Positions 1 to 64,000 of a stretch of 64,000 bases of DNA are shown here, piece after piece. This stretch comes from Trichobilharzia regenti (taxonomy: Eukaryota; Platyhelminthes; Trematoda; Strigeidida; Schistosomatidae). Numbering within the stretch: position 1 is the stretch's first letter; each line of letters starts with the position of its first letter. Location: NCBI GenBank assembly GCA_944472135.2, contig OX235267.1, positions 20,443,452-20,507,451 on the forward strand, in the 5' to 3' direction. The translations under genes were made by a program, and so were the position numbers. Below the pieces are notes generated by a model, which ran no database searches, was not told the DNA's origin, and worked only from the letters and a program-made list of their open reading frames with translations.

Positions 1-581
1 ACATTTATAACAGCATACCTAAATTGAATTTAAATCGACTGATCATTTTATCAACGAACTGGGAAATTTTTCAGTAAAACTTCTCATATTAAATGGAGTT
101 GCGTTATGAACTAGTTTCCTTTCTTAGACTGAACCACTCTGTGGTCGTGTTTTTTATTCAACGACTCACGTGAAAAGATTTATGTTGGGTTTGATCGCAG
201 ACTTATAAGTCTCCAGAGGGCAAAAGTTCCACCACCACCATTGACTTAACCCTATAGTCTAGGCTCAATGTATGCAGGTAATCCTGACCACATCTATTGA
301 TGACCTTTACTTTGGATGCATCTAATGTTTTCTTACATTTGGTTCTCATCTCCGAATCGAACAATGTTTACAATTTAAATCAATATGATGAGTTATTCCA
401 AACTTACTTCCATGCCACACTCCAAAAAAAGTAAATATCCATCCCGTCAAATTACTTCACTTCATTTTGGTTTCCAGGTATTTGATCAGTTTCAAGTTAC
501 ACCACGAAGCGAAATCAGTTAAGGAGTAACCACGTATCAAATTAAAAGGAAACAATAACAGTGTACTTGTACACCTCTTAC
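1..581 (-). other. CDC40: Start of CDC40 intron 6 (no exon seen)
   Basis: Sequence beyond the exon 6 donor. I looked for the next WD40 exon on the minus strand and found none, so this is probably intron. Confidence 0.5.
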
Positions 582-779
582 CTTTATCTTTGTATCCATC
601 CCAGCAGACAACATCAAATGACCTGTCTGAGGAAATAGTCGAACAGCAGCAACTCCACGAGCATGTGCATTGACCCATGCATGAATTTGTTTCTTAGGTA
701 AAAAGCATCTTTCTGGGGGATCAGTTGCTCGAAGATTGACATTAGGAATATCATGTGGCGCATGCAAAAAGTTTCGTCC
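582..779 (-). CDS. CDC40: CDC40 exon 6 (start of WD40 domain)
   Basis: 66 codons, from GRNFLHAPHD to MDTKIK. Contains the diagnostic LPKKQIHAW...GVAAVRLFPQTGHLMLSAGMD of PRP17, the beginning of the WD40 propeller. A GTAAG donor at 581-577 shows that the gene continues to the left. Confidence 0.92.
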
Positions 780-1475
780 CTATTAAAACATAATAAAAGG
801 AAATCAGAGAAATTTAATGCCATACACAACAATGACTTATCTCCTTAGACCCATTGGTTGTAAGTGTAGGTAAATCAATGAATAACACCTCTACCTACCT
901 CTGCAATATTAATGTTCTCAATTGGTGAAAACGGTGTGAAAGTTGCCAGGCTAAAAACTATAGAAACGTTACTGATAATACTGAGTTTGGCTGCTAGGTA
1001 GGATTTCATACACACCATCACGAATTTTTTTGGATGAGGACGAAGTAAAGATTTTCGAGCAAGATGATACCTCAGTTATACTTTACCTGATTCCAAGTGA
1101 ATATAGAGCTGAAATCAACTACACGTTCAATCACTCCAGGGCGAAATGGAGAATAACAAATTAATATATGTGTAAAACTTGGACACTGTGGTAGTAAGTA
1201 ATTCCATATTAGTTTGTTTACTGGTGTTTACAGGAAATACACACATTCAAACAGATATTTGGACTTCCGATCATCCCATCCTATGTCAGTAAAAATAGAA
1301 TTGGTGAAATGTTTAAGTGACAGAGTACAAAAACTAAGTAGTACCAAGGAAAATCTAAGACAGGAAGTGATACACATAAAAGAAGCCTTGAAACTTAGTG
1401 ATTACTCGGATAAATTAGTCAGGAAATATGTAAGAAAATGTAAAAATAAAATAAATAATGATAGTAGCGACAGTG

Positions 1476-1509
<34 letters not shown>

Positions 1510-4500
1510 CGATACCAACAATAAGGAATCTAAATCATCAATAGTAATTCCACACAAGGAAGGAACCTCGGAAACCTTACGCGGAATTCTTAACAAGGCA
1601 GAAATTATAGTGGCTGACATTCAAACACACAAACTCTGTTTGAAACAAACCTTGTCGGTTAAAGGATCAATCCTGTGGAGCCCTTAAAAAGGTTTAGTTT
1701 ATCTAATACTCTGTCTGCAATGATTGTCAGGTCAAATACATAGGTCAAACTAGTAGAACAGGGGCTGTCAGACTAGCCGAACATAAAAACCTAGCAAAAT
1801 CTAGATTGGTTGACCCAAAATAAGATAAGAAACCTAGAGGATATTTCAGCTATCGCACTACATGCAGTTACACACAACCATAAAATAGGCTGGATGGGAT
1901 AGGATGACAGTTTTAAAATCTAATGTCACAGGGTGGAGGGAGAGATTGATAACAGAAGCTTTGTTTATCGAATCAGCTGTAAATATATGTAATAGGAATG
2001 ATTCAACACCTGTCCACCCTGACATCTGGAAAATTCTAATACCCCTACGACAAATGGGAGAAGACAAAGAAAACTATAAAACTCAAGTTGCGAAATCGTG
2101 TGATTACAATTGATATGATTATGAGCAATAAATTTTGATCGAAACGTCATCCAGTAAATAATACTGCTTCACTGTGTGATACATCTGATAAACAAACTAA
2201 TAGAGAATAACAAATATTTACCACCACTGCGTAACAATTCAAATCGCTACAGCTTATATCTTCAAATCAAGGAAATGTTAGTGTGAGGTAAGACACCAAC
2301 ATGAAACTCGTGCAACAAGAGGTTGCAGGATGCATAAGACAAATGAAAACATTTAAAGTAAAAAGTAAGAAGAAGAAGAGACAGGACAAACAGTAGCTCA
2401 CTACATAAACATGGAAACTGATAAAAGAAAGAAGGATGGTGAAACAAAATATCATCCGGTACATCGACGAGCAACAAAAACAGGAGTTGAATGCAAGCTA
2501 CAATACACTGAACAAAAGACTAAAGAAGAGTGCCAGGGAAGACAAAAGACTATATTATGAAACCATGACAAGCAAAGCAGAACAAGCTGCAGGCAAAGGA
2601 GACCTCGCCACACTCTACCAAACAACTAGGCACCTATCAGGGAAAAGTTCAACACAAATTAAACCAGTGAAGAGCGACAATGGAAAGTCAATCACCAAAG
2701 AGGTGGAGCGAAGGAAACACTGGGCTAAACACTTTAAAAGATTTCTAAATCTGCCACCACCTACAACGCGCCCAATAATACCAACAGCAGAAGTAGAATT
2801 ACCACTGGATACCAATTTTCCAAAGAAAGCAAAAGTCATGAAGGCTATAATAATGCTACAAACTAGAAAAGCAGCAAGACCTTGCATAAGCATTGAAAAT
2901 GGATCCAGAGACATCAGGAGACTTGATGACACTACTGCTGAAGGTGTGGAAAGATGGTAAGGTATCTACGAATTGGAGGAAAGGCTACCTATTCAAACTG
3001 CCAAAGAAAGGAGACTTAAGTCAATGCAAGAGTTGGTGTGGCATTATGCTCCTGTTTATCCAAAGCAAAATACTAACCCGCATCACACTGGAGAAAATCA
3101 AACACGCCCTGGATGAAAAACTGCGACCCGATAAGACTGAACTTAGGAGAAACAAATCATGCCTCGATCAAATCGCAACACTACGTATCATCACTGAACA
3201 GAGCTTGGAATAGCAGTCAGCTCTCTGCCTCAACTTCATTGACTTTGAAAAGGCCTTCGACAGCGTCGATCGAGAGGTGATATGGCAACTACTCCGCTAC
3301 TACGGGGTCCCATCGACAATTATACACCTCATCCAACATTTATACAACAATGCTGCATGCCAAGTGATCCACAAGGGGAAACTTACGGAAGCCTTCAAAG
3401 CGAACACGGGAGTGAGACAAGGCTGCCTACTATCGCCAATAATCTTCCTGATCGCGGTAGATTGGATAATGTGACAGACACCAGGCAACGAGGAGAGAAA
3501 CAAAAAATGGACCCAAACAAAAAAACTTGGAGGATCTGGATTTTGCCGATGATATATATCTGATTTCCCACAAACTGGAGGATATGCAAATGAAAAGCAA
3601 CAAGTTGGTGATAGAAGAAGAATCAGAGATAGGACTCGAAGTGAACATAGAGAAAACAGATGTGGTGATGATGAAGATTTAGATATGATAGAGAAGATTT
3701 GTAGCTCAGGTGGATGATTTTGATGTGGTTTTGTTCTCTGAGCTCAGAGAACAAAACCACATCAAAAAAAGATGATGAAGATTCCTGGCCAACAGCGACA
3801 AGAACAACAAACAACAATCAGCACAAATGGGAGAAATCCGAAAGAAGCAACATCCTTTACATACCTGCGAAGCATCGTTTCAACTACAGGCGGACGGAAC
3901 TGATGAGGATATCAAGGCGAGGATCAGGAAAGCAAGGCAAGCTTTCATTACTCTCAAGTTTATGTGGAGGTCAACGGCACTCAGCATGAAAAATATGATC
4001 TCAATTTTCAACTCCAATGTGAAGTCAGTGCTATTATATACTGATCAGAGACTTCGAACAAGCCACAGACCACCAACAGCTGTCTTCGCTCAATACTACT
4101 ACGCAAGATGAGATGGCCAGAAAAGACCAGCAGTAGGAATCTCTGGGAGCGAACCAACTCGGAAGGAACCAATTGTGCAACAAATATGCAGGAAGAAATG
4201 GAGGTGGATTGGCCATATTCTGGGAAAACCATCAAGCGACATCACATGCAAGGCCATCGCCCGAGTGGAACCTGAATGTGAAGCAGTGAGTTGGTCGTCA
4301 GTGCTAGGGTGACATGAAGGAGATCATACGAAGAGGAGATGAGAGCATGTGGGCAGATGTGGAGATAGGTGAAAACGTTGGCGAAGAACATAACACAATG
4401 GAGACGTGCAACTGAAGCCCTATGTTCCTCTAGGAACTAAAGGGGACAATAATAATAATAGTAAGAAGAAGAAGCAGAATATAAGTATGCGTCTGTGCCA

Positions 4501-7500
4501 CTGCGTTAAATTCTGAACCGGTGTCATGTAGTCTGTAACGTGGATTCAAACCTGACAACTTACGCTTCTTAACAAAACTCAAGCCAACAGTTAACTACTT
4601 TTGCAGCTGATACAATTACATCCAACTCTCTCTCAAAAGTGACCATATTTCATCTAGTATTTCATAGTGGGAACGACGCTGGGCAAGCCTCTTCTACTTA
4701 GGGTTGTGGAGGTTTAAAATCTGATCCAATATTACTTAGAATTTCACATCTAACGTGGATATTTTCCCATTACACGTAGACAGGTGTATGATTGTGACCA
4801 AATACTTTTAGACCTATACGACTTATGTGCACATCAGCTTAATCACTTGACTTTTAACTAAAGGGTCACGGGTTCAGTCTGCACTTCACCCGTTTAAATC
4901 TGAACCACCTGGTAGTGATTTATGATCCTATACATATTCTATTCAGCTTCTAATCTGTTAATGAGTAAGAGTTACGTTCATCTCATATGACTAAAGATAA
5001 CATGAGAATGCTTACCTGATAATCGAATGGAGTCGATATGTGTAGTGTAGACTTTTCTTCGACAGGCGCCTCTTCGACAACCCGTCGTTTACTAGCTTTT
5101 TTAGCTAAATAAGCTTCTAAGTAAACACGATCTTCTTCAGATGGCACTGAAACAGTAACTTCATCTTTATACTTGGCCCACGGTCCTGTATAGTCTTCAC
5201 TTGTTGGATCCCAATTACTGTCACGTTTACGTATATCACCTTTACGTTTTTCGCGTTTTTCACATATTGTCTTGCCTATACGTAATGATAAATCGTCAAG
5301 TCAGTAAATAACACGTAAAATATACACAGCATCTAAAATTCTATATATTATAACTCATTTATGAATCGTGAAAAAACGAGTCTTATATTCAATCATAAGA
5401 ATCAAATTGCTACTTAGTAAACGATGTAGCTCTTACTCTCCACATTAACACCGCCAATAGATACACTATTCTGAATTGCATCTCTTTGTGTAAAAGCAAT
5501 AATTTGGCCGCATAAAACACATAAAAACACCGAGTGGTGAAAAGCTGATTCACATTCCCCATTGCTGTTCAGTCCAAAGAGTTTGGAGATCATTAAAACT
5601 CTTGAGAACAAGCCACATTCAACTTTTGTGAGGACTAATGACACCACTATCCTTGTACAAACTTCAGTGGTCTCGAAAATTTTCGAATCGATAATTCATT
5701 AGTTAAAATGAGAGTACTAAATAGATGAACTTTTTTTTACTGAAAAGTACTGCGATGATATTTGACTGATAGGGGATGCTAAATTAAATTGGGAATAATA
5801 AATATCAAAGCTGAGGTTAGTAGACATCTAGTTTCAGTATTGCCTAGCCTGAATTTCCTGTGAACACGACTTTTAATGTCAATCCATGTGTTATTCATCT
5901 TGTACATGAGAGAAGTAATTCAATAAAAGATATCTGAAACGTTCTGAATTTCGAAGATTATAAGATACCACTTCATTTGACTTTTGAGTCAAAATACAAA
6001 GTTTCCAAACAATATTTGCTAATATATCAAGGAACCCAGTCAAGAAATCTACACTTAGGTGAGTGATTCACACCAACAGTCAGAAACTCTATAAAGAAAA
6101 AATCAAACGCTTTCTAAGTATTAATAAGTACAATTCCAATTTTATCGTTCAACCTGACCTAGAAAATAACTGATTTTAAACCATTTTGAATATTCATTCA
6201 AAAAAAGCTTGAATAACAGTTACTTGTGTTGGAAGACTGCTAACATCCAGCGAACCATGAATTCTGTTTATCTCAAAAATCACGAGCATTTTTGTGCACT
6301 TAGCAATGAGTCACATCTGTTCTAGTACTGAGCGATGCTACAAGCTTGAAAAACGATGACCAGGTGACCGGATAGCGAGCAAATAAATCAGTCAACCAAC
6401 CTTTCTGAGTAAGAACCTGATAAAAACAAATACACTAATAAATTGCTAGAACAAGACAGAATTTTCCCATGAGTTTTGATGTAAGTTTATGCCTAAGACG
6501 TAGAGAAAAAATCGCTTAAAGTACAAGTAAAGCAGACGTTCGCTTACCCAGTTATTTGACTTTTAAACAGTTAAGTATAAGCCCAAGTCAAGTTTTGGTT
6601 AGATTCGCTTAGAAAACCACTACTAAGATGGTGAAGTTTTCTAGTGGAAAATCTTGTGAAAGATTATGATTTGCACTGCAGTAAAAACATGCCAAATATT
6701 TACAATGAAGTCACAGAATTTCATATTTTAAAACTCAGTAACCAAATGGCAAACTGGAACGAGTATCACAATCAATATACGCGCAAAAATGGGTTATTTT
6801 CGAGTACGTGAAAACGGCTATGAAATAATGAGCCACAGAATTGGTTATCCCTTTCTTTGAGAAATGTATGAATTCCTTGGAGTTAAATACTATTAAAGAA
6901 CCAACTGCACTTTAAGGTACGCACTATCGAGCAGTAATTACACACTGTAAACAATTTTTTATTTCCTTACGTTCCAAGTGGAGCATAGGGATTCAAGTTA
7001 GAATTATGAAGCTTAGGTAGCAGTGATTTTTAACTTCAACTTCCTTAGTTCCTAGCTTCTACATATGACTTCTCAACTCCTTAAAAACGAAACTATCATT
7101 AAGTCAAGTTATAAGAAACTTAGTAAGAAGGAATTACTTTGGTTAAGAATTACCAAAGACTTAAACAAACAAAACCAAATGAAGCACTATTCACACTACT
7201 CACCATCATTCTCGGACATTTTTTCTGTTTCGCCAACCAAACGTCGCTCAGCACCTCCTTCAACAGATGGATCCTCAGCATAACCTATTGTAATTCGAAT
7301 AAAAAAACCATCAACCTACCATATGTCATAAATGTTCGGTGCTGATTTTCGAAAGCAAACATATTGACATGAGCTTCTTCAACACAGCCCGTCAAGGTAT
7401 TCTTGGGTGCTAACTGCTTCTCAGATTTGAAAGGGTTAACTGGGCCGAACTAATATAGTTCAAAAAATCTTAATTACGTGGTGGAAGTGACTTACGGATG

Positions 7501-7751
7501 GTGCAAATAACTCTTCATATGTAGGATTATGAACAAGTTCACGGGTATGAGGATCAACAGGTATAATTGATAAAAATTCATCCTAGAAATTATACATATG
7601 TTTAGCCAAAAAATTCTACCTTATGTTCCACAACTGGAGCAACATCAACTGATTTAATTAAGCTGCTTTTCAAAAGCTCAGCTGGGGGAGGATCTGGTTT
7701 ATGAATATCATCATCAGAGGATGAAGAATCATAAGTAACAATAGTATCCAT
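582..7751 (-). CDS. CDC40: CDC40/PRP17 pre-mRNA-processing factor, 5' part (six exons; 3' end off window)
   Basis: PRP17/CDC40 is a WD40 second-step splicing factor of the nuclear spliceosome. I joined six minus-strand exons: 7751-7620, 7582-7496, 7449-7320, 7284-7204, 5275-5016 and 779-582. All introns are GT-AG and the phases match, giving about 296 residues without a stop. The translation follows the family N-terminus in order: an acidic start (MDTIVTYDSSSSDDD), HNPTYEELFAP, FGPVNPF, a 'NQHRTFMTYGYAEDPSVEG' segment, GPWAKY, PPERCFLPKKQIHAW and the first WD40 strand GVAAVRLFPQTGHLMLSAGMDTKIK. The remaining WD repeats must lie left of position 1. The start is the first ATG in frame and gives the expected acidic leader. 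Introns are 37, 46, 35, 1928 and 4236 bp. Family identity is from recognised conserved blocks; exon borders are read directly from the sequence. Confidence 0.93.
1205..2200 (+). pseudogene. Penelope-like retroelement relic (RT C-terminus plus GIY-YIG endonuclease)
   Basis: Lies in CDC40 intron 5, antisense to the gene. The reading at 1214-1687 begins FTGVYRKYTHSNRYLDFRSS, the segment that follows the RT palm in Penelope-like elements, and continues with a linker coiled in basic and acidic residues. After a stop at 1687 the frame resumes near 1725 with CQVKYIGQTSRTGAVRLAEH, the catalytic start of a GIY-YIG endonuclease. It ends with a RLITEALFIES block (about 1950). The RT palm itself is missing, so the copy is 5'-truncated and carries stops and shifts. 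An (AAT)n tract expands an Asn run at 1476-1507. The 3' end resembles the fragment at 29595-29725. Family recognition is from motifs seen. Confidence 0.8.
1476..1507 (+). repeat. (AAT)n microsatellite
   Basis: About ten AAT units inside the Penelope-like relic, encoding an Asn run. Confidence 0.9.
2360..4462 (+). pseudogene. RTE-like non-LTR retrotransposon relic, 5'-truncated
   Basis: Lies in CDC40 intron 5, antisense to the gene. Frames are broken by stops and shifts but can be followed: KKKRQDK...TWKLIKERRMVK (2365), LKKSAREDKRLYYE (2518), WRKGYLFKLPKKGDL (2974), then RT motifs FIDFEKAFDSVDREV (3237), GVRQGCLLSPI (3411) and FADDIYLISHKLED (about 3540). The C-terminal WRWIGHILGKPS block is near 4203. 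It ends in (AAT)n at 4449, the normal 3' tail of this family; the copy at 11.5-14.5 kb has the same ending. The endonuclease half is missing. A small retroposed insertion sits at 3680-3770. Confidence 0.85.
3680..3770 (+). mobile_element. 91-bp retroposed insert with A-tail, palindrome and 13-bp target duplication
   Basis: The 13-mer GATGATGAAGATT occurs at 3667-3679 and again at 3771-3783, directly flanking the insert. Removing one copy plus the insert restores a continuous RTE sequence. The insert ends in seven A's and contains TAGCTCAGGTGG (3702-3713), which resembles a tRNA A box. Positions 3718-3767 form a perfect 50-bp palindrome (two 25-nt arms, no loop). Confidence 0.8.
5016..5275 (-). 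CDS. CDC40: CDC40 exon 5
   Basis: 260 nt. Highly charged (KREKRKGDIRKRD), then the family block TGPWAKYKDEV and a Glu-rich stretch. It ends phase 0 at a GTAAGC donor (5015-5010). Confidence 0.9.
5276..7203 (-). other. CDC40 intron 4, no further feature
   Basis: 1,928 bp between exons 4 and 5. No recognisable element or coding block was seen on either strand. Confidence 0.6.
7204..7284 (-). CDS. CDC40: CDC40 exon 4
   Basis: 81 nt, phase 1 to phase 1. Encodes YAEDPSVEGGAERRLVGETE, the counterpart of the YAxDPSxD segment of PRP17. The donor GTGAGT opens a 1.93 kb intron. Confidence 0.88.
7320..7449 (-). CDS. CDC40: CDC40 exon 3
   Basis: 130 nt, begins FGPVNPFKSEKQLAPKN and ends phase 1 inside the glycine of MTYG. 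This matches the conserved FGPxNPF...QRRTF segment of PRP17. Followed by a 35 bp intron (7285-7319). Confidence 0.9.
7496..7582 (-). CDS. CDC40: CDC40 exon 2
   Basis: 29 codons. Contains the family block HNPTYEELFAP. Donor GTAAG at 7495-7491; the next intron is 46 bp (7450-7495). Confidence 0.9.
7620..7751 (-). CDS. CDC40: CDC40 exon 1
   Basis: 44 codons starting at the ATG on 7751. Encodes the acidic, serine-rich leader and a proline patch (PDPPPAELL). It ends phase 0 before a 37 bp GT-AG intron (7583-7619). Confidence 0.88.
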
Positions 7752-8880
7752 TTTTTTCCAAAAAGACCACCTTATATCTCGATTTGATGACTTTTCAATT
7801 GGGAAGTAATTAAGATGAAGGCATGTAGAGTTTAATCAGGTACCTTCAAAATAAAAAACAAGAAAAGTTAAAATGTACACTAACTACATTAAGTTCTTAA
7901 TTACAGATTATTCATTTCCGCACGATTAGCTGTTATGTTGCCTGACTGACAAGCGAAAAAACAGCAGCTGGAATTACCAAACTACTTAACAGCATACAAA
8001 AATCTAGAGAACACAGAGTAAATGCCATAATGGGAAAACATAAGAGTGCAGCAATAGTTGGATGGAGGTTGGTAAAAATATTCTCAATTTTGAAGAACTT
8101 ATTCGACAAATGTATCTGCACCATTGTAGACGACTTTGATCCACATCACCTAGCGCCCAACCATTCATTTTCATTTTTCTGAGGGCTTCAAGTGGGTAAC
8201 CCATATGCATAAAACTATATAATTCTGATTGGCTGAGATTAGTTGTGGTACACCACTCTCATCAATCAATAGTGCTTACTAGCCAAATCGAGGTGATCTA
8301 AACACCAGACAGCCATTTCACTCCTCCGCGGGACGAGCTCATCAACGGTGTACCCGTTTTGATCCAGCTCGCGGAGCCGAATAAGTTCATATCACTCGAT
8401 TTCTGGCTAGCTACTTGAGTAAGTTGCGATGAATATACCGTTGGTAACAGGAAAGGATAATGAGCATAATCAGAGGAAATAAGATAAAAAACATAAGTGA
8501 TGATCGGACTCTGAGCATATCTTTAAAAGTGTACAAATGATAGACATTACATGGAAGCTGATATTCTACAGTGAAGTGACCAGAATAATTATATTTACAT
8601 AGCTGCATATGTATTCGGAAGGTTTTCAATACAGGGAAACCCAAGAACCGCGTAGAATACCTAGGCTTGAGAATTGGTTTTTAACGTTTGCAGAATAGAG
8701 AAGTCATACAAGTAGAATGATGGCCACCTTGAAAAAACATTACCTCTAGTGCATTCCCATGTAGCAATAGTGAACAATGAGTTCACTACACCAAAAACAG
8801 TGGATTCAAAAGTATGCCCATAAAGACGTGATGATTTCTCAGTGATACCTATGTTGTGAGCCTACAGGACTGGAATATAT
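7752..8880. other. Upstream of CDC40; no gene recognised
   Basis: Presumably holds the CDC40 5' UTR and promoter on the minus strand, but I cannot place a transcription start. An imperfect GC-rich hairpin lies at 8324-8376 (CTCCGCG pairs with CGCGGAG). Confidence 0.4.
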
Positions 8881-8884
8881 CAAC

Positions 8885-9575
8885 TTCTAGCTTAAAAATA
8901 TAGAGTGAAGTGGTAGAGCCTATTGATCACTTCGCCTATTTACGAAGTTGCATCGGCCCCTACGGGCTGACCACTGGCGAAATCTGAGCACGGATACAAA
9001 AGGCTTTTGTGGCATTTGCCAACTTAAATTATTTCTGGTGCAGACATGATAAGCGACTATAGATCAAAGGACATGTATACTGCTCAGCAATTCGCTCTAT
9101 CCTCATTTATGGCTGAGAGACATGACCACTGAGTGGAAGACATGAAAAGGTTAGCTGTCTTTGATCATATGTGTCTGCATTCTATCTCCCACGTTAGGTG
9201 GTATAATAGGGTGAGTAATGCTGAGGTTAGGCGTAGATTGTTAGTTAAGGAGGGGAAATCTATAGACGAGGTTGTGAAGCTACATCGACTGAGGTGGTTA
9301 GGAAGGGTGTTAGGCGTGCAATGTTGGCTGATACAGGCTCAAGTTGGGAAAGATCTAGTGATGGTCTGACGAAAACATGGCATCAGTCCATGAAATTTAT
9401 AACAGTTACTTTAAGCCACGCAAGGAGAGGTATACTGCTTGGTTGGGGTCCTTGGGATTCTATGAACCAATGGCTGGAGACAGTTGGTGATAAGCTCAAT
9501 ACCGTTCTCAATGGCGCAGCTACATTCATTCTCTGTGACTTGTTACATCCAAAAAACCCTATTGTTTTTCCATGA
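8885..9575 (+). pseudogene. RTE-like retrotransposon 3'-end relic
   Basis: Broken frames still show the conserved C-terminal order of a schistosome-type endonuclease/RT: FAYLGSCIGPYGLTTGEISARI (8930), a short gap, DHMCLHSISHVRWYNRVSNA (9165), HRLRWLGRVLG (9280), RAMLADTGSSW (9316) and LTKTWHQSMKFITVTLSHAR (9364). It has stops and at least two frameshifts and lacks endonuclease and RT catalytic motifs. Similar ends recur at 10.95-11.19, 21.1-21.8, 23.1-23.65 and 28.3-28.8 kb. Confidence 0.75.
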
Positions 9576-10950
9576 TACTATTCTTTGTCCTTTACATTTC
9601 TGCTCATTATTGTTTTTCCGAAACACGTTTCCCTTGTCTTCCTTTGTGCGCTTCATTAAGTGTTGCAACTTGGACTTCTGTGCACAGTTCTATTTTAAAA
9701 CCAGTCAGTCAGTGTAAGCCTATGAAACTAATAAGCCATGGGATGAGATTTGCTTTGTGTACAAAAGATGTTTTTTGAATAACGGTAGTCCTAAAATCAG
9801 CTTGCTATGTACTATATTGTGACTGTTTATACAGTGAACTTGAGATTTTTATTACTTTTATCTGGCGAGGATTTCAAAGTCGTTGTAATAAAACGGATAA
9901 ACTACTTATTTTATTTATAATGACTAAATGACGACTGTATATCTACCTCAAACTGGCGATACAACATGAAGTCTACATTTGACGAATACAGTATTACGTC
10001 ACAAGAAGTCTAAAATCACTCTAGTTATAATGAAAACTAGGGACTTATAGAAAGGAAGGTATAGCAGGTAACTTATTTACTTTTGTTGCTACAAGTACTT
10101 ACGGGAAAGCTAAGCAGACAACGAAAATCTTGAAATGGCCTACAAAACAACATCCAATCTTACATCTGTATCCAACGAAAATTGAACTAGTACCGAAGCA
10201 ACTAAAAATTATGTAATTAGTGATGCGTACGTTAAACTTTTGAGAAATTCTGCAGTACTAAATGCGTACATTGATGAATAGTCCATCACAAATGACCAAG
10301 AACCCCAGGTCGTATTTTTAACCAGATTATAGTTCGGAATTTGCGGATTCCCCAAATTACATTAGTCGTTAGAATATAACACAACAGATTCCAGTGACGA
10401 TACTTAAGCTATTTGTTAGAATTCAGTTGCCCGTATCAGATGCTTCATGTGGTAGGTTGTGTGCCAAATTTTGTAAAATGTAACCAATAACTATTGAGTT
10501 AATGGTTCGGTGTTCATTTCATCTTATTGACTTTCTTTATCCTGGACTACAACAGCCTACAGTAAATATTTTAAATACTCATCTTATGACAGAGAACATA
10601 ATTTAGGGGAACCATATTTTGGTAACTCCATCAGACTTTACAATTGTATAATAAAATTATTAGACATAGGCATCTGATATCAGTATGGTAGACAGGATTA
10701 GGTATGACAATGATAACACGGATAAATTCGTACAACTGTCTATATAATCTCCGTAGTCAATCATTGAGACTGTCTCTGTTTTCGACATAGAACTTTGTAC
10801 ATATGTGTGGCAGTTCAAGTCGCCACACTCCGTGTAGTACACAAAGCAAGAGAAGAAAGTACAAGAAATGCATAATAGAGACAGTAAACAGAAGTGTGGG
10901 ACAAATGAATAGTAATAGGGAAGAACAAAACAGTTTCATTGGGAATCAAA
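9576..10950. other. No feature recognised
   Basis: AT-rich; only short incidental reading frames. Nothing I can assign. Confidence 0.5.
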
Positions 10951-11325
10951 GTTACAAGGAGTGTATGCATCTGCGCCATTGAGAACGATTTTGAGCCATG
11001 TCACCAATTGTTTCCAACCATTGGTTTTTACCGTCCCGAAGACCCCAACCAGGAAGTCTACACCTTCCTACGTGGCTTAAGCTAACTGTTGTAGATTTCA
11101 CTGACTGGTGCCATGTTTTGGTCTGACCGCCCCTAGCTCTTTTCCAGCCTGACCCTATGTCAGCTAACATAGCCCGTCGAGGAAGTAATTCTCTAATAAT
11201 CTTAAGCTCCTCATTGAAGCAGTCATCTGAACAGATTAACCTAGCTCTATGAACCAGAAACTTTACCAGGTTACGTTTATATTTCAAAGGTACAAAACTC
11301 CAAAAATCAGTGTACTGTTCCATGT
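10950..11325 (-). pseudogene. Chimaeric relic: Penelope-like RT fragment joined to an RTE-like 3' end
   Basis: A single open frame of 123 codons (11323-10952) whose first ~47 residues (EQYTDFWSFVPLKYKRNLV...RARLICSD) look like the Penelope-like segment that follows the RT palm. From about residue 48 (PRRAMLADIGSGWKRARGG, near 11185) the sequence is the RTE-like C-terminus with QTKTWHQSVKSTTVSLSH. The two parts stay in one frame across the join. It is a fragment, not a functional gene; chance preservation of frame is possible. Confidence 0.65.
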
Positions 11326-11540
11326 TAAAAGCCAGCAGTTATTGTCTTAATTCCTTTTCTTATCTATTTTTTATCACCCTTTCATTTGCTTTTAGACTTT
11401 GCCTACTTACGACTAAAAAGTAGTAAATTTATGGTTCTTTTAAGACTTTGTTGCCCCTCAGTCATAGGTATTGATTTCCACTTCACCTAATATATAAAGA
11501 TTGTATTTAGTCTGACGTAATTACCTCCAGATTACTAGCT
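11326..11540. other. Short interval before the RTE copy; nothing recognised
   Basis: AT-rich; no coding block. Confidence 0.4.
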
Positions 11541-11716
11541 TGCTAGTTTTCTAGCCGGTCCCAAGCCCGGATAAAGAGGGAGGGTTGGGGCGTGGTGTCA
11601 GCAACTCCACCCCCATAAAACTACCAAATCGCTACAGAAACTTCAACGAATAAATATATTAAAAATTCTAAAAACATAAACAATAGCCTTATTTTCGCTG
11701 GAATCGGGGAAGTGAA

Positions 11717-13639
11717 ATGACACAGGCTGGTGAAAGCCTTCAGGAAGCCAGTCAGCCGATGTGCCTTCTTTCGATGAAAGCAAAAGTAAGGATGGGTACC
11801 TGGAATGTTCGTACAATGTACGAAACTGGAAAGGCTGCCCAGATAGCCGCTGAAATGAGAAGGTACAGAATAGAAGTGTTGGGAATCTGCGAAAGCAGAC
11901 GGAACGGAACTGGAAGGTGCCAACTACCTACTGGAGAGACAGTAATCTCTTCCGGCCACCCAGAGGACAACCACGAGCACACCGAGGGAGTGGCCATCAT
12001 GATGTCACCAACAGCAGCCAAAGCTCTCATGCAGTGGGAACCAATCTCCTCCAGGATAATGACAGCCAGGTTCAACTCAAAAGGAAGGAAGCTTACAGTC
12101 ATTCAATGCTGTGCGCCTACAAACGTCTCAGAACAAGAGAAGAAGGAGGCGTTCTACAGACAACTACAAGCAATAATGGACAACGTCCCAAATGGCGATA
12201 TCAAAATCCTGATGGGCGACATGAATGCGAAGCTGGGAGGAGACAATACAGGAAGAGAACTCACCATGGATCGAGAGGCCCTCGGTGAAATGAACGACAG
12301 TGGTGAACTCTTCTCAGACTTCTCCGCCTTCAATGATTTGGTGATTTGTGGTAGTGTGTCCAAACACAAGGATATACACAAGACGACATGGACTTCACCA
12401 GATGGAAACACCAAAAACCAAATAGACTTCATCTCAATTTCAGGAAAGTGGAGACGGAGCCTACTGGACACAAGGTCGAGGAGAGGAGCAGATGTGGGTT
12501 CAGACCACTATCTAGAACAAGGGACTTTCAAGGTGAAGCTAAAAGCCTCGAGGATACTAGGGGATAGGTCGCAATGTAAGTTCAACACTCAGTTACTGAA
12601 GGACACAACAACAAAAGACACTTTCACTGCAACTGTCAGAGCAAAGCAGGAAACACTACGCGACATCACTGAAGAAGCATGTGTGGAAGAACATTGGAAG
12701 TCTCTGAAGGCGATTCTCAACGAAACGTGTTCAACGGTTCTAGGAAGAAAGAAGAGACAAGACAAGGAATGGCTCTCAACGGACACTTGGAAACTAATAG
12801 AAGAGATGAGGATGGTGAAAGAGAAAATGATTCAATGCAAGGACGGACAGGAGAAGGAGACGCTGAGCTCAACTTACACAGCACTAGACAAAGAACTGAA
12901 GAAGAGTGCTAGGAAGGATAAAAGACGATTCTACGACAACCTCGCCACTGAAGCTCAGAAGGCAGAAGGCAAAAGGGACCTGAGGACATTATATCAGATA
13001 ACCAAATCTCTATCCGGGAAGAGATCAACACAAGCGAAACCTATAAAAGACAGCCAAGGGAACCCAATTACCAAGGAAGAAAAACAAATTAAACAATGGG
13101 TGGATCACTTCAAAGGACTCTTGAACCGACCATCACCTGCAACCCGTCCAGAAATACCAACAGCGCGCACACAACTGCAAGTTGACACCAATCCTCCAAC
13201 GAAAGCTGAAGTCTTGAATGTAATCAAGCTTTTGAAAGCTGGAAAAGCAGCTGGACCAGATGGAATATTTTTTATTTTTTTTTTTATTTTTGATTACAGC
13301 TTGATTCCACACTGTATTTTTGGTACAAGTATGGAATTTTCAGCGTGGATATCGGTAGCCCAAATTTTGCAGGCCGACCATAGATATCAGGTGTGCGTCG
13401 GCGAGGGCTCGAACCCCGGACCATGTGCATGGTCGGCGAGAATCCTAACCCCTGAATCACTGAAAGCAGACCCAGAGACTACAGCAGACATGCTGACTCC
13501 ATTATTGCAAAAGGTCTGGAAGGAGGGAAATATGCCTACTGACTGGAGGAAAGGTTACCTCGTGAAACTACCAAAGAAGGGCGACTTAGAACTCTGCAAG
13601 AACTGGCGAGGAATCATGCTCCTATCGACGCGTGGATGA
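11717..13639 (+). pseudogene. RTE ORF: AP-endonuclease plus truncated RT, interrupted by a SINE
   Basis: The 640-codon frame starts at ATG 11717, closely after the 5' leader. The endonuclease core is visible: GTWNVRTMY (about residue 27), ICESRRNGTG (about 59), CCAPTN (about 133), ILMGDMNAKLGG (about 162) and GSDH (about 253). A linker leads to LKKSARKDKRRFYDN (about 393) and the RT entry GKAAGPDGI (about 510). Residues ~516-580 are translated SINE sequence. The RT frame then resumes with LKADPETTADMLTPLL and WRKGYLVKLPKKGDLELCKNWRG and stops after GIMLLS. The expected RT palm motifs are missing, so the protein could nick DNA at best. Cys replaces the usual Tyr in the CYAPTN motif. Confidence 0.85.
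13266..13453 (-). mobile_element. tRNA-derived SINE inserted in the RTE ORF
   Basis: Read on the minus strand it contains GGTTAGGATTCTCGCCGACC, a B box GGTTCGAGCCC (plus-strand 13405-13415) and an A-rich tail at 13268-13290. It is truncated at its 5' end and so has lost most of the A box. It is closely similar to the copy at 15072-15274. The insertion separates 'GPDGI' from 'ESLKADPETT' of the RTE without breaking the frame. Confidence 0.8.
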
Positions 13640-14454
13640 TTTATGTTTGATGTCACATAAAATCGAAGACTTACAAGCGAAAACCGACAAACTGGTCGAA
13701 GAAGCAGCAAAGACAGGACTCCAAGTGAACATAGACAAGACGGAGGTGATGAAAATAACCAACCAACCAACCAACAACAACAGCAACAACATCCAGAACC
13801 AATCACCATCAACGGGAGGGATTTGAAAGAGGTTACTTCATTCACTTATCTAGGGAGCATTGTCTCAACTACAGGAAGTCGGAACGGACGAGGATGTCAA
13901 ATCGAGCGAGAATCGGGAAGGCGAGAAACACATTCATCGACCTGAAATCAATCTGAAGATCTTCGTAACTCAGCATTAACAGCAAAATTCGGATTTTCAA
14001 TACAAACGCAAAGTCAGTTCTTCTAAACGGATCAGAAACTTGGAGGGTCACAAAGAATATTTCCAAAAGGTTGCAGACCTTTATTAACAACTGTCTTCGC
14101 TGTATCTATACTGAAGATCAGATGACCGGGCCGGAAAGAATCACCAACAAGGAACTATGGGAACAAACAAAGCAAGAACCAATCGCCCAACAAATATGCA
14201 GGAGAAAGTGGAGATGGATTGGACACTCGCTGAGGAGACCACTGGGTGACATCGCGCGTCAAGCCCTCGAGTGGAACCCGAAAGGGAAGCGGCGTGTGGG
14301 ACGTCCAAGGGTGACATGGAGGAGATCGTGTGAAGAGGAGTTGAAAGAGTATGGACTAACATGGATGCAGGTGAAAAGTACGCCAGAAGACAGAAACAAA
14401 TGGAGACGTGCAGTTGAAGCCCTATGTTCCACTAGGAACCCAAGGGGGCAATAA
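13640..14454 (+). pseudogene. RTE 3'-ORF remnant after the RT-core deletion
   Basis: Right after the stop at 13639 the RTE frame continues in another register with VDDLCLMSHKIEDLQAK, the sequence immediately following the RT catalytic aspartates. The region between 'GIMLLS' and this point has been deleted. Further fragments are KTGLQVNIDKTEVMKI (13715), then shifted and stop-bearing sequence, and finally an open 127-codon block (14071-14454) with CRRKWRWIGHSLRRP and GRPRVTWRRSCEEELKEYGLTW, ending just before the (AAT)n tail. Confidence 0.82.
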
Positions 14455-14465
14455 TAATAATAATA

Positions 14466-15071
14466 CAGTAGAAAATCAATTATTGTCCAGTAGTAATTAT
14501 ACCATAGCGTCTGATTTTATACCAGACTGGAATTTAGACTAAATATGCGATTGTAGCATTATATGATAATGGCAATAAAGATAAAATCTGTTTATCCAGT
14601 ATCACCAGGAAGAAAAGCTATTGTAAGTTGGTGTGAAGGCTATAGAAAGGAAAGTGACTGTACAATTTTTTCTGAACAAAAGAGATGGGAAATCTTTCTG
14701 AGATAACTGCCTCAGCTTTGCTTAGCAACTAAAGGCGTACAAACTTAGAGAATTGAAGCAGCACCCCATTTAAAGAAGTGAAAACTGAATTTTTATCAAT
14801 CTTTTCCACACGCCAGGCGCACCAGCACGGAACTTCTGGATGACTTTACGATTCTTTTCCCCAGCCACATTAGATAACGCTTCATCCGAATCGCTCTACT
14901 TATGTAGCTATCTAGAAGAGTAGTTACATTTATAGATGCACACTGATGTGGTCAGACTCAACAGCTTAATGCCAATAATTCAGTGGATACATCTATTTTG
15001 ATATACAAAGTCAAAAACAGACGTTTTTCTTAAACTTAGCGAGGAGACTTTTAGACACGTTTACGGATATT
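14466..15071. other. No feature recognised
   Basis: AT-rich; no coding block or repeat I can name. Confidence 0.45.
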
Positions 15072-15274
15072 CTTTTTTATTTTTTTTTTTTTTATTTTTG
15101 ATTACAGCTTGATTCCACACTGTATTTTTGGTACAAGTATGGAATTTTCAGCGTGAATATCGGTAGCCCAAATTTCGCAGGCCGACCATAGATATCAGGT
15201 GTGCGCCGGCGTGGGCTCGAACCCCGGACCATGCGCATGTCGGCGAGAGTCCTAACCACTGTGCCACCGACGTC
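15072..15274 (-). mobile_element. tRNA-derived SINE, near full length
   Basis: On the minus strand it starts with a tRNA-like head: A box TGGCACAGTGG (plus 15256-15266) followed by TTAGGACTCTCGCC and a perfect B box GGTTCGAGCCC (plus 15213-15223). A tRNA-unrelated body of about 110 bp follows, then an A-rich tail (T-runs at 15072-15097 on the plus strand). Such elements are transcribed by RNA polymerase III and moved by a partner LINE; which LINE is not shown here. Confidence 0.85.
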
Positions 15275-16705
15275 TTTATATAATGAATTTTCTACTTTCC
15301 TTAATTCGTCGTCCAGTGTCGACCATGCAAACTTTTTCACTGATGAGATTACCTTCCTGTGCAAAAGAAACTGGCTAATTCATGACTTTTCACAAAAAGC
15401 AACCTGCTTATTGCCGGCATATAGCCTTCTTGTTGGTGGCACATCGACAAATGGGTGCTAACTTTATCTGTTTCGGATATGAACCCAATTGATGGGTGTG
15501 CTACAATGAATGCTTTGAGAAGGAACTCAGTCAACGAAAGAGTATGTTGCCCACAGACCAGTTTCAGAAATCAGCGGAGAACAACTACTATCTGTCACCA
15601 AAACAGCTATATACTAAAAACCGAATGTGACCTAAGAGATGCTGAATTGACAAATGTGATTCAACTTCCTGATTTAAGAATAAGAGGTGGATAGTTTATT
15701 TTGTTTGGAAAGCATAGATATAGCACAAAACATGACATAGGAGGCAAAGTTAAATTCTAAGCACCAGTACGTGCCAACGGACAAATGACCCTGAACGCAT
15801 CAAAGGGATGATGAAGGCTATTTTTGCGTTTTAAAACACATATATTCATGAAAATAACAAATTAAAGGGCGTGAAACTGCTAAACATGACACCCTTTTTC
15901 GACGTGTGGCAGAAATACCTCACAGTATTGGGCTGGAATGTTAGCAGATTAATCTTACCACGTGCTGTCAATGAGCCCCACGCATTAGAAATAGGACAAA
16001 GTATCAGTTGAACACGACCCAGAAATTGCCAAAGTATACACAGTAAACAATACAAAGAAATAAAACTAGGAACGTAGACTGACTTCAAACAAAGTACACA
16101 TAATATTTGGCCTCAAAAAATTTCACGAGAATCCAAACGTAACGATGCCTTTTAAATTATGCCCAACACGAATTGGACAAAATTCAACTGCAATGATTCA
16201 AGAGACCGTTGCCACTGCAAATGACTGAGAACGCAGGCATAAGGGGATAAATTCCCAAACGCGACCATTCAGCGAGAGACCTAGCACTATTCCATACTCA
16301 GATTTTTAACCTTCCTACTTTTTCCCCTGAAATGCTTCAGTCCGAGGTCATGGGTAAAAGAAGATAAATCAAGTCCATAGTTATTTGTTGAAATTATGAG
16401 CATCGCCTTTGCTCTACCCTACAATTTCAGATAAGCGAAAGATAACAAGTCCTCTCAAAGGTGCCTCGCATGATAATTCAGTCACATAGGGCATCAGATT
16501 TCTGTCAAACCTCTGAAGGTTTTTTCATCGTGCATGAGGTACTTTTAAGCCAGGGCTGTCAGAATAAGGGCAGCTTTCAGCTTTTCAAAAAATGTGGTTG
16601 CATATTGAGAGGCGTACAGAACACCGGCTACTTAGTAAGAGCTGTCCATATGGACATGGCTGCATGGAATTTCCAGCCTGAGACTGATATTCGCTGATCA
16701 AGTAA
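15275..16705. other. Unassigned region
   Basis: A minus-strand open stretch at 15349-15534 and a plus-strand one at 16461-16697 have no family resemblance that I recognise. Nothing else is visible. Confidence 0.4.
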
Positions 16706-19700
16706 GCAAATTATCATAATGATGTTCTTTTGGGTTCTAAATGGAACATAAGTCCTCAACGGCACATTTCTATTCCTGGTGACACAATTGCCTATAAGCT
16801 TTCATCTGCTCCACTTCCCATTCAGACATGGGCCAAACTCGTCGTTTCCCATTTGCGTTTCACTCCAGCGATGTCCTAGCGCGTAATGTCACCCAACAGT
16901 CTCCTTGTGTTCATATGGTCCATCCCAATATCCTTCGGCATATATGTTAGGCAGCGGGTTTTTAGTATGTTCGTCACCAGAGTTCGTTTTCGCTCATCTG
17001 TTCTGGCTTTCGGCTCCTCATTAGCGAAGTAGTGCAGGCAGTTGCTGATGAAAGCTTGCAGTAATCTAATGCTAAGTACCCTCGTGGCGAGCTTAGCAAG
17101 TCTCCGAACTATATAAGAGCATTCATCTGACATCAGTTCTGAATGTTGCAGATTTCCACAATGATTTCTGATTATCAAAGGTCCGTCTCGCTCTTACGAT
17201 GCGGGATTCGACACTTTTATCCTTGCCACTAGTAAATGAAACGATACTGCCTCTCTGAGTAAGCGAAAGGGGCGTCCTACTTCAAATTTTTCTGTTGACG
17301 TTATTGGTTGGCTACCTTCATCACCACTTTCTTCTCGGCTTCTACCACCGACCTGTTGGTTCTCGCTCGTAGATATTTGAGTTTGCGTGACACTAAACGC
17401 AAGCCGCTTATGGAGTTAAAACCTTCTTGTGGGTCCGACATATTGCTGGTTTCTCTCTCCCCAGGGTCTGGCATATGACCTCCCATCTAATGGGGAATGT
17501 CTTCGGTAATAGTAAGAAGCTTAGTCTTACTTCAGGCTCCGCTTGAATTTTCTTACGTGGCATCATCACACAGCTATTAAGTGAGGTTGGTGAAGGTCCG
17601 AGATACTGCAATTTTGCAGCGGTTTCCAAATTACTCTGCAGTCAGCGCTTTAAATGCCTTTCCGGATTCCATCAAGCTGAGTTAGTGATTTGGTCACTAC
17701 TATGTTGTGTGTTCGACATTGATGCGTAACGTTGAAATCTGATCCATAAATAATTTGATTTTCGTGAATTTACCTTGGTAGAAATGGACTTTTGCATCTG
17801 GAGCATGTTCCAGTCTCTGCACGGTGACACGATTTAATATTTCGCTCGACGTGGGCAGGCGAGTGATTACTCTTCCCTTTTTTGTGGAGCTCAGTTCATA
17901 TTCTTCAACAGTTCGACAAGCTAGCTGTAAACTTAACAGTTAAGCAATTTTCCTGTCCGTAGTCCTTGTGTGAGGATACCAACTGAGGCCCCGGGATCCG
18001 TTTTCAGTTCTTTCGGAGGAATTCCGTCTAGTCCTTTTACTTTCTTAACTGTCTTTCAGTCCGAGCTTATGCTTTTTTGAAGCCTGGTGCTCACTAGTAG
18101 TTCTGTAGCTGCTGGACCTACTTTGGACCATCTGCAGGTAGTAGTTCAAGAACCCTTCGGAGTAATCAGCCCACCATCTACTTTTATTCCCTGGTAAACC
18201 TAGCTATCTGATATAGTACCCAGAATGTTTTATCTGCATTCTGTTCTACCTTGGCTGCCAGTGTGTTTGAGAATCGCCTTTTGTCTCTCTTAACACTCTC
18301 CATTTCGGTATTTAGTACAATTGTCAATGTAGTTGAAGATTGAACGATCAATTCATGGTTGTTTGCTCAAAACCAACTTCCCCAATTTTCGCGGAGGCAT
18401 CAATCAGCCAGTCATCGTCTCATCGGTCGCTGTTCAGAAAGAAGTCAGCAGAAAACCGTCAGAAGTAATATTGTGATTTATTATTGTAATATTTGTTCAC
18501 AGACCTTAGTTGGAACAGTGTTTATATGTTGGTGTTGCAATAAAGAATCCTCGAGTCGCCAATTGGTGTATTCGTTTTTGCGTCCGTTATTACTAAGCGT
18601 TTCTCAGAAACTTCAAGGAACAGCGTGAGCCCGAGTGCAGCAAGAGCTGGGCATTAACGGTTTATGAGACGTGGCTGACAACACTGTACATTGAATTACG
18701 CCTATCTTTTGGTTGTCCGTATTTGCAATGCTCCAATTTTTTCACAAGATCTCTTTCATCGATCAGCTCCCACGTATTTGAAGAGAGCTATTCCCTCTCT
18801 TGACTCTCCTTTCTATCTAAAACGGCTACCTAGGTTTCCTTAAACATCAGTTCAAAAGAGTTCCGATATTCACTCACACAGCTATCCCCAGGTTTCCCTG
18901 ATGGCTGAAGTGAAGGTTCCCTTCATAGTTTCCTCCTTCAGTTTCCAAGTGTTGAACTTGAATTGAGGTCTGCTTCCAGTCATTTTGAAAGCTTCCTGCT
19001 TGACCCTGAAGGTTCCTTGAACTAGGTAATTGTCTGAGCCCACATCAGTTCTCCCTCTCCAATGCGTCCAGTAGACTGCGCCCCTCCTTCTTGGTCAGTA
19101 TCGATATGGCGTCCATCTGATTTTTGGTGTGTCCATCAGGTGAAATTCATATCACTTTGTATGTATCCTTGTACTTGTACGCACTACCTCCAATCACTGT
19201 TTCATATCGTAACACAAAATTGATGTAAACGAGATCTTCAGAGTCTTTTACCGAATATAGATCAATCTTAATTTTGCCTCAAGAATTCTTCTACTACATA
19301 TTGCTTGGGCCATGGTGATCTACATTAGGAAGCCTAACCTACGTATACGTAAGAAATTGGTTCAGACTACTTCCTTACCTAGGCAATCAAGGATTTACTG
19401 ATCTTCGATTTGTCATAGAGATGTACTTAATTTTATTTGATATTCTGTTTACTGTTACATTTTTATACTCATTATAACTTACGCATCTTTCTCCGAAGTG
19501 CAATTTCATTGATCTTAGCGGATCGATAGTATTTAAATACCCCCAGTATTTCTGGTGAAGATAATTCCAGAATATTCTGCGTATATAAATATACGAATAT
19601 AATTGTATAGCTGTAACAACAGAAGACAAGGGCCAGCCAACAGATCGTTTGTTACGGATATCAACACGTATTTAAATAAATTTCACATACATTATTATAG

Positions 19701-20300
19701 CCTAGTCAAGTAGACAAATGCAGTCTTCCGGTTGGTTGTTTTCCAGTTCCTCGGAAAGTGGAGCCGTCTATCTGCCAATCATATTTGCCCACGTTTAGGT
19801 TTGGTGTGACTGGTTGTTGAAACAGCCTTGTTCATATTTTCTCACGGCCCATATTATTGACCTAGACATTGACGTAGATTAATGTCAACCGATTGGCTAG
19901 CAGGCTGCTCTCACCACATAGCTAGAAGAGGAAATTATCAAAAAGAATATTCTTCGCTCAGGTTTTCTTCTGTGCTCAAAACCGGTGAAGGCTTAGAAGC
20001 CGGCGAAGAGTTTACTGTTCTCACTCATTTCGTCGAGAACCTCCCGACCCATCGTGAGTTGTCCTCCTGTTTTTTCTCTTAGTTTGTCATTTATATCACA
20101 ACCTATTAGGATGCTGATGACTCCATTTTTGCCCGGTCCATTAACATTTTAAGCCGTTTGAAAGATCCTCCCTTTACTTTATCCGCTCTAGGAAACCAGT
20201 TAGATATGAGGTCAATTCCAGTTGGCTTTAACCAGAGCGAGTGAATATCACGGAATATTGCAATCATTATGTCATGTTCTTAGACCACCTTTACTTTTCT
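16706..20300 (-). pseudogene. Old RTE-like retrotransposon copy, minus strand, interrupted
   Basis: Heavily decayed, but follows the RTE order when read on the minus strand. Endonuclease fragments are KNGVISILIGCDINDKLREK (about 20110) and LTMGREVLDEMSENSKLF (about 20040). Next comes RTDVGSDNYLVQGTFRVKQ (about 19040-18980). A C-terminal LLQAFISNCLHYF is near 17055 and ends with 'VPLRTYVPF' near 16760, matching the 3' end of the copy at 14.4 kb. An LTR (18322-18680) interrupts it, and 19300-19860 does not match the RTE and is probably another insertion. The far left end beyond 20300 (an open stretch to 20594) is uncertain. Confidence 0.72.
18322..18680 (+). mobile_element. Solo LTR-like repeat, copy 1
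   Basis: 359 bp beginning TGTCAATGTAG and ending GGCTGACA, so it has TG...CA ends. Same repeat as 24564-24921, 45542-45876, 47385-47678 (minus) and a fragment at 37215-37324 (minus). It contains a polyadenylation-like AATAAAG. I could not find a convincing target duplication. It sits inside the RTE relic and is therefore younger. Confidence 0.65.
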
Positions 20301-21110
20301 GGGTACACTTCGGTTCAGAATTCCAGTATCGAACTCTAGAGTATTTGTTATGTGTTGGTTAGATCTAATGCATACGTCGCTGCAGTAACTCCAATGGGGA
20401 TCAGATAACACTATGCTGTCCAGGTGGGATGCAGTCGAGGATCTCTTGTTAGCCAGTGGGGAAGAAGACCACTTATTGCATATCCCCTCAATGACGCTTG
20501 TTGCTATGTTGCTATTGGTTTCAAGTGGCCTTGGTTTTGGGGGAAGATTTAACTGATGTAATATTGCGATTTCGTAGACATAACTCAGGCTCATAGGTGA
20601 AAAAATTATAATCCTGGAATAAGGACAAGTTGTTCAGAAGGTAAGGAGGACATTATTTTTCAGTTTATTTGTATATATACTATTGTGTATCGAGTTGCGT
20701 TGAGTTCTTAGTGCAACTGTATGTAACTGCATTTACATAAAGTAAAACATTACGAATTCTCCTGTTTTTAAAATAAAAAACATGATTCTTTTCATTAAGT
20801 GTAGTAATGAATAATGGAATTTCTTCCACGTCAGTGTTATTTAATTGAAGATTTAATCTCTGTAGGCCCTTGAAGGAATAAATTCGGCACGGAGAACTCC
20901 TGTGGAAACCGAAAGCACTTTTAGTTTACTAAATCTTACTGACTTCCTGTATAAATTTGATCTGTCAAGTGTTTATGTAAAGTCTGCTGGTGTATTCAGT
21001 AAAGTAAAAGTTGTAGTGCATAACTCCTAGACTTGTTGTAGTCATTGGTATTCCCAGGATACTACTTACTCGTTTTATGCAGCCGAAATATTCAATTCTC
21101 ACTTTATTGA
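20301..21110. other. Unassigned region
   Basis: A minus-strand open stretch (20594-20280) adjoins the decayed RTE endonuclease and may be its 5' part or an unrelated sequence. The rest is AT-rich with no recognised feature. Confidence 0.35.
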
Positions 21111-21114
21111 GGAA

Positions 21115-21785
21115 ATACTATAGTGCCTGCAAAAGTAGTGCGTCAGTTTACGAGTTTCATTAAGCCTACAGAATGTTTTCTATTCACTGAATACTGTTTG
21201 CGAATTATCCGAGAAAACACATTTCCGAGTGGGATGTAATACAAGGCTGAATTCTTAAACTGTCATCCTTATATCAGTTCAATTCAATCACACATATATT
21301 AGTAGAATAATCTGTAATTGACTTTAGAGACTTATCAGGGAATAGTCTCATCAACTCACAGTTTACTGATGATATTGTCCACCTAGACTATGAGAAGTAA
21401 CCCCTGATGCTGTAAAATATGAAAATAATACCGGTATTTGATTATAGGTGTCCGCGTTCTATCTCATGAGTAAAGCAGTATAATATGGCGAGTGCTGTTG
21501 AGGTTACGCATAAATGTTTAGGTGGGGAGGGTTAGTCTTCAAGGTAGGGAAGCTGAATAGGTTGAGATGGCTAGAACACGTGCTGGCATACAAAGCCATC
21601 GCCTTTCTCCAGGGACAATGCTAGCCAGCACATGTTAAGGTTTAAAATGTGTTTGGGTCGGTCAAATGAAAAAGTGATATTGGTTCATAAAATTGTTGAC
21701 AGTCAGCTGGAAGAACTACCGGAGATGTGACTGCAAATCTTTGGTACTGGTACAGGTGCATTCACTCTGTGTAATCTCACGTATC
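21115..21785 (+). pseudogene. RTE-like 3' relic, highly decayed
   Basis: Shares the string of blocks seen at 23136-23650 ('ctgtcatccttat', 'gggaatagtct', 'gatattgtccacct', then the VSNAEVRR-like and LNRLRWLEHVLA-like segments near 21485 and 21555). Stops in all frames. Confidence 0.55.
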
Positions 21786-22279
21786 TATTCAACTCATGTT
21801 TTTCCTTGTCACTATTTATTCTCCCTCACATTTTCGCTCGTTAAACTTCCATTTAGTTTTATGTCTCTACCTTTGTGTGCTACATGAAATGTGGTAAATT
21901 AAACAGGTGGACTTCTCTGCAAACTCATACTGAAAGCTAGTCAGAATGACACAGTCTGGATATAACTAAATGCGAAACATTGATAAATGATCTCCAAAAT
22001 TTCAACAAATGATAAGTGTAGTTCTTAATCTTGTTCTTTGCCAAATGAAAAATAGATACCTTTCAGTAATCTCTTCTTCCACCCGGGACTCGTCTCCTAC
22101 TTTGCAACTGGATTTGTGCTTTGTCACATTTGTGCTTAGCTTTCGGTCATTCAGCATTCGCCGTTGTTGTTGACTCAGCGCCTAGATGACTTTAGTTGAA
22201 TAAGGTTTCGATCGTGCAAACTTGGGTCCTGGGCAGTTGATTGGTTGCATTATCATTTCTCAAATGGAATGCAGCATAC

Positions 22280-23066
22280 TGTATATTAGGGTAAATCTTC
22301 CGCCTCGCTTGCTGAAGCTGGTGTTCCTCAGGCTATTTTTATCACTCCTTTTCTTTTTTCTCTCTCGTCTTACATGACTTTTCTCTTTCTAATGAGAGCA
22401 ACTTCGTCAAATACGCTGTTGATCTGACCGTCTCACTTCGTGTCATGTTACAATGTGACTGCAGCAAACTTAACTGGTTCCTGTCTGTAGTCTAAGGTAC
22501 GTGGTCTTGCGTTAAATCCCTCTAAATGTCAGGCAGCTAACTTTCCCCTCACTCATAAGCGTGAACTGCAAGAACTGTGTCGTTCACAAGATGTTTGTAT
22601 CAAAGAGGACACTGAAACAGAAACTAAGTCTAACAGAAAATACCTTGGAGTAAATCTATCCTCTGGTCTTTCTTGGTCATTCTATATCTTGTCGATTTCT
22701 AAGAAAACCTTCAGTCTAGCTTACCATGTTATGTATTCAAGACAGTCAGGAATCATTCAACCTCTCTTTTTACAACTTGTTAACTCTTGCATTGGTCTTT
22801 ACTGCTCCCCCTTATTCTTTCCTGAATTACTCAAAAACGACTATGTCGTATTGTGTAGGGTATTAAGGTTGTCATTAGGGCAAGTGGTGTACCATTTCGT
22901 CAACTCGTTAATGCATTAGTTAGAAGACATCTAAACTCATGCGAGAAATGGTCTAAATCTATACTGTCTAACCCTCAACATCCCTTCTATTCTCAGCTCT
23001 TCCCTTTAATTTCATCTGATGGAACCAGAAGTCGGAATAAAAGATTATGTGATCGTTTTTGGAATT
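22280..23066 (+). pseudogene. CR1/jockey-like RT relic (in duplication copy 1)
   Basis: Broken frames include AEAGVPQ (RT motif before the palm, about 22313), LNPSKCQAANFPLTHKRE (about 22515), KYLGVNLSSGLSWSF (about 22640) and QPLFLQLVNSCIGLYCSP (about 22758). These form the fingers/palm-to-thumb part of a non-LTR RT with stops throughout. Copy 2 is at 27467-28253. Confidence 0.65.
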
Positions 23067-23135
23067 AAGTAATACCAAAAATTGTTGTCGTTTTCATTGC
23101 CAGCAGTTCACAGCCTATTGAGTTTACGCAAGTGG

Positions 23136-23650
23136 AATGCTCATTTCCCACTTTCCTGAGGAGACATCAACTAGGATTCTAGGAAAGTAGTACGTCAGTA
23201 TGCGAATTTCATGAATCTGTAGACTGCATTCCATTCACTTATTACTGAAACTAAACTATGAAGGAACTGATATTTCAAAGAAGGATGTAGTACAAGGCTC
23301 ATTTCTACAACTGTCGTCCTTATTTTAGTTCAATTTCATCATAAATGTATTAACCGAATTGTCTGTTACTCACTTTAGGCCCTTACCAGGGAACAGTCTT
23401 GTCAACTTAGTGTATGCTGATGGTATTGTCCACTTAGGCTGCGATAAGTGACCATTGAAACTGGAAGATATGAAAAGACTACTGGTTTTTGATCGTAGTG
23501 TCTGTACCCTTTCTTCTGTGTTAAGTAGTCTAATATTATGAGTAATATTGGGGTTAAGCTTAGTGTTAAGTAGAAATGTGATTCCAAACGTTGTTAATGA
23601 CACAGATGCATTCACTCTATGTAATCTCACATATCTGAGCAACCCTTATA
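23136..23650 (+). pseudogene. RTE-like 3' relic (in duplication copy 1)
   Basis: Shows VQGSFLQLSSLF (23288), a decayed NLVYADGIVHLG catalytic box (23403; YADD has become YADG) and LEDMKRLLVFDRSVC (23460). Stops and shifts throughout. Confidence 0.65.
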
Positions 23651-23909
23651 TTTTTTCCATATGACTGTTTGTTTTTCATCACATTTATGCTCATTATAGT
23701 AACATTTAATTTCTTTTTTCTTCTACCTTTGTGTGCTACATGTAATGTGCTAACTTAAGCGGGTGCACTTGTGTGCAAGCTTCTATGTTGAAAGTCAGTC
23801 TGTCAGAATGATCTATAGTCCAGGTATAATGAAATGCTAAAACGTGGATAAAAATAAGCAAAATGTCAACAAATGCTAATCGTGTTTTTTCATTTAGTTC
23901 TTGTCTAAC

Positions 23910-24563
23910 GTGTGGTGTGTCATATCAATTGGTGTTTTTGGATCCATTGTGTTTACTTGTTGTTTTCGTACCTTGCTGTTATTGCATAATTTTGTTAAAA
24001 TTCTAGTCGTGATTACTTCTGAAGTTGTTTCGAGTCATCTACATCCGTGAATGAATTGATTGATGTTACAGACAGCAGATGGGTCGTATACGCCGGGGAG
24101 GCTAGGCTTTTGCTGAGAATGAAATGCATACGAAGATAATTGTTAGCTGCGGTCCGGCACGCCGGGGAGAAAGAGTGTAGACGACTGAGGCTTGCATGCG
24201 TCACCGCTACTAGAACTGAGGCAGAATGAGTGACAAGCGATCGCAGTGGTAATTGGTAGTGAGTAGATAAGTGGATGTGCGTAGAGTATCGTGAGGTGGT
24301 GCTATGGTCACGTTGCATTCTGCAAGAGTCATTCTAGCAAGTGGTGATTGTGTTGCAAGATATCAAGAGGGGGTCTCTATCTGGGGGCGCAGGTCGTCAG
24401 CGATGTGTGAGATTGTGCTGTGGGTATGCCTTTGGTGTGTTGGCTTTTCTGTTTGTTTTCCATTTCAGCTCTGTCCGTGTGACCCAGGTTCTCTCAATGG
24501 CATCCAAGTCAACGTGTATTGGTTGTGATGGAGAAAATGGATGGATCCATTTTTGCCGAGGAG
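23910..24563 (+). mobile_element. 3' internal part of an LTR retroelement, copy 1
   Basis: This stretch plus the adjoining LTR (to 24921) recurs in inverted orientation at 47385-48337. It lies directly 5' of the LTR and ends 'gccgaggag' before TGTCAATG, a short purine-rich run that could be a polypurine tract. No protease, RT or integrase motif is present, so the class of the element is open. Confidence 0.6.
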
Positions 24564-24921
24564 TGTCAATGTAGTTGAAGATTGAACGATCAATTCATGG
24601 TTGTTTGCTCAAAACCAACTTCCCCAATTTTCGCGGAGACATCGATACACCAGTCATCGTCTCATCGGTCGCTGTTCAGAAATAAGTCAGGCCAAAATTG
24701 TCGGAAGTAATATTGTGATTCATTATTGTAATATTTGTTCATTGACCTTAGTTTTAAAGCTGGCTACATGTTGGTGTTACATTAAAGAATTCTCGAGTCG
24801 CCAATTGGTGTTTTGGTTTTGCGTCCGTTATTACTAAGCGTTTCTAAAATACTGCAAGGAACAGCGTGAGCCCGAGCGTAGCAAGAGCTGGGCATTAACG
24901 GTTTACGAGACGTGGCTGACA
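24564..24921 (+). mobile_element. LTR-like repeat, copy 2
   Basis: 358 bp, TGTCAATG...GGCTGACA. It is followed by GCTTCTGGTGGTAGAAAC and about 220 bp of non-repeated sequence that includes an open start near 25062 (MPGSKKGQ). With internal sequence on both sides this could be a junction of two element copies or an LTR with its 5' leader. Confidence 0.65.
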
Positions 24922-25144
24922 GCTTCTGGTGGTAGAAACAGACTCTGGAGGATTCAAACAGTTGGTGAAAGTTTGGATAGTCACCGTTCATCTTTCCTGG
25001 TGCCGGTCAAGTCCTCTTTGAACAAGCAATATCTGGAATTTTTTGGAATTGGGTCAAGTTCAACAATGCCTGGGTCAAAGAAGGGACAGAGCGTCTTGGA
25101 TGCAAACAGGAAAGTAAGTCATTGTGACTTGTCTGTTAATTTAC

Positions 25145-26979
25145 ATTAATTTTACATTAACAGCATTTGCAAGTGCTTCACCTCAGGTAAACCATTCCTA
25201 TATGCTGACGACCTCAAAGTCGTCTACTCCTGCTACACTCATGAATTAAGCGATATGGTTACTAAAATACATCTTGAACTAAGTAGTCTCGCAACATGGT
25301 GTGCTGAATCCTGTCTAAACTTTAACATTGACAAATGTGGCTGGATTTGTATCGGCAACAGTAAACTTGATCTAACTCTTGAAATAAATGGGCGAAAACT
25401 AGCTAAGCTCAACTCAGTTGTAGATCTCGGTATTAGATACTCTAGTAACCTAACGTTCGCTGAACAGACTGATTATGCCAGTCGTAAAGCACGAAGGCTG
25501 ATAGGTTGCATAACACGCAATTTCTTTTATTGTGAAACTAGGGTTTTATTATACAAAGTATGTGTCCGACCTATCTTAGAATACTGCCCGTTTATTCTTA
25601 GCGGACTCAGACAAAATGATAAGCTTAAATTAGAGGGAGTGCAACGGCAGTTTACCTCAAGAACTCTTGGTTTAGAAAGTGGTCTGCAATACCATGAGCG
25701 ATGCGAAAGACTAAGGTTATAACCCCTCTGGAAAAGACGTCTTAAGTTGAACCTTATCTTTTACTATAAGCTAACTAATCTTCTCTTGCATTCCTCCGAA
25801 CCAATAACTAAACCTAACACTGTCACCAGTTACAATCTTAGAAATCATCACAACCTAATTGCTATAGAGCACTGTCAGACTTACGTGCGGTACAACTTCT
25901 TCTTAAATAAGTTTTCAGTCATTTGGAATAGACTACCAGCTAATGTGCGCGATGCAAACACACTTCCAGTGTTCATCTCCTCAGTCACCAGACTGCTCAA
26001 AGATGACAATGCACTTTTGCGCCTGACTCTTACACCCTCTTTTTCACCCTACATAGATATCTTAAGTTCTTTAAACGTGTAGTTACAACCAACTACAATT
26101 ATTAATTTTATTATTATTGGAACTAGATGATAAACATTTCTACACAGGACAGTAACATTAGTTCACACATAATTTGAAAGTTAGCATAACGGGACTAGTT
26201 AGTTAATGAACAAAAATAAGCATAGTTACTAGACAGAATATATATGTATATATTTATTAATCACTCCTTAAGGACTCCTCTTGCTTTCTTTTGCCTTGCT
26301 GTTGTTTGTCTTCTTTTTTCTCTCACCATTTCAGCTTCCATTTGACTTTTTGAATGAGAATGAATAATGTGGATGTTTGACCATTTACAATGACAAATGA
26401 TCTGCGAACATTATTGGTCCCGTATCTTTCAGTTGCCTGGTTAATAACGAATTAACTTTCCCCGCGACGCAACCCGGATTACATTTGTGGAATATACTCT
26501 TATACCAATGGAAAGGTATCAATTTGTAATACAACGTCACGATTCGTTCTTATTTCCCAATTTGGATATAAATCAAAAATGAGATTCGGAATTACTTCAA
26601 GCTTTATTTTTTCCCAAGTATTTTTAATCCTTCTAAAACTTGGGTTTTTTTGTTAATGCGAAGTCAATATTCCTATATTTCATGATGTGCTCCATTGAAT
26701 GACTGGTTATCATATTGTTCCCACAAACCAAAGACAGAAACGTCAGCAACCATGTAATTTAACTATAAACCAAATTTATGAAATTTATATAATGCTTATC
26801 CATGCCTGTATATTTGGTGTGTCGTACACAAGTAGCAAAAAATATGTATTTTATTAAAACATTATTATTAATTATGATTGCTAGTCGTATATGTAATTTA
26901 TCATATTGATGATGCCTGTAAACTGGCGTCTCTCATGTACAAAATGAGAATATACTATTATTATTATTATTATTATTAA
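25145..26979 (+). pseudogene. 5'-truncated CR1-like element, family B (copy A)
   Basis: Starts inside the RT palm: GKPFLYADDLKVVYS near 25185 keeps the catalytic YADD. It continues with NIDKCGWICIGNS, VVDLGIRYSSNLTFAEQ, CVRPILEYCPF and QRQFTSRTLGL to a single stop at 25722, then the same frame from 25747 to 26082. It is clearly related to the C-terminus of the intact ORF at 41084-44269 (e.g. DLGLRYSSDLTFSEQ). An 870-bp 3' UTR shares blocks with the 3' UTR of that element ('cttatccatgcctgta') and ends in (TTA)n at 26956-26979. Confidence 0.85.
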
Positions 26980-27466
26980 CTCATGTTTTTCCTTGTCACT
27001 ATTTATTCTCCCTCACATTTTCGCTCGTTAAACTTCCATTTAGTTTTATGTCTCTACCTTTGTGTGCTACATGAAATGTGGTAAATTAAACAGGTGGACT
27101 TCTCTGCAAACTCATACTGAAAGCTAGTCAGAATGACACAGTCTGGATATAACTAAATGCGAAACATTGATAAATGATCTCCAAAATTTCAACAAATGAT
27201 AAGTGTAGTTCTTAATCTTGTTCTTTGCCAAATGAAAAATAGATACCTTTCAGTAATCTCTTCTTCCACCCGGGACTCGTCTCCTACTTTGCAACTGGAT
27301 TTGTGCTTTGTCACATTTGTGCTTAGCTTTCGGTCATTCAGCATTCGCCGTTGTTGTTGACTCAGCGCCTAGATGACTTTAGTTGAATAAGGTTTCGATC
27401 GTGCAAACTTGGGTCCTGGGCAGTTGATTGGTTGCATTATCATTTCTCAAATGGAATGCAGCATAC

Positions 27467-28253
27467 TGTATATTAGGGTAAATCTTCCGCCTCGCTTGCT
27501 GAAGCTGGTGTTCCTCAGGGTATTTTTATCACTCCTTTTCTTTTTTCTCTCTCGTCTTACATGACTTTTCTCTTTCTAATGAGAGCAACTTCGTCAAATA
27601 CGCTGTTGATCTGACCGTCTCACTTCGTGTCATGTTACAATGTGACTGCAGCAAACTTAACTGCTTCCTGTCTGTAGTCTAAGGTACGTGGTCTTGCGTT
27701 AAATCCCTCTAAATGTCAGGCAGCTAACTTTCCCCTCACTCATAAGCGTGAACTGCAAGAACTGTGTCGTTCACAAGATGCTTGTATCAAAGAGGACACT
27801 GAAACAGAAACTAAGTCTAACATAAAATACCTTGGAGTAAATCTATCCTCTGGTCTTTCTTGGTCATTCTATATCTTGTCGATTTCTAAGAAAACCTTCA
27901 GTCTAGCTTACCATGTTATGTAGTCAAGACAGTCAGGAATCATTCAACCTCTCTTTTTACAACTTGTTAACTCTTGCATTGGTCTTTACTGCTCCCCCTT
28001 ATTCTTTCCTGAATTACTCAAAAACGACTATGTCGTATTGTGTAGGGTATTAAGGTTGTCATTAGGGCAAGTGGTGTACCATTTCGTCAACTCGTTAATG
28101 CATTAGTTAAAAGACATCTAAACTCATGCGAGAAATGGTCTAAATCTATACTGTCTAACCCTCAACATCCCTTCTATTCTCAGCTCTTCCCTTTAATTTC
28201 ATCTGATGGAACCAGAAGTCGGAATAAAAGATTATGTGATCGTTTTTGGAATT
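27467..28253 (+). pseudogene. CR1/jockey-like RT relic (in duplication copy 2)
   Basis: Counterpart of 22280-23066 with a few substitutions; the motif here reads AGVPQGIF, closer to the ancestral GVPQG than in copy 1. Confidence 0.65.
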
Positions 28254-28322
28254 AAGTAATACCAAAAATTGTTGTCGTTTTCATTGCCAGCAGTTCACAG
28301 CCTATTGAGTTTACGCAAGTGG

Positions 28323-28837
28323 AATGCTCATTTCCCACTTTCCTGAGGAGACATCAACTAGGATTCTAGGAAAGTAGTACGTCAGTATGCGAATTTCATG
28401 AATCTGTAGACTGCATTCCATTCACTTATTACTGAAACTAAACTATGAAGGAACTGATATTTCAAAGAAGGATGTAGTACAAGGCTCATTTCTACAACTG
28501 TCGTCCTTATTTTAGTTCACTTTCATCATAAATGTATTAACCGAATTGTCTGTTACTCACTTTAGGCCCTTACCAGGGAACAGTCTTGTCAACTTAGTGT
28601 ATGCTGATGGTATTGTCCACTTAGGCTGCGATAAGTGACCATTGAAACTGGAAGATATGAAAAGACTACTGGTTTTTGATCGTAGTGTCTGTACCCTTTC
28701 TTCTGTGTTAAGTAGTCTAATATGGTGAGTAATATTGGGGTTAAGCTTAGTGTTAAGTAGAAATGTGATTCCAAACGTTGTTAATGACACAGATGCATTC
28801 ACTCTATGTAATCTCACATATCTGAGCAACCCTTATA
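28323..28837 (+). pseudogene. RTE-like 3' relic (in duplication copy 2)
   Basis: Counterpart of 23136-23650, with the same decayed YADG box. Confidence 0.65.
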
Positions 28838-29594
28838 TTTTTTCCATATGACTGTTTGTTTTTCATCACATTTATGCTCATTATAGTTACATTTAATTTC
28901 TTTTTTCTTCTACCTTTGTGTGCTACATGGAATGTGCTAACTTAAGCGGGTGCACTTGTGTGCAAGCTTCTATGTTGAAAGTCAGTCTGTCAGAATGATC
29001 TATAGTCCAGGTATAATGAAATGCTAAAACGTGGATAAAAATAGGCAAAATGTCAACAAATGGTAATCGTATTTTTTCATTTAGTTCTTGTCTAACTGAA
29101 AAAAGTGATCTTACAATAATTTCTCCTCTTACCCGAGATAACTCTCACACTCTGTCCCGTTATATCTCATTAGTTAGTTAATTTTATCGCGTAGCCCAAA
29201 TGCGAAGTTGAAACACATCTGATGAAATATGTTTTGCTTATTACCAACTAAATATAATATTTTTCAAGTGTGGAACGTCACAAATCGAACTGCTACACTT
29301 CTGTGCTCATTTCCATGTTAAAACTCAGTCAGTCAGCTTTGTCACTGCAGATGCGTAGTGTCACAACTACCTAGTGTTAATTAGCTTAAACAATTATTCA
29401 TGCCGTTTCCTAAGTACTCTATGCATTTCCCGATTCCTTAAACTGTCCAGATAAAGTGCACCGAAGAGGAAAACATAAACCAAAAGTCAGTAACACGGAC
29501 GTAAGAAATAGTGTGAATAGAAGTGAATGAGATGAGTGACCTTCTATCCCTGTAGTACGCTTAACTAAAATACTCATGTATATGAATGAGGCAA

Positions 29595-29725
29595 AAAGTT
29601 GTGTGACTGACTTGATATGATCATGAGCAATAGTTTGTGCTCAAAACGCCACCAAGTAATATTGCTGTACAACACTGTGTGATTTATCAAAATAAAATCG
29701 TATCCATAATGGAGTTATACTCTAC
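29595..29725 (+). mobile_element. Penelope-like 3'-end fragment
   Basis: Aligns by eye with 2100-2200 downstream of the Penelope-like relic: TTGATATGATCATGAGCAAT, an AAACGCCACCAAGTAATATT block and ACACTGTGTGAT. Contains a short hairpin GAGCA...TGCTC. Confidence 0.55.
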
Positions 29726-32700
29726 CACAGTGCCCAAATTTTATACTTATGTCAAAAATACTTATCTTATGTGTCTCCTAATTGTTTCCTTTTTGTCTTC
29801 CTCATTGCAGGTTGTCAGTCTCCGTAGACATTCTACTAGATGTCGTCATACATAGTGTCTGCAAGCAGTCTTTCAATACATCTACCTCCCGCAAAGTTAT
29901 TGTTACGATGCCTTTAAATCATTTACACTTGGCCGTAATACAATTAGTGTGCTAATATTACTGATGCAATGACATGCAAGACTTGTACATGTTACTGTGA
30001 AGTTAGCTTGTAATAACATTCCCTCCATAGTAAATAGAATGCTTGTGATAACAATTCGTCATTATCTTTTCATTGTGTTGATAGTTGCGTATATATTAGA
30101 AAAAAGCTAACCTTGTCGTATCAGTTCTCTAAATTACAATCACTAAGTGCCCATACCTCTGCTGAATACCAAGTGCTACTCGTGGCCCATGAAATACTTA
30201 TTACTGCATTCGGAAATAACAGTCAAACTATTATTACATGGAGTAGTGAGACAGAAGGCGTATGAAATTTAGATATTAGTGTGTATCTGAAGTTAACGAC
30301 ACAATATATATGTGAATTTTTCATTTCCAAACTAGAGAATTTTATAGGGTAATGTAGGAGTGAGCGCAATGAGTTAATAATGTATTCTTTACTGCATACA
30401 TCTTGTATGAGTGAAATGCTTCTATTCAATTTTCGGCGAAGCTTCAATATCACCCTGCAGGGTTTCTTCAATGCACTCTCATAGGGAATAATACTTGGTA
30501 CTGAGGAATCCAGCCAAAAGCATCTGTGACACAGTCGAATGACTTTTTCAACTAAAAGCGGCAATACTGATATTAAGTGTGATTTACCTGTAAACTGAGG
30601 GACTCTAGTGTAACACAGCACCATATCCCAGCAGGGTATTCTTTGTGTTTTACAGGTACAAGTAGAATTCATGGACTGAGCATTTGTTAAATATGGAGGC
30701 GACCCATTGAGTCACTTAGACGAAAAAAGGCTGAAATGCGATACCTTACACACGCACTTTCAGATGTAGGCATGTGTCACTTCACATGAACTCTGGACCA
30801 TATCGAGTAGGCATTCCTTTAAATTAATTATTTTTTGTTCGTATATGTGATGACTTGGTGCGTTTCCTAGTTTGCCTATAATTACGGAATGTACATTATA
30901 TTAGGGAACACAAATGGATTTTGTGAAAACCAGTGGTGTTCCTTCTCTAGTCTTAATTGATGTCACATTGATTGACACGATTAAAGGAATAGATTGTAAC
31001 GTGGTGTTTTCTGTAGCTGCGAAACGTAATTACCTAGTTTCGAATTGACATCATGCGTCTAATCCTATTAACCTATGTATATAGTTCTACCTTCACGAAA
31101 CCTAGAAGTCAGGAGCAGACTCTCTTTGACAGATCTAGTTTTACTTTGTGACTAATTGGTGAGTCACCTGGTGTTGTGGTAGTAAAAAACAACTCCAAAC
31201 CTTAGTATTTTCTAGAAATGAACATATTTACTTACTTTGGCGACAATTTAATCTTAGGGATATTAACCTTTACTTAGTAATTTGGATCCGAAAGTAAACG
31301 CCATGTTACTAAGTTATTCAAAAGACAGAATGATGAGTGAAACAGTACTCGGATACTTATTCTAACGAAACCGAATAATGATAATCGTTTAGCTTACCAA
31401 TATGCCGCTTACTTTCAGTCTTAATTCAAAGACAAATTTAATTGCTCACTAAATTAATAGTTCCAGAAGACTGCTCTACTCCTGTCTTCGAAATACTTTA
31501 CCCGATCGTGTTTTACTTCAAAATATGTGTATACTGGCCAGCTGATGTTGCTTATCCAGTTACACTGTTTTTCAGTTACAATGTCCCATCTATTTCCTAT
31601 CAAACAGAACATCCCTTAAACCATCAACGAGTTACCATCATTTCTAAATAAATAACCTTAACTATTCGCATGTAAACAATGCTATAAACTTTATCACTTA
31701 CGTGATGTTTCAACTTTCGATTAATCAGTTTTCCCTTACATGAGCACCTGTTTCAATTTTAACGGATATTTCTAACCTTTGACTACTGAATTAGTACGTT
31801 TCGTTATATACCATCCATACGAAATATAGGTACTGATAATAATTACTGCTAACAGATTTATCACGAGAATGTACTCCATATTGACGACAATATACCTCAG
31901 GGGCGGACGTATCTTCTAAACGCGCTACTCAATACAACACATGACCCTAACCCCATAACTCTGTAGCTCACAAAATTCTATAAAGTTAGTAGTGACTATT
32001 AACAAGTAGAATGTCTATTTGAGGTATAGAGAATACATTTATTAGTGATTCGACACAAAATACAAAATCAACGGTACTGGAAACCACTTTCTTCAGCAAC
32101 GAATCCCACGAGGTCACTGGGACTACAGATTATCTAAAAAAGAAAACAAGGGTTCACAGGATGTATACATGAATATAACTACCAATATAATATTAACGAG
32201 ATAGCACAGTAAGAATTAATGAAAGTTTATATCGATGTGCGATTACATCAGTCACTATTTTTGACACAAGTGGATATTTAGACGAAGTAATAAGAAGACG
32301 TAATTTGTCTGAGTCGTGTAGTGTTGTATTTGTGCAACACATTTTGGACAATCTGGTCACGCATGGACTTGTTATAGGAATACATATGAGATTAATACAG
32401 TTAAAAGTCTAGAAAATAAATTTAGGTGGAATTAAAACCACATATTGGAGGTCAAAATAACAATGAAGATCACTAAACCAAATATCAGAGGTACTAGTAC
32501 ATCTACCCTGACTAGTATCAAAACGAAGTTTAACAAAGAAGGTTTCGTGTGATGACGAATAGTCTTGGAATTCACAAAAGTGGTTTAAACTTCCTAATCA
32601 CACTTCGGCTTCCACAAACTTTAGGATGCAATCCAAACACGTTTTACAGATAGGTTTAAGAAATGTGCAAACGTCAGTTTTATGTCCTGTCCCTATAATA

Positions 32701-33205
32701 TGTTTCGAAATAGAGGAGCTGGGACCCCATTAATAACTTCTGAAGATTCTGTTGCTTCTGGAGGCATTTAGGAATATGATGCGTAGCCCTTACTTGCAGA
32801 AATCGATGAGCCTTCCCTAAATGGATACAGCAATTACTTCTAAACCTTACGTCCATAGCTTTAAGAGATGTCGGACACTACTTCTACGTGGTTTTAAAAT
32901 AATTTTGTGAATTAACTTCGAACAAGCGCGAATAATGTGGCGTCAGGACAATAACAAAAATCGGAAGTTTATGAAACCAAACTCACTAATAGGACAAAAT
33001 GACACACACGTCAGATGTCTTTACGTACTTGATCACAAGGATGGTATTGAAATCCACCAAGTTACTAAAATGTTGCAGTGTGCATTTAACTCATTTAAAA
33101 ATGTTGGCAGAAAACACTGAATGTTGCAAGTGATCGTAAAACATATTACAGTTTCTTCCCATTTGTGAACACTAATTTTCGCTTGTATTTATGCATTCCA
33201 TTGAC
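29726..33205. other. 3.5 kb with no recognised feature
   Basis: A minus-strand open stretch of 149 codons (30672-30223) and several shorter ones have no motif that I recognise; codon make-up does not stand out. It could be diverged repeat or intergenic DNA. Confidence 0.4.
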
Positions 33206-33207
33206 TT

Positions 33208-33585
33208 TCAGCTATCAAAACACCACGCAAAAGTGCGGAAGGATGCAAAATTTGATATCAACCATATTCTTCGGTTCCTGCAGCAGTAATAGGTACTGCA
33301 AAAATGCTGATAGGGAAATTTGAGACCGAGTACAAGTTTCCGCCAATCTGCAAAGAAATTTATCGAATGACAGTCGTTGAAATGTACGCGAACCTTACTC
33401 GGCATGCCAAAAATCACTGCATGAACCATGTATTTAAGCGTCCTATCACACAAGAAATAAGTAAGTGCTCAAGAACAATATCGAACAACAATTTTCGTAT
33501 AAATTCATCCAACAAGAGCAAAATAAGCACCGAAATCGCGCCTACTGCGTTTGCTGGACGACTAGCTCCAACTCCAATATCCTGA
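33208..33585 (-). other. Open minus-strand stretch with a hydrophobic segment, unidentified
   Basis: Minus-strand reading near 33580-33420 gives SRPANAVGAISVLILLLLDE, a plausible membrane segment, and an overlapping frame runs on to 33208. It abuts the 3' end of the inserted CR1 copy, so it could be an interrupted host exon. Function unknown; low certainty that it is coding. Confidence 0.25.
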
Positions 33586-34012
33586 TTACGAGCTAGTATA
33601 AACCAGTGATTTCTTTGAGCTCGCTTCTTGATTGTGAGGTAGAGGTTCCAGATCTTCGGTGAGCTTCTGCGTAGTAAGTCCCGACACTCGACTGCTTTAG
33701 CTCTGGTAGACTCCAGGAGGAGTGGTGCGGAGATTGGTCGAGATGTGGTTTGTAGTATGCAGTATGTTAGGACTGTATTGCTGCCGTGAATGGAGTTTGA
33801 CCTAACTCTCCTTGGTCATTCGGTGTAGTCATAAAAGCAGAATAGTAATAATAATAATAATAGGTTGTAGTGTAGATAATATAGGTTGAGATAAGTGGAA
33901 TAATAAAGGTGACCTAAGGAAAAGATAGAGTAGTCGGTACAGTGAGAGAAGGCAGAACAGGTCGTGGGGATTTAGTTTGTATGCTTATCCATTGACAGTG
34001 TGGTTTTAAGTT

Positions 34013-34857
34013 TTATGAGGATAAGCCATTGAGACACAAACCTTGCATTTCTGCATGATTGTCTAGCTTACGCGTAAAAATCTTCACAGATGGCGCTGTA
34101 GTCACGGCCAGTGGTAAAGCGTTCCAGAGACGGCAAACTCGAAGTGAAAAGAAATGTGATCGCACTCGAGTCTTTGGTCTCTGGTGTGCTATCCTTAGCG
34201 GGTTACCTCGTGGAAGCCTATAATCGCTTAATGGCAGGATGCTTTTATTTGGGTGGGCCTGGTCATTTAGGATCTGGTAGACGGTGATGAGGTCTCCCCT
34301 GTACCTACGGTAACTAAGTGTGAAAAGTCCTAATTTCTTTAGTCTTTCCTCATATGATTTGTTGCGGAGGCCGATCACCCATTTTGTCGCTCGTCTCTGG
34401 ACACTTTCTAGAATGTTAGCATCCCTTTTGAGTAGCGGAGGTGCAATGATATTATGCACCTCAAGGTGTGGCCTCACATATGCCTTGTATAGCCTTAAGA
34501 ACAGTTCGGGAGTGAGAGCTCCCAGCTGCCTGTGCATAAAGTGTAATGTTGCGTAGGCCTTGGCGACGTCCCTCGAGTAATTTCCACTGGTGTCTAGCTT
34601 TTCTGTTAGAATAAGACCTAGATCACGCTCTGATGGAACACAACTCAAGTTCTGGCCACCAAGGGTGTAATTTACACTCTGTGACCTGCCGGAATGAAGC
34701 TGCACTACTTTGCACTTCTTCAGATTGAAAGGCATTCCGTTAGCCAAAGCCCAATTTCCCAGAGTTTGCAGGTCAGCCTGCAATCTATCTGAGTCTTCCG
34801 ATGAGTTTATTGCTCTCCAAATCTTTACGTCGTCAGCGTAAAGAAGCGCAAAGCAGT
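34013..34857 (-). pseudogene. Family C ORF2: RT palm end, thumb and C-terminus
   Basis: Resumes with LLYADDVKIWRAINSS (about 34850, catalytic YADD) and runs open from residue MQADLQTLGNW to the natural stop at 34013. Includes CKVVQLHSGRS, SCVPSERDLGLIL and NKSYEERLKKLGLFTLSYRR. With the preceding frame it forms a complete RT broken only by the homopolymer change. Confidence 0.85.
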
Positions 34858-35769
34858 TTAGTTGGGGGGGGGCAGGTCATTGATAAAAATCAAAAACATC
34901 AACGGCCCTAGGATAGAACCCTGAGGAACCCCTGATGCCGAGGTGTGCCAGGATGATCGGATGCGGTTGACTTTGGTGCAGAATTCTCTCTCACCTAGGT
35001 AATCTTTCAGCCATGCGAGAAGTGCTCCAGAAACTCCCGCCTTGCCTATTTTGTGAAGGAGCAGACCATGGTGAACTGTGTCGAATGCTTTCGCAAAGTC
35101 GAGAAAGATCACGTGGGCTGGTACCTTTTTGTCCCAGGATAGTGTCCAATCGTTCCAAGCTAGTAGAAGATTAGTCACGCAGGATCTTCCCCTCCTGAAA
35201 CCGTGCTGTGCTTCGTGAAGAAGGTTAGTCCCATCGAAGTATTTTCTCATGTGGTCGTCAATGAGACTTTCCAATATCTTCGATACCACTGGAAGTAGAG
35301 CAACTGGTCTGTAACTGGTCACATTCTGCCGGTCACCACCCTTGAAGATAGGGGATAGGATTGCACGTTTCCATTCACATGGAAGTTTCCCTACATCAAG
35401 GGAGTGTTGGAACAGATCACTTAGGGGTTGACAGAGACTTTCTGAACACTGCTTCAGGACAGATGGTCTGATGCCATCACAACCTGGAGACTTTCCTGAA
35501 GCCAACCGTCCCAATTTTGCAACTACCGTAGCCGGGGTAATTTGAAATGTCCCCAGCAGGTTTTCGTGTGTTGGTTTTGCGATGTAATCTGGATGTTCTG
35601 TAGGGGTAATATCCTCGTTATTATTTAGTTGCCTGTGAAAGGCTAGGCTGAATGTCTCTGCCATTTCAAGACTAGTAAGAGATTTCCCATCAGAACCCAC
35701 TAGATTGCATGCTCCCTGGTTGGTCGGTTTTCTTTCGGCCATAAACCTGTATAGGCTTTTTGGGTTCAC
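34858..35769 (-). pseudogene. Family C ORF2: RT domain, part 1
   Basis: Contains GRLASGKSPGCDGIRPSVLK, NVTSYRPVALLPVVSKILE, HGFRRGRSC, FLDFAKAFDTVHH and GVPQGSILGPLMFLIFINDL. The frame ends at 34858 because a G run (34864-34872) is longer than in the full-length copy. Confidence 0.88.
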
Positions 35770-35943
35770 GAGAAGCTTATTGGCGAGGTTTCCCTAAAAT
35801 GTCCTTCTATCGCTCCGGACTCGTATGTTACATCGATTCCTGAGTTCAAGGTACACTTCATATTCGGGTTGACTCTTCGATCGTCGCCACGCGAACCAGG
35901 CTTTTCGCTTTGCCTGCAGAAGGCGTTGTGTCCCCCTTTTTAG

Positions 35944-36420
35944 CTATGATCGTTGCTTCCTAGCTTTTGGTGAGACTAAAGGAACAGTGTCTGAGACCGC
36001 CTGGTGAATGATTTCCTTACCACTCTCCAGTGTTCTTCTACTGTTAGCTCTGTCCATTTTTAGGCCAGTTTGCTTCAGACAGAAGTCTTCGCATTTTGGT
36101 AAAGTTGGCTTGTTATAACACAGATAGGGCTGTGTATTGTCCCACTGTAAGCGCTCGCGGAGGACTATGTCGAATACTATGACCGCGTGGTCACTACTAC
36201 CTATGGGAGTCGTGATCTGAACGTTTTCCACTAGTAGCTGGTCACTAGTGAGCACGTAATCCAGTCTAGAAGACTTCCCATCAGGGCCCCATCTAGTATC
36301 CATCTTGACATTTTCAGTGAATCCAGCCTTCCTGATGGCATGCAGCAGATTTCGATCAAATCTATCATGTGCGTTTCCCGACACCAAGTTAAGAGACGGG
36401 GCATTGAAGTCACCAGCTAT
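35944..36420 (-). pseudogene. Family C ORF2: endonuclease C-terminal half
   Basis: Reads NAHDRFDRNLLHAIRKAGFTENVK, SSRLDYVLTSDQLLVEN and GSSDHAVIVFDI, the second half of the AP-endonuclease. It has several substitutions relative to the copy at 54.9 kb, including a frame disturbance near 36090, and a TAG at about 35944 just before the linker to RT. The G5 run after it is intact, unlike in the full-length copy. Confidence 0.82.
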
Positions 36421-36504
36421 GACAATTTAATCATAACCCATGTCTTGAGTTGCTGAGATTGTATTTAGCATAACCTGGTTGTGGTCTGCTCCACATGAAG
36501 GTGA

Positions 36505-37214
36505 ACTCGAATCAACGAAACCGCGCAAATGCCGTCAAGGTTGGGCCAGAGGCGCCACGACAAATAGGGGATATGCCTTATCAACGCCCGTTTTGTTTTC
36601 AACCCGTGGTTGTAGGCATACGGTAACCAACCAATATTGAGGTAAGTTTAACGTTTGCATGACATTGAAGTCTGTTTTAGAAAAGTAAAAGTGCTAAAGT
36701 GAATCATTGAAGTGTAATGAAATAAGTAAGTGCAAGCATCATTAGTAGATGCATTTATAAAGGAAATACAATGGGAAACTATATAATGCCTAGGCTGACA
36801 ACGTTCATTTGCAATGTATAATGCTACCCATATATGTCTTACTATCACGATTTCCACTCTTGGTTTAAATACATTTGTCCTCATGCCGGCTGTTTTTATT
36901 TAATATCTTTTTGTGCATTTGGTGCACAACCGTACCCTATGGAGAATAAGAATAGAATGAGTCTAATCGAATTCATATAGAGCTATGAATTGTTAAGTTT
37001 AATGCAACATAATGAGGATCAAGTAAAGACGTTATTAGAAAATAAATGAGATGAGACATTGTGAAGCGGTATTCAAAGATCCGACAGTGGACAGCAATTT
37101 GATTTATAAGATGCCCCATAAATCTGTGTGGAGCCCACGTGGTCGGCTGGCAGGACTTGGTGTACTAAATTATCTTCACAGTCTTACATATAGTAAACAT
37201 TTGACGTTCCAAAG
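36505..37214. other. No feature recognised
   Basis: AT-rich; no coding block or repeat identified. Confidence 0.4.
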
Positions 37215-37324
37215 TAACGATGAAACGATGACTGCCGTATTGGTGACTCCCATGAAAAATATGGAGGAGTCGGTTTTGAGCAAACAACCATGAACTGATC
37301 ATTCAATCTTTAACCACATTGAAA
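37215..37324 (-). mobile_element. LTR-like repeat fragment, copy 5
   Basis: About 110 bp matching the 5' third of the LTR on the minus strand ('gagcaaacaaccatgaactgatc' region, ending CATTGAAA where others have CATTGACA). The most diverged copy in the window. Confidence 0.6.
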
Positions 37325-39340
37325 AACCCAGTGTTCTTTCGAGGAGACAGGAAACAAGAAATCCGAGTATTGTTAAAGGTATTGGGAGCAATATCTGACA
37401 ATCACATGAAAAAACGTCTTGGATATATTGACTACAGCACAGCTTCAGAAGAGGCAGATCCTGACAAACGATCCACTGTGAGCGTGGAACACGTGGACGA
37501 CAAGTCTAAGCATAAGTATCCAGCCAATATGATCTCTCATGGCTTCGTAAAGGAATTCAACACTGTTCAACATGCTTTCCATTCGCTAAAAGTGGATGAG
37601 CATTGTTAGTAGGTACGAAGAAGGGTACTGTAAATTATTTTGCTCCTAAGACAAGTTTAAAACCAAAAGGAACATATCAGATAAAGCGGTAATGATGGCC
37701 TCATCAACAGCCAAAAAGAGGTATGATAAAATGGATAGCATGGCACACATCAAATCGTACCGCATATACATCTTCAAGAAGTAGGGGCCATGACGGAGTT
37801 TGAAAGTATGGGACAACAGTCTAGGTAAAACTTTACAGGAATGTCCCAGTCAACGCAGAGAACTTGTGCTGGTTTACGATTCCTAGGACAGGTACCGGCC
37901 GGTGAGTGTTTTTAATGGATGGCCTGTGTGGGGACTTTAGAGCAGTTAATAGGCATTCAAGGCTTCCAGCGGTGCACACGAAAAACAGTTGAAAAACCAG
38001 GATGTAGGCGATACTCATGCACACAGCACAATCTAAAATCTCGGGGACTTACCTTCTTTAAGTAACTTTTGTGTGTTTCTGAAGAAGTTACTAGATTTAC
38101 CAGAAAAATTCTTGAAATGCTATGAAATCAGGCCAATAATTCTCAAAGACAAGGAAGAAACGCAAGTGAAGTATGAATCTGTTATGCTTGTATGTATTTT
38201 TGGAAACAAAAAGAAATCGTAAGGTAATCAGAAACCTCTGAAGGGCAAGTGTTGTTAATACCCAATGTACTAGATGCAAATAGGTGAACTAGGATTGCCT
38301 GTAGTGAAGCCAAGGTTGACAGCCATTCAATATGCCACAAACCTATTTAGAAAGCGGATAAAATGCGATTATCTTGTGAGTGTACGAACTATCCCAGTTA
38401 AAGGCAAGACTTCAATTAGCAAGAACAAGGTTTTGGGTTGTCGTCTACAATCGGTGCTTTTTACGAAGTTACAATAAGCTGAGACGCTGACTGTGACTTG
38501 GGGTGAAAACATTGGCTAAAAACAAATTCTTTGTTTCAGTTCAAATAATGAAATTTTTATTTTTCGGATGTTTTTAATTTCTTTTGGCTCTAAGTACGGA
38601 TGTCCATGATTTTAAGGAAACATTAAATAAATTTTCCTTAAACCAATGGCCATCTGTTTCTTGGCGAAACATCTCTTGATATGATTAGAAGAATGTGGCT
38701 GAGAGTCGTGGCCTTTGTGTTTCGGATGAATATCGTTCGTCTAACTGTTATAACACTATGTATATAGCTTTTTCCTCATAGTGCATTGCAACATCTAAGA
38801 ATAATAAGAACATAGTCTTTGGTAACTATATGCTTACCTTTTAAGTGTCTGCAAGTAATTTGTCATTCGAGGTGACAGGGTAAATACCTCTAAACACTTT
38901 CGCAGAGACTAGGGTATATTAACTTTTCGACTAGGAGGCGATTTTTTATAATTCAAAGATAACGTTAAGTCGCTCACTAAGGTAGTGGCTACAGGAGATT
39001 ACCGTCGACAGATATTGTCTCAAGGTAACTACATGGCTCTAAGTAATGTGTCATGGAACTAACCAGCGTACGTTGACTGCGTCTTAATGTATTCAACGTT
39101 GTATGGCTGATCAAGTCGTAGTTCCTATATACTGGTTAGTCTTATATATAACGAATGTACTATACAGGCGTTTACTATGATTTGCACACCTAGCTCATAA
39201 ACATTATGCCCGCATGTTGTATACACTTACGGCTGATGGGCTGTGCGATGACCTCTCTTAAGCATGCTGCTTTAATGATGGAAGCAAGAAGAACAGTCAA
39301 TCAGGATAGCATCACGTGATTCAGCGGCATATTGGAAATA
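37325..39340. other. No gene recognised
   Basis: A 96-codon plus-strand stretch (37319-37609) and several short frames are present without any family motif. Could be internal remnants of the LTR element next to it; I have no direct support. Confidence 0.35.
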
Positions 39341-39486
39341 AAAAAAGCACTCTGTATCGCGGTACGTTCAACGTTTGCGTTACATTTTTACGTGATTCGT
39401 TACATAAAATTTATCTTGTTGTAGTACTTGCACAAGTACTATACTACCTCCATACTTGTAACCACTAACTTCCATTTCTAATAGTT

Positions 39487-41028
39487 ATGGTTAGTCAAAG
39501 TAAAAAGCAACGAACCCACTCCCCTGTAAAACTGGTGTCTAATTTAACGTCCTTGATTGCTACATCAAGCAACACACCCCCTACAAACGGCTATAATGAG
39601 TCACATAACTCACTTGTATGCCGTAAGCGTCGAGCTGTAACTGAGGATAAAACTGTACTGACAGCTAGTATTAGCACTACTCCTAAAAATTCAGTACCCT
39701 CTGCTCATACAGAACCCCTCCCTTCACCTTATGTGCTTATCGAAAAACTCCAGCCATCAAGCTCTTCTTCAGTACTATCTTCAGAAATAGAACTTCTAAA
39801 GTTGTCTATAGGAGAACTTAAGGCTGAGTTAAGGGAAATAAAAAACAGCAAGTCAGTAAATGCTGGAAACATCGAAACCGATGCCGAGATATCCAAATTA
39901 TCAGATCAGATCAGCGATATCAGATCGCAGGTCTGTGAATTGACACCTCTAACTATCCTCATGAAAACTGTAAACCTTAACAAGCTTGACACAGAATCGG
40001 TAACTAAGGTAGATAACCTCATTAATTTTGTTACCACAGAAGTAACAAAACGACTCGACGCAAAACTGAGTGCTATTGTCTACAACGTTCCGGACAATGA
40101 GGCACTAAAAAAGGTACAGCGCATCTTACTTAGTGAAGCGAAAATGCCTAACTCCAAGACTAAGTGCTATAGGCTGAAGAAGAGTCAACATGAGAAGTGT
40201 TGTCCTATTCGTTTTCAGTTCGAAACACCGGCAGAGACCAGAAAATTCATCCACTCCCAACACACCCTATCGCAAGCCAGAAACTACAAACATATAAAGG
40301 TCGGGGTGGACAAAACAGTCATAGAAAGGCGCGCATACAACTATCTTGCTAAGACTAATTGTGAAATAGGTAATAGGACTTTGCAAGCAGCCATTATTCC
40401 CAACCCTGTGAAAGATACAGTAGACCCCACCGCATCACCCCTCTCAAAACACACAGAAATATCCCATCAGAGTGCAACACCAGCCGAAAGGCCACTAGAC
40501 TGTAACCAAATAAATAACAAAACCATACCACCTATCACCGCAGAATCTAAAATGCCATTAAATAACCCCAGAAAAAAAGCCAAAACCCCCCGAAATTCCA
40601 CTTTGTCTTCTCCTAGCCATAACTTCATTGCTAAAGGTAAGGAAAATATGCCCCTAAACCATACAAACAAAAACAGTGGCAGCTTAAATAAACCCACACT
40701 TCCCACGGTCAATAGTACTAGCACCCACAACGTGCTAAATCGCACCATGGCACACACTGATATCCAATGTCACAACAATGTCACCCTCAATAGTACAAGT
40801 GGTAATAGTCAGAACTCGGCTATCAACAACTTAGGGTCTTCAGAGTATGGCACACAAACAAATTTTGACCGGATATATGGTACAAGTCTGCTGGGAACTA
40901 ACCCACAATGCAGTACACATGAAACCCACACAAGGACACAACTAGCATCAAACAATAGGTGGAATAATAAGCCATGGTCATCAAAGGATCCAATCATTTT
41001 TTATCCCCCGCGTCCCTGTCAGCGTTGA
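39487..41028 (+). CDS. Family B ORF1 protein (513 aa)
   Basis: Predicted nucleic-acid-binding ORF1 protein of a CR1-like retrotransposon, thought to coat element RNA. Starts at ATG 39487, close after the leader, and ends TGA at 41028. Visible parts: a basic start (SKKQRTHSP); a probable coiled coil at residues ~98-150 (IELLKLSIGELKAELREIKN and following heptads); an RRM-like region at ~195-285 (LSAIVYNVPDNEALKKVQRI, then CPIRFQFETPAETRKF); and a long polar Asn/Ser/Thr-rich, low-complexity tail. Unlike the family C ORF1 it has no PHD finger. Domain calls are by eye. Its last 83 nt overlap the open ORF2 frame. Confidence 0.85.
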   Translation: MVSQSKKQRTHSPVKLVSNLTSLIATSSNTPPTNGYNESHNSLVCRKRRAVTEDKTVLTASISTTPKNSVPSAHTEPLPSPYVLIEKLQPSSSSSVLSSEIELLKLSIGELKAELREIKNSKSVNAGNIETDAEISKLSDQISDIRSQVCELTPLTILMKTVNLNKLDTESVTKVDNLINFVTTEVTKRLDAKLSAIVYNVPDNEALKKVQRILLSEAKMPNSKTKCYRLKKSQHEKCCPIRFQFETPAETRKFIHSQHTLSQARNYKHIKVGVDKTVIERRAYNYLAKTNCEIGNRTLQAAIIPNPVKDTVDPTASPLSKHTEISHQSATPAERPLDCNQINNKTIPPITAESKMPLNNPRKKAKTPRNSTLSSPSHNFIAKGKENMPLNHTNKNSGSLNKPTLPTVNSTSTHNVLNRTMAHTDIQCHNNVTLNSTSGNSQNSAINNLGSSEYGTQTNFDRIYGTSLLGTNPQCSTHETHTRTQLASNNRWNNKPWSSKDPIIFYPPRPCQR

Positions 41029-44000
41029 AAAAACAGCTGGTAGGGATGTTAACACTCCTAAACCACTAGAGCTGGCTCCCTCCTTGCATGAAAACAGGAA
41101 CGGTCTAGTGCACCCGTATCCATTAGGCACACTTGACACCTGCACAAATATAGGTCAAATAAAGAACCCTACCCACTTCTGTAACCTGACTAAAAATAAA
41201 AATTCCTCGGTCTATAGCAAATCCAGTACTCCAAATCTTAATTCTTCACCGAAAACAGCACACACCAACTCGGTAGACATAGGTGAGCATGATGCTGAAA
41301 CTCCTCTTAACATAGGATCATCATGTCAAGCAGAACTACTGGGTGCTGAACCATATTCGGGGCTGACTAACGAACTTAAATACTTCAAATGCTACTTCAA
41401 CTCTCATCTTTACCTAATCCTCATAAATGCTAGATCTGTTCTAAATAAATTGCCGATGCTCAGAGCACTCACAGTAATATACAAACCCCCTGTAATTGTC
41501 ATCACTGAATCTTGGTGTCATTCGAACATCTTGGATGAAGAAATAAGCTTAGATAACTACACACACTTTCGGTGTGACAGGGAAGGTGGTAAGGGAGGGG
41601 GTTGTCTCATGTACTTTCTGAATGCACTTACTGTATCACAGCTAGAAAGTAGTACACTTAACATGCCTGAGACTCTATGGGTTAATGTACACCTAAATAA
41701 CGTAACAGCATTAATTGGATGCACCTACAGAGCACCTGGCACCTTTAGTAATTACGAGACCCAACTTATTAATACTCTGGAGCAATTATCCGACTTACAA
41801 TACGACCATAAGATCCTATGTGGGGACTTTAACTTACCTGAAATCAACTGGGATATACCCACAGGCCCAACTAAATTTGATAAGTTCTTAGACACACTGG
41901 ATATACTTGGCTGGAAACAAACTGTCACTACTCCCACAAGAGGTAATAACGTACTAGACTTAATCTTCTGCCACAATATAAGCCCCCTTTCAACGCTAGT
42001 AGGTTCTGAGTTTCCAGGGAGCGACCACAAAACAGTGGTATGTGCACTGCCACTTCCGCTGAGTAGCAATGCATCTCATACCTCCACTTCACAACAAGTA
42101 ATATATAGGAACTATAGTAAGGCAAACTGGGCCTTGGTAGAATCAATGCTAAGATCCTCCAAATGGGATGAATACTTCACTACTGATGACCTATCGAGAG
42201 CCCTAACCATCTTCTACCATAACACTAACACATGCTTAGATGCTGTCATTCCACTCCAAACACTAAAGGTTTCCCCACACAGAAAGTCATTCATAAAACC
42301 AAAGGATCGTACGAAACTGAAGAGACTCTCAACAAGTTACTTCAAACACCACGACTTTGGCACTCTAGGTCTAATACTTAACACCCTTAGCTCCATCTCA
42401 CAAGCTCGAGATCACCGTATGAGAAAGGAAGAACGCATCGCAGTAGCCAGTCCTGCTAGAGTGTATGCACTCACAGAAATCTTAAGGAAGCGAATGAATC
42501 GCAAAAATCACAGCATTTCTCTCCTCATAGACAAAGGTAGGCTATGCACTAACTCTACAGACATATGTGAACTATTCAACAAAACGTTTGCAGGTAACTA
42601 CATTAAGCCCTCAGTCCAGCTACTCGATATACACCCTATTACTAATATGACACAAACTCCATCTCCACTCACACCAAATAAAATCAGCACTGTTCAATTC
42701 ACTTACGCTAATATTAACCAAACTATAAGAACCCTCAAAAGTTCAAAAGGTTTCGGTACCGACGGTATATCATCTTACTTCTATAAATATGGTGGCCCTG
42801 ACATTCCTCTACTGCTTCTTAAAATATTCACAATGTCCCTAGAAACCCAAACTTACCCTGACATATGGAAGACAACATTCATTATGCCTAAACACAAATC
42901 TGGCTCGAAAACTGAAGTCAGTAACTACCGGCCGATCAATATCACACCTATAGCATCTAGAATCATGGAGAGACTGGTCAAAGATAACCTAATCAAACAT
43001 ATGCTTAGCTGGAATATTATAAGTCCAAACCAACATGGATTCCTGAAATCCAGATCATGCTTAACATGTCACCTAGACTTCTTCAATTTTGTAACCAGCA
43101 GTCGTGACAGACGGCAACTAGTACTTGTCATCTACTTTGACATTTCTAAGGCATTTGACCGTGTTGACCATATACTGCTAACAAATAAGCTGAACTCCTT
43201 AGGAATACGTGACCCATTATTAGGATGGCTTAAATCATTCCTTAACAACAGGTCCCAAATAGTTAAACTCGGGTCTGCAACCTCCAAACCTAGCCCTATC
43301 ACTTCTGGTGTAGTACAAGGTAGTGTCATTGGACCCCTACTATTTACACTATACATCAATGACATATGCGCTTGCTTCACGCACGGGAAACCATTCATCT
43401 TTGCAGATGACCTAAAAGTAGCTTATACATTCCAAAGTGATGACTTAGGGAACTTCGAGAATGTAGTGCAGAAGGAATTAGATAAAATGACTGCTTGGTC
43501 GTCCCTATGGAACCTCCAATTCAATCTGAAAAAATGTGGCTGGATCTGCTTCGGTGCACCCTCAATTGACCTGAAATTAACGCTTCAATCCGCTAACCTA
43601 ACCAGACTCCGAAGTGTCGTTGACCTAGGCCTGAGGTACTCTAGTGACTTGACATTCTCTGAGCAAGTAGCATCACAGACTAGAAAATCGAGGATGCTCT
43701 TAGGATGCATACTCAGGAACTTCCACGACAATGAAGCCAAGCTAATTCTGTACAAAACATGTGTCAGACCACTACTAGAATACTGTCCATTTATTATAAG
43801 CAGCACTCGCACACGTGATAAGCTAAGGATGGAAAGTATCCAACGATATTTTACCTCAAAACTACTTGGCTATGATTGTAAGAAAGACTACATCTCACGG
43901 TGCATGATCCTAAAACTTGACCCACTTTGGACAAGGCGACTTATTATAAACCTAATATTCTTCTTTAAGGTCCTTCACAAAATATCATTCTCAGGTAACA

Positions 44001-44269
44001 GGGACATACAATTCGCACAGGAAGGTTCTTACGATCTGCGTAACCAAACTTCCACAGTGACAACTCATTCTTTTAAGTCAACACTCCGTGAAAACTTCTT
44101 CACAGTCATGTATTCTAAAATATGGAATAGCCTACCCCTAGATGTCAGAACTTGCTCTTCGGTTACAAGTTTCAAACGCTCTCTGCATAGACTGTTTCAC
44201 TCTACTGATTATATTAATAAACTATTTACTCCTAGAACGAATCAACCACTAATCTACTACAGCACCTAA
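40946..44269 (+). CDS. Family B ORF2: AP-endonuclease and reverse transcriptase
   Basis: Intact ORF2 polyprotein. Counting from the TTG at 41084 as residue 1, the AP-like endonuclease starts near 107 (LILINARSVLNK) and shows ITESW (~141), CTYRAPG, LCGDFNLPEINW (~246) and GSDHKT (~312). The RT shows SNYRPINITP (~612), VIYFDISKAFDRVDH (~683), GVVQGSVIGPLLF (~742) and the catalytic FADD (~773). The C-terminus has CVRPLLEYCPF and IWNSLPLDVR. All expected catalytic residues are present. The frame is open from 40946 but has no ATG until after the first endonuclease motif, so translation probably depends on ORF1 (frameshift or reinitiation). Confidence 0.92.
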   Translation, partial: HQTIGGIISHGHQRIQSFFIPRVPVSVEKTAGRDVNTPKPLELAPSLHENRNGLVHPYPLGTLDTCTNIGQIKNPTHFCNLTKNKNSSVYSKSSTPNLNSSPKTAHTNSVDIGEHDAETPLNIGSSCQAELLGAEPYSGLTNELKYFKCYFNSHLYLILINARSVLNKLPMLRALTVIYKPPVIVITESWCHSNILDEEISLDNYTHFRCDREGGKGGGCLMYFLNALTVSQLESSTLNMPETLWVNVHLNNVTALIGCTYRAPGTFSNYETQLINTLEQLSDLQYDHKILCGDFNLPEINWDIPTGPTKFDKFLDTLDILGWKQTVTTPTRGNNVLDLIFCHNISPLSTLVGSEFPGSDHKTVVCALPLPLSSNASHTSTSQQVIYRNYSKANWALVESMLRSSKWDEYFTTDDLSRALTIFYHNTNTCLDAVIPLQTLKVSPHRKSFIKPKDRTKLKRLSTSYFKHHDFGTLGLILNTLSSISQARDHRMRKEERIAVASPARVYALTEILRKRMNRKNHSISLLIDKGRLCTNSTDICELFNKTFAGNYIKPSVQLLDIHPITNMTQTPSPLTPNKISTVQFTYANINQTIRTLKSSKGFGTDGISSYFYKYGGPDIPLLLLKIFTMSLETQTYPDIWKTTFIMPKHKSGSKTEVSNYRPINITPIASRIMERLVKDNLIKHMLSWNIISPNQHGFLKSRSCLTCHLDFFNFVTSSRDRRQLVLVIYFDISKAFDRVDHILLTNKLNSLGIRDPLLGWLKSFLNNRSQIVKLGSATSKPSPITSGVVQGSVIGPLLFTLYINDICACFTHGKPFIFADDLKVAYTFQSDDLGNFENVVQKELDKMTAWSSLWNLQFNLKKCGWICFGAPSIDLKLTLQSANLTRLRSVVDLGLRYSSDLTFSEQVASQTRKSRMLLGCILRNFHDNEAKLILYKTCVRPLLEYCPFIISSTRTRDKLRMESIQRYFTSKLLGYDCKKDYISRCMILKLDPLWTRRLIINLIFFFKVLHKISFSGNRDIQFAQEGSYDLRNQTSTVTTHSFKSTLRENFFTVMYSKIWNSLPLDVRTCSSVTSFKRSLHRLFHSTDYINKLFTPRTNQPLIYYST

Positions 44270-45412
44270 AAGACGCACTTCAACACCCTTAGCAATCTAT
44301 AAACTATAAATAAACTAGCAGCATGGATGCATAAAGACTTAGTACGGAACATACAGGAATAGTTTACCCTTAGAAATAGGACGTGTCACTTTATTGTAAC
44401 CTTCAAACGCTTGCTATATAAACTGTTTTATCCCAAAGTCTATCCCTACCAGAACTCATTACTTACTTCTAAAACGCATCAGTCATTAGAACACTAAAAC
44501 GCTCAGACTCATTAATACACATCATGACACTAAATAGACTCTAAGACTTCGCATAAATACGTGAAAAGAACTATAACTAAAAATAATTTCTTAATAATTT
44601 ATTATACAATTGACATAAACAATTATATATATACATTAATGTCCTTTTAATGTTCACATACTTTCTCTTTTTGGTACTCTGATACTCCTATTCATCTTCT
44701 GGTCGAGGTCGAACAACCCTGCATCTAAACTGAAATGAGGATTAATTCCAAACCATCTACCTCATAACCACCCAAATTCCATGAACGATCCAATTCTACC
44801 ATTTGAAGACGCTGGCGAACATGCTGTAAATGAGTATTCATGATCTGAAATGAAGAAGCAACTGGTTTTCAAACAGTTTTCAACATTTTTCTGAACTTAC
44901 GAATGCAGTCCGCCATGCAGACACAAATGGAGCAAATGGAGAATTCTGGAACCGACCTCAGCACCATTTGATGCAGTAAAACAACTTCACATGACCTCAT
45001 CTAGTTTTCGCATCCACGATCAAATTTCTTTCCTGTTATAAAACTACGATAAGACTACTGAAAAAATGGAATAAATATATCACTGATCTCAACATAATAC
45101 ATCAATAAACTTTGAGCCGAGGGTGCTGTTCACAACAAAGTTATGTAAGAGGATTGACTTCAAGCTTTTTTTCCCAGATATCCGTATTACATTCATCTGA
45201 TGTCTGGGTTTTTTTTAATGCGAAGACAATATCTCTATATCTCTTTATGTGCTACACAAACAGACTTTATAGCAGACTGTTCCGTCTGACTCTAATGTCA
45301 GAAAGAACAACCAAACTGTAAATTCATCATACATCAATTTGTGTAATTTATATAATAACTTATCCATGCCTGTACAATTGGTATGTTCCTGCATAAACAG
45401 GAAGAAATATAT
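44270..45412 (+). other. Family B 3' UTR with a decayed partial repeat of the ORF2 end
   Basis: At 44340-44500 it repeats, in degraded form, the last part of ORF2 (compare 44110-44255: 'ttcaaacgctctctgcatagactgttt' region), about 235 bp downstream. Then AT-rich sequence (44580-44650) and blocks shared with the copy ending at 26979. Confidence 0.7.
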
Positions 45413-45541
45413 TATTATTATTAAATAAAAATTGTTTTTTATTCCATTGTCAGGTAAATAGTCTGTTCGATAATCTCACTGCATATTACCAGATTAATGA
45501 ATTAGCTATCAAACCAAAGTTACTATATTTATTTGTATTAC

Positions 45542-45876
45542 TCTCAATGTAGTTGAAGGTTGAACGATCAATTCATGGTTGTTTGCTCAAACCCAACTCC
45601 TCCATGTTTTTCGCGGTAGTCATCTACCCAGCAGTCATCGCCTCATCGTTCGCTGTTCAGTGGAAGAAAGAAAACTATCAGAAGTATTATCGTGATTTAT
45701 TGTTACAACATTTAATTTTAGACCTTGTGTGTAATAACCTTATTGTTGGTTGAACCAATATGTGTTCTGTTTCTCGCGTTTGTTATTACAAACTATTCCT
45801 GAAAGTCCTCCAGGGACAGCGTGAGGTTCGGCGTAGTAAGATCTGGACATTGACACTTTATGAGAGTTGGCTGTCA
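45542..45876 (+). mobile_element. Solo LTR-like repeat, copy 3
   Basis: 335 bp, starting TCTCAATGTAG and ending GGCTGTCA; more diverged than copies 1 and 2. It lies about 115 bp 3' of the family B tail. Confidence 0.62.
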
Positions 45877-47384
45877 TATACAGACTTGGCGTTTGGCAGT
45901 TTGCAGACTTGTAACTGGCTAGGTAAGGTGACTTTAGCATATCGAACAGCACAGAATTATTATTCAACTAGCTAAATCATACGTAGTTTCTATATAGAAA
46001 CAGACACGAAATCCAATGAGTGACTTAAGTATCAGTCCCATAATACTATGGTAAGTCACCATTCCACTAACTAAGCTTAACATGCATAAGTCGGAATTCA
46101 CGTATCACAAAAGCGAAGCATTGAAGAAGTCCGAGAGAAGTAAAAATTAAAAAGATGTTACACATTTCATTAATTTACAGACGACAATTCTGATGAAGGG
46201 TATTAGCGTTAGTTCGGTCGACCAACATTTCCGCTGATTTCACATTCGACAGCCCCCGTATACCTAAAAAATAAAGCACTTGTTAGGACTAGCACAATAT
46301 GAAGCTATAAAAGATAATTCTGCATATCAGTATACAAAGTAAAATTCGCATGTAAATAAAGCTATCTGTAGTCCACAGCTGGTCTTTACATTGACTCTGT
46401 ATGCATAAATAGACCCCATATGTTTCCGGGAATTAGAGGATTATACTCAAATTTCAAGACAATCTCTGAAACATCCATACTGTTGAGGCGTCATTTTCTC
46501 ATCAAGATTACTTGCAGACCAACTTCACAATAAATAAGTCTACATCAAAGGAGGTATTGCACATGTGTAACTTAGAAATCAATCTAAAATCCCAGCAATT
46601 TGTGGTGAACATAGTCTTGTGAACATTACGGAATTTACATTCTCATATTTAGGAAACGGTAGCTATCAAATAACAGCTGAACATGATTCGACCCTAAACA
46701 TTTATGAACAGTGTTAACAGCATAGAGAAACACTCAAAATATTGTAAGATACACGGACCTGTTGTGTTTATGAGGATGACAATGTTGTACAATGTAACCT
46801 GAACATTCAATCGTGATACCATATCTATACTGTTTCACGTAAATGGAAATTTCAGGGTAAATTCATCTTTACTATTGGTGATGAAAATTATTGCAGCCTT
46901 AGGCAAATAATGCCCGTGGAAATGGTATAACAGACAGTAGATTGATAATAATATATCTGACTAGATTCAGTTCTCATAATGAACACAATTCATCCGTATA
47001 ATAATACTATAACTGAACTAATGAAACAGGTGAAACAGCGAGGAAAATTAAACGAGTGATTGCCTTCTCCACTACACTGCACTTGCGACAATCGTGAGAA
47101 TCGCCTACATTTCTTAGCCTAACAGTGAGCTAAACCGACAGTGGCACAATATTAATAAAGTTGAGGTATTTTCTATACGATGAATCCACATAACCCATAT
47201 TACAGTGCACCAATCAGTGAAACTACATATTAAATCCACTCAGAAATAACATTTCAACTTAAAATAATTCCTGCCCAAACACGCATACGTGAAAGAAAAG
47301 TCTGTGTCATTATATTTGTTCTCATAGAAGGTTCTGTTTGAATTTGCATTTTATTTCCAGGTACTCATGGCGTCTGTCAGCCAC
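45877..47384. other. No feature recognised
   Basis: AT-rich; no coding block or named repeat found. Confidence 0.4.
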
Positions 47385-48337
47385 GTCTCGTAAACCGTTA
47401 ATAACCAGCTCTTGCTACTCTGGGTCTTACGCTGTTCCTCGAAGCTTCCCAGAACGGACGCAAAAACCATAACACAGATTGGCGACTCGGGAATTATTTA
47501 TTCTAACACCAACATATGGCTAACTTTACAACTAAGGTTTCTGACGGTCTTGTGCGTGCTTTTTGAACAGCGATCGATGAGACGATGACTGGTGTATTGT
47601 TGCCTCCGCGAAAATTGGGGAAGTTGGGTTTGAGCAAACAACCATGAATTGATCGTTCAATCTTCAACTACATTGACACTCCCCGGCAAAAAAGGGATCC
47701 ATCCCTTTTTTCCATCACGACCAATACAGGTTGACTTGGATGCCATTGCGAGAACCTGGGTCACACGGACAGAGCTAAAATGGAAAACAAACAGAAAAGC
47801 CAACACACCACAAGCATACCCACAGCACAATCTCACACATCGATGACGACCTGCGCCCTCCAGTTAAAGGTATCCTCTTGACACATCCTCTTGCAACACA
47901 ATCGCCACTTGCTAGAATTATTCTTGCAGAATCCAACGTGACCACAGCACCACCTCACGATACTCTACGCACATCCTCTTATCTACTCACTACCAATTAC
48001 CACTGAAATCACTTGTCACTCATTCTGCCTCAATTCCAGTAACGGTGACGTATGCGAGCCTCAGTCGTTTACATTCTTTCTCCCCGGCGTATGGGACCAC
48101 AGCTAACAATTATCTCCGTATGCATTTCATTCTCAGCAATAGCCTCCCAGGCGTATACGACCCATCTGCTGTCTTTAACATCAATCAATTCATTCACGGA
48201 TGTAGAAGACTCGAAACAACTTCAGAAGTAATCACGACGAAAATTTTAACAAAATTATGCATAACAACAAGACAAGAAAACAACAAATAAGCGAAGCGAA
48301 TCCGAAAACACCAATCGATATGACACACCACACATAT
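47385..48337 (-). mobile_element. LTR-like repeat copy 4 with adjoining internal sequence
   Basis: Minus-strand counterpart of 23914-24921. The LTR is 47385-47678 (294 bp, missing about 60 bp compared with copy 2). The internal part follows to about 48337, with small indels such as loss of 'aggct' near 48150. The pair forms a ~1 kb inverted repeat separated by about 22.5 kb. Confidence 0.75.
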
Positions 48338-49190
48338 ATACAAACAGTACACACAAACTCGCGGATCATGTCTTGATGGAATTCCTTTGAAGAATCTCAG
48401 GACTTATACCAGTACGCCGACAACCCTTCTCAGGTTGACGAGTGTAGGTTGAAGAATGTCCGGACACAAACAAGATTAATTAAAAATTACAATAATTGGA
48501 ACTCACACAACTATTTAACACAAACATATGTACAATCACTACATCAAATGTTGTGGATTCTGGCACGACAAACTACCCTTGAAGAACTGTAGGACTTACA
48601 GCATTACGCCTACAACCCTTCTCAGGTTGACGCTCTGGGTTGGAAAATCGTCGCAGAGTTCATTTGCTGACTTCCTTCTATCAGCTATATCCTCAAATCT
48701 GAACGGCAACACGCTCATGTCATTGTATCGTAGAATATAGATGACCAACAAACACACGACGTATCTGGTCAACCAAGCGCAGGCGCAGAGTAATTTACAC
48801 CAAAGATAATAGCATTCAAATAGTAACTTGAAACTAGAAATGCCTTGGTTCATGCCAGTCAATTTAACAATTACTCTCTCGTACACACTTTGCTTATTCT
48901 TACCAAACTGATCAATATCTTCCGTCTTTTCAAACGCACCAGTACTATCATAGTTACAGCACAAGGCACTTGAGTTGATGGGCGTCCTACTCTTTGTGGA
49001 TGACAACACAAACGATGACTGATTGATACCAGTTGATGAACGTAGAGATTCATCATAAATGATACTACGCCACAATGTGCAGCTTTTACATAAATTAGAC
49101 TATTTGTATAGATGACATTACGTTACAACTATCTCATCTTTCCTAAGTTAGTGACATTTTGACAGTCAGCCTAAAACACTAACCAATACA
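48338..49190. other. Unassigned, with a diverged tandem repeat
   Basis: Two copies of a ~190 bp unit are visible around 48385-48480 and 48575-48670 (shared 'caacccttctcaggttgacg'). A minus-strand 159-codon open stretch (49075-48596) overlaps it. It may belong to the LTR element just downstream on that strand, but no motif supports this. Confidence 0.35.
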
Positions 49191-49204
49191 ACCAATATGT
49201 TTAG

Positions 49205-49880
49205 AAGGTACTTTGGGTGGATCACATGATGCAGAAATAAAAATAACTGGTCAAGAAATGAAAATTCCTATCAATCCAGAAGACATATAACACAATTTTA
49301 TGAAAACCTATTTACAAAGGAATTTACCATGTGAAACTTCAACCAACGTGACGGATAATTCCAGTCTGGAGAGACTTCCGTCTGCATGGGATTTGGCCAA
49401 TTGGTCATCTATTTTTGAATGGGCTGACAGACAAACCTGGAGTGCTAGTTTTAATACATACAATGCGTGAGGTGGTGGATGGTCTGCTGGATGATCCTAT
49501 GGAGAGACAGCTAAATAAAAGTAACATCCTGCACATGCACTGAAGAAAATTAATTGGTGCGCTACAAATCTCATTAGATTTGTATTCTCCGGCTGACGCA
49601 CGACTATTGTACTTGATCTCTTCTGTAAATAATACTCAAAATAACTCAGGCTGTGCAGTAATCTCCCAGGCATCTGATGTAAAGTTCAAGGAACAACTTG
49701 AGAAATTAGGGACACTTATTCAAGTTTCCGGAAAACCTGACTAAACTGGACATGCGGTGCTGGATTCTTATCATCTTAGTTACTGCAGAACTAGGGTTCA
49801 TTCAATCACAGATTGCCAAATATTGTGCCACAAAAAGCATCTGAATGTATTTCTGCCTTTTTCCGTGTTACTGTGATTCT
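49205..49880 (+). pseudogene. Coding-like relic of unknown origin
   Basis: Frame 49209-49467 reads GTLGGSHDAEIKITGQEM, IPINPEDI (stop), NFMKTYLQRNLPCET and LPSAWDLANWSSIFEWADRQ. After a shift near 49465 another frame reads REVVDGLLDDPMERQLNKSN (stop), RKLIGALQISLDLYSPADAR, then SDVKFKEQLEKLGTLIQVSG (stop). The amino-acid make-up is protein-like over 0.6 kb with few stops, which suggests a decayed gene, perhaps a processed copy. I do not recognise the family. Confidence 0.4.
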
Positions 49881-50264
49881 CTTTTCGTTCTCCAATGTTT
49901 TCGTGTTCGTAGCAACTTTCTTATCTGCCGCTCACCCAATCCCTTTAGCCTATCTTAACTATATTTGGTCCGCTTACCCTTCGAGTTCCCTTTCCACTAT
50001 CTAGAAGGGGTTTTATCTAGGGTGTTTTTCGACAAGACTGGAGGATTAATGAGCGGAGTAAAAATTGCAGTTTCTAGTAGCGCCATTACATAGTCATAAG
50101 ACATGTTTTTCTCTAAAAACAAACTACAATGTCTACTCCAAATTTCATGTGGCGCAGCTGCATCAATGGAGGTTAACAGAATACACTGCAGTCTACCGAA
50201 AGTCTGGAAACATTCTGATTCAACAACGATCGAGCACGAAGGTCTCTTAAAGTTTACAGTCACA

Positions 50265-51433
50265 CGCCATTAGAGGGTGGCCAAGTTCTAGGAATAACGG
50301 ACAAAATGGACACAAGTGTGAATTATACGGTGAATACAGCGACGGCACATGTAATCACACACTTTACACAGAGACGGTTAGGTGCGCTCCCTCCTGAGCT
50401 CTTTCTAGGGTTGTGCAAAACATACATAAGACCACAGCTTGAAGAGCACAATATCACTACATCGTCACTGCTTAGAAGGGATGCAAACTTTTTGGAAAAA
50501 GGTCAAAGACGGCCGACAAGATAGGTAATGGGTCTCTGAAACAAACCAAGTGGTGGACGGCTAAAGAAATGAGGTTTCTTCATACTCAGCTACCGTCGGC
50601 TTAGGGGGACTTGATTACCGCCTACAAGACAACAAATGACCAGAATCACTCAAACAAAGAGGTTCTGTCATCAAGTACGTATGGGCTTCTTCGTGGAAAC
50701 CCACGAAGGATATTTCACCAGAGGGCAAAGATTAGAGTGCTCTCCCACTTCTTCTCACTGCAGGTTCGCCGTTCCTGGAACTCCTTACCGGCAGATGTAG
50801 CTACGGCACCGTCCGTGGACAGCTTTAAGCGAAGACTAAACAATCATGCAGCGGCACAATGACTGCGTCCAAATGGCCTATCCCATTAAAATATGATGCA
50901 TTATGAAAGGATTAACACCTAAACTCATTGTTTTACTTCACATTCTCTCTTGTCTTACTCTCCTGACTACTCTAAATATTACGTCCCTCACACAGTTATT
51001 ATAAGTGACATTATATAAACATTTATTTATATCGACTTCACACTTAATCAGCTGTCCGTTTCTACCTTTTCTTTATTTTCTTTTCTGTCTTTTAGTCTGC
51101 ATAACCTATCCTAGTTATATCTGTTAAATCTCTTTTTTTGTCGGCGACACCGAAGAACTAACTAGTGAAAGGATCCACTGAATTCACAGTAGAAACACGG
51201 TTTTGACACACCGCATTCTACAAACAACATACAGTTAATGCCAACACTCAAACGTGGTCAACCAAAGCAATTTAACAAAATCCCTACAAAAACCAATACT
51301 TGAAAGCTACGACAGTCGAGTGGCGGGACAAACTACGCAGACGTTTGCCTCACAACCAAGAAATATGCACAAGGAAAACAAAATGGTTTACACTAGCTCG
51401 TAAGAACGGTATTGGATATTGGATTGGATATTG
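50265..51433 (+). pseudogene. Old CR1-like 3' relic, family C (first of three in tandem)
   Basis: Decayed version of the family C thumb and C-terminus: LGALPPELFLGLCKTYIRPQ (50380), LLRRDANFLEKGQRR (50470), ILSYRRLRG (50580), LRGNPRRIFHQRAKIRVLSHFFSLQVRRSWNSLPADVA (50690-50800 as separate blocks). Stops and shifts occur. The 3' end is a heptamer-like tail (51410-51433, repeats of ATTGGAT), immediately followed by the next copy. Confidence 0.75.
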
Positions 51434-52316
51434 CATAATATCATTGCACCTCCGCTACTCAAAAGGGATGCTAACATTCTAGAAAGTGTCCAGAGACGAG
51501 CGACAAAATGGGTGATCGGCCTCCGCAACAAATCATATGAGGAAAGACTAAAGAAATTGGGTCTTTTCACACTCAGTTACCGTAGGCACAGGGGAGACCT
51601 CATCACCGTCTACAAGATCCTAAATGACCAGGCCCACCCAAATAAAAGCATCCTGCCATTAAGCGATTATAGGCTTCCACGAGGTAACCCGCTAAGGATA
51701 GCACACCAGAGACCAAAGACTCGAGTGCGATCACATTTCTTTTCGCTTCGTGTTTGCCGTCTCTGGAACGCTTTACCGGCGGCCGTGACTACAGCGCCAT
51801 CTGTGGAGATTTTTAAGCGGAAGCTAGACAATCATGCAGAAATGCAAGGTTTGTGTCTCAATGGCTTATCCTCATAAAACTTAAAACCACACTGTCAATG
51901 GATAAGCATACAAACTAAATCCCCACGACCTGTTCTGCCTTCTCTCACTCTGTCTTTTCCTTATGTCACCTTTATTATTCCACTTATCTCAACCTATATT
52001 ATCTACACTACAACCTATTATTATTATTATTACTATTCTGCTTTTATGACTACACCGAATGACCAAGGGGAGTTAGGTCAAACTCCATTCACGGCAGCAA
52101 TACAGTCCTAACATACTGCATACTACAAACCACATCTCGACCAATCCCCGCACCACTCCTCCTGGAGTCTACCAGAGCTAAAGCAGTCGAGTGTCGGGAC
52201 TTACTACGCAGAAGCTCACCGAAGATCTGGAACCTCTACCTCACAATCAAGAAGCGAGCTCAAAGAAATCACTGGTTTATACTAGCTCGTCATCAGGATA
52301 TTGGATATTGGATATG
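51434..52316 (+). pseudogene. 5'-truncated CR1-like element, family C (second in tandem)
   Basis: 883 bp nearly identical to 56859-57742 of the full-length copy. The ORF2 end is open from about 51434 (HNIIAPPLLKRDANILESVQ) to the stop at 51877, followed by the family 3' UTR. It ends with GGATATTGGATATTGGATATG, where the full-length copy begins. Confidence 0.9.
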
Positions 52317-52714
52317 TGAATAAGACGTGCTTTTCCTCCCTAACCGGAAATATCCAATTTTGTGAATTATTCGTTTGGGAAACCTGATCTTCCTATCCGG
52401 CGAATTTTTATTCAACCATTTCTTCCTCACCGAGCCTGTGTGTGGTACTTCCCGCTGTCTCGAACTACTGCCAAAGCTTCAGGTGCTACTTCTGTAGCAA
52501 CACCCTCCTCACTCTTTCAAATATACAGGACTTGTGGGTCTGTTACGTGATTGCTGTGAAACCGAATAACCCGAAAGTTACAGGTAAAGTCTAAAGCTTT
52601 TACTTACATACTTTATCCTTCTTTTCTGCGCTCTCTATTGTCTTTTGCTGTAAGTCTATTGGACAAAATAACAGTCTCTTATTATTTAATCACCAGTATT
52701 AATTTAGGAGTAAA

Positions 52715-54406
52715 ATGACAATAGATTCTCAACCTAAAATAAGTAATGGGACATCATACTCTGTAGTTACCAGGGCTTCAGCCAAACTAGGCAAACAGGA
52801 GAAGGTGATGGACTCACGCATACCGGTCCTGAAGACCAGGGCTAATATTCCCAGCTCGTACAGATTACCCATGTCGCCACAGTCCTACAGTGAAGCTGTG
52901 CAAAGTCAGCCAAGTGGATGTGGCTCCACCCCTGTTAACACGACTAGGTTAACAGATCCGAGTGGGAAAATTGCACTAAGTGAGAACTTCATAACACCCA
53001 TCCCCATGGTAGACCATGAAACAAATAGGAAGGCCAAAAAGAAACGTTCACGACGTCGCAAGACGACAAGAACGCTCCCCAAGAAGACAGACGACTGCAA
53101 GGTCTGTGCTTCTGTTGTCGAACAAGCAGACTCTGCTTTCGAATGTAACTTTTGCAACCGATGGGTGCATTGCAGATGCGACAGTGGGGTACCAAAAGCA
53201 TATTATGACTTTATGCGTAAAAACCCATGCCAATGGTTCTGGTACATATGCCCGAGTTGCCGTCCTGATGTAGCCTCGCGTAGTCCTTTGAAAACTAAAG
53301 ATGGCACAGAAGTAGCGGGGAAAAAGGTGAAAAGCTCGACCCCCACCAATCCGGAAGTTAGTACAAACGCGCGTAAACCGGGGATACCAAAATCCTCACC
53401 GGTTAAACTTGTAACTCTTGCCATAACCGCTCCAGACACAGAGGCTGGAGAACCACGGGTTTCCGTCGTTGGAAAAAGACCCCAACCGTCTACCAGTAAT
53501 GCTGGCTATAGCACTGAGACACATAAAAATACCCAGTCGCACCAGTCAAACCAAAACGGTCTTAAAGGTGATCACAAACGTGCGAGGACCGAGCCCAAGC
53601 CCACGGTTAGCAGATCAAATTGTGTAATCCTCTTTAATGTACCAGACTGTAGCAGTAGTCTGCTGAAAGATAGGGCCCTATTTGATCAGGAACAGTGGTC
53701 CATCTTAAGTAGCACACTGGGTTTGGACATCCAACCAGTAAATCTATGCAGATTGTATAGGGGCACTGCTGCACCTGAAGGCAAACCATCCCCACTGAGG
53801 GTAACATTGAGCTCTACCGAGGATGTTGAAAAAGTGTTACTGGCTTCTCAAGTCCTTTCTATAGGGAGGGCCTGTAACATACGTGTTAAGCCAGACAGGC
53901 CGTGGAAGGAAAGACAAATGGCGAGGGAGTCGCCAGAGCTCATTCCTTCTGCCTCCATGGTTGTGCATGGCATTCCCGAACTGGTAACTGGGAACGCCTG
54001 CGAAAAGCATTGTCATGATGTACAACAATGGAGATGGTTAGCATCCCAGATGGCCCTGGGAAGTTCAGGGGCTGTCTCTATTTATAGACTGCCTCGACCC
54101 ACTCATCTTATGTCAATTAACTCGCCACGTCTGTTAGCTGTCAAGTTCAGCTCCCAAGACCAGTTGACTACCGCTCTCCATAGATGGTACGAGACCAAGG
54201 ACAAGGTCAGCAAACACATTCGCTGCTGCGAGAGCCGGCCTCGCACTCAAAGGAGAGAACAAAGCGTAGTAAAAGAAAATCCTCAACCCCTAGTCACACT
54301 ACAGCGGTGCAGCACGGACGATGATAGCCAGTGTCATCCGAGTGCTCCAACTGAACTAGAAGAAAAAAACGCCAACAGGCCGGTTCCTGGGGAATCGGCC
54401 AACTAG
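52715..54406 (+). CDS. Family C ORF1 protein with PHD finger and RRM-like regions (563 aa)
   Basis: Predicted RNA/chromatin-binding ORF1 protein of the element. Starts at ATG 52715, the first in frame after the leader. Parts seen: a basic nuclear-localisation-like run at residues 106-118 (KAKKKRSRRRKTT); a PHD-type zinc finger with ligands C128, C131, C144, C147, H152, C155, C179 and C182 (C4HC3 spacing complete); a Ser/Pro/Lys-rich linker; an RRM-like region at about 302-390 (SNCVILFNVPDC...LRVTLSSTEDVEKVL); and a second one at about 412-500 (SMVVHGIPELV...LLAVKFSSQDQL). The C-terminal codons contain a putative -1 frameshift signal into ORF2 (54364-54400). Domain calls are by eye. Confidence 0.9.
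   Translation: MTIDSQPKISNGTSYSVVTRASAKLGKQEKVMDSRIPVLKTRANIPSSYRLPMSPQSYSEAVQSQPSGCGSTPVNTTRLTDPSGKIALSENFITPIPMVDHETNRKAKKKRSRRRKTTRTLPKKTDDCKVCASVVEQADSAFECNFCNRWVHCRCDSGVPKAYYDFMRKNPCQWFWYICPSCRPDVASRSPLKTKDGTEVAGKKVKSSTPTNPEVSTNARKPGIPKSSPVKLVTLAITAPDTEAGEPRVSVVGKRPQPSTSNAGYSTETHKNTQSHQSNQNGLKGDHKRARTEPKPTVSRSNCVILFNVPDCSSSLLKDRALFDQEQWSILSSTLGLDIQPVNLCRLYRGTAAPEGKPSPLRVTLSSTEDVEKVLLASQVLSIGRACNIRVKPDRPWKERQMARESPELIPSASMVVHGIPELVTGNACEKHCHDVQQWRWLASQMALGSSGAVSIYRLPRPTHLMSINSPRLLAVKFSSQDQLTTALHRWYETKDKVSKHIRCCESRPRTQRREQSVVKENPQPLVTLQRCSTDDDSQCHPSAPTELEEKNANRPVPGESAN
54364..54400 (+). promoter_or_regulatory. Putative -1 programmed ribosomal frameshift signal (slippery site plus hairpin)
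   Basis: The heptamer A AAA AAC at 54364-54370 is read in the ORF1 frame as ..GAA AAA AAC. A 7-nt spacer (54371-54377) precedes a perfect 10-bp stem: 54378-54387 pairs with 54391-54400 (GGCCGGTTCC / GGAATCGGCC, one G-U), with a 3-nt TGG loop. ORF1 stops at 54404. The -1 frame opens at 54355, just after a TGA at 54352, and runs without a stop into ORF2. Confidence 0.7.
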
Positions 54407-55551
54407 TTCGTAGGATAACTCCTCAACCGATAGCCAATATCAAGTCAACTACCCCCCAATACGGGGAAGTGGTGAGACTGACTACCAGTTGCCTGTATAG
54501 TAATGTGAGAGGGCTAAGAGGCAAAATAGCTGAACTTAGACACCTACAATCACAACTAAACTCCAAAATCATAATACTGACGGAAACCTGGCTAACCCCT
54601 ACGGTGGCAGACAGCGAAGTCAGTATAAATGATATGGTCCTAGTCAGGCGAGATAGGGACCTGAAAGAAGGAGGTGGAGTCGCCATATACGTCGACAAAC
54701 AGCTCAGATGTGTTCACGCGACGGACCCTCCCCTCACAGAGCTCCCTGACTCCATATGGTGCCACTTCACCGTTGGGTACTGCAAATATCTAGTGGGCAG
54801 CATTTATCGATCACCTTCATGTGGAGCAGACCATAACCAGGTACTGCTAAATACAATTTCAGCGACTCAAGACATGGGTTATGATCAAATTGTCATAGCT
54901 GGTGACTTCAATGCCCCATCTCTTAACTTGGTGTCGGGAAAAGCCCATGATAGATTTGATCGAAATCTGCTGCATACCATCAGGAAGGCTGGATTCACTG
55001 AAAATGTCAAGATGGATACTAGATGGGGCCCTGATGGGAAGTCTTCTAGACTGGATTACGTGCTCACTAGTGACCAGCTACTAGTGGAAAACGTTCAGAT
55101 CACGACTCCCATAGGTAGTAGTGACCACGCGGTCATAGTATTCGACATAGTCCTCCGCGAGCGCTTACAGTGGGACAATACACAGCCCTATCTGTGTTAT
55201 AACAAAGCCAACTTTACCAAAATGCGAAGACTTCTGTCTGAAGCAAACTGGCCTAAAAAATGGACAGAGCTAACAGTAGAAGAACACTGGAGAGTGGTAA
55301 AGGAGATCATTCACCAGGCGGTCTCAGACACTGTTCCTTTAGTCTCACCAAAAGCTAGGAAGCAACGATCATGGCTGAAAAGGGGACACAACGCCTTCTG
55401 CAGGCAAAGCGTAAAGCCTGGTTCGCGTGGCGACGATCGAAGAGTCAACCCGAATATGAAGTGTACCTTGAACTCAGGAATCGATGTAACATACGAGTCC
55501 GGAGCGATAGAAGGACATTTCAGGGAGACCTCGCCAATAAGCTTCTCGTGA
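54371..55551 (+). CDS. Family C ORF2, endonuclease part
   Basis: The -1 frame relative to ORF1; no ATG precedes the endonuclease (a GTG lies at 54469). AP-endonuclease motifs: CLYSNVRGLRGKIAEL (~8-23 counted from the GTG), LTETWLTP (~37), GSIYRSPSCGADHNQ, IAGDFNAPSLN (~142), SRLDYVLTSDQ and GSSDHAVIVFDIV (~215). Catalytic Asn, Glu, Asp and His are all present. The frame leaves the true path at about 55382 because a G run has four G's instead of the five in the minus-strand copy (35932-35936), and ends at 55551 in meaningless sequence. Confidence 0.88.
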
Positions 55552-57302
55552 ACCCCAAAAGCCTATACAGGTTTATGGCCGAAAGAAAACCGACCAACCA
55601 GGGAGCATGCAATCTAGTGGGTTCTGATGGGAAATCTCTTACTAGTCTTGAAATGGCAGAGACATTCAGCCTAGCCTTTCACAGGCAACTAAATAGTAAC
55701 GAGGATATTACCCCTACAGAACATCCAGATTACATCGCAGAACCAACACACGAAAACCTGCTGGGGACATTTCAAATTACCCCGGCTATGGTACTTGCAA
55801 AATTGGGAAGGTTGGCTTCGGGAAAGTCTCCAGGTTGTGATGGCATCAGACCATCTGTCCTGAAGCAGTGTTCAGAAAGTCTCTGTCAACCCCTAAGTGA
55901 TCTGTTCCAACACTCCCTTGATGTAGGGAAACTTCCATGTGAATGGAAACGTGCAATCCTATCCCCTATCTTCAAGGGTGGTGACCGGCAGAATGTGACC
56001 AGTTACAGACCAGTTGCTCTACTTCCAGTGGTATCGAAGATATTGGAAAGTCTCATTGACGACCACATGAGAAAATACTTCGATGGGACTAACCTTCTTC
56101 ACGAAGCACAGCACGGTTTCAGGAGGGGAAGATCCTGCGTGACGAATCTTCTACTAGCCTGGAACGATTGGACACTATCCTGGGACAAAAAGGTACCAGC
56201 CCACGTGATCTTTCTCGACTTTGCGAAAGCATTCGACACAGTTCACCATGGTCTGCTCCTTCACAAAATAGGCAAGGCGGGAGTTTCTGGAGCACTTCTC
56301 GCATGGCTGACAGATTACTTAGGCGAGAGAGAATTCTGCACCAAAGTCAACCGCATCCGATCATCTTGGCACACCTCGGCATCAGGGGTTCCTCAGGGTT
56401 CTATCCTAGGGCCGTTGATGTTTTTGATTTTTATCAATGACCTGCCCCCCCAACTAAACTGCTCTGCGCTTCTTTACGCTGACGACGTAAAGATTTGGAG
56501 AGCAATAAACTCATCGGAAGACTCAGATAGATTGCAGGCTGACCTGCAAACTCTGGGAAATTGGGCTTTGGCTAACGGAATGCCTTTCAATCTAAAGAAG
56601 TGCAAAGTAGTGCAGCTTCATTCCGGCAGGTCACAGAGTGTAAATTACACCCTTGGTGGCCAGAACTTGAGTTGTGTTCCATCAGAGCGTGATCTAGGTC
56701 TTATTCTAACAGAAAAGCTAGACACCAGTGGAAATTACTCGAGGGACGTCGCCAAAGCCTACGCAACATTACACTTTATGCACAGGCAGCTGGGAGCTCT
56801 CACTCCCGAACTGTTCTTAAGGCTATACAAGGCATATGTGAGGCCACACCTTGAGGTGCATAATATCATTGCACCTCCGCTACTCAAAAGGGATGCTAAC
56901 ATTCTAGAAAGTGTCCAGAGACGAGCGACAAAATGGGTGATCGGCCTCCGCAACAAATCATATGAGGAAAGACTAAAGAAATTAGGTCTTTTCACACTCA
57001 GTTACCGTAGGCACAGGGGAGACCTCATCACCGTCTACAAGATCCTAAATGACCAGGCCCACCCAAATAAAAGCATCCTGCCATTAAGCGATTATAGGCT
57101 TCCACGAGGTAACCCGCTAAGGATAGCACACCAGAGACCAAAGACTCGAGTGCGATCACATTTCTTTTCGCTTCGTGTTTGCCGTCTCTGGAACGCTTTA
57201 CCGGCGGCCGTGACTACAGCGCCATCTGTGGAGATTTTTAAGCGGAAGCTAGACAATCATGCAGAAATGCAAGGTTTGTGTCTCAATGGCTTATCCTCAT
57301 AA
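55371..57302 (+). CDS. Family C ORF2, reverse transcriptase part
   Basis: Open frame carrying the rest of ORF2 after the single-base loss. The upstream frame joins it at about 55382, so the ATG at 55371 is probably not a true start. RT motifs: GKSPGCDGIRPSVLK (~145), SYRPVALLPVVSKILE (~211), HGFRRGRSC, VIFLDFAKAFDTVHH (~278), GVPQGSILGPLMF (~339) and the catalytic YADD (~369). The thumb and C-terminus follow: FNLKKCKVVQLHSGRS, LRLYKAYVRPHLEVHN and VCRLWNALPAAV. All catalytic residues are intact. Nearly identical to the minus-strand copy at 34.0-35.8 kb. Confidence 0.92.
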   Translation: MAEKGTQRLLQAKRKAWFAWRRSKSQPEYEVYLELRNRCNIRVRSDRRTFQGDLANKLLVNPKSLYRFMAERKPTNQGACNLVGSDGKSLTSLEMAETFSLAFHRQLNSNEDITPTEHPDYIAEPTHENLLGTFQITPAMVLAKLGRLASGKSPGCDGIRPSVLKQCSESLCQPLSDLFQHSLDVGKLPCEWKRAILSPIFKGGDRQNVTSYRPVALLPVVSKILESLIDDHMRKYFDGTNLLHEAQHGFRRGRSCVTNLLLAWNDWTLSWDKKVPAHVIFLDFAKAFDTVHHGLLLHKIGKAGVSGALLAWLTDYLGEREFCTKVNRIRSSWHTSASGVPQGSILGPLMFLIFINDLPPQLNCSALLYADDVKIWRAINSSEDSDRLQADLQTLGNWALANGMPFNLKKCKVVQLHSGRSQSVNYTLGGQNLSCVPSERDLGLILTEKLDTSGNYSRDVAKAYATLHFMHRQLGALTPELFLRLYKAYVRPHLEVHNIIAPPLLKRDANILESVQRRATKWVIGLRNKSYEERLKKLGLFTLSYRRHRGDLITVYKILNDQAHPNKSILPLSDYRLPRGNPLRIAHQRPKTRVRSHFFSLRVCRLWNALPAAVTTAPSVEIFKRKLDNHAEMQGLCLNGLSS

Positions 57303-57742
57303 AATTTGAAACCAAACTGTCAATGAATAAGCGTACTAACTAAATCCCCACGACCTATTCTGCCTTCTCTCACTCTATCTTTTCCTTATGTCACCTTTAT
57401 TATTCCACTTATCTCAACCTATATTATCTACACTACAACCTATTATTATTATTATTACTATTCTGCTTTTATGACTACACCGAATGACCAAGGGGAGTTA
57501 GGTCAAACTCCATTCACGGCAGCAATACAGTCCTAACATACTGCATACTACAAACCACATCTCGACCAATCCCCGCACCACTCCTCCTGGAGTCTACCAG
57601 AGCTAAAGCAGTCGAGTGTCGGGACTTACTACGCAGAAGCTCACCGAAGATCTGGAACCTCTACCTCACAATCAAGAAGCGAGCTCAAAGAAATCACTGG
57701 TTTATACTAGCTCGTCATCAGGATATTGGATATTGGATATGT

Positions 57743-59040
57743 CGGTGCTGGATTAGCATGACAACCATCCGCAAATATTTAAATTGTTAACAGTTGAGTT
57801 GGGAATCAGTCGTCTCATATGACTGATCCACGTGGTTGAGTTTTAATCTTAATAGAAATTTCACCGGAAAATAACCCTCATATTTCATAATATTCTCATA
57901 ATTTTTCTTGACCAGAAGCATTACGTTTAGGTTTAAGGAAAAATATGTCGAATATGGGTACAAATTACAATCACTACTCAGTTAGGGAAACTTTAACAAT
58001 AATCTTTCAAATGTCATAAGTGAACCACAGCTCACTCCACATTATAGTTTTACAACGAATAGTGAGAGCAGTCCCGATCGGACAAATGTGGGGACATTTT
58101 GGGGAAAATGGGGACAACATCTTGAAGAATGGGGACAAAATGGGGACAACATCTTTAAGAATAGGGACAAAATGCGAATAATGGGGACATACGTATGAAG
58201 TTTCTAGTTAAATTCACCTTGCCCAGTGATTTCTGGCGCATCGCAGATTTTTTTTTTGGGGGGGGGGGCTTAGAAGTATTGTCCCACGTAAGTCTATGCG
58301 CCCGAAGATTTTGCTTCAAAACTTCCACATGCGCCCGAAAATAAACAATTGTTTACCAGCTAGAGTCGGAGAATTATGTGGGTATAGAAAAAGTGAATGA
58401 GTACCAGTTAATACCACTCCCACTCAAAAAAATGAGTTATTCAGAATTTTATACACTAAAGATCATTCATGTAAGTATCGGCAGTATGGAAACAGTTGTT
58501 TATCATGGCTATAGAAAGCTCAATTATTGCCATTCATTTACACCTAGATGCAAACAAGGTGCTTATTCTGCAGCTTTTATTTCGACTTTTGGTTCTGATA
58601 GTTTCTCAAGACTGGTATATTAATCATTGTTGTAAAGATTTGCAAATTTCGGTCTTACCAGAAAATAAAGTGGTAGAATTTCGGCCCTGTGATAGGGTAG
58701 ATTTCTAACAAAGGACTACAAAAGACAGACTGTGCTTGAAGCATTATCAGCTAATATGTAATGCTATGCTAATACAATCATTATCCTTGTCTATAAGAAA
58801 TTCATCTCTTTATTAAAACAAAATAACCTCTCTTTTATTCAGTTGTGCCTATTAGTCGGTCTTCCTATTCAGTCATCATGTTCATATCACATTGTTTTCA
58901 TTAGGTGCGCTATACCGGTATCTAATTTTATTTTCATAAATATGACTAACACAAAATCTTTATAAATAATTTAAAGTAATCCAAGCGTGTTTAGGGAAAA
59001 AAATTCATATTCAGATTTGTTGGTTGAGGATAGAAGGGTT
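57743..59040. other. No gene; G-tract repeat and homopolymers
   Basis: 58090-58195 holds imperfect repeats of GGGGACA(A)AATGGGGACAACATCTT type. A T run followed directly by a G run lies at 58248-58268. Plus-strand open stretches at 58378-58708 overlap each other and show no motif. Confidence 0.5.
58090..58195 (+). repeat. Short G-tract tandem repeat
   Basis: Four or five repeats with spacing of about 12-30 bp, each with GGGG or GGGAC; at least five G4 tracts within about 60 bp. Confidence 0.75.
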
Positions 59041-59042
59041 GG

Positions 59043-61050
59043 AGCCTATGTTAACCATTTTCTAGTAAATTTCTGTGGTTGCCCAAACCCTTCTTGAATG
59101 AATCAGGGGAGGTCGCAGACACTCCTTTTTCTAGGAGTTGGTTCCAAGAGTTTATGACTCGGTGTGAGAACCAGTAATCAACAGTAGTATGATTTCTTCT
59201 TGACTTTTGAACTTTCCTACTGTGTTCTCTAAGGTGTTCCGACCTAGTGGGAAGGAAAAGAGAGAATAGGTCAGGTCCGTGGTCACTACTTAAAATTTTA
59301 AAAGTTGTGATTAAATCTCCTCTCAGCCTACGGTATGACAGAGAGAAGAGATTTAAACTGTCTGGTCTTTCCTCGTATGATAAGTTAGTCACTCCGAGGA
59401 CTATACGTGTCGTCCTACTTTGAACCCTTTCTAGAATGTGTGAGTCCCTTTTAAGACAAGGACTGGCTGCCTGGATACAGTTTCCTGGTCTTGACCTCAC
59501 CAGAGGTGTATATAAAGAGGTGAACATATCCCTAAGGATTCTAGTAAAGGCTCCGCAAATCGCCCATAAGGATCTGAAACTACGTGCAGCCACCTCGCGA
59601 CAGTGTGCTGTAGTTTTCAAATCGTGGCTAACTATAACACCTAAATCCAAATGAGTCTGAACTGATGGGAGCGTTATCCCCTCTTGTTCGTGGAAGCTGA
59701 TGCTTGCTTGTCCGATGAGCATGGCTGCACATTTTTGCCACATTGATAGGGAGCATCCAGTCTCTGGACCACTAAAAATTTGCTGAGGTCTTCCTGCAAC
59801 GTGGGCGTATCACTGTTGCCCTTCAGCCCTCTCCAAATTTTAAAGTCGTCTACGTATAGGACCATAGGGGAATCGTTGAGCAGAGACAACTCATTGATAT
59901 ACAAAATAAATAGGAGAGTTCCGAGTACCATGTCTTATGGCACTCCGCTACGCACTGCCGTCCAAGAGGAGAGTTTAGACTTGATCCTAACCCTCTGCCT
60001 CCTATCCATGAGGAATTCCCTGAGCCAGTTTAGTAATCTGCCTTTGATACCAAGACTTTCCAGCTTCATGTGTAGTCTTTTGTAAGGAACTTTATCGAAG
60101 GCTTTACTGAAGTCTATGAAGAAGACATCAACGGGTCTTCTCTTGTCCCTTGATTTGGCTCAGCTTTCTCTTGCAGTGAGGAAGTTTGACAGACATGAGA
60201 GGTTTCTTCGAAAGCCGTGCTGTGCTCTGGATAACATTTTGTTGTTTTTCAGACATGCGATGATACTTTTCTTGTTGATTGTTTACAGTGTCTTGATTAA
60301 AGCGCTAGTGAGATTAATAGGCCTGTAATTTGAATGGCTTTGTCTTGATTTTCCTTTGTTGATAGGGGTTACTATGGCGTCTTTCCAGTCATGCGGCAAC
60401 ACTCCATTTAGGAGAGATATCCTGAAGATCGTGGTCAAAGGGCCGGCTATGTGAGCTGATAGTTCCTTGAGAAGCCTTGAGTGAAGATTACCAGGACACA
60501 ATGATTCCCCTGCATCTGATTTCATATCGCAGTTGAGCACTATGTCTTGGTCGATATCAACGGAATCTATCCCGTGTCCCTCAGATGCAGCCAGAGCTGA
60601 CCCTATAGGGAGTGATAACTCATGTGTAAAGACTTGGGAGAACTAGTCTTTCATTGCTTCTGCTTTTTCTTGATCTTCGATTGTGTCATTGTTAATAGTT
60701 AGGTTTGGGACATCATTAGATTTTTTTATTCCTGATGTTCATGTACAAGAAAATTTTCTTGGGTTGGGTCTTTGCATTTTGAGCCAGATGTGCTTCGAAC
60801 TTCATCCCTGATTGGCGGATTTCTGCGATAGCTTTATTCCTAGCAGCGTTGTATAATTTCCTGGTCTCAGGAGTCTCAAGTGTGGCAAACAGGTTCCAGC
60901 ATTTGTATTTACGTCTGAGTAACTTACGAATCTCTTGATTTATCCAAGGAGGGCACTGTTTCCGACCCTTTGGGACAGACCAAGGAAATTCGTAACATCT
61001 ATGGCCTGGAAAATTATACCACAGAAATATTGCTTGATTCATCTGTCTTA
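59043..61050 (-). pseudogene. Jockey/CR1-like retrotransposon relic, 5'-truncated
   Basis: Read right to left: WINQEIRKLLRRKYKCWNLF (about 60940, linker before RT), GNLHSRLLKELSAHIAGPLT (60490), HDWKDAIVTPINKGKSRQSH and NYRPINLTSALIKTL (60395-60290), then decayed FFIDFSKAF- and QHGF-type segments, GTLLFILYIN (59925), VLYVDDFKIWRGLK (59865, catalytic YVDD) and the C-terminal frame 59743-59051 with SHILERVQSRTTRIVLGVTN, LSYRRLRGDLITTFKIL and VINSWNQL. Several stops and shifts. Related to, but distinct from, families B and C. Confidence 0.82.
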
Positions 61051-64000
61051 GTTTCCTAAAAGTTTCTCCCCATCAAATTCATTCATTCTCTCAGTTCAAT
61101 CTTTTCCTCTCAAAAATTGTAATTTTTAGTCTTCTGTGCTCATAACTATAAAAGACTTCATAAAAAGCTTACCAGTTGTCGTTGGTAAGTTATTAGCTTA
61201 TCTCTTGGTTATCCTGGAAATTATCAAGCATTTATCTGAGGAGTATGTCTGTTTGGAGTTTAAAACAAATGTAATGTTAAAGTTTGGAATTTAAATGTTT
61301 GAAAGGTTACTGTTTTTGTAGTGGTTGGTCTGGGAGCAGTTTGAGACTTGTTTATGGATGCATCCCATAGTACACTCATGGATCTTAAGTTTTCAGTTTG
61401 CTGCAATGTTAACACAAAGCATAATTTATTGAAATAATAAGTGAACTACTATTTCTACAAAAATACTGTCAACTAACTCCATTCTTGGTCAGATTCGTAA
61501 TAACTACCAAAAGAATAATTCTATTTAACTTTGATGCTCATATAGTCTGGCTTATGGATATAAAAAGGTGGTCATAAATCATACTAAGAATTCAGAACGT
61601 AGGTAAAAGCCTTGAATAGTCATCATTTTTCAAGTGAGTTAAGATGCTAGAACTGCTTACCGCCGAACATCTGAGTAGAAAATTACTACCGTGTTGGCGT
61701 ATTACCTAAATGGATTGTGTCTTTTCTGATGTTAGGTATGCGAGAATCCTGCAATTTTATTTGTCACTAAAATGTTGCTTTAAAGCTCTTCAAATGTCTT
61801 CTAAGTTCACATTATTATCCGAGGCATTGGTTGAACCTATCGACACCATCCATGTCTGTCTACAACATGTATTTAAATTATTTTCTTTCTCTTTTCCCTT
61901 AATGTTAAACCCTTAAACATAAAATAACCATTGGTGAGAAATAAAATGTGGTAATTTAAAGTATCTGCAGGGTTTAATCATGCAGTTTAACTTAGCAAAC
62001 ATTTACTGACACAGAATGGAATATGCCATTTGCATATAGTGTCTTGATGACATTAAACCAAAAATACTGGTACAGATGGCGTGCATCTGTAGTTGATTGT
62101 GTCCTAGAATGTGATAATTGTAGGAAAAAAACTTCCAATAAGTTTAAGTTAGTTCATCGACAAACCTCATATTTATTCATTTCAACCCCATGCGAATTTT
62201 GATAGGGATGTCACCAGTGAAGTTCATCCATTTATTTAACAAGAATTTATGTGTGCCTATTTTTGTTTTCTCAGCGATAACATCTAAACCGAAAAGCACA
62301 TTCAGACCTACGAAACGCTTACAGAAATGAGTAAGTTTAGCTTGCATGGGAGCAATTACATGTCTCTTAGTCGGGTTACATAATTAATATCTAAGTGTCT
62401 ATGATACCACATGTTTGTGGTAATAAAGATCTATTCAGTAGATATTATACCTTTCGTAATTTATACTTCTTTAAGTTATAACTACCATCTGGGTCACAAA
62501 GTTCAATCGGTAGAAAAATTAAGCGGTAATCTGAAAGCTAGTTAATGAAATTATTTTGCGCCTCAAGATTTTATTTCAATTTTGATAATTATATCATCGC
62601 ATTAACGTCTGTCGAACAAACTCGTGATATTTTTTTGGGAAGTCTCACTATCAAAACATGTATTTGTTTATTCAACCAGAGCATTTGGAAAATGGTAATA
62701 GAAGTTTCCCTCTGGCAAAAATGACGTATTCAAATGACAAACAAATGGTGAGTAAACTGAATAAATGTTTATTTTTTGCCAACTCATTACTGTGTCAGTG
62801 AATATGAAAGAATTAAAGAGTGTGTAAAATTTTGGATGCGTAGACAAATAAAAAATTAGTGATATCTAGCGTAAGCACATGGAGCCAGTTGCAAGATGAG
62901 GTTGTGAACTTCCACTAATCAGGTTCGGCATAGGTCTTATGACTTCAATGCTGGATGAGATGGAACTAATTTGGAATTACCCGTCGATAAGACAAAAACA
63001 TAATAATAACCCATGAGTTCTCTAACTGACAGTTTCAATCACATGGGGGACTTGTGGGCTTCCTGATCGAAATTTTATGACTGTTGTGAATCAGTCTTTG
63101 AAGTAGTGTGGTTTAAAATTTGGTAAGATGCTATAGATTAATTATCCCAAAACTTCTTAACCTCCATTCTCTTTTAAAAGTCGTGTTCTCACATCTTGGT
63201 CTTTTTCTGTAACTGTTCCCTACTTTTTTCTCCTTTTTTTATCAACTTTACTGCTTTAACTTAAAGCCAAGTTCCTGAATTTCTATTTTCTCTAGAACAT
63301 GGAACAGTGCACAGAAGACAATATATGTATTATCACCCAAAAGAATAACAATATGATAAGCTGTATGACGTGAAATTGAATCCAAGAGGTTGACGTCCTG
63401 AACTTCAACTAAATAATCGGCACCGGCCGTGGCTTTTCATTAGAACTAGAAAATTCATGCACTTGGTCTTCTTTATTAATTTCAAAAAGCCAAGGACGAA
63501 TATGTTTGCAAGATATAAATGGATGAACGTACGTCATTTGAGCACTACGCCGATACAGTTACAGAGTAGAGAAAGGATGATATCAACATGAAACTTAACC
63601 AGAGCATAAATAGTTCATTTAATTCCAGTCATTTGATAGCAATGGTTTCTGCAAAACAAAGCTTTTCTCTAGATACCGATTATTTTGAAGGACTGACTGA
63701 CTTTAAATAAATGTCTCATATCAGTCAAATGCCTAGGGATCATATTTGCAAATAATTCTTACTTTTCATACTTAAGCTCTCACAAATATCCTGAGGAAAT
63801 CTAATAAATGCTCTGTTCTCAGTCATTCCTGTGTGTTGCTATTGCAAATGCACGTGAATGGGTAAATGTAACTGGAATTGAAATGTACAGGATACATATC
63901 TACTTTCGACTGAATTAATGAGCATTTTGTATTATAGAGGGGAATCAATATAGCGCCGGGAAATGTCCTTCACTTACGGTTCGTTTTCTGATTTTTACTG
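61051..64000. other. 2.9 kb with no recognised feature
   Basis: AT-rich sequence with only short incidental frames on both strands. I see no exon, repeat or RNA gene here. Confidence 0.5.

Follow-up and report, generated by a model that had tools for sequence, protein, structure and literature searches.

How the second open reading frame of LINEs is translated is a long-standing open question. The phenomenon of -1 ribosomal frameshifting is well known, and in SART1 UAAUG stop-start coupling ties ORF2 to ORF1, unlike the element described here, in which a start codon at the ORF1 stop is absent. For mammalian L1, an unknown kind of initiation, novel in type, is held to be likely (PMC5009743). 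The same source discusses recoding in the expression of the telomeric LINEs HeT-A and TART, which in this respect are akin to the present case: the gag gene of HeT-A is described there as dependent on a frameshift, and the production of TART polyprotein is called unknown (PMC5009743). Retroviral gag-pro sites of MMTV, HTLV-1, and HTLV-2 offer a close match in layout: A AAA AAC stands before the upstream ORF ends, structured RNA follows within a few nucleotides, and the enzymes are in the -1 frame (PMC12789967). All of this recurs at the locus analyzed here, which differs in belonging to a LINE free of LTRs and protease and in having a plain hairpin, while MMTV is described with a pseudoknot (PMC12789967). 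Among two-ORF LINEs of APE type, as the present one is, a -1 frameshift is described as necessary for ORF2 of Dictyostelium TRE5-A and TRE3-A, but these are amoebozoan and carry a zinc finger in ORF2; no slippery site or stimulator is seen for them in the excerpts of that source (PMC5911963). The first-pass annotation had set the junction considered below against two-ORF LINEs in general; this contrast stands in a softened form only, because of what is said on TRE5-A and TRE3-A. Type III CR1-clade LINEs (Metcalfe and Casane) have, similarly to our element, APE endonuclease together with reverse transcriptase in ORF2, and a PHD finger in ORF1 to which the putative PHD-like finger of our element would correspond (PMC4120745), and the word "frameshift" occurs 0 times in the main text of that paper. 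In the open literature searched, partly represented by excerpts and with the original SR1, pido, and Perere papers outside it, no such site is described for a CR1 LINE or for the ORF1/ORF2 junction of an animal LINE. Thus the signal reported here, unusually complete and conserved, is encountered in a group where it was not expected.

The element occupies the distal part of the window, i.e., the entire 64,000-nucleotide stretch of the Trichobilharzia regenti genome taken for analysis (Table 1). Its designation as a CR1-like LINE comes from the first-pass annotation and trematode literature; APE endonuclease and reverse transcriptase are both present in ORF2, as in the CR1 clade. The ORF1 frame is open from 52703 to 54406, and its product is 99% identical to one T. 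regenti protein, 81-90% to three others, and 63% to one more; P0105, a protein of the same species, begins at the same methionine. A PHD finger in ORF1 is common in the CR1 clade, though not universal. The putative PHD-like finger seen here comes from weak matches of a profile built from four ORF1s to solved chains (best E-value 0.0053 for an ARID4 chain; 0.021 for MLL1 PHD3, the best chain named PHD), and the Pfam search gave no PHD match. A truncated copy of the element's own 3' part lies directly upstream of it, and the minus strand of the window has, at 33567-36504, another copy that is 97% identical but does not include the junction.

Table 1. Features of the CR1-like LINE and of its ORF1/ORF2 junction (positions in the window).
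Feature	Position	Strand	Basis or remark
CR1-like LINE	~52.3-57.7 kb	+	ORF1 and ORF2 endonuclease/reverse transcriptase
ORF1, first ATG to TAG	52715..54406	+	cysteine-rich; putative PHD-like finger in front half
TGA opening the ORF2 (-1) frame	54352..54354	+	sequence
ORF2, endonuclease part	54355..55551	+	-1 frame relative to ORF1; Pfam PF03372, PF14529
Putative slippery heptamer A AAA AAC, ORF1 frame	54364..54370	+	identical in family B
7-nt spacer GCCAACA	54371..54377	+	equal length in family B, 3/7 letters changed
10-bp stem with 3-nt loop (54388-54390)	54378..54400	+	fold; stem and loop of equal length in family B
ORF1 stop TAG	54404..54406	+	3 nt 3' of the stem, 33 nt after the heptamer
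ORF2, reverse transcriptase part	55359..57302	+	Pfam PF00078; different frame in window copy

Where the two ORFs meet, the first-pass annotation had placed a heptamer, a 7-nt spacer, and a stem of 10 bp with a 3-nt loop between a TGA in one frame and a TAG in the other, and every coordinate was found as it had been given. The signal and its frame are read directly from the letters. The heptamer sits within an A7 run (54363-54369), and the hairpin (GGCCGGTTCC/TGG/GGAATCGGCC, stem arm/loop/stem arm) is held by nine Watson-Crick pairs and one G-U. The ORF2 frame is exactly -1, opens 9 nt 5' of the heptamer, and runs unbroken into the endonuclease. It lacks an AUG ahead of the first catalytic motif, as had been noticed, since its first ATG (54634) comes after both YSN (54496) and TETW (54580). 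Downstream, which had escaped the first-pass annotation, ORF2 of the window copy is broken: a short purine run has gained or lost a single base, as comparison with other copies indicates, which puts endonuclease and reverse transcriptase in separate frames, and no second slippery site is present in their overlap.

Folding, which the first-pass annotation had proposed as a check, gave a stable hairpin (-18.0 kcal/mol, z -3.3), none of 200 shuffled sequences being equally stable; with longer flanks z amounted to -2.2 and -2.3, and 6/200 shuffles folded equally well. Among 569 heptamers of XXXYYYZ type (Y = A or T) on both strands of the window, the site at 54364 is the only one with a hairpin at or below -15 kcal/mol within the next 32 nt, and it is scored twice in this set due to the A7 run, which gives a reading shifted by 1 nt. 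Within the element, -18 kcal/mol in 32 nt is reached by the junction hairpin alone. Upon synonymous redrawing of the last 13 codons of ORF1, with the protein held constant and codons drawn by ORF1 usage, 10 pairs were obtained in 14 of 20000 sequences and an energy of -18 kcal/mol or lower in 4 of 20000.

Copies of the element were collected from the 954-Mb assembly (548 contigs). With a 181-nt junction query all 40 scored junctions (of 915 candidates) were 100% identical. In the window's family, hereafter family A, the whole signal (heptamer, spacer, and stem) and the ORF1 stop are retained in 41/41 entries, and in all of them the opening of the -1 frame precedes the heptamer by 9 nt; these entries correspond to 40 distinct places, one of them being the window itself (L072) and one place being represented twice (L002 and L055). 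Of the 41 entries, 26 (25 distinct places) combine an ORF1 that is open over at least 500 aa upstream with an ORF2 that stays open as far as the locus edge. Copies with both ORFs open are thus observed directly, and the -1 relation is a property of these. Open frames were also seen in other searches: a Schistosoma turkestanicum ORF1 query (85 scored of 2638 candidates) returned 83 family-A entries, none with an internal stop and 81 with a 567-aa ORF1 frame, while an endonuclease query devoid of the junction (11329 candidates) gave 149 scored copies, 25 of them with an ORF2 frame of 982 aa and none with a fused frame exceeding this length. The first methionine of ORF2 is residue 94 in 8/8 family-A loci.

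Since the queries that picked most loci of both families contained the junction, the front half of ORF1 was also used as a query (1863 candidates, of which 130 were scored) and its first 20 entries served as a junction-blind sample; 18 of them carry the identical 43-nt signal and two have a 1-nt deletion in the heptamer. Eight entries picked from the 149 endonuclease-query copies (the first five and three further) comprise four of family A and one of family B with the signal, one of family B ending inside the stem, and two without the junction. Conservation within family A was rejected as evidence in its own right: variable columns number 0/43 in the junction and 11/257 in the flanks (Fisher P 0.38), and the copies are young, so that their uniformity proves little. 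A candidate for functional covariation was dropped as well: in L095 one stem pair is changed from G-C to A-U, this being one of two stem changes, one of which creates a stop in the ORF2 frame, and among 40 junctions scored with the L095 junction as query only L095 itself matched at 100%, with both changes, the other 39 matching at 99%.

A second family of the same genome, family B, was found via the T. regenti protein P0103 and is represented by 32 loci (30 taken from 150 scored of 2256 candidates and two added later). The two families are directly seen to have diverged far at third codon positions: identity over 537 aligned ORF1 codons is 0.445 at these positions, and 52% for the protein. The family-B junction consists of AAAAAAC, spacer TACAACG, stem GGCCGGTTCT/GGAATCGGCC with loop ATC, then AAC and TAG, the hairpin having -16.2 kcal/mol, and the signal is retained in 32/32 entries. 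Families A and B share the heptamer, their spacers, stems, and loops are equally long, and the stop lies at an identical distance from the heptamer in all 73 entries (72 distinct places). The letters differ at only 1 of 27 positions of heptamer and stem versus 6 of 10 in spacer and loop (Fisher P 0.0006), all three loop letters being replaced (TGG versus ATC), and the sole stem change, C-G to U-G, preserves pairing. In the -1 frame of family B, TGA stands immediately 5' of the heptamer, therefore ORF2 can be entered from within ORF1 only from the heptamer onward. In 26/30 loci no stop interrupts this ORF2 before the edge of the locus, and its first methionine, residue 91 of the -1 frame, follows TETW in 30/30.

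The contrast is also visible in codons. Across the 13-codon tail of ORF1, third positions coincide between families in 12/13 cases versus 76/174 in the compared part of ORF1 (Fisher P 0.0008), and fourfold sites in 4/4 versus 14/46 (Fisher P 0.013); for the codons of heptamer and stem alone, third positions coincide in 8/9 (P 0.012). By third positions the tail ranks first among the 13-codon windows of ORF1, its value being reached by 2 of 525 windows, while with all codon positions counted an identity as high as that of the tail is attained by 25 of 525. The predicted -1-frame peptide of the overlap, QQAGSWGIGQLVR in family A, would be encoded ahead of every AUG of ORF2. Third positions of the tail would likewise be restrained by coding in two frames, which still demands -1 translation before any AUG.

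Two more distant relatives of ORF1, P0003 from a metagenome contig (54%) and P0004 from S. turkestanicum (41%), were seen as protein only, and in both the coding footprint of the signal is directly recognizable. The tails of the four ORF1s align as K N x x [RG] P V [PL] x E [SL] A [ND], with K, N, P, V, E, and A invariant, of which P, V, E, and A are encoded by the stem; the least conserved positions are the two spacer codons and the loop codon. Mean identity in the tail is 0.63 versus 0.33 in the 30 preceding columns; at the amino acid level this is unexceptional for the C-terminal half, being equalled by 65/177 windows. All four tails can be encoded with 10/10 pairs, which is a weak test since 395 of 20000 random octapeptides pass it too and the tails are homologous rather than independent. 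A pattern modeled on the P0004 tail had 0 matches in the T. regenti genome. Scans of viral_contigs and genome_contigs returned no relatives, and the pattern of the signal itself was found 0 times in viral_contigs and in one Vibrio contig of genome_contigs.

Of the features by which programmed -1 sites are recognized, the following are present here: a heptamer in the zero frame, a stable structure at 7 nt from it (5-9 nt being expected), a long overlapping -1 ORF without its own AUG, and retention of heptamer, spacer length, and pairing between two divergent DNA families. The first-pass annotation, which proposed a frameshift signal, had named as evidence to the contrary copies lacking heptamer or stem, an ORF2 AUG in the family, and a -1 relation produced by a copy-specific indel; each was looked for and none spoke against the proposal, which came out supported at the level of sequence. 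In our view the junction of this CR1-like LINE very probably carries a signal for programmed -1 ribosomal frameshifting from ORF1 into ORF2. Ribosomes translating ORF1 would reach A AAA AAC and encounter the hairpin 7 nt downstream, upon which the Lys and Asn tRNAs would slip, stimulated by the hairpin, so that a fraction of ribosomes would go back by one base. These would bypass the ORF1 stop and read on to the end of the endonuclease and reverse transcriptase parts; the product would be an ORF1-ORF2 fusion that would traverse about 41 residues (54370 to 54492) ahead of the endonuclease, while non-slipping ribosomes would terminate and produce ORF1 alone. We infer that slippage occurs, at some efficiency, and that the fusion, subsequently cleaved or not, would be the working form.

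Other ways to account for the junction were weighed against the same data. ORF2 might be translated by reinitiation after the ORF1 stop or from an internal near-cognate start, such as CTG 54493 just 5' of the endonuclease, the signal then being incidental. Reinitiation is assumed for LINEs such as SART1, with its stop-start coupling, and the I factor, and P0008, annotated as a partial Heterobilharzia protein, has methionine at the place of this CTG. In the loci read from both families, however, no AUG precedes TETW, the AUGs next after the ORF1 stop in the window are either off-frame (54503 and 54629) or past the catalytic motifs (54634), and the CTG is replaced by CTA in family B. For lack of a usable AUG and due to this replacement we regard such initiation as unlikely, and the overlap peptide, 79% identical between families over 14 codons of the -1 frame, also speaks against it. 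Less probable still is that the tail is kept as a C-terminal protein motif of ORF1 (KN..RPVP.ESAN) with RNA structure as a by-product: its residues are indeed conserved across four ORF1 families, but synonymous sites are conserved too, the residues conserved least are exactly those of spacer and loop codons, and synonymous redraws seldom attain the hairpin.

Joining of the frames in part of the mRNAs by transcriptional slippage on the A7 run, instead of ribosomal slippage, appears very improbable. The run is present in families A and B and is shortened in 1 of the 20 junction-blind copies (L083), yet slippage of the polymerase does not depend on a hairpin placed in frame at 7 nt from the run, and the 149 scored copies include none whose frames are fused. 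Finally, the further frame break inside ORF2 of the window copy might invite one to see the -1 relation as a decay artefact of a single copy; this reading is refuted by identity of the scored junctions, by copies with both ORFs open, and by the equal layout in family B, and retains hardly any probability. Programmed -1 frameshifting thus stays the best explanation.

Being short, complete, and present in many copies, the cis signal is testable. On the available evidence it is rather probable that this lineage of schistosomatid CR1-like LINEs makes its endonuclease/reverse transcriptase solely as an ORF1-ORF2 fusion by means of a retrovirus-type signal predating the split of its main families; this would amount to a gag-pol strategy, with a fixed ratio of ORF1 to ORF2 and covalent delivery of reverse transcriptase to the ORF1 RNP. 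If the signal works, an animal LINE would have converged on the gag-pol solution of retroviruses, and the ORF1:ORF2 ratio of a LINE would become measurable.

Endonuclease and reverse transcriptase (RT) are split by single-base indels, all in one short purine run, in 13 of the 41 rows of family A, the family of the main element; these indels take three forms, found in 11, 1 and 1 rows. Nine family-A places, the window's copy among them, are mutually identical across 2 kb round the heptamer and comprise three broken and six open frames, a mixture that may stem from indels arising repeatedly at a single site, from gene conversion or from an assembly error.

Coordinates of LINE-related features in the window
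Feature	Position	Strand
Endonuclease/RT frame-break region of the window copy	55359-55551	
Tandem partial copy directly 5' of the main element, truncated, 98.98%	51432-52317	
Copy of the main element without ORF1 and junction, 97.4%	33567-36504	-
Second element, CR1-like, with long open frames	39469-44269	+
ORF1 frame of the second element, 519 aa	39469-41028	+
ORF2 frame of the second element, 1107 aa, endonuclease and RT	40946-44269	+
Open frame, 252 aa	59051-59809	-

The second CR1-like element has its ORF2 in the +1 frame (equal to -2), and this ORF2 also is without ATG before 41456, where the first one lies 3' of the first endonuclease motif. Judged by eye, the 252-aa frame resembles the C-terminal portion of ORF2 from a further LINE.

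At the ORF1/ORF2 junction, the heptamer carries a 1-nt deletion in two of the 20 copies chosen by the front half of ORF1 (L076 and L083). L095, a copy of family B (G000:C3:65060954-65061254), carries four substitutions across 299 nt. Two of these fall on opposite sides of the outermost stem pair and convert G-C into A-U, and one of the two creates a stop in the ORF2 frame; the paired changes may be coincidental or may result from templated repair within the hairpin.
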